Below the pieces are notes generated by a model. It ran no database searches. It was not told where the DNA came from and saw only the letters and a program-made list of their open reading frames with translations. Shown piece by piece: positions 1-32,074 of a stretch of 32,074 nt of DNA. How positions within the stretch are numbered: the first letter of the stretch is position 1; each line of letters starts with the position of its first letter. The stretch spans positions 1-32,074 of the forward strand of contig CACZUS010000051.1 of NCBI GenBank assembly GCA_902784425.1, given 5' to 3'. A program made the translations under genes and the position numbers. Origin of the DNA: an uncultured Bacteroidales bacterium (GTDB taxonomy: Bacteria > Bacteroidota > Bacteroidia > Bacteroidales > Paludibacteraceae).

Positions 1-2
1 AG

Positions 3-71
3 GTTGTCGAAGTTGGATGGAGTGATATAGAGGGTGTTCCTATAGGTATGTATGCCTGGAGTATTTCTTGA
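3..71 (+). CDS. possible 3' end of a truncated rightward reading frame
   Basis: Frame 3 is open from the window edge for 22 codons to a TGA at 69-71 and reads VVEVGWSDIEGVPIGMYAWS and two more residues. The residue mix looks like a protein C terminus, but it is too short to recognise and could be chance. A leftward promoter-like site lies just beyond it, which argues against a real rightward gene here. The upstream sequence outside the window would decide. Confidence 0.22.
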   Translation, partial: VVEVGWSDIEGVPIGMYAWSIS

Positions 72-400
72 TGAATTCCACATTAGAAAATCTGTTCGTG
101 AAGTCATTCTGATTCACATTCCTTTTTTCGTCAAAGGTATATCTATCTTCCCTTCCTAACAAATTTATGGGTGATTTTGTGAGATTGAAAAACAAAAAGA
201 ATAACTTTGGAGTGTTATTTATAACGGGCAACCGTTTTGTATTCGTCTTAACTGGTTCTTACGAATACTGAAACATGAATTTATAGAACCTTCCATAATT
301 TGTTCTGAGAATTTTATAGACTATATATAATTCTTTTTTATATTTGTTTTCCTTAATGACATTTTATTATCTCAATCCATTAAATTTGTCTTTTCCCATT
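72..400. other. intergenic region without a confident gene
   Basis: About 330 AT-rich bases. A 63-codon minus-strand open frame (40-231) has no recognisable content and is probably not a gene. The stretch holds a leftward promoter-like pair (132-163) and, near its right end, TATATTTG at 339-346, which matches the Bacteroidetes -7 consensus about 55 bp before the response regulator but has no good -33 partner. Nothing else is seen. Confidence 0.5.
132..163 (-). promoter_or_regulatory. leftward Bacteroidetes-type promoter-like site
   Basis: On the minus strand TTTG (complement of 160-163) is followed after exactly 20 bases by TACCTTTG (complement of 132-139). This fits the primary sigma factor consensus of Bacteroidetes, TTTG-N19/20-TAnnTTTG, at every defined position. 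Transcription would start near 125 and run leftward out of the window. No gene is visible in the remaining 120 bp, so the target would lie outside, behind a leader of over 100 nt. A chance match in AT-rich DNA is possible. Confidence 0.4.
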
Positions 401-1099
401 ATGAAAATACTAATTATAGAAGACGAGGTATCCTTACAAGATTTAATGAAACGTTCACTCACAAAAGAGAAACATACTGTGGAGAGCGTTTTTTCATTGA
501 AAGAGGCTCGATATAAAATTGGTGTCTACACATATGATTGTATCCTTCTCGACATAATGCTACCAGATGGAAATGGACTTCAACTCCTAAAAGAGATAAA
601 GGCCAACAAAAGAAAAGAAATTGTAATTATCCTTTCTGCCAAAGATTCTATTGAAGACAAAGTGACAGGACTTGAATTGGGTGCAGATGATTACCTTCCT
701 AAACCATTTCACCTGCTTGAATTGTCTGCAAGAATCAGAAGTGTAGCACGTCGCTCACAAAACAATGGGATTCATGGGTTCACTCTTGGAAACGTTTTTC
801 TCGACACAGATAAGAATTCCCTTCTTGTTAATAATGTTAATGTTCCTCTCTTAAAGAAAGAGTATCAAATACTTTCTTATTTCATACAACGCCCCAATCA
901 CATCATCGACAAAGCTTTACTCGCCGAACAAGTATGGGGCGACAGTGCCGATCAGTCAGATGATTTTCACTATGTCTATGCTCAAATAAAAAATTTAAAA
1001 CAGAAACTTGCCCATGCAGAAGCCACTATCGAGATCAAATCCATCTACGGATTCGGATATAAATTAATTTCAAAAGAAGATCGATATGAAGTTAGTTAA
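401..1099 (+). CDS. OmpR-family response regulator
   Basis: DNA-binding output protein of a two-component system, 232 residues. The N-terminal receiver domain (about 1-115) shows the acidic pair E7/D8, phospho-acceptor D51 in LLDIMLPDGNG, the conserved S79 and K101 in LPKPF. A winged-helix DNA-binding domain of OmpR/PhoB type fills about 130-225. The frame is open from a TTG at 344, but the protein family begins at MKILIIEDE, so ATG 401 is chosen. Its stop overlaps the start of the histidine kinase gene by 14 bp, so the two are translationally coupled partners. Likely targets include the PepSY-like and barrel genes just downstream, which is inference from position only. Confidence 0.93.
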   Translation: MKILIIEDEVSLQDLMKRSLTKEKHTVESVFSLKEARYKIGVYTYDCILLDIMLPDGNGLQLLKEIKANKRKEIVIILSAKDSIEDKVTGLELGADDYLPKPFHLLELSARIRSVARRSQNNGIHGFTLGNVFLDTDKNSLLVNNVNVPLLKKEYQILSYFIQRPNHIIDKALLAEQVWGDSADQSDDFHYVYAQIKNLKQKLAHAEATIEIKSIYGFGYKLISKEDRYEVS

Positions 1100-2375
1100 C
1101 CAAGTGACCATCCGCCTTTCCTTAGCCATCATTCCCTTAATGATTATCTGGGGAGCACTCTTTTATTTTAGAATGATGGAGGAGATAAATGATGAAACGG
1201 ATGATGCGCTGGATCTATACGCAGAACAAATTATCATACGAGTATTAGCAGGACAAAGACTTCCGTCTTCCACAGATGGGACAAATAACACATATATAAT
1301 CAAGCCTGTTTCGCAATCTTACGCAGATACTGTTTCTCGTCTTCGATATTTTAACGAAGATATATTCATCCCCGAAAAAGAAGAAACAGAACCAGCAAGG
1401 ACTCTTGTGACTATCTTTCAAGATAAAAATGGAACCAATTACGAATTACGTGTTAGTTCTCCCACGTTTGAACGTGATGATCTATTATATACTATACTAT
1501 ACTGGATTTCACTACTTTACATCACCCTTGCAATTTTAATTATCATTATCTGTATCTTTGTTTTTCGCACTTCCCTTACCCCCTTCTACAAACTTCTTCA
1601 TTGGCTCGATAATCATAAACCTGGAGGAAATAAACTGTATACCATCGACATTCAAACAAACATAACCGAATTCAACAAACTGAAAACAGCTGCTCAAAAT
1701 GCTGTCAATCGTTCTGAAGAACTCAGAATCCGTGAAAACGAATTTATCGGGAATGCTTCTCACGAGCTACAAACTCCTCTAGCTATCCTTAACAACCAGA
1801 TTGAATGGATGTTGGAATCCAACAATTTCAACGAAACGCAAATGACAGGATTAGTCAACATGCGTCGCACTCTTTCCTCTGTCATACGATTAAATAAAAC
1901 CCTCTTATTACTTTCCAAAATAGAAGGGAAACAATATTATGAGTCTGAAGAAATCAATATAAAATCACTAATAGAAGAACTAACAAACACTTACGCAGAC
2001 ATTTTCGAGTCGAAATCTATCTCAGTAGAACATAATCTATCTGACAATTGCACCGTCATGATGAATACAACATTAGCAAACGTTTTGTTTTCCAATCTGA
2101 TTAAAAATGCTTTTGTTCATAGTGACCAATATTCATTAATTCGTATATCATCAACGAATCACTCCATTTCCTTCTCCAATCAAGGAAACGAACCATTAGA
2201 CGAATCTTTGATTTTTAATCGATTTTATTCTAAACGCAGAAATAATAATTCTTCTGGACTTGGACTTTCTCTTGTTAATTCTATAGTCAAACTTTACAAT
2301 ATGAATTTGAAATATAAACACGATAATGGATGGCATCAATTTCTATTATCATGGGAAAGGAATAAAATTCTGTAA
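1086..2375 (+). CDS. membrane sensor histidine kinase
   Basis: Sensor partner of the preceding response regulator, 429 residues. Two membrane segments (about 10-30 and 135-160) bracket a periplasmic sensor domain of roughly 105 residues without recognised family. The dimerisation/phosphoacceptor motif ASHELQTPLA places the autophosphorylated histidine at H226. The ATPase domain has an N-box (NLIKNAFVHS, N341) and a G2 box (GLGLSLV from 391). The G1 box is weak: where DxGxGI is expected the protein has SNQGNE (364-369), and the F box is FNRFYS. This weak G1 is seen in some Bacteroidetes kinases, so activity is still likely. The signal sensed is unknown. Confidence 0.92.
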   Translation: MKLVNQVTIRLSLAIIPLMIIWGALFYFRMMEEINDETDDALDLYAEQIIIRVLAGQRLPSSTDGTNNTYIIKPVSQSYADTVSRLRYFNEDIFIPEKEETEPARTLVTIFQDKNGTNYELRVSSPTFERDDLLYTILYWISLLYITLAILIIIICIFVFRTSLTPFYKLLHWLDNHKPGGNKLYTIDIQTNITEFNKLKTAAQNAVNRSEELRIRENEFIGNASHELQTPLAILNNQIEWMLESNNFNETQMTGLVNMRRTLSSVIRLNKTLLLLSKIEGKQYYESEEINIKSLIEELTNTYADIFESKSISVEHNLSDNCTVMMNTTLANVLFSNLIKNAFVHSDQYSLIRISSTNHSISFSNQGNEPLDESLIFNRFYSKRRNNNSSGLGLSLVNSIVKLYNMNLKYKHDNGWHQFLLSWERNKIL

Positions 2376-2422
2376 TAATGAAAACTAAATTCAGCAAAAA
2401 AAAAGATATTTCAATTTCATTT

Positions 2423-2430
2423 TACATTTG
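2423..2430 (+). promoter_or_regulatory. candidate -7 element for the PepSY-like gene
   Basis: TACATTTG matches the Bacteroidetes -7 consensus TAnnTTTG, about 50 bp before the ATG at 2480 and inside the 104-bp gap after the kinase gene. No TTTG sits at the usual spacing upstream, which would fit an activator-dependent promoter, for example one driven by the adjacent response regulator. Weak on its own. Confidence 0.3.
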
Positions 2431-2479
2431 AGTTCGATATTTGTATCAAAATTTATGTTTAACTAAAATTTTTACGAAT

Positions 2480-2932
2480 ATGAAAACATCAAATTTCTTA
2501 AGACCACTTTTATGCATTCTTTTTGCATTTGTGAGTTTATTCAATGTATGGGCAGACAACAACAAACCAATAAGTTTTGATCAGTTACCTGCCAAGAGTC
2601 AGTCTTTCATAAAAGAATATTTCTCGAATGACAAAGTATCGCTTGCCGTTTGCGAAAAAGAATTTTTAGAAGTTCGTTACAAAGTCATTCTTACAAGTAG
2701 TGCCAAAGTTGAATTTTACAAAAACGGTGATTGGAAAGAGGTAACATGCAAGTTTTGTTCTGTTCCTGAAGAACTAATTCCTTCAGAAATTCTAAAAAAA
2801 ATAAAAGAACTCTATACTAATGTGAAGATCACTGAGATAGACAAAGACAATCGAGAATACGAGGTAAAACTATCCAACGGGATTGAACTGACCTTTAATA
2901 AAGAGTTCATCTTAACAGATATCGACGATTGA
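2480..2932 (+). CDS. secreted PepSY-like protein
   Basis: A 150-residue exported protein. A signal peptide (about 1-25, hydrophobic core LCILFAFVSLFNVWA) is followed by two PepSY-like repeats of the Bacteroidetes type: a helix FDQLPAKSQSFIKEYF then strands VRYKVIL and VEFYKNGDW, and a second unit VPEELIPSEILKKIKELY then EYEVKLSNGIELTF. Such proteins are common in Bacteroidales, often beside two-component systems, and are thought to act in the periplasm or envelope as binding or inhibitory proteins; no specific ligand can be inferred. The open frame begins at 2441, but the ATG at 2480 directly precedes the signal peptide. The barrel gene follows after 32 bp, so the two are probably co-transcribed. 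Confidence 0.8.
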   Translation: MKTSNFLRPLLCILFAFVSLFNVWADNNKPISFDQLPAKSQSFIKEYFSNDKVSLAVCEKEFLEVRYKVILTSSAKVEFYKNGDWKEVTCKFCSVPEELIPSEILKKIKELYTNVKITEIDKDNREYEVKLSNGIELTFNKEFILTDIDD

Positions 2933-2964
2933 AGGAAATAAAAAACATCTAATTAATTATTATC

Positions 2965-3690
2965 ATGAGAATAAAAAACTTGTTTCTAGCTGTCATTTCG
3001 TTAGGTGCAACTGTCAGCATGAATGCCCAAGAGGCGAAAAAAGGAGATTTCAATGTAGGTATAACCGCAGGAGCTGGTTTATCAACCATGCGTATGAATG
3101 ACCCGTATGACCTAAAAGATCCTGATGGAATCGCTAACATTCAAGGAGGATTGGTGTTCGATTATGCATTTGTTGACAACCTTTTTTTAGAGGCTGGAGT
3201 GACATACCAGCGAAAAGGTTACAAAACAGACGGAATAGGATATGAACACAGCAACGATTATTTTGAAATAGACGAAGAAACTAAAACATCTATTCATTAT
3301 GTTGCTGTTCCTCTGACTTTAAACTATCGCATCAATTTAGGAAACTTTGGATTAATTCCTCAAGCAGGTCCTTACGTAGGTGTCGGTCTAACTGGGAAGA
3401 CCACTACCGACTATACCCTAGATTTGGAAGATGCATCAATGCAACAGGTAGCGGAAGAAATGTTAGGTGATATGCGTAATAAGGCTCCTGAATCTAAAGT
3501 TTTCGACAATGAATATGCGAAAAGACTAGACTTTGGTTTTCGTTTTGGTTTGGGATTCGCATTTTCTCAGAAAACTAAGTTTACCGTAGGATATGATCTT
3601 GGCATTCTCGATCTTTATAGAGCCGAAAATCTAGATTATAAAACTAAACACAGTACCTTTTTCGGAACACTAACCTTCTACTTCAAATGA
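2965..3690 (+). CDS. outer-membrane beta-barrel protein (PF13568-like)
   Basis: A 241-residue protein with a signal peptide (about 1-21, cleavage after MNA) and a pattern of alternating short amphipathic strands: FNVGITAGAGLSTM near the N terminus, LFLEAGVTYQRKGYK, VAVPLTLNYRINLG, LIPQAGPYVGVGLTGK, FGFRFGLGFAFSQKTKFTVGYDLG, and a terminal strand FFGTLTFYFK ending in an aromatic then lysine. This is the usual layout of small eight-strand porin-like proteins in Bacteroidetes. Role unknown; it may be a stress or envelope-response target of the adjacent two-component system. It is followed by a hairpin that probably ends the transcript. Confidence 0.85.
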   Translation: MRIKNLFLAVISLGATVSMNAQEAKKGDFNVGITAGAGLSTMRMNDPYDLKDPDGIANIQGGLVFDYAFVDNLFLEAGVTYQRKGYKTDGIGYEHSNDYFEIDEETKTSIHYVAVPLTLNYRINLGNFGLIPQAGPYVGVGLTGKTTTDYTLDLEDASMQQVAEEMLGDMRNKAPESKVFDNEYAKRLDFGFRFGLGFAFSQKTKFTVGYDLGILDLYRAENLDYKTKHSTFFGTLTFYFK

Positions 3691-3722
3691 GATAAAAAAA
3701 TGTAAATAATGAAGTGAATGAG

Positions 3723-3787
3723 AACCTTAATTTCGTAACCCGATAAAAATAGTTATTAACTAAAATACTGCGAAATTAAGGTTTTTT
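3723..3787 (+). terminator. candidate rho-independent terminator after the barrel gene
   Basis: Perfect 13-bp inverted repeat: AACCTTAATTTCG at 3723-3735 and CGAAATTAAGGTT at 3771-3783, with the T run at 3782-3787. The loop is long (35 nt) and the stem is AT-rich, so it would be a weaker terminator than a compact one, but position and T tract fit the end of the 2480-3690 transcript. Confidence 0.6.
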
Positions 3788-3967
3788 GTATTTATATTAG
3801 TGAACATGATGTGTGTAAACTATAGATTATTTGTCTTAAAATTTTATTTACTATTTTCAAATCAATATTTTTCATGGTCTGCTCTGAAAAAAGTATTAAT
3901 TTTACACTCCAGTTCTGACTTTTTTTAGGGACAAAAAATATTTCATAATGCACAAAATAAATTTGAT

Positions 3968-6169
3968 ATGATGAAAATAAAATTAGTTGCATTAATTGTC
4001 GCATTTGCATTGTGTCAACCAATAGCGATCTTTGCCAAAGGAGAGAACAATAAAAAAAACAGCGAGAAGATTAATGTTGTCGAAGCATCGGAAACTAATT
4101 TCCAATTTGATGTTTTGACAAACGCTACCGCTGAACTGAAAAGTAAATTCTCGCCATATGAAAAAAGAAAAATATATAAAGACACCATCATTATTCCATC
4201 GAAAGTAAGAATCAATGGGTACGTTTATACGGTCACAAGCATCGCCGTCCAAACTTTTTGTGATTGTTCCGATATAACAAGAATCGAAATTCCTGAGGGG
4301 GTCATCCACATCGGGGAAGGTGCATTTGCTGGCTGTAAAAAACTGACAAGTATAGAGATTCCAAAGAGTGTCACGCATATTGAAGAAAATGCATTTTCTG
4401 TTTGTGACAATTTAAAACCAGGATTACTAATTTATAATAAAGGCACAAAATGTTATGGTTGGGTTGGAAACAAAAAAGAATGCACCAATGTTGTAATTCC
4501 GAAAGGGGTAAAAGAGATTGGACGCAAAGCATTTTCTAACTGTGAATACATGACCAACATTGATATTCCGAAAGGTGTTACTTGTATTGGTCCTGAAGCA
4601 TTTTGGCAATGTTCCAAACTATCCGACATAAAGATTCCAGAGAGTGTTGATAGTATTGGTTCTTTTGCCTTTCACCTTAACGATTTCGAGGGTCACTGTG
4701 CCATCAAACCAAGATTATTAATTTACCATAACGGCACAAAATGTTATGGATGGGTTGGGGAAATGGATGAAAATACTAATATAGTCATTCCTGACGGAGT
4801 AAAAAACATTGATAGTTGGGCATTTATTTGGCAATATAAATTAGCAAGTATAAAGATTCCTGAGGGTGTCATTACCATTGAAGAAGGTACGTTTGACAAA
4901 TGTGAAGGATTGAAAAGTGTTGACTTGCCATCAAGTATCAAGCACATAGGAAAGAATGCTTTTAGTAGTTGTAAAGAATTGAAATATTTAAAGATTCCTG
5001 AGGGAGTTGTTAGCATTGGGGAGGGTGCTTTTTATGACTGTGAAGAATTGGAGAGTGTCATAATCCCATCCAGTGTAAAAAGCATTGGAAATGAAGCTTT
5101 TCTGGGGTGTCAAAAATTGACTCTACTAGAAATTCCATTAAGCATAGAAGACATCGGTGTCGGAGCTTTTAATGGTTGTCATACTCTGAATCCAAGATTA
5201 TTGTTATATGACAATGGAACCAAATGTTATGGATGGATTGGTGACAAAATGAAGTGCACTCATGTCGATATTCCATCGACTGTTACGCTCATTAGAGAAT
5301 ATGCATTTTCAAACAGCTATTTGGAAAGTATAGAGATACCTCAAAGCGTCATTAATATTGGAAACGGTGCTTTCGCAGATTCGTATCGTTTAAAAAATAT
5401 AAACATTCCGGAAAGTATAGTTAATATCGGTGCCCGTGCATTTGCCAATTGTCAAGAAATCTCACCCAGATTGTTAATCTATAACAATGGGACAAAGTGT
5501 TATGGATGGATTGGAGACAGAAGAGAATGTACCAATGTTGTGATTCCAAGCACTGTAAAGGAAATCGGCGGAGCGGCTTTTGCAAGTTGTGATAAGTTGA
5601 CAAAGATTGAGATACCCAAGGGGGTAAATACTATCGGAAATCATGCTTTCTCAGGTTGTAATAATTTGAAAAATATTGAGATACCATCGAGTGTAAATTC
5701 TATCGGAAGCTATGCTTTCCTAAGATGTAATAATTTGGCAAGGATTGAGATACCATGGGAAATAAATCGTATCGGGAACAATGCTTTTGAAGGTTGTGAC
5801 AGTCTGCCTAGTAGATTGTTAACATACGACAACGGCACAAAATGTTATGGTTGGATGGGTAATAAAAAGAAATGTACCAATGTTGTGATTCCCAATACGG
5901 TAAAAGAAATTTGCGCCAATGCTTTTGATGGCTGTTCTAATATGACCAGCATAGTAATTCCAGAGGGGGTCACTTACATTGGGAAAAGAGCATTTAGTTT
6001 TTGTCCATTATTGAGAAAGTTGGAGATTCCATCAACCGTCACTCTTATAGATAAGGACATTTTTGAAGATCTTGACGCTTATGTGGTAATTCATAATTCG
6101 AAAGACAAAGTGAAATTTGTTGGAGAGGGCGATTTTAACAATTATCTTCATGTGTCGTACATAAAATAG
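3968..6169 (+). CDS. secreted BspA-type leucine-rich repeat protein
   Basis: A 733-residue surface or secreted protein. A signal peptide (about 1-24, MMKIKLVALIVAFALC to IFA) has no convincing lipobox. The rest is a tandem array of BspA/LRR_5 repeats of the form I.IP..V..IG..AF..C..L. At five points the array is broken by a second motif, LL.Y.NGTKCYGW.G followed by CTNVVIP, with the glycine of GTKCYGW at residues 159, 256, 417, 508 and 623. The C terminus (FNNYLHVSYIK) lacks a T9SS sorting domain, so it may exit by another route or stay periplasmic. BspA relatives bind host or matrix proteins in oral and gut Bacteroidetes and in protists; ligand here unknown. Either of two adjacent ATGs (3968, 3971) could start it. 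It stands alone between a terminator and convergent truA. Confidence 0.9.
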   Translation: MMKIKLVALIVAFALCQPIAIFAKGENNKKNSEKINVVEASETNFQFDVLTNATAELKSKFSPYEKRKIYKDTIIIPSKVRINGYVYTVTSIAVQTFCDCSDITRIEIPEGVIHIGEGAFAGCKKLTSIEIPKSVTHIEENAFSVCDNLKPGLLIYNKGTKCYGWVGNKKECTNVVIPKGVKEIGRKAFSNCEYMTNIDIPKGVTCIGPEAFWQCSKLSDIKIPESVDSIGSFAFHLNDFEGHCAIKPRLLIYHNGTKCYGWVGEMDENTNIVIPDGVKNIDSWAFIWQYKLASIKIPEGVITIEEGTFDKCEGLKSVDLPSSIKHIGKNAFSSCKELKYLKIPEGVVSIGEGAFYDCEELESVIIPSSVKSIGNEAFLGCQKLTLLEIPLSIEDIGVGAFNGCHTLNPRLLLYDNGTKCYGWIGDKMKCTHVDIPSTVTLIREYAFSNSYLESIEIPQSVINIGNGAFADSYRLKNINIPESIVNIGARAFANCQEISPRLLIYNNGTKCYGWIGDRRECTNVVIPSTVKEIGGAAFASCDKLTKIEIPKGVNTIGNHAFSGCNNLKNIEIPSSVNSIGSYAFLRCNNLARIEIPWEINRIGNNAFEGCDSLPSRLLTYDNGTKCYGWMGNKKKCTNVVIPNTVKEICANAFDGCSNMTSIVIPEGVTYIGKRAFSFCPLLRKLEIPSTVTLIDKDIFEDLDAYVVIHNSKDKVKFVGEGDFNNYLHVSYIK

Positions 6170-6217
6170 TCACATATCCTACCAACACTGAGATAATGTT
6201 TATCATATTTACCATTT

Positions 6218-6946
6218 TCAATACTCCACATCCACAAGGAATAACCCTTGTGCAGGTACCGACATGCCAGCAGCACAGCGGTCTTTCTTTTCAATGATGT
6301 CGCAAAATTGATCAACAGTTAGTTTGCCCTTCCCTACCTCAATCAACGTACCCACAATGGCACGCACCATATTACGCAAGAAACGGTTGGCTTTTATGGT
6401 AAAGACCATACCATACTCCGTAGGTTCCCATTGAGCATGATAGATTGTGCAATTATTGGTCTTTACATCTGTATGCACCTTCGAGAAACTGGTGAAGTCG
6501 GTGTAGTTCATCAACTTACTAGCCGCTTCATTCATAGCGTTCATATCCAAGGCAAATGTGTATTTGGCTGAATAATCTGAAAGAAAAGCTGATTTCTTTG
6601 TGGTGATATAATATTTATACGTTCTCGATTTGGCACTAAACCTTGCATGACAATCTGGCGCAACCTCGTAGATTGAATCAACAGCGATATCCTTTGGCAA
6701 CATGTTGTTCAACTTACTGACAATCAAACCCGTATCATCTATTTTTTCTTCCATGTCAAAGTGTGCGAACATACACTTGGCATGCACACCCGCATCTGTA
6801 CGTCCAGCCCCCACCAATTCGATGGGACGACGCAACACCACCGACATGGTTCGGGTCAGTTCAGACTGCACCGAGACGTCGTTTGGCTGTTCTTGCCAGC
6901 CATGATAATTTGTACCTTTATAAGAGAATTTGATGAAGTAACGCAA
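6218..6946 (-). CDS. truA: tRNA pseudouridine(38-40) synthase TruA
   Basis: Converts uridines 38-40 of the tRNA anticodon arm to pseudouridine. The 242-residue protein has the family N terminus RYFIKFSYKGTNYHGWQ and the catalytic aspartate D51 in GAGRTDAGVHA, plus the TKNN-like and FLRNMVRAIVGTL motifs of the C-terminal half; length is normal. The start is TTG (complement of 6944-6946): no ATG or GTG lies between it and the upstream in-frame stop, and the family usually begins MRYF. It is the last gene of the minus-strand run starting with ftsK, beginning 10 bp after the dapA stop, and it meets the BspA-like gene tail to tail. Confidence 0.95.
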   Translation of the reverse strand: MRYFIKFSYKGTNYHGWQEQPNDVSVQSELTRTMSVVLRRPIELVGAGRTDAGVHAKCMFAHFDMEEKIDDTGLIVSKLNNMLPKDIAVDSIYEVAPDCHARFSAKSRTYKYYITTKKSAFLSDYSAKYTFALDMNAMNEAASKLMNYTDFTSFSKVHTDVKTNNCTIYHAQWEPTEYGMVFTIKANRFLRNMVRAIVGTLIEVGKGKLTVDQFCDIIEKKDRCAAGMSVPAQGLFLVDVEY

Positions 6947-6956
6947 AATGGAAGAA

Positions 6957-7850
6957 TTAACATTTCACATTCAAGCCCTTCAACACCTCACGAATCTTCT
7001 CGTAAGTAACCATTCGAGTTGGAACAAGTGGTAAACGCAACTTGTTTTGAATATAACCCATCAACGAAAGCATACACTTTGCTCCTGCTGGATTACCATC
7101 CACAAACAACAAATCGAACAGATCCGTAAACTTCTGATGAATCACACGAGCAGACTCATAATCACCCTGTAAACTCAATCGAACCATACGACCAAACTCC
7201 TTAGGGAATGCATTTCCAATCACAGAAATGACACCTTGTGCACCCATAGTGATCAATGGATAGGTGATTCCATCGTCACCCGAGATAACCATAAAATCCT
7301 TTGGCTTACGTTTGATGATATCATTAATCTGATCCATGTTTCCACAAGCCTCTTTGATGGCTATGATGTTCTTAAATTCACGTGCCAATCGAATCGTCGT
7401 GTCAGGCAACATATTTACTCCTGTACGTCCAGGTATATTATACAATATCACAGGCACAGGAGAGTTCTCTGCGATTGCCTTAAAATGTTGATAAATACCT
7501 TCTTGAGATGGTTTGTTATAGTAAGGAACGACAGACAAGATGGCATCAATGCCAGTAAAGTCGTCGTTTTTCAATTTCTCAACAATTCCTCTTGTATTAT
7601 TTCCTCCACAACCAAGGACAATTGGCACTTTACCATTTACCTTGTTCAGGACAAATTGAATGACAGACTTCTTTTCTTCTTCCGATAACGTTGGGGTCTC
7701 TGCTGTCGTACCCAACACAACCAGATAATCAATACCATTTTGGAGCTGATAATCCAAAAGGTTTCCGAGTGCATCAAAATCTATGCTCTCATCTTCGTTA
7801 AAAGGAGTGATTAGAGCAATGCCTAATCCTGTAAATTTTGTCTGTGTCAT
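6957..7850 (-). CDS. dapA: 4-hydroxy-tetrahydrodipicolinate synthase DapA
   Basis: Condenses pyruvate with aspartate semialdehyde in the diaminopimelate/lysine pathway, supplying peptidoglycan precursor. The 297-residue TIM-barrel has the Schiff-base lysine K166 in IIAIKEACG, the catalytic tyrosine Y137 in VILYNIPGRTGVN, and the substrate motif GTTAETPTL (about 47-55). The open frame extends upstream to 7904, but MTQTKFTGLGIALITPF at 7850 matches the family start and the upstream stretch (HGFFYIFAFHYIG) does not. It sits 57 bp after the small unknown gene and 10 bp before truA. Confidence 0.97.
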   Translation of the reverse strand: MTQTKFTGLGIALITPFNEDESIDFDALGNLLDYQLQNGIDYLVVLGTTAETPTLSEEEKKSVIQFVLNKVNGKVPIVLGCGGNNTRGIVEKLKNDDFTGIDAILSVVPYYNKPSQEGIYQHFKAIAENSPVPVILYNIPGRTGVNMLPDTTIRLAREFKNIIAIKEACGNMDQINDIIKRKPKDFMVISGDDGITYPLITMGAQGVISVIGNAFPKEFGRMVRLSLQGDYESARVIHQKFTDLFDLLFVDGNPAGAKCMLSLMGYIQNKLRLPLVPTRMVTYEKIREVLKGLNVKC

Positions 7851-7907
7851 CTTTTTTCTTCTGCCAATATAATGGAATGCAAAAATATAAAAAAATCCAT
7901 GCATTCT

Positions 7908-8444
7908 CTAATTTTTGGTTTTTATCGTTTTTAGATAATATAAAATTTGTTCCAACAAATCCACGCGTGAAAGTTTCTCTGTCGGACTTATCTCTAAATC
8001 ATATAGGGAATAATTCTCTTTCTTCTTTCCACATCGACAATGTGCTCTGGAAATTCCTGCCAAATACTTGAGCGGAAAATTCTCCTCCAATGTCAAATCG
8101 ATCATCACATCCGACTGGTCTGCGACAAATCGTCCCTTAATGATTTTATTAGGAATGGAAAACAAGGTGAGCGACTTGGGATTCAAATAAGTCACCTTTT
8201 CTGAATCCTGACGAAGATACTCTTTTGATGAGACAAAACACCAGAAACTCACCACCTTGTCTGAAAGGATCTGCATAATCTGATCCATCTCCGCATTATT
8301 GGGTCTTCCCTCATACGTCAAAAGGACAGTGACGGTCTTGACATCATCCCAATTCAGAAACTGTTTTTCTCTTCTGAACTTCTTGTCCGACTCACTTAAC
8401 TTTATTTGCCAATCAACATATTTTCTCTTTAGCTCTTCAAGCAT
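7908..8444 (-). CDS. conserved small protein of unknown function (DUF6913-like)
   Basis: 178 residues, soluble, no signal peptide or membrane segment. It starts with a charged helix (LEELKRKYVDWQIKLSESDKKFRREKQFLNW) and continues as an alpha/beta domain with strands VKTVTVLLTYEG, VVSFWCFVSS, LTLFSIP and SDVMIDLTLEENFPLKYLAGIS, then a C-terminal helix LLEQILYYLKTI. From memory this matches a Bacteroidetes-restricted family (DUF6913) encoded near dapA and ligA; a profile search would be needed to confirm. It contains a short CRCGKKK stretch but not a full metal site. It lies 13 bp after ligA and is surely co-transcribed. Confidence 0.75.
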   Translation of the reverse strand: MLEELKRKYVDWQIKLSESDKKFRREKQFLNWDDVKTVTVLLTYEGRPNNAEMDQIMQILSDKVVSFWCFVSSKEYLRQDSEKVTYLNPKSLTLFSIPNKIIKGRFVADQSDVMIDLTLEENFPLKYLAGISRAHCRCGKKKENYSLYDLEISPTEKLSRVDLLEQILYYLKTIKTKN

Positions 8445-8457
8445 TCCGTTTTCCCTC

Positions 8458-11459
<3,002 letters not shown>

Positions 11460-11540
11460 ATTTTTTAAATTAGATATATTATTAATACAAGACTGTAGTC
11501 TCGTTTACAACATTCACGTTATCAACCAAAAATTCCTATC

Positions 11541-12194
11541 TTATCGAAGATCAACCACTTCCACATTAGGATACTTGGTAGCATCAAAGACAAAAATGCC
11601 ATCTGCCAGATCTTTCTTATATTCAACCTTTGTTAGTTGAAAATGAGTGATGATACCATTTTTCCCTTTCAAAATGATGGTATTCAACTGCAACTCATCC
11701 TTTGTCATCAACAATGTGATGATTGAATATTTACTGTTCAAATCATTCGGATACAATTCAATCTTCTCCATCATCTTGTTTCCAACCTTTTCCTCACCTA
11801 AATAACGCATTTTATAGTCTGTTTTGCACGACTTCATCAACAAGATGGGATTGATCTCTTTCATATCCTCCTTCTCTGGGTTACTGATTGTCACCTCATT
11901 CTCTTTCTTCATCAACACATACTGCGTCTTTCCATCAAAATAGGTATCCACATCAGCAAGAGAAAGTTTGAATTTTTCTCCCTTTAAAAGTACATTACCC
12001 TGAAAATTTTCACTCTTGTCATTTCTGGAATTTTCAACCTTGATAACGAAATCTGCAGACAATCCCTTCTTTGTCTCAAAAGCCACAATCGCCTTGTCCA
12101 ACAAAGCCTTCGCCTTCGGGTCGACAGCTGTCTCCTGTGCAAAAGAGATGAACGGAATCAAAAAAGATATAACTATTAACAAACTTCTTTTCAT
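11541..12194 (-). CDS. LolA-like outer-membrane lipoprotein carrier
   Basis: A 217-residue periplasmic protein with a signal peptide (about 1-19, LLIVISFLIPFISFA). The mature part has the LolA half-barrel pattern: an early helix AKALLDKAIVAFETKKGLSADF, strands NFQGNVLLKGEKFKLSL, DVDTYFDGKTQYVLMK, and repeated amphipathic strands to the end. LolA escorts lipoproteins from the inner to the outer membrane. Bacteroidetes encode a divergent LolA next to ftsK, and this gene fits that position (59 bp after ftsK, 81 bp before trxB). It is separate from the LolA-like genes sometimes found within aryl-polyene clusters. Confidence 0.85.
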   Translation of the reverse strand: MKRSLLIVISFLIPFISFAQETAVDPKAKALLDKAIVAFETKKGLSADFVIKVENSRNDKSENFQGNVLLKGEKFKLSLADVDTYFDGKTQYVLMKKENEVTISNPEKEDMKEINPILLMKSCKTDYKMRYLGEEKVGNKMMEKIELYPNDLNSKYSIITLLMTKDELQLNTIILKGKNGIITHFQLTKVEYKKDLADGIFVFDATKYPNVEVVDLR

Positions 12195-12253
12195 ACTGTT
12201 TTTTTTACGGGAATAAAACTTCCCAAAGTTAAAGAATAAAAAAACACGACATA

Positions 12254-14845
12254 TTAAATTGATGACAAAATGGTATCAAGCATAGCCATATCCGTCACCA
12301 TCACCTGACGTGGTTTACTTCCCTCTGCTGGACCAACAATACCAGCCGCCTCCAATTGATCCATAATACGTCCCGCACGATTATATCCGATTGAGAATTT
12401 TCTCTGAATCATGGATGTAGAGCCCTGTTGAGTAGCCACCACCAATTGAGCAGCCTCATCAAACATAGGATCTTTCTTCGATAAATCAACATCTGCCTTT
12501 CCTTCCGACGTCTCACTCTCATCAACATACTCCGGTAGTATGAATGCAGTAGGATAACCCTGCTGATCTGCGATGTGTTTGGCGATGCGCTCCACTTCTG
12601 GCGTATCCACCAATGCACACTGTACACGGTCCAAATCGTTTCCCTGTGAAATCAACATATCACCACGACCAATCAACTGCTCTGCTCCACCCGTATCCAA
12701 TATCACACGAGATTCCAATCCAGTGGAAACACGGAATGCAAAACGAGCAGGGAAGTTAGCTCGTATAACACCCGTTATAATGTTAGCCGACGGACGCTGA
12801 GTGGCCAATATCATGTGAATTCCCACTGCACGTGCCTTCTGCGCAATACGTGCGATTGGTGTCTCCACATCCTTACCCACTTGCATGATCAAATCGGCAA
12901 ATTCATCTATCACCACCACAATATATGGCATAAAGTGATGTCCTTTGTTCGGATTTAATTTCCGATTGATAAATTTCTCATTGTATTCCTTCACCTGACG
13001 TACAGAGGCCTCCTTCAGCAACTCATAACGCTGATCCATCTCCACACACAAGGAATTCAACGTCTGTACCACCTTCTTCACATCCGTGATGATGGCATCT
13101 TCCGCATCTGGCATCTTAGCCAAGAAGTGATGCTCGATTGGGGCATACATACTGAACTCCACCATCTTCGGATCCACCATCACAAACTTCAACTCGGATG
13201 GATGTTTCTTGTACAACAGAGAGGTGATAATCGCATTCAAACCAACTGACTTTCCTTGTCCTGTTGCTCCTGCCACCAAAACGTGCGGCATCTTACAAAG
13301 ATCCAACATGAAGACCTCATTGGTGATGGTCTTACCCAATGCGATAGGCAACTCAAACTTAGACTCTTGGAATTTCTTGCTTCCAATGATCTCAGCCATC
13401 GGCACCACCACTGGTTTGGCATTTGGCACCTCAATACCAATCGTTCCCTTTCCTGGTATCGGTGCAATAATACGAATACCCTTAGCGGCAATTGTTAGGG
13501 CTATATCATCACCCAAACCTCTAATCTTAGCTATTCGCACACCTGGAGCAGGCGTCACTTCATACAATGTGACAGTCGGACCTACCGTCGCCTTTATCGA
13601 CGTAATCTCAACACCAAAACTACGCAAAACCTCTACAATACGATTCTTGTTCTTGTTTTGCTCATCTACGTCTATATTGTTTTGAATATCATATTCCTTG
13701 AACAAGTCCAAGGTTGGTTTCTTATAGAACTCCAAATCCTTAGTTGGATCATACAATGTCATATCTCCCTCACCGTTTGCCATCTCGACAGTCGACTGCT
13801 CGATGGTAAAGCCAACCTCACCCGATTCTGGCTTCACTTCTGATGCTGGTTGATTAGCCTCTGTTGCTGGGGAGCCACCCTCATTTTCATTTGTGTTTTG
13901 AATCAATTCTGTTGGGTTAACAGGATCCACAACAAATGGAATATCGTCTGGGTCTTTTTTTGAACCTTGCTTTACTGTATTATCTGAAGCATTCTTATTC
14001 CCGTCTTGCTTCGTCAGATCAAATGTCATGGTATTACCCTCTGGTTCCACCGTTTCTGGTTTTTCCTGATTCTCCACCGGTTGGTCAGTCGATGTCGCTG
14101 CAACAGGTTCACCACCTGTCTCGTCTCCCGAATTGGTAACGATCTCTGGTTTCTCGCCATCCCCATTCTCCACTCCAGCGTTGTTTTCTGTTGGATCAAG
14201 CACAGGTTCTGGATGAGAATGGAACATACGATTCAGCATCTTCACAAAACCCTCATAGACACCATTAAATGCATAAAAGGAGAATATCAGAAGTGTAACA
14301 AACAATATCAAAACCACACCTACAAAGCCTACATTCGCCTGCAAGAAAAGATTCGTTTGATATCCATGTTCTCCACCCAAGAAAAGGAAAGTCGATTCAT
14401 AACTATCGATAAATAATCCCGCTAAAACGGACCCCCACACCAAGAAAAAAGAGCAAATGAAAAACATTTTGCGCATTTTCCCTTCAAAAGGACGCACATT
14501 CAACAACCAAAGACCGATAAGGAACCAGTAAAACAGATAAAAGATAACGGAAACGCCAAAGGTGCGGTTTATACAAAAATCAGACAATCTGGCACCTAAC
14601 AAGCCTGTCCAGTTTTTGATATTCTCCGCCAAATACTCATTCGAATAATCACCTTTCAAAAGACTTTGGTCTTCCCAACCTGTAAAAAAGAAGGAGAAAA
14701 ACGACAATGTCAAAAACAATCCTGAAATAATTATGATAACACCTATCGCCAAACGAAACGGTTCATTCGAGATGCTATGTTTCAATTTTGAAAAAAAGCC
14801 ACCTTTGGTGGGTGTTTCATCTTGTTTTTGTTTCTCTTTTCCCAT
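12254..14845 (-). CDS. ftsK: DNA translocase FtsK
   Basis: Septal DNA pump that clears and aligns chromosome termini at division. 863 residues: four N-terminal membrane segments (roughly 31-53, 98-118, 130-149, 170-195), a low-complexity acidic linker rich in E, P, G, T and N (about 200-370), the motor with Walker A GATGQGKS (about 524-531) and Walker B VVVIDEFAD (about 638-646), and a C-terminal winged-helix gamma domain (STSMIQRKFSIGYNRAGRIMDQLE) that reads KOPS-type sites. The frame is open to 14896, but ATG 14845 (MGKEKQKQDE) gives the normal cytoplasmic tail; a TAAATTTG box at 14861-14868 (minus strand) just upstream would also exclude the longer start if it is the -7 element. First gene of the ftsK-to-truA run. 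Confidence 0.96.
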   Translation of the reverse strand: MGKEKQKQDETPTKGGFFSKLKHSISNEPFRLAIGVIIIISGLFLTLSFFSFFFTGWEDQSLLKGDYSNEYLAENIKNWTGLLGARLSDFCINRTFGVSVIFYLFYWFLIGLWLLNVRPFEGKMRKMFFICSFFLVWGSVLAGLFIDSYESTFLFLGGEHGYQTNLFLQANVGFVGVVLILFVTLLIFSFYAFNGVYEGFVKMLNRMFHSHPEPVLDPTENNAGVENGDGEKPEIVTNSGDETGGEPVAATSTDQPVENQEKPETVEPEGNTMTFDLTKQDGNKNASDNTVKQGSKKDPDDIPFVVDPVNPTELIQNTNENEGGSPATEANQPASEVKPESGEVGFTIEQSTVEMANGEGDMTLYDPTKDLEFYKKPTLDLFKEYDIQNNIDVDEQNKNKNRIVEVLRSFGVEITSIKATVGPTVTLYEVTPAPGVRIAKIRGLGDDIALTIAAKGIRIIAPIPGKGTIGIEVPNAKPVVVPMAEIIGSKKFQESKFELPIALGKTITNEVFMLDLCKMPHVLVAGATGQGKSVGLNAIITSLLYKKHPSELKFVMVDPKMVEFSMYAPIEHHFLAKMPDAEDAIITDVKKVVQTLNSLCVEMDQRYELLKEASVRQVKEYNEKFINRKLNPNKGHHFMPYIVVVIDEFADLIMQVGKDVETPIARIAQKARAVGIHMILATQRPSANIITGVIRANFPARFAFRVSTGLESRVILDTGGAEQLIGRGDMLISQGNDLDRVQCALVDTPEVERIAKHIADQQGYPTAFILPEYVDESETSEGKADVDLSKKDPMFDEAAQLVVATQQGSTSMIQRKFSIGYNRAGRIMDQLEAAGIVGPAEGSKPRQVMVTDMAMLDTILSSI

Positions 14846-15033
14846 GCCATAATTTTTGTACAAATTTACAAAAACTTCTTCAAGAAACGAAGTCAAAAAC
14901 TAAATAAAAAAGTGTTAGATGTAAACAAATATTAAAGCCTCCTTTTCATGCAATTTAAGGGTGGTTCTGTCAAGGCGTGTTCTATAAATTCGCCATAATA
15001 AACTGTATATTTTGTGGAATTTGGAGTAGATAT

Positions 15034-15075
15034 AAAAAACGATGCGCACATCATTCAAAGAGGATGTGCGCATCG
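15034..15075 (-). terminator. rho-independent terminator after rho
   Basis: Perfect 13-bp stem CGATGCGCACATC/GATGTGCGCATCG (15040-15052 with 15063-15075), 10-nt loop, followed on the minus strand by a run of six T (15034-15039). It lies 30 bp after the rho stop and separates rho from ftsK. The compact GC-rich stem and T run make this the clearest terminator in the window. Confidence 0.9.
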
Positions 15076-15104
15076 GATTGGCAGAGACAACAAACAATCG
15101 TCTC

Positions 15105-17045
15105 TTAACTATTCATGGTTGCCAGCAACTCCTCGTTAGAGCGAGTCATTTCAATCTGACGTTTCAAGAAATCCATAGCTTCGATAGGAGTCATTTCCGA
15201 AATATGATTACGGAATACCCACATACGACGTACAACTTCAGGTGATTGCAACAAGTCGTCGCGACGTGTACTAGAAGAGATGATATCAATGGCAGGATAG
15301 ATACGTTTGTTGGACAATTGGCGTGACAATTGCAACTCCATGTTACCCGTACCCTTAAACTCCTCAAAGATAACGTCATCCATCTTAGATCCCGTATCCG
15401 TCAAAGCAGTAGCGATGATGGTCAAGCTACCTCCATTTTCAATGTTTCTGGCAGCACCGAAGAATCGTTTTGGTTTTTGCAACGCATTTGCATCCACACC
15501 TCCAGACAAGACCTTACCAGACGCAGGAGCCACCGTGTTATATGCACGAGCCAAACGAGTGATTGAATCAAGCAAAATCACCACATCATGACCACACTCC
15601 ACCATACGTTTTGCCTTTTCCAATACCAAACCGGCAATCTTCACATGACGATCTGCTGGTTCATCAAATGTAGAGGCAATCACCTCTGCATTTACACTTC
15701 TGGCCATATCGGTTACCTCCTCAGGACGTTCGTCAATCAAAAGGATAATCATATAGACCTCAGGATGATTTTCCGCAATGGCGTTAGCGATATCTTTAAG
15801 CAACATTGTCTTACCTGTCTTAGGCTGCGCAACGATCAAACCACGCTGACCCTTACCTATCGGTGCGAAAAGGTCAACCGCACGTACGGAAGTGTTACAT
15901 GTAGTACGACCTCCCGTCAAATTGAACTTCTCATCAGGGAACAATGGAGTTAAGTGATCAAAAGGAACACGATCGCGAACAAACTCTGGAGAACGAGAAT
16001 TGATTTTGTCCACTCTTACCAATGGGAAATATTTCTCACCCTCTTTAGGAGGACGAATTGTACCTTCAATGACATCACCCGTTTTCAATCCAAACAATTT
16101 GATTTGCGATTGAGAAACATAAATATCATCAGGAGAAGTCAAATAGTTGTAATCAGCAGAGCGAAGGAAACCAAAACCTTCGTTAGTAATTTCCAGTACA
16201 CCCTGTCCTTTTACGATATCTTCAAAATCATAGGTCTTCTTAGGAGCCTGCTGACTCTCTTTCAAATCAGGTGTCACAACAGGTTGTTCCAAAAGCGGAT
16301 TATTTTCAGTTTTAGGTGAATTATCCAACTCTTTCTCCTGTACGGCTTTTTTCTCATTTTCGTATTTAGATTCCTCGTTCATTTTCTTAATGTTTTCGAG
16401 TATCTCTTCTTGGTTAGGAGTTGGTATTCCCTTTTTCTTATTCAATATCATTCTTGCCACAGCAGCGGCAGCATTACCAGAGGCCATAGCATCAAAACCA
16501 CCAAAAGCACGGTTTTTAGGCGGGCGTTGATTCTGATTTTGTTGATTCTGTTGATTTTGTTGATTTTTTTTCCGTGAAAAATCCTCCTCTTCTTTCTCAG
16601 CACCACCAAAATCGGAACGATATGGTTCTTTATTTAATCTAGATTGCGCTCTATTATTATATTCGTTTGATTCTGAGTTTCTTCCATCACCATAAGTGTC
16701 ATTTTCAAAGTCAAAACTACGCTGCTCCACGTTTTGTGGTTTATAACTCGATTCCACACTAACTGGTCGAGAGTTGAAAGACCCATCAATCGATTTTTCC
16801 CCATTATATGAGGATGACTCAATTTCAAAAGAATTTTGGAGACTCTGGCTTACGCCATCATCTTCTGCTTCAAAATTCAAGTTCTCTGGAAGCGTTTTTC
16901 CTTCGTTCTGCCAAGCTGCGATCTCATTTATAATTCTAAAAATCAAATCATCTTTACGAAAAGAATCTGGACGTTTAATTTCCAAATCTTTCGCAATCCC
17001 CTTCAATTCTGTAAGGGTCTTTTTCTTTAAATCACTTATTTTCAT
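15105..17045 (-). CDS. rho: transcription termination factor Rho
   Basis: Hexameric RNA-dependent ATPase that ends transcription at untranslated C-rich RNA. 646 residues, far longer than the E. coli protein (419). Order: Rho_N helical domain (1-45, [18 protein letters not shown]), a disordered insertion (about 50-270) rich in N, Q, E and S including an N/Q tract at about 160-172, the cold-shock-type RNA-binding domain ([15 protein letters not shown] from about 280), then the RecA-like motor with Walker A QPKTGKT (about 405-411), [13 protein letters not shown], and the Q/R-loop region. Such insertions are typical of Bacteroidetes Rho. It has its own promoter, a 165-nt leader and a strong terminator, so it is monocistronic. 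Confidence 0.97.
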
Positions 17046-17389
17046 AAATCAATTGATAAACAGAATCAAATTTCACTCTAAAAAACAACGCATAAAGTTT
17101 GTTGTAATACTTTTCACAATACCCGACGTTACTTACATCGATTTTTTGTTAATATATAGCTTTTGATTATACTTGGGCTAAGAATTTAGCCTGCGGTAGT
17201 AAAACGTTGCAAAAATAATTCATTTTTTCAAATCTCACAATAGTTTTACAAAAAAATCAAGAATTTTTTTTAATGACTAGTCAAATGCGTATGGAAATCA
17301 GTTTTTTTTCCTAACTTAGCAAAAATTTTTATCTAAAACAAAAACGGGTGACTGTACACCTGACTTTATCGTTTATTTTTCTATCATTT
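17046..17389. other. divergent intergenic region between rho and the DUF4290 gene
   Basis: 344 bases that must hold promoters in both directions. The rho side has a good promoter (17210-17241) and a small hairpin in the rho leader: GGCTAA (17176-17181) and TTAGCC (17186-17191) with a 4-nt loop. On the plus strand TAACTTAG at 17312-17319 is a one-mismatch -7 candidate for the DUF4290-murA pair, without a clear -33. Nothing else is recognised. Confidence 0.6.
17210..17241 (-). promoter_or_regulatory. rho promoter
   Basis: On the minus strand ATTG (complement of 17238-17241) is followed after 20 bases by TATTTTTG (complement of 17210-17217). This fits the Bacteroidetes consensus TTTG-N19/20-TAnnTTTG with one mismatch in the -33 element. 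It predicts a start near 17203 and a leader of about 155-160 nt before the rho ATG. Confidence 0.65.
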
Positions 17390-17983
17390 ATGGAATATAA
17401 CACGCAAATGGAGAAGTTGATTCTCCCCGAGTACGGAAGAAACATTCAAAATATGGTTGATCATTGTCTGACGATTGAAGACAGAGAGGAAAGAACCGCT
17501 TGTGCCTACACCATTGTCAACACCATGGGCAACCTATTCCCTCAGTTACGGGACTTAAGTGATTTCAAGCACATCCTATGGGATCATCTTGCTATCATGT
17601 CCAACTTCAAACTTGACATCGATTATCCGTATGAGGTGATCAAAAAGGAAAAACTGGATGTCAAACCAGAACGACCTGAATATTCCAATTCCGACAGTAT
17701 ACGTTTTCTTCACTACGGAAAAATCATCCACAGTCTCATCGAAAAAGCCGTTGAGATGGACGAAGGTGAAGAACGTGACCAATTGGAAGTGATGATTGCC
17801 AATTACATGAAGAAAAGTTATATCACCTTCAACAAGGATGGTGTCGATGACTTAAAAATTTTTGACGATCTTGCCTATTTGTCAAAAGAAAATATACTTC
17901 TCCATAACAAAGGCATCAAACTGGCCGAGTTTAAAAACACTGCTACCGCTACATCGACCAGTAAAAAGAAAAAGAAAAAATAA
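17390..17983 (+). CDS. DUF4290 family protein
   Basis: 197 residues, soluble and largely helical: MEYNTQMEKLILPEYGRNIQNMVDHCLTIED is spread over the first 31 residues and is the characteristic DUF4290 N terminus, including the LPEYGRNIQ motif. It ends in a lysine-rich tail (KKKKKK). The frame is open from a GTG at 17348, but ATG 17390 matches the family start. Function unknown; the family is confined to Bacteroidetes and regularly precedes murA, as here with a 24-bp gap, which suggests a link to cell-envelope growth but does not prove it. Confidence 0.88.
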   Translation: MEYNTQMEKLILPEYGRNIQNMVDHCLTIEDREERTACAYTIVNTMGNLFPQLRDLSDFKHILWDHLAIMSNFKLDIDYPYEVIKKEKLDVKPERPEYSNSDSIRFLHYGKIIHSLIEKAVEMDEGEERDQLEVMIANYMKKSYITFNKDGVDDLKIFDDLAYLSKENILLHNKGIKLAEFKNTATATSTSKKKKKK

Positions 17984-18007
17984 CTTCAGTTTCAACCTCT
18001 ATTCACC

Positions 18008-19318
18008 ATGGCAAAATTTTTAATCGAAGGCGGACACCCATTAAAAGGGGAAATTCAACCTCAAGGTGCAAAAAACGAAGCATTGGAAGTCATCTGCGCC
18101 ACACTTCTCACATCAGAGGAGGTGACCATCTCAAACATTCCTAACATTCTTGACGTCAACAATCTGATTTGTCTACTCAAAGACATGGGTGTGAAAGTCA
18201 CAAAAAAAGGCAAAGGATGCTACACATTTCAAGCCGATAATGTTAATCTCGACTTCATGGACACGCCTCAATTCTATAAACAATGTTCCGTATTAAGAGG
18301 TTCTGTCATGCTTGTCGGTCCGTTAGTTGCTCGCTTCGGGAAAGCCGTGGTTCCCAAGCCAGGAGGTGACAAAATTGGAAGACGTCGATTAGACACCCAC
18401 TTTATTGGTATCCAAAAACTGGGGGCCATCTTCTGTTTTGATCCGGAACTTAAATTATACAGAATACAAGCCAATAAAATGAAAGGGTTGTATATGCTGC
18501 TCGACGAGGCATCCGTCACAGGTACCGCCAACATCGTCATGACTGCAGTCCTCGCAGAAGGTACAACCACCATTTACAATGCTGCCTGCGAACCCTATAT
18601 TCAGCAACTATGCAAAATGCTGAATAAAATGGGGGCAAAAATCAGTGGCATCGGATCCAACCTCCTGACCATTGAAGGAGTGAAAGAACTTCATGGATGC
18701 GACAATCACACGATTTTGCCCGATATGATTGAAATCGGTAGTTTCATCGGAATGGCTGCCATGACAGGATCTGAAGTGACCATCAAAAACGTTTGCTACA
18801 AAGAGTTGGGAATGATACCCGACTGTTTCCGCAAAATGGGAATTAAAATTGAACATATCAATGACGACATCTACATACCTCATCAGGACAAATACACCAT
18901 CGACACCTTTATGGATGGTTCTATTATGACATTTGCAGATGCCCCATGGCCAGGTCTAACACCCGATCTACTTAGCGTCTTCCTTGTCGTGGCCACACAA
19001 GCCAAGGGAAGCGTCCTCATCCACCAAAAAATGTTTGAAAGCCGTTTGTTCTTCGTCGACAAACTAATTGATATGGGAGCACAAATCATTCTTTGCGACC
19101 CACACAGAGCTACCGTCATTGGATTAGGAAAAGAGACAATGCTACGAGCTTCTAATATGTCCTCACCTGATATTCGTGCAGGTATCGCACTTCTTATTGC
19201 AGCCATGAGTTCCAATGGAACAAGCACAATCAGCAACATCGAACAAATAGACAGAGGATATGAGGATATTGACGGACGATTAAACGCCATTGGGGCAAAG
19301 ATCATGAGGATAGAGTAA
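18008..19318 (+). CDS. murA: UDP-N-acetylglucosamine 1-carboxyvinyltransferase MurA
   Basis: First committed enzyme of peptidoglycan synthesis: transfers enolpyruvyl from PEP to UDP-GlcNAc. 436 residues, two inverse alpha/beta domains; substrate-binding K22/N23 in GAKNEALEVICA, and the mobile loop PKPGGDKIGRRRLDTHF. The loop residue that is Cys115 in E. coli is aspartate here (D121, codon 18368-18370). Asp at this position keeps activity but prevents covalent trapping by fosfomycin in characterised enzymes. Later motifs include GTANIVMTAVLAEG and the C-terminal DIRAGIALLIAA. Co-transcribed with the DUF4290 gene. Confidence 0.96.
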   Translation: MAKFLIEGGHPLKGEIQPQGAKNEALEVICATLLTSEEVTISNIPNILDVNNLICLLKDMGVKVTKKGKGCYTFQADNVNLDFMDTPQFYKQCSVLRGSVMLVGPLVARFGKAVVPKPGGDKIGRRRLDTHFIGIQKLGAIFCFDPELKLYRIQANKMKGLYMLLDEASVTGTANIVMTAVLAEGTTTIYNAACEPYIQQLCKMLNKMGAKISGIGSNLLTIEGVKELHGCDNHTILPDMIEIGSFIGMAAMTGSEVTIKNVCYKELGMIPDCFRKMGIKIEHINDDIYIPHQDKYTIDTFMDGSIMTFADAPWPGLTPDLLSVFLVVATQAKGSVLIHQKMFESRLFFVDKLIDMGAQIILCDPHRATVIGLGKETMLRASNMSSPDIRAGIALLIAAMSSNGTSTISNIEQIDRGYEDIDGRLNAIGAKIMRIE

Positions 19319-19359
19319 AAGTCTTTTTTGCCACAAAAAACTAGAGGGAGAAGGAGATG

Positions 19360-19378
19360 GGGCGAATGCTATTCGCCC
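19360..19378 (+). terminator. hairpin downstream of murA
   Basis: Perfect 8-bp stem GGGCGAAT/ATTCGCCC (19360-19367 and 19371-19378) with a 3-nt loop, 41 bp after the murA stop. There is no T run after it, so it could be an RNA-end-protecting hairpin or a terminator of a different kind rather than a classical intrinsic one. Confidence 0.45.
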
Positions 19379-19440
19379 ATACGACGGCAAAAACAAGCAA
19401 CAGAACAAACAAACAACCAAAAGAACAAACGACATAAAAC

Positions 19441-19466
19441 AAAAAAAAGAAGACTCATCGTCTTCT
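19441..19466 (-). terminator. terminator of the tRNA-Asp pair
   Basis: On the minus strand a 7-bp stem AGAAGAC/GTCTTCT (19460-19466 with 19448-19454, 5-nt loop) is followed by a run of eight T (complement of 19441-19448). It lies 10 bp after the 3' end of the downstream tRNA gene, as expected for an intrinsic terminator. Confidence 0.75.
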
Positions 19467-19476
19467 CTATCTTATG

Positions 19477-19550
19477 CGGTGCGTAGGGGACTCGAACCCC
19501 TGACCCCGTGCGTGACAGGCACGTATTCTAACCAGCTGAACTAACGCACC
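19477..19550 (-). tRNA. tRNA-Asp (anticodon GTC), copy 1
   Basis: Minus-strand cloverleaf of 74 nt: 7-bp acceptor stem GGTGCGT/ACGCACC, D arm with AGTTCAGCTGGTTAGA, anticodon stem CGTGC/GCACG around CTGTCAC (anticodon GTC), and T arm AGGGG-TTCGAGT-CCCCT. The discriminator base is G and CCA is not encoded. It is the downstream copy of an identical tandem pair. Confidence 0.96.
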
Positions 19551-19581
19551 AAAATGGTAAAGTTAATATTAAGTTTTTATG

Positions 19582-19655
19582 CGGTGCGTAGGGGACTCGA
19601 ACCCCTGACCCCGTGCGTGACAGGCACGTATTCTAACCAGCTGAACTAACGCACC
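19582..19655 (-). tRNA. tRNA-Asp (anticodon GTC), copy 2
   Basis: Identical in sequence to the copy at 19477-19550, 31 bp upstream of it on the minus strand. Same anticodon GTC, same unencoded CCA. The two are probably cut from one precursor that starts at the promoter at 19702-19733. Confidence 0.96.
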
Positions 19656-19701
19656 AAAAACTTAATTTTTAACCTAAACAATTCTCTCCCGAATTGCGTT
19701 G

Positions 19702-19733
19702 CAAAGGTATGTTATTATTTTCAAATCAACAAT
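19702..19733 (-). promoter_or_regulatory. promoter of the tRNA-Asp pair
   Basis: On the minus strand ATTG (complement of 19730-19733), 20-base spacer, then TACCTTTG (complement of 19702-19709). Fits the Bacteroidetes primary promoter with one mismatch in the -33 element and has the same form as the rho promoter. It lies 46 bp before the first tRNA. Confidence 0.65.
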
Positions 19734-19820
19734 TATTCAAGCACTTTTTTTACGACAAAATTTGCAATTGTACCTAATCGGTTAACATTCAAATTTTTAC
19801 AATTTCAATTATGGAAGAGA

Positions 19821-20609
19821 CTATTTTTTCTTCTTATCGAAAATCCACTCCATGAAATCGGATGAAGTCAACGCCAACGTCCAAGAGTCGTGTCCCGTAC
19901 CAGGATATTCAACCATATCAGCAGGGCAACCGCTCGATTTCAGTTGATAGTAAACGTCACGTGCGTAAGTAATAGGTACCACCTTATCATCTTGACCATG
20001 GAATAGTCGAATTGGGAATTTCTTCAGTTTCTTTATTCTTTCAGGTTGGATTGCGCCACCCATAGAAACTGCAGCAGTCAAAAGTTTAGGGTTCTTCACC
20101 GCCATTTCCAAAGCACCGAAGGCGCCCATTGAGAAACCAACGATATAAACCTGTGTCTTATCCACATACGGTAATTTCAAATAATGTTCGATCAACTTCG
20201 TCAACATACGAAAAGACTTAGTCTCTTCCGGATTGTCAGGAATTTCGATTTCGCCGTCACTCAAGACATTGTAATTAACCCATGCATCATCTTCAGGACA
20301 TTGCGGAATAAGGACAACAGCCGGATAATAATCGCGAATGGTTTGTTCCTTGTAAAGTTGACCACCAGTTTTCAGTTGCATCACATTATCTCTACCCCGT
20401 TCATCCTCCCCATGCAAGAAGATAAACAATGGGAACTTCAATCCGGCATCATAACCTGACGGATACAAAACACGATAACGCAACGTATCACCATCCAAGC
20501 GGTACTCTCTTCCATAATATTGATCAGGAGCATATTTCTTTTGCGCATGCACATTTGTGACAATCAAAAGAAACAATAATGTTCCGAATAATTTACCTAT
20601 CCATTTCAT
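19821..20609 (-). CDS. secreted alpha/beta-hydrolase (esterase/peptidase-like)
   Basis: 262 residues with a signal peptide (about 1-22, IGKLFGTLLFLLIVTNVHA). The mature protein has the alpha/beta-hydrolase core: oxyanion-side LFIFLHGEDERG, nucleophile elbow GFSMGAFG with S160, acid D208 in HGQDDKVVP, and H240 in GTGHDSW. It resembles the dienelactone-hydrolase/CE1-like esterases of Bacteroidetes, which include feruloyl and acetyl-xylan esterases; the actual substrate cannot be read from sequence. The open frame starts at 20678, but ATG 20609 directly precedes the signal peptide (20618 also possible). It is divergent from the polyene-like operon and could be involved in it or in plant-polymer breakdown; neither is shown. 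Confidence 0.85.
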   Translation of the reverse strand: MKWIGKLFGTLLFLLIVTNVHAQKKYAPDQYYGREYRLDGDTLRYRVLYPSGYDAGLKFPLFIFLHGEDERGRDNVMQLKTGGQLYKEQTIRDYYPAVVLIPQCPEDDAWVNYNVLSDGEIEIPDNPEETKSFRMLTKLIEHYLKLPYVDKTQVYIVGFSMGAFGALEMAVKNPKLLTAAVSMGGAIQPERIKKLKKFPIRLFHGQDDKVVPITYARDVYYQLKSSGCPADMVEYPGTGHDSWTLALTSSDFMEWIFDKKKK

Positions 20610-20927
20610 ATTAACCATATTAGTAAGTTTCAGCAAGGCATACATCCTTACCATATATATAAAATAGGTGAGAACCACCCACTACAGAATGTTCGTTTCG
20701 ACGAAACCGTCTAACAAAGAACAAACGGAATACAAATATATTATTATTTCGAGAAAGACAAGTAAAGTTGTCCCAATAAATTTTTATTTTGCACGAAAAG
20801 GATTTTTTTTCTATCTTTGCGCCACGAATTTGCATACCTATATTCTGTAAGGAAACAGGTGTAAAAAAATGAGTGGCAAAATAAAGTAGAAAGTAAAATT
20901 AATACTAATAAATAAATTCGTTAAGAC
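20610..20927. other. divergent promoter region, hydrolase / polyene-like operon
   Basis: 318 bases. The rightward side holds a near-ideal promoter (20788-20819) and a leader of about 100 nt with a 6-codon open frame (ATG 20869 to TAG 20887-20889). The leftward side has TATATTTG (complement of 20733-20740), a full -7 match about 125 bp before the hydrolase start, with only a weak CTTG 18 bases upstream. Confidence 0.6.
20788..20819 (+). promoter_or_regulatory. promoter of the polyene-like operon
   Basis: TTTG (20788-20791), 20-base spacer, TATCTTTG (20812-20819): a full match to the Bacteroidetes consensus TTTG-N19/20-TAnnTTTG. Start predicted near 20826, about 100 nt before the synthase ATG. 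Suggests constitutive, primary-sigma expression of the operon. Confidence 0.8.
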
Positions 20928-22154
20928 ATGAATAGACGAGTTGTAATTACCGGTATGGGTATTTACTCATGTTTGGGTAAGACATTAGATGAGGTTAAAG
21001 AATCCTTATACAATGGAAAGTCAGGAATTATCTTTGATCCTGCGCGTAAAGAAATGGGATTCAGATCCGCATTAACAGCAAAATTGGAGATTCCAGAATT
21101 GAAAGGTCAACTCAGTAGAAGTCAACGAGTATACATGCCAGAAGAGGCCAAATATGCATACGTTGCTACATGCGAAGCGTTGCAAAATGCAAATATAGAC
21201 ATGGATTACTTAGAGAAAAACGAAGTAGGTTTACTCTATGGTAATGATAGTACAGCAGACGCAGTTGTCAAAAGTGTAGACACCATGCGTGAAAAGAAAG
21301 ACACCACTTTAGTAGGTTCTGGAGCCATATTTCAATCCATGAACTCTACGGTAACCATGAATCTTGGTTGTATCTTTAAATTAAGAGGTATCAACCTAAC
21401 TGTTTCTGGTGCTTGCGCAAGTAGTTCTCATGCCATCGGACTTGGATCATTATTAATCAAATGGGGATTGCAAGATTGTATCGTATGTGGTGGTGCACAA
21501 GAGGTGAATCCATACTCTATTGGTAGTTTCGATGGTATCAGTGCCTTCTCTATCAGAGAGAGTGATCCAACGAAAGCATCACGTCCGTTCGACCGCGACC
21601 GTGATGGTTTGGTGCCTGGTGGTGGTGCAGCAACTGTCATCATTGAAAGTTACGAGCATGCAGTAAAGCGTGGAGCTCCTATCTTAGCAGAAGTTATTGG
21701 TTACGGATTCTCTTCTAACGGTGATCACATGTCTCAACCTAATGTAGATGGACCTAGTCGCTCATTACAAATGGCTATTCGTGAAGCAGGAATAGACATC
21801 CGTACAATTGGTTATTTGAATGCACATGCAACTTCAACACCAGTTGGAGACCGTCAAGAAGCAAAAGCCATCTTCAACGTATTCGGAGATCACAAACCAG
21901 AAGTAACTTCTACAAAGGCGATGACTGGACACGAAATGTGGATGGCAGGTGCCAGCGAAGTTGTCTATTCAATGTTGATGATGCAAAATAACTTCATCGC
22001 TCCAAACATCAACTTTGAAAATCCTGATGAGGATTCCGCAAAATTGAATATTCCAAACAAACGCATAGAGAAGAGTTTTGATACATTTCTATCCAATTCA
22101 TTTGGTTTCGGTGGTACCAACTCTACCCTCATCGTTAAAAAATTTGTTAAATAA
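20928..22154 (+). CDS. beta-ketoacyl-ACP synthase (KAS I/II-like)
   Basis: Elongates an ACP-bound acyl chain by decarboxylative condensation. 408 residues with a complete Cys-His-His set: C163 in VSGACASSSH, H300 in LNAHATSTPVGD, H335 in TKAMTGHEMWMAGASE. The last motif departs from the usual GHxxGAAG of FabF/FabB. Lysine K330 precedes it as in other KAS enzymes. First gene of a seven-gene run (ACP after 6 bp) with two dehydratases, a thioesterase, an exporter and an FAD oxidoreductase, so it more likely builds a specialised polyunsaturated acyl chain than ordinary fatty acids. No partner chain-length-factor gene is adjacent. Confidence 0.92.
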   Translation: MNRRVVITGMGIYSCLGKTLDEVKESLYNGKSGIIFDPARKEMGFRSALTAKLEIPELKGQLSRSQRVYMPEEAKYAYVATCEALQNANIDMDYLEKNEVGLLYGNDSTADAVVKSVDTMREKKDTTLVGSGAIFQSMNSTVTMNLGCIFKLRGINLTVSGACASSSHAIGLGSLLIKWGLQDCIVCGGAQEVNPYSIGSFDGISAFSIRESDPTKASRPFDRDRDGLVPGGGAATVIIESYEHAVKRGAPILAEVIGYGFSSNGDHMSQPNVDGPSRSLQMAIREAGIDIRTIGYLNAHATSTPVGDRQEAKAIFNVFGDHKPEVTSTKAMTGHEMWMAGASEVVYSMLMMQNNFIAPNINFENPDEDSAKLNIPNKRIEKSFDTFLSNSFGFGGTNSTLIVKKFVK

Positions 22155-22160
22155 AAAACC

Positions 22161-22415
22161 ATGCAAACTATGGAGAAACAACAATTTATTAACGAGCTTA
22201 ATGAACTGTTAGCAGAAGAGTTTGAGGTGGAAGTCTCCACTATACAGCCTGAAGGTTCTGTAAAAATGACTCTTGCTCTTGACAGCTTAAGTTTGATTGA
22301 TTTAGTTGCTGTTATTGAAAATACATACAAAGTGAAAATCAGTGGTCAGGAGATGATTCAAATAAAAAAATTCTCTGAACTCTACGATTTTTTGTATGAA
22401 AGAATTGAAAAATAA
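22161..22415 (+). CDS. acyl carrier protein
   Basis: 84 residues, acidic, four-helix ACP fold. The phosphopantetheine attachment serine is S42 in LALDSLSLIDLV, followed by the helix that contacts partner enzymes. ATG 22161 (MQTMEKQ) or 22170 could be the start. It is a dedicated ACP, distinct from a fatty-acid ACP by context: it follows the synthase by 6 bp and precedes the dehydratase by 5 bp. Confidence 0.92.
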   Translation: MQTMEKQQFINELNELLAEEFEVEVSTIQPEGSVKMTLALDSLSLIDLVAVIENTYKVKISGQEMIQIKKFSELYDFLYERIEK

Positions 22416-22420
22416 ATTTT

Positions 22421-22858
22421 ATGAGCAATAAAACACCTCTATTCGAAGGAGAAGGCATAAAGGAACTCATTCCTCAAAGAGCCCCTATCATGATGGTCGA
22501 CACCTTTTACGATGCTGACGAGATAGAGTGCAACACCGGCTTGTTAATCAAGTCTGACAACCTTTTCTGCGAAAACGGAGAACTTTTAGAACCAGGACTG
22601 ATTGAGCACATCGCTCAATCAGCTTCTGCTTTTGCAGGATACAAAGAGAAACTGAAAAACGCAGAAAACCCACCCATCGGCTACATCGGTGAAATCAAAA
22701 AATTCAAATTGATTCGCCGTCCTAAAGTGGGAGAACGTGTTTTAACACATATAAAAACCGTTTCCGAAGTCATGAATGTATCTCTCATAAAAACAGAGGC
22801 TAAAGTCAATGAAGAGACAATTGCCACCTGCCAAATGAAGATCTTCATCAAAGAATAA
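22421..22858 (+). CDS. hot-dog fold dehydratase-like protein (ApeP-like)
   Basis: 145 residues with the FabZ-type start IKELIPQRAPIMMVD and central helix LLEPGLIEHIAQSASAFAGY, in which E62 aligns with the active-site acid of FabZ. The histidine that FabZ/FabA carry in HFPG is absent: the matching stretch reads CENGELLEPG. This resembles ApeP of aryl-polyene clusters, which works together with an ApeI-type dehydratase. A canonical HFPG-containing partner is encoded two genes downstream. Function as part of a heteromeric dehydratase is inference. Confidence 0.8.
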   Translation: MSNKTPLFEGEGIKELIPQRAPIMMVDTFYDADEIECNTGLLIKSDNLFCENGELLEPGLIEHIAQSASAFAGYKEKLKNAENPPIGYIGEIKKFKLIRRPKVGERVLTHIKTVSEVMNVSLIKTEAKVNEETIATCQMKIFIKE

Positions 22859-22861
22859 GCA

Positions 22862-23302
22862 ATGGATAAAAACAGTTCCATATCCTCACAAAAACTCTCC
22901 TGCAGAACCGAGGTGAAAATCCGATTCTGCGAAGTGGATTCCCTAAGAATCGTGTGGCATGGCAACTATGTTAAATACTTGGAAGACGGACGTGAAAAAT
23001 TTGGCAACCAATATGGTATAGAATATATTACCATATACAAAAATGGGTTCACAGCCCCTTTGGTTGACCTAAAAATAAAATTCAAACGGAGCGTCACCAT
23101 TGGTGACACCATTATTGTTGAGACGACTTACAGACCGACACAGGCTGCAAAAATGGTATTCGACTATACCATATACAACAAATCTGATATGAGTGTTGTT
23201 CTCACAGCCGAAACCACACAGGTCTTTATGAGTATCGACGGAGAACTTCAACTCAACAACCCTGAATTTTTCCAAAAATGGAAAGAACATTGGGGCTGTT
23301 AA
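22862..23302 (+). CDS. 4HBT/YbgC-type acyl thioesterase
   Basis: 146 residues, hot-dog fold. The N-terminal motif RFCEVDSLRIVWHGNYVKYL contains the catalytic aspartate (D26) and the WHGNY signature of YbgC/4-hydroxybenzoyl-CoA-type thioesterases; the following EDGREKFG helix also fits. In polyene clusters such enzymes release the finished or stalled acyl chain from the carrier. It begins 3 bp after the preceding dehydratase-like gene. Confidence 0.88.
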   Translation: MDKNSSISSQKLSCRTEVKIRFCEVDSLRIVWHGNYVKYLEDGREKFGNQYGIEYITIYKNGFTAPLVDLKIKFKRSVTIGDTIIVETTYRPTQAAKMVFDYTIYNKSDMSVVLTAETTQVFMSIDGELQLNNPEFFQKWKEHWGC

Positions 23303-23332
23303 CTTTTACGATAAAAAGATTCATTTCACATT

Positions 23333-23707
23333 ATGCTAATAGGAGATTTTTTCACAATAGAGCAGATCACAACGAACGATGACGAAACATTGTATCTGAC
23401 AAAGCTAAATGCCGATCATGAAATATACAAGGGGCACTTTCCTGGCGATCCAATTTGTCCCGGCGTATGCAACGTTCAAACCATCCGTGAATGTGCAGAA
23501 CAGCAATTAGGCAAGAAGTTGAGAATCGACTCCATTGCTCTTTGCCGTTTCGCTGCTCTCATCACACCGCAAAATGCTCCCCAATTGCTCATCGCTCTTC
23601 ATATCGAAGAAAAAGATGAGAATAATTACCTGGCAACAGCTAAAATCACTTCGCCAGACTCCTCGATCCTTTACCTCGAATATAAAGGCGAATACAGCGC
23701 AGAATAA
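23333..23707 (+). CDS. hot-dog dehydratase (ApeI/FabZ-like)
   Basis: 124 residues. It has the FabZ/FabA active-site motif YKGHFPGDPICPGVCNVQT with H35, and E53 in RECAEQQ at the position of the catalytic acid. The strands LYLEYKGEYSAE close the fold. It lacks the FabZ N-terminal PHRxPFL helix, as ApeI-type enzymes do. Likely dehydrates 3-hydroxyacyl-ACP to give conjugated double bonds, together with the ApeP-like protein. Reading starts at ATG 23333 after a 30-bp gap. Confidence 0.85.
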   Translation: MLIGDFFTIEQITTNDDETLYLTKLNADHEIYKGHFPGDPICPGVCNVQTIRECAEQQLGKKLRIDSIALCRFAALITPQNAPQLLIALHIEEKDENNYLATAKITSPDSSILYLEYKGEYSAE

Positions 23708-23723
23708 CAAATAGAGACAAAAT

Positions 23724-26700
23724 ATGACAAACATCACAACTTCGATATACTATTTTTTCAAAAAAAATAAACTAGTATTTTGGTCGGTATTAATTCTTAG
23801 CACTTTGTTCTTCGTCTATTTCGGAACGAAAATCAAATACGAGGAAGACGTGACCAAGTTACTGCCATCAACAAAAGACAAAGACAACACAAAAGAGGTT
23901 GTTTTCGAAAACCTTAAAGTCAAAGATAAACTTTTCATTCTCTTTAAACCCACCTCTGATACAACAGATGTCTCTCGCACATCTGCATCTATCGACACTT
24001 TCATGAATAGACTACTCGTCAATCCAATATGCAAAGAGATGCTGGACGAATCTCTCTATCGTGTGGATGCCGACTTATTGAAAAACGCTATTGGCGAACT
24101 CTACAATCAACTTCCTATCTTTATCGACTCTTCTGATTATAAAATCATAGACTCCCTCACGACAAAAGAGGCCATTTCTCAACAAATGCAGGAGAATCTG
24201 ATGACCATCTACTCACCTACCGGATCGATGATGATGGATGTCATCCTCAAAGACCCTCTAGCTTTCAGAAAAGTATTTATGAGCAAAGCAAGTTCCCTAA
24301 AAGAGGGACTTGGATCCAACTATAAAATCATTGATAATCATTTCTTCTCCCCTGATAGTGCCATTGCCATCGTTTGGTTGTCTCCTAATTTCAAGACATT
24401 GGACTCCAAACTAAGCAGCAAACTTATCAACGAAATCGACAACGAGATTGAAGAATACAATAAGTTATACCCAGACATCGAAGTCTATTACCATGGAGCC
24501 GCACCTCAAAGTGTTTTCAATGCCAAACAAATCAAAGCTGATTTGTTCATGACACTCTCCGTCTCCATGCTGATTATCTGTATTATCCTATTGTTGTGCT
24601 ACCGCGATCCAAAATTCATATTGCAGATGGCGGTTCCTATCGGATACGGATTCTTCTTCTCTCTGACCATCATCTATTTCATCAAGGAACAAATATCCCT
24701 ATTGGCATTAGGTATTGGAGCAATCGTCTTAGGTGTCGCACTTAGCTATTGCCTACACGTGCTCATTCATAAAAAATATGTCAATGATCCTGTAAGAGTT
24801 ATTAAAGAACAGACCGTACCAGTCATTTTAGGATCACTCACCACCATCGGTGCATTCCTAAGTCTACTCTTCACTCGTGCAGAACTACTCAAAGACTTCG
24901 GAATATTTGCCTCACTAGCTTTAGTAGGTACCACATTGTTCTGCCTCATCTTCCTTCCTCAGTTTTTTGGAACAGAAAAAAAAGAACCTTCCAAAAAGAT
25001 TCTTTCTATTTTAAATAAGATAAACTCCTACCCTTTCGAAAGAAAAACATTGCTCATCTGTGGCATCACTTTTATCAGTATTCTTAGCTTTTTCACCTCC
25101 GATTGGGTGAAATTTGACACCAATATCAGGCATTTGAGCCATTATGAGCCAAAAGTGATAGAATCCCAGAAAATACTAGCCGAACATACCACAAAAGGTT
25201 ATCAAACAATGTACTTCGCAGCCACTTCTGAGAATTTAGACACTGCGTTATACTACAATCGTCAACTTTCCAAAATGTTGGAAGCTTTAGAAGATTTGGA
25301 AAAGGTGGGTTCGTTCACAAGCAACAATGAACAAATCTTTTTACTCCAATCGGAGCAACAAAAAAGAATTGATGCATGGAATAAATATTGGACACCGACC
25401 AAAAAGGCACAAGTGCTAACAGACATGGATCAAGCAGCAGTGGCATGCGGATTCACTCCCGACTCTCTGAACGCCTTCCGCCACCTCATAGAGTACACCA
25501 ACTATCAACCATTCTCCATCTATGAAAGCAAGGCTTTGCCAGAAGCTATCAAATGTAACTTGATGGAATACACAGATGGCAAATACTTAGTCTTTACCCC
25601 TGTTCTTCTGAAAGAGGAATACAAGACAGAAGTATGTGACGAAATCACTTCTCACAAACACCTTGTTGTCATCGATCCGTTCTATTATACAAGCGATATG
25701 TTGGAATTGATCCACAAAGACTTCAATGTAACACTAGGATTATCTTCACTCTTTGTGTTGATCGTATTGCTAATCGCCTACAAGAGTTTCATCTTGGCAT
25801 TTATATCATTCCTACCGATGACACTTAGTTGGTATATCGTATTGGGTGTGATGGGAATCTTTGGCATCGAGTTTAATCTGATAAACATTATCGTCTCCTC
25901 ATTCATCTACGGTGTGGGTGTAGACTATAGTATCTTTATTATGGATGGGTTATTGGCAGAATATCGAACCAAAAAGAATCTGTTGGTTTTCCACAAGACA
26001 GCCATATTATTCTCGGCAATGGTGCTAATCATCACGGTCACTTCCCTACTCTTCGCCCATCACCCATCGGTTCGCTCCATTGGTATTTCCACCCTCATTG
26101 GAATGAGTTCTGCACTACTGATTGCCTATACATTGCAACCATTCTTATTCTACTGGCTAATCAAAAGGCAGGCAGGCAAAGGTGTGGCACCAATTACGCT
26201 GTTCAACATTATGCACGGAGAGATTTATTTCAATAAGAAGAAATCGATGTCGAACAAACAACAGATACGCAACATCTACGAGTATAAAGGCTATGATGTA
26301 GAAAAAAGCATTAAAAACGAATTGAAAATCACACACAACTATAAAATAGTAAACGACCTCTTCCCTATGGAAGGAAGCATGTTGGATTACAACTGCAAAT
26401 ATGGTGTAAAAGCCTATTGGTTCCATCTCAACACAACCGACATGAAGATTGTCGGTTACGACAAAAACGAGGATGCCATCACCATTGCCAACAATTGTTA
26501 TTGCAAAGACGATCGCATTAAATTCACCTCCAATGAGGCCATATTGGAAAACAACTTCGACGTGATTGCCATCAATCCTTCGGAAGATACCATTCCAACG
26601 GTGTTAACACAATGTATGGAGTCGGCTCGCTACATTCTGCTTCACAAAGAAATGGTGGGAAAAATTCAGCTGCCAACAAAATTCCAAAAGAAGGACGAAG

Positions 26701-26729
26701 ACGAACGATTCATATTATATAAGGCATAA
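23724..26729 (+). CDS. RND/MMPL-family exporter with degenerate methyltransferase-like C terminus
   Basis: 1001 residues, inner-membrane lipid or pigment exporter. TM1 (about 16-33), periplasmic loop (to about 270), five TMs (273-416), TM7 (440-460), second loop (to about 670), five TMs (670-812): the duplicated 12-TM MMPL plan, with GVGVDYSIFIMDGLL in the second half. After about 814 comes a cytoplasmic tail: APITLFNIMHGE (822-833), then IRNIYEYKG from 848, then a methyltransferase-like fold with LDYNCKYG (887-894) where LDIGCGYG would be expected, VGYDKNEDAITIANN, and FDVIAINPS. Related Bacteroidetes proteins carry a lysophospholipid acyltransferase between these blocks; here it is missing and the SAM loop is decayed. 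Export of the operon's product is the likely role. Confidence 0.88.
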   Translation: MTNITTSIYYFFKKNKLVFWSVLILSTLFFVYFGTKIKYEEDVTKLLPSTKDKDNTKEVVFENLKVKDKLFILFKPTSDTTDVSRTSASIDTFMNRLLVNPICKEMLDESLYRVDADLLKNAIGELYNQLPIFIDSSDYKIIDSLTTKEAISQQMQENLMTIYSPTGSMMMDVILKDPLAFRKVFMSKASSLKEGLGSNYKIIDNHFFSPDSAIAIVWLSPNFKTLDSKLSSKLINEIDNEIEEYNKLYPDIEVYYHGAAPQSVFNAKQIKADLFMTLSVSMLIICIILLLCYRDPKFILQMAVPIGYGFFFSLTIIYFIKEQISLLALGIGAIVLGVALSYCLHVLIHKKYVNDPVRVIKEQTVPVILGSLTTIGAFLSLLFTRAELLKDFGIFASLALVGTTLFCLIFLPQFFGTEKKEPSKKILSILNKINSYPFERKTLLICGITFISILSFFTSDWVKFDTNIRHLSHYEPKVIESQKILAEHTTKGYQTMYFAATSENLDTALYYNRQLSKMLEALEDLEKVGSFTSNNEQIFLLQSEQQKRIDAWNKYWTPTKKAQVLTDMDQAAVACGFTPDSLNAFRHLIEYTNYQPFSIYESKALPEAIKCNLMEYTDGKYLVFTPVLLKEEYKTEVCDEITSHKHLVVIDPFYYTSDMLELIHKDFNVTLGLSSLFVLIVLLIAYKSFILAFISFLPMTLSWYIVLGVMGIFGIEFNLINIIVSSFIYGVGVDYSIFIMDGLLAEYRTKKNLLVFHKTAILFSAMVLIITVTSLLFAHHPSVRSIGISTLIGMSSALLIAYTLQPFLFYWLIKRQAGKGVAPITLFNIMHGEIYFNKKKSMSNKQQIRNIYEYKGYDVEKSIKNELKITHNYKIVNDLFPMEGSMLDYNCKYGVKAYWFHLNTTDMKIVGYDKNEDAITIANNCYCKDDRIKFTSNEAILENNFDVIAINPSEDTIPTVLTQCMESARYILLHKEMVGKIQLPTKFQKKDEDERFILYKA

Positions 26730-26738
26730 GATTCACGC

Positions 26739-28229
26739 ATGAAATACGATGTTGTCATAATAGGAGCAGGTTTAGGCGGTTTGGAGTGTGGATACACGCT
26801 ATCCAAGAACGGACTGAGTGTATGCATATTGGAGCAAAGTCCCCTATTAGGTGGATGTCTGCAAACGTTCCAAAGAAAAGGGAACACCTATGACACCGGA
26901 TTTCATTACATTGGAGGATTAGCAGATGGGCAACACCTCAACCGAATATTCAACTACTTTCGCCTTATGGATTTACCATGGAAGAGATTGGATGAAGAGT
27001 GTTTTGATGAAGTGATTTTCCATGGAAAAAGTTATGCCTTCGCCAACGGTTATGAACGATTCATAGAGACCTTATCTGCAAAATTTCCGCATCAGAAAGA
27101 GAACTTAAAACAATATATAGCCACACTCAGTGAAATTGGGCGAAACATATTCAAGAGTTTCTCCCCCCGTTCAGCAGAAGAGTTTTTTCAGTCAAAAGCC
27201 TTCACGCAATCCGCCTATGATTTTCTGAACGAGACGATCAGTGACCCGATGCTACGTAATGTATTAGCGGGCACGTCACTCAAGATGGAGCTTCATCCAC
27301 AGAAATTGCCACTTTACATATTTGCACAAATCAACGACTCCTATATCCAAAGTGCATGGAGAATAGAGGGAGGAGGAATGCAGATTGCGCAACAGTTAGC
27401 CCAGCACATCACATCGCAAGGAGGCATTGTACGCACCAAAGCGGCTGTGACAGAATTGATAGAGGAAAACGGGATCATCACCAAAGCTCTGCTTTCCAAC
27501 GGAGAAATAGTAGAAGGTGCCACATTCATTTCCAACATTCATCCTGTAAAGACATTGGATTTAGTAAAGGAAAGCAAGGTGATTCGAAATATTTACAAAA
27601 GACGAATCGGAAACATTCCCAACACATACGGAATGTTTACCGCCAACCTACAATTGAAGCCAGACACAACCCCATATTTAAATCGTAATTTATATATCTA
27701 CGAGACAGACAACATCTGGTCATACTACGAATACAAAGAAAACCAAAAGAAAGATTGCGTGCTTGTCAGCTACCAAACACCAGAAAAAGGAGAAGAGACA
27801 ACACGCAACATCGATCTACTGACACCTATGACTTGGAAAGAGGTGGCTCAATGGGAAGAGACCTCCATTATGAAGAGAGGTGCAGATTACGAAAAGATGA
27901 AAGAAGAGAAAGCCGCAGAATGTATTGAGTTGGCAAGCAAAAGAATACCCCTACTAAAAGAGAACATAGAACGAATTTATACAAGCACGCCGCTCACCTA
28001 TCGCGACTACACAGGCACCTATCAGGGCAGTGCATACGGAATACAAAAAGATCATGCCCAATTGGCCTATACCATGCTAACGCCAAAGACACCAATTTCA
28101 AATCTATTGTTAACTGGGCAGAATCTCAACCTGCACGGTGTGTTAGGAGTCAGCATGACCTCCTTCTTTACCTGTGCAGAGATTTTGGGAATGGATAAAA
28201 TTGCTGACGAGTTAAAAATAAACTCATAG
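26739..28229 (+). CDS. FAD-dependent oxidoreductase (CrtI/retinol-saturase-like)
   Basis: 496 residues. The N terminus binds FAD through GAGLGG (9-14) and E32; it continues with GGCLQTFQRKGNTYDTGFHYIGG, as in phytoene desaturases and all-trans-retinol 13,14-reductases, and ends with the flavin-closing motif NLLLTGQNLNLHGVLGVSMTSFFTCAEILG. Such enzymes add or remove double bonds in polyene chains. It follows the exporter by 9 bp, so it is the last gene of the operon and probably modifies the conjugated chain made by the synthase/dehydratase set. Direction (desaturation or saturation) cannot be told. Confidence 0.9.
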   Translation: MKYDVVIIGAGLGGLECGYTLSKNGLSVCILEQSPLLGGCLQTFQRKGNTYDTGFHYIGGLADGQHLNRIFNYFRLMDLPWKRLDEECFDEVIFHGKSYAFANGYERFIETLSAKFPHQKENLKQYIATLSEIGRNIFKSFSPRSAEEFFQSKAFTQSAYDFLNETISDPMLRNVLAGTSLKMELHPQKLPLYIFAQINDSYIQSAWRIEGGGMQIAQQLAQHITSQGGIVRTKAAVTELIEENGIITKALLSNGEIVEGATFISNIHPVKTLDLVKESKVIRNIYKRRIGNIPNTYGMFTANLQLKPDTTPYLNRNLYIYETDNIWSYYEYKENQKKDCVLVSYQTPEKGEETTRNIDLLTPMTWKEVAQWEETSIMKRGADYEKMKEEKAAECIELASKRIPLLKENIERIYTSTPLTYRDYTGTYQGSAYGIQKDHAQLAYTMLTPKTPISNLLLTGQNLNLHGVLGVSMTSFFTCAEILGMDKIADELKINS

Positions 28230-28531
28230 AAAGAGGGAAGCGCAGAGAACCAATTTGAGACAAAATCAAAAAACAATAAGATTAACTGATAGAATTCAAT
28301 CAATCAGCATTATAGATATATTTCGAGGAGAAACTGCAACCAAATATTTTTCAAAAAATTTTGTCACAAATAAAAAATAAGTTACCTTTGGCACGCTTAT
28401 AGTATACTACAATGGGGCATGGAACGTGTTGAGATGTAAAATTGAGGATGTTGTGTGTTTGAGTAGCATAAGATAAGTGTAAATGAGTAGAGAGATATTA
28501 ATACAATTATTATTAACTAAAACAGATAGAA
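28230..28531. other. intergenic region before the cellulase
   Basis: About 300 bases. No terminator with a T run is visible after the polyene-like operon. The cellulase promoter is at 28360-28390. The leader that follows (about 135 nt) contains a 6-codon open frame (ATG 28412 to TGA 28430-28432) and is otherwise A/T-rich without an obvious stable structure. No Shine-Dalgarno sequence precedes the cellulase ATG, which is normal in Bacteroidetes. Confidence 0.6.
28360..28390 (+). promoter_or_regulatory. promoter of the GH5 cellulase gene
   Basis: TTTG (28360-28363), 19-base spacer, TACCTTTG (28383-28390): a full match to the Bacteroidetes primary promoter consensus. Start predicted near 28397, leaving a leader of about 135 nt before the ATG at 28532. 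Confidence 0.8.
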
Positions 28532-30529
28532 ATGAAGAAACTTTTATCATTAGCGGCTACTGCATTAGTAGCAATGTCAGCCAACGCTGCTATAAGTGAC
28601 TCTGATTTCGCTAACAACGACTACATTGGAGAGTGGGGTCGTTTGAAAGTACAGGGAACTCATATTGTCAGCGAAAAAGGCGAACAAATTCAAATAAAAG
28701 GATGGTCTTCCTTCGGATGGCAAAACAACTGGGGTGACTGTCACAGTGAAGGTGCTATTCAGCAGATGAAACTTTGGGGTGCCAACATTTATCGTGGTGC
28801 CATGTATGTAGAAGAGGATGGATACAACTCCAATCCAAGCGGTTTTACACAAACCACAAAGAACCTGATTGACTTGACAGCGAAATACAAGATGTACTAT
28901 CTTTGTGACTGGCACATATTGACTCCTGGAGGTCCATTAGATCAAAGATACAGTAAATTTAGAGATTACTTCAAAGAAATCTCACAATACGTAAAAGACA
29001 AAGGCTACCACCACGTGTTGTATGAAATCTGTAACGAGCCTAATAACAAGGATGGTGCCGATGGATCTTGGGGTACTATCAAAAATTATGCAAACCAAGT
29101 TATTCCTATCATTCGAGCTAATGACCCTAAAGCTATTGTCGTAGTAGGAACTCCACAGTGGGATCAACGTATTGATGAGGCTCAGAATAGTCCTCTTTCG
29201 GGATATGACAACATCATGTATTCATTCCACTATTACGCATGTTCCCATAAAGGATTGTTGAGTTACTACACAAATGCTGTAAATGTAATTCCAGTGTTTA
29301 TTTCTGAGTGGGGTGTTGCCAACTTCGATGGTGGTCAACGACAAGGAAGAAACATTGACGACAATTGTAAGGATGGAGCAAGAGCGCTTATGAATGAAGC
29401 ATTTGCCAACAAAACACCTTGGTGCTGTTGGTCATTTGGAGAGAAAGAAGAGCAAGCTTCAGCCGTAACGAGTTGTGGTAGTATGGAACTATCTCCTTCA
29501 GGACAGTTCGTAGTACAAAACTTCATGGGTGGATGTCTAGATTGTAAGATAAAACAAAGTGATTGCTATGTGAACGAGTGTCAACATATACCTGGTATTC
29601 TCGACTTGGGTTTGTATGATCAAAACCCAGATGGTGTAGCAGAGAAAGAAGGCGGTCTTACCGTTGTCGGTGCCGGTGAAGGCGTTGCATATCACGAGGA
29701 GAACACGGTAGCTGACGAGCAAAACGATGGATCTTTGTGTAATGGTGCATACAAATGGGGTGGTGAAGGATTCAACTTCAGACCTGATGAGTGTGTGGAT
29801 GCATCCAACTGTTATGGTCTAACAAACACAGAAGGTTGGCATAACTTGGGTTATATCGAGCCTCTTGAGTGGGAACAATTCACTGTTGAAATTGAAGAAC
29901 CAGGTTACTACACTGTTGAAGCTTTGGTTAACCCAACTACTAACCAAGAGTTGAGTATCACATCAAGAACTTATGGAGAAAACCTTTTGGTTGATCTAGA
30001 TGCAAGTACACCAACTGAGCCTGCATTATTACCAAGCATCTCTTTCTCTACCAACTTAAAAGATCAGGGTAATGACAACTGGAAATTTTGGGAATGGGAA
30101 ACAGCTGTTAACAACTTGGATGATCTTGAAGACATCAATGCAGGTATACTATTTAAAGAAGCTGGTAAGCAAACCATCCGCGTCAGCTGGGGTGCTGGAG
30201 GTAGCAAGAAAGAAACTGCAGCAAAAGGAGATTTCGGTCCACTTAACATCAAATTTAAATCCGCATACACAGGTGAAGGATATTCTGAACTTCAAAGTGT
30301 AAAAGCAGCAAAGGCTGATGATGTCACTATCTATCCTAACCCAACTTCTGATGTTGTTTATGCAACAGGAGATGTGGCTAAAATTGAGATTTGCAACATC
30401 GCAGGTTGTATTGTTGCTAAATCAGCATCAAACTCTATAAACATTGCAAATCTTGCAAATGGTACTTACATTGCAAAAGTAACATTGGGTAATGGTGCTG
30501 TTGCCACTAAGACAATCATTAAGAAATAA
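28532..30529 (+). CDS. GH5 endoglucanase with CBM6-like module and T9SS sorting domain
   Basis: Secreted cellulase, 665 residues. Signal peptide 1-19 (MKKLLSLAATALVAMSANA). The GH5 barrel (about 35-325) has the acid/base E169 in YEICNEP, nucleophile E259 in VFISEWGV, and substrate-site residues in SFHYYA (H233, Y234); features fit the GH5_2-type endo-beta-1,4-glucanases. A short linker holds four cysteines (C335, C338, C345, C350). A beta-sandwich of CBM6/35 type follows (about 380-585, with YIEPLEWEQFTVEIEEPGYY). The last 70 residues are a type A T9SS sorting domain (VTIYPNPTSD to the end KTIIKK), so it is exported across the outer membrane by T9SS and probably anchored or released at the surface. 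Confidence 0.93.
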   Translation: MKKLLSLAATALVAMSANAAISDSDFANNDYIGEWGRLKVQGTHIVSEKGEQIQIKGWSSFGWQNNWGDCHSEGAIQQMKLWGANIYRGAMYVEEDGYNSNPSGFTQTTKNLIDLTAKYKMYYLCDWHILTPGGPLDQRYSKFRDYFKEISQYVKDKGYHHVLYEICNEPNNKDGADGSWGTIKNYANQVIPIIRANDPKAIVVVGTPQWDQRIDEAQNSPLSGYDNIMYSFHYYACSHKGLLSYYTNAVNVIPVFISEWGVANFDGGQRQGRNIDDNCKDGARALMNEAFANKTPWCCWSFGEKEEQASAVTSCGSMELSPSGQFVVQNFMGGCLDCKIKQSDCYVNECQHIPGILDLGLYDQNPDGVAEKEGGLTVVGAGEGVAYHEENTVADEQNDGSLCNGAYKWGGEGFNFRPDECVDASNCYGLTNTEGWHNLGYIEPLEWEQFTVEIEEPGYYTVEALVNPTTNQELSITSRTYGENLLVDLDASTPTEPALLPSISFSTNLKDQGNDNWKFWEWETAVNNLDDLEDINAGILFKEAGKQTIRVSWGAGGSKKETAAKGDFGPLNIKFKSAYTGEGYSELQSVKAAKADDVTIYPNPTSDVVYATGDVAKIEICNIAGCIVAKSASNSINIANLANGTYIAKVTLGNGAVATKTIIKK

Positions 30530-30550
30530 TTTTAATTCTTTAATTCGAAG

Positions 30551-30587
30551 TACTCCCCTCCTCCATTCCGAGGGGGGAGTATTTTTT
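30551..30587 (+). terminator. rho-independent terminator after the cellulase gene
   Basis: Stem TACTCCCC/GGGGAGTA (30551-30558 with 30574-30581), extended by TC/GA across a two-base bulge, and followed by a T run (30582-30587). It ends only about 20 bp before the next gene on the same strand, for which no separate promoter is visible, so readthrough probably feeds the next gene at a lower level. Confidence 0.8.
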
Positions 30588-30606
30588 ATAAAAAACAAAT
30601 AGCACA

Positions 30607-32064
30607 ATGAAGAAAATTACAACATTCGCATTCTTGTCTATGGCAGCATTGAACATCAATGCCGCTGAATATTTGGACACATGCAAAAATTGCAACGGAG
30701 AAGTGTATTGGATCGTTAAAGATGGTATCATTAACGAGAACATTCTTCAATTACCATACGAAAACAACGATGGTAGTCTCTTAAATTCAGGAAAAACTTA
30801 CAATGGTGAGACAGTAGCTGAATTCCTTAAATTGAATCAGTACAACGACGTAAGATTCGATCTTTCTGCAGCACCCCTTAATTTGGAAAAAACTTGGGTG
30901 ATGAACATCGAATACGCAATCCCTTCAGCTATCGATCCTGCCTCCGTTACATACCAAGAATTTGCAGCAGGTGAAATTGCAGATGGAACTAAACCAGCAT
31001 TTATTTTTGGTTTACAAGACGAGGTTGAAACATCCAAAGGTACCGATGCTCTTCAAGCAAGAATAACTGTACAAGCTGGTATTGATGCACTCGTAAACGG
31101 AAATGAATTCAAAACACGTAAGCAATACGTATTTGCTAATCCTGCCATCAAAGAGATGAAATACTTCTGTATGTCATACGTTAGAGAAAGTAAAGAATTC
31201 TTGGAACCAGCATACATAAAGAACCTCTACTTCTATGGAGAAGGTAACAAGCCTTTCTATGCTGAGGACTTCACATTGGTCAATGCTACCATTTACCAAG
31301 ACAACACTGTCAAATTAGCTATCGCAACTCCAGAAGAGTTCCATGGTGGTATCATTCCTTCACTTTCTTCAGGAAAAGCATTTTATCTATCAAGATGTTG
31401 GGATAAGACACCTGACGAATCAGGTATTCATGGCTCAGAAATTTACCATGGATTAAGCATTACCCACACAAAACCAGATTTGCTCACTTCTATCAATGAG
31501 ATTGCTATTCCAGATGGTATGAAAACATTTGAAGTGGCTATGCTTATCAAGAAGAGATATCTTGACACAGATGCTGAACACGAGGCAAATTGGGAAGCTG
31601 CAGTTGCAAGCAACACAATCCCTAACATCTCAAACATCTCTATCACATTTGACAACGGAGAGGAAATTGCTCTTTATACAGATCAACAAATCCCATCCAT
31701 TTGGTCATGGGAAAAACAAGTAGTTAACGTTCCTGACGGTGTAAAAAGCTGTACATTGAACTTCAAAGCTATGCCTTTCTCTTACGCTGTTGACCAAATC
31801 CGTTTGGGTGACAAGTTAGTAACTGGCATCGAAGAGGCTCCAGCTGAGATCGCTGCTAAAGTTGTTATCTCTCCTAACCCAACTTCTGACATCTTGACTG
31901 TTAACACAGAAGCTAACAAGATGGAAGTTTACGGTTTGAATGGTGTACTTGCTATCGAAGCTGCAGGTAACCAAATCAACGTATCTTCTTTGGCTAAAGG
32001 TATCTACGTTGTTAGAATCTATACTAACGATGGATATATCACTAAAACATTCATCAAAGAATAA
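30607..32064 (+). CDS. T9SS-sorted secreted protein of unknown function
   Basis: 485 residues. Signal peptide 1-19 (MKKITTFAFLSMAALNINA), then a CKNC pair near the mature N terminus, a body of about 390 residues with beta-rich patches (WVMNIEYAIP, AFIFGLQDEVE, EPAYIKNLYFYGEG, NISITFDNGEEIALYTD, YAVDQIRLGDKL) and no recognised catalytic motif, and a C-terminal T9SS type A sorting domain (about 412-485, VVISPNPTSDIL to KTFIKE). The two halves look like possible jelly-roll/CBM-like sandwiches, but this is weak. It follows the cellulase behind a hairpin and carries a similar sorting domain, so it may bind the same glycan. Function unassigned. Confidence 0.85.
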   Translation: MKKITTFAFLSMAALNINAAEYLDTCKNCNGEVYWIVKDGIINENILQLPYENNDGSLLNSGKTYNGETVAEFLKLNQYNDVRFDLSAAPLNLEKTWVMNIEYAIPSAIDPASVTYQEFAAGEIADGTKPAFIFGLQDEVETSKGTDALQARITVQAGIDALVNGNEFKTRKQYVFANPAIKEMKYFCMSYVRESKEFLEPAYIKNLYFYGEGNKPFYAEDFTLVNATIYQDNTVKLAIATPEEFHGGIIPSLSSGKAFYLSRCWDKTPDESGIHGSEIYHGLSITHTKPDLLTSINEIAIPDGMKTFEVAMLIKKRYLDTDAEHEANWEAAVASNTIPNISNISITFDNGEEIALYTDQQIPSIWSWEKQVVNVPDGVKSCTLNFKAMPFSYAVDQIRLGDKLVTGIEEAPAEIAAKVVISPNPTSDILTVNTEANKMEVYGLNGVLAIEAAGNQINVSSLAKGIYVVRIYTNDGYITKTFIKE

Positions 32065-32074
32065 TTGTTGATTC

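Follow-up and report, generated by a model that had tools for sequence, protein, structure and literature searches.

The question raised by this locus is which function is served by the methyltransferase-like domain at the C-terminus of an MMPL exporter. The window, by which we mean the entire 32,074-nucleotide stretch of DNA that was analyzed, encodes this exporter as a single open reading frame of 1001 amino acids (positions 23724-26729; forward strand, as are all features of the exporter and its gene cassette described below). An earlier note on this DNA had viewed residues 814-1001 of the protein as the remnant of a transporter/acyltransferase/methyltransferase fusion that had lost its acyltransferase and persisted in an intact reading frame; the integrity of the frame was confirmed. 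A protein annotated in NZ_AP026868.1 as a 'trifunctional MMPL family transporter/lysophospholipid acyltransferase/class I SAM-dependent methyltransferase' exemplifies the family to which the comparison had been made. Its members share with the window protein an exporter body and a methyltransferase-derived C-terminal domain with an NYxYKG-like start, and in many cases an adjoining FAD oxidoreductase.

The body of the window exporter (residues 1-821; positions 23724-26186) is recognized by the MMPL profile PF03176 (E 8.6e-23), the sole Pfam model that scores above its cut-off on this protein, and it has homologues that are 95 to 28% identical. It is followed by a junction (residues 822-841; 26187-26246) that was delineated by an alignment with 12 trifunctional proteins and consists of the segment APITLFNIMHGE (residues 822-833) and a short linker, and by the tail domain (residues 842-1001; 26247-26726), for which a compact class-I methyltransferase fold is predicted. 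Within the tail, the segment IRNIYEYKG (residues 848-856; 26265-26291) marks the start of the methyltransferase part; its lysine and glycine are invariant in all 12 trifunctional methyltransferases and in all 36 tails of acyltransferase-less exporters that were compared. Further downstream lies motif I, LDYNCKYG (residues 887-894; 26382-26405), in which the alignment reveals the replacement of two of the three SAM-loop glycines, followed by the acidic residue of motif II, D913 (26460-26462), which we take to be involved in SAM binding and which is present in 35 of the 36 tails. A methionine, Met842 (26247-26249), stands at the very start of the tail and, as judged by eye, also in 24 of the 36 tails; it is a possible internal start that would yield a free tail.

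A hidden Markov model that was built from the 12 trifunctional methyltransferase domains, and that excluded any acyltransferase-less member, matches the window tail with an E-value of 7.5e-16 (56.5 bits), and conversely, a profile that contains nothing but tails recovers all 12 trifunctional domains (E 1.7e-23 to 1.5e-13). Pfam searches with the tail alone yielded sub-threshold methyltransferase matches (MTS, 18.4 bits versus a cut-off of 23). At the sequence level, the window tail is a homologue of the trifunctional methyltransferase. The proposed kinship to the trifunctional proteins therefore holds for either flank, as does the narrow gap of about 15 residues that had been read between them, since APITLFNIMHGE and IRNIYEYKG are 14 residues apart. 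At the same junction, the trifunctional proteins possess what looks by eye like a hydrophobic stretch, along with the acyltransferase, amounting to about 230 extra residues in the L106 protein. A model of this acyltransferase found no match at E <= 1e-3 in the short or the approximately 1000-residue exporters, the window protein included, and no PlsC-type acyltransferase (PF01553) was detected in the window exporter at E <= 1. The methyltransferase part is likewise short, as had been noticed: 160 residues, compared with 217-220 in five trifunctional methyltransferases measured in the same way.

The relationship between the tail and the fused methyltransferases is also reflected in a scan of 394 genomes of the phylum with a profile made from 27 tails and 5 trifunctional methyltransferases (E <= 1e-6), which found matches in 78 genomes. 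Matches that begin at position 7 or before belong, with the exception of the window, to frames of 1165-1305 amino acids, and all others begin at position 24 or later and cover the generic core; in this sample, the first segment of the tail is hence common to the fused methyltransferases and not to free ones. A fusion with a neighboring free methyltransferase was considered as an origin of the tail and rejected, because the studied loci, some of which have short flanks, contain no stand-alone methyltransferase or tail-related reading frame at E <= 1e-3 other than the second piece of a split trifunctional gene (L105).

The exporter gene is embedded in a seven-gene cassette. In the order of transcription, this encodes a beta-ketoacyl-ACP synthase (KAS; 20928-22154; PF00109/PF02801 and synteny), an acyl carrier protein (22161-22415; PF00550), a weakly assigned FabZ-like dehydratase (22421-22858; E 3.8e-9, 36.6 bits against a curated cut-off of 113), a hot-dog thioesterase (22862-23302; PF13279/PF03061), a FabA/ApeI-like dehydratase (23333-23707; PF07977, E 1e-5, 25.6 bits against a cut-off of 23), the exporter, and a CrtI-like FAD oxidoreductase (26739-28229; PF01593 and synteny). 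The core of aryl-polyene/flexirubin-type clusters (KAS, acyl carrier protein, dehydratase, thioesterase, MMPL exporter) is present, one dehydratase call being weak; a starter ligase, a ketoreductase and LolA were not found among the seven reading frames searched (20928-28229). In the related locus L053, LolA and FabG-like genes come after the CrtI-like gene. A relative of the latter gene is located 3' of the exporter in 8 of 16 acyltransferase-bearing loci, and an NAD(P)/FAD oxidoreductase gene adjoins two further trifunctional genes. The cassette, whole or partial, accompanies tailed and tail-less exporters alike, and many more distant tail-less loci lack it. Beyond the cassette, the window encodes a large secreted protein (28532-30529) with what appear by eye to be a cellulase-like glycoside hydrolase and a C-terminal sorting-type domain.

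Two groups of known clusters are instructive in this context. The E. coli aryl-polyene cluster, as described in PMC8253772, has a predicted transporter (ApeM), acyltransferase (ApeD) and methyltransferase (ApeB, for head-group methylation), so that three predicted functions are gathered around one exporter, together with genes for an acyl carrier protein, KAS, dehydratase and thioesterase; in contrast to the fused protein, ApeM, ApeD and ApeB are separate genes, and ApeB is listed there as a SAM-dependent methyltransferase. The parts of the fused protein would be the equivalents of ApeM, ApeD and ApeB. The flexirubin clusters of Chitinophaga and Flavobacterium also stem from Bacteroidota and, as described in PMC3992019, comprise a predicted exporter, an acyltransferase and polyene synthesis genes; the window cluster differs from them in being a short cassette of seven genes with no acyltransferase on its contig. 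Titles and the opening parts of abstracts in the literature contained no description of the methyltransferase-derived tail of an acyltransferase-less exporter.

The window exporter is not a lone remnant, as the earlier note might suggest, but represents an old clade, and the tail has conserved residues of its own. Relatives were collected from 61 genomes related to that of the window (of which 33 matched at E <= 1e-20), from a scan across bacterial and archaeal genomes (the best 80 of 155 relatives, corresponding to 79 loci), and from the stretches around second exporter copies. They fall into three size classes: exporters only (801-853 amino acids), exporters with a tail (967-1026), and proteins that contain the acyltransferase (1156-1304). 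Fragments and two unusual genes stand outside these classes. L071:9787-13785 (1332 amino acids) had been considered as a close trifunctional intermediate, but the alignment showed that here an exporter without a tail continues in frame into the CrtI-like oxidoreductase downstream of it. At L105:9983-13859, a trifunctional gene is distributed over two overlapping frames of 945 and 363 amino acids, which would be due to a frameshift or an assembly error. When 200 genomes of the family were surveyed, matches at E <= 1e-10 turned up in 42, among which a hand count gave 28 that possess the tail without the acyltransferase; they comprise 16 of 16 genomes in the window's own genus as well as 9 of g20, 2 of g226 and 1 of g6, with two of the 28 copies running off the end of their contig. 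An assembly artifact is unlikely, as numerous independent assemblies show this architecture. Among the 394 phylum genomes, the approximately 1000-residue form was detected in the window's own genome only, and the titles of the 79 loci (best 80 of 155 relatives) name groups of Bacteroidota, so that the same short tail was not encountered in distant phyla. Two candidates for stand-alone tails, L142 and L152, were discarded since both run off the contig end.

The order in which the parts were lost or gained was approached through a tree of the exporter body with 101 distinct rows (46 short, 36 tailed, 1 CrtI-fused and 18 acyltransferase-bearing), from which L001, the fragments L055, L072, L087, L093 and L102, and identical copies were left out. 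The 83 acyltransferase-less rows all lie on one side of a single branch (SH-aLRT 100). The short form requires 4 changes and the tailed form 5 on this tree, of which its starred branches force 2 and 3; such counts are blind to gain versus loss, and it is the homology of the tail to the trifunctional methyltransferase that points to several losses of the tail. Of the 83 acyltransferase-less rows, which were chosen by similarity and do not constitute a survey, 47 carry no tail (the 46 short exporters and the CrtI fusion); over evolutionary time, the tail is hence dispensable.

A rooted tree was calculated from 45 of the 101 rows, two trifunctional rows and three proteobacterial outgroup rows; two of the outgroup exporters are part of annotated clusters that include KAS, dehydratase, thioesterase and LolA genes, and the third comes from DNA without annotation. 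In this tree, the acyltransferase-less clade is nested, via starred branches, among acyltransferase-bearing rows, which favors a single loss of the acyltransferase without proving it. The deletion claimed in the earlier note thus finds backing in the rooted tree, but an alternative root is left standing by the AU test, in which a clade of all acyltransferase-bearing exporters was not rejected (log-likelihood difference 8.28, p 0.107); moreover, the outgroup is attached by very long branches, which according to a program warning may attract one trifunctional row. This test result leaves some room for the converse history, in which the ancestral fusion consisted of the MMPL exporter and the methyltransferase alone, and the acyltransferase was inserted later into the other branch and never deleted here; given the nested position of the acyltransferase-less forms in the best rooted tree, we regard this history as unlikely.

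Is the tail still an enzyme? Motif counts were derived from an alignment of 36 distinct tails with the 12 trifunctional methyltransferases, in which a site was considered conserved when at least 11 of the latter share one residue. Since the tails were picked by open frames of 940-1100 amino acids, broken copies are absent from the 36, and the distinct tails of L142, L152, L156 and L157 stand outside this count; their versions of motif I (LNYGCGAA, LNYGSGAA and twice LDYGCEYG) all lack a glycine. Five residues, K13, G14, C49, A80 and F92 in the numbering of L106, are kept in all 36 tails and D71 in 35, and there is also conservation that is specific to the tails, for instance a threonine in 36 of 36 where the trifunctional methyltransferases carry a glutamate. 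The motifs LHY, TExxST and TSN, each site of which is found in 11-12 of the 12 trifunctional methyltransferases, are kept as motifs in none of the 36 tails, although the alignment of this gapped C-terminal half is poor and uncertain: L, H and Y of the first are each kept in 0/36, lone letters of the second persist (E in 2, S in 11 tails) without forming a motif, and of the third the serine is kept in 5 tails, the threonine and asparagine in none. The SAM loop presents a different picture. The GxGxG signature is complete in all 12 trifunctional methyltransferases and in 20 of the 36 tails; at least one glycine has been lost in the other 16, through at least five changes on the tree. Asparagine takes the place of the first glycine in the window protein and in its four nearest relatives, whose second position reads K, N, N, G and K, beginning with the window. 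The degenerate motif I that had been described is consequently real in the window, but it characterizes the window's branch and some others and not the family as a whole.

The absence of LHY, TExxST and TSN and the degenerate motif I of the window support the earlier view of an apparently non-catalytic domain; the sequence of the window tail would argue against both SAM binding and methyl transfer. One may nevertheless imagine that the tail has remained a methyltransferase with a reshaped active site that acts on a smaller or membrane-presented substrate, with no more than a weakening of the SAM site in the window's branch. The intact GxGxG of 20 tails and the motif II acid of 35 indicate that SAM binding may persist in many tails, and the structure predicted for the tail is a complete and compact methyltransferase fold (pLDDT 93.4) with the seven-stranded Rossmann-like architecture of class I enzymes. 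With the catalytic and substrate motifs gone from every one of the 36 tails and SAM-loop glycines lost recurrently, we nonetheless consider a surviving enzymatic activity improbable.

The same features of the N-terminal half, which is retained along with motif II, and of the glycine loop in 20 of 36 tails could befit a sensor that binds SAM or SAH without turnover and gates the exporter, this capacity being lost or altered in the window's branch. Such a role is more doubtful still, for the loop has disappeared in several lineages whose tails continue to show dN/dS values of about 0.1. The tail is under purifying selection, as deduced from sequence comparisons: dN/dS ranges from 0.036 to 0.293 in the 11 of 18 pairs for which it could be computed, the remaining pairs being saturated, and from 0.076 to 0.108 in the three pairwise comparisons among the window and the two relatives closest to it. 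That the tail is nothing but a neutrally decaying remnant, as its faster evolution (a dN roughly 1 to 5 times as high as in the body) and its absence from 47 of the 83 acyltransferase-less rows might suggest, is least probable of all in view of these low values for the window's closest pairs and the confident prediction of a complete fold.

With regard to the exported product, the earlier note had proposed that it lacks an acylation step. This does not apply in general, because 17 of the 33 loci with a KAS gene upstream of the exporter contain a separate acyltransferase gene of about 420-470 codons related to those of L038 and L053, located directly upstream of the KAS gene in 16 and 4.1 kb away in one. 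Two of the 17, the stand-alone genes L038:5532-6887 and L053:7082-8452 upstream of KAS, were tested, and both match PF01553. For the window's genus, the proposal may still be correct. The cluster acyltransferase is absent from the window locus, where the upstream sequence spans 20.9 kb, and from six loci of the genus, where it spans 1.4-7.2 kb; a search of four genomes in the genus likewise revealed no close relative, the nearest protein being 27-28% identical; an orthologue of the latter also occurs in a genome that carries the cluster acyltransferase. In the window's own genome, PF01553 finds seven matches, of which one lies within a second exporter on contig C23 and none on the window's contig. 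Acylation in this genus thus either falls to a different enzyme or does not take place. Three further ideas were discarded. The cluster acyltransferase is probably not the displaced fused domain, as the proteins of L045, L086, L038, L089 and L071 match the fused-acyltransferase profile only at 1.3e-7 to 8.5e-4, which suggests an acyltransferase of another kind; a PlsC-type protein encoded on contig C83 is not the relocated cluster acyltransferase, as one genome (G020) carries both the latter and the C83 orthologue; and the cluster acyltransferase shows no link to the tail, as it accompanies tailed and tail-less exporters alike.

The second exporter of the window's genome (L111:7983-11693, corresponding to G000:C23:40253-43963; 1236 amino acids) belongs to the same exporter superfamily but, in contrast to the window protein, has kept its acyltransferase (PF01553, E 3.1e-20), and its methyltransferase ends after the N-terminal half in a lysine-rich end. 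Its neighbors are KAS-type, GT2 and dehydratase-like genes. Half-length methyltransferases are also present in L112 and L118, with a lysine-rich end, and in L117 and L120, which simply end. The tail profile hits two places only in this genome, the window and C23 (E <= 1e-10, 17 candidates scored); the full methyltransferase has hence been lost in both exporters, and the acyltransferase has been kept in the C23 copy only.

Considering these data together, we suggest, with a probability of roughly 0.6, that the tail is a pseudo-methyltransferase which a flexirubin/aryl-polyene-type exporter has retained as a module for docking or regulation. A domain that is devoid of the enzyme's key parts and yet kept by selection probably has a non-enzymatic job. 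The ancestor would have combined exporter, acyltransferase and methyltransferase in one polypeptide chain; after the loss of the acyltransferase, the methyltransferase would have lost its substrate-binding half, leaving the compact fold as a non-catalytic pseudoenzyme, retained by selection, at the cytosolic end of the pump. We presume this location from the topology of RND exporters; a model of the full-length protein (pLDDT 81.3, pTM 0.68) was uninformative as to the placement of the tail on the pump. The pseudoenzyme might dock or regulate cytosolic lipid-making partners, with their product then being handed to the pump. By analogy with MmpL7, an MMPL exporter reported to bind the polyketide synthase PpsE (PMC1238737), a docking or regulatory role on the cytosolic side is the most likely.

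As a practical consequence, a fused or methyltransferase-like exporter in the clusters of gut Bacteroidales need not signal a methylation or acylation step. The existence of a single exporter family whose members occur with acyltransferase and methyltransferase, without the acyltransferase, and without both makes a docking role of the enzyme domains of MMPL pumps testable. More tentatively, and as a proposal that could well prove wrong, this exporter family may have turned a fused biosynthetic enzyme into a pseudoenzyme that serves the transporter as a structural or regulatory element and couples polyene-lipid synthesis to export, with the acyltransferase either moved to a separate gene or dropped.
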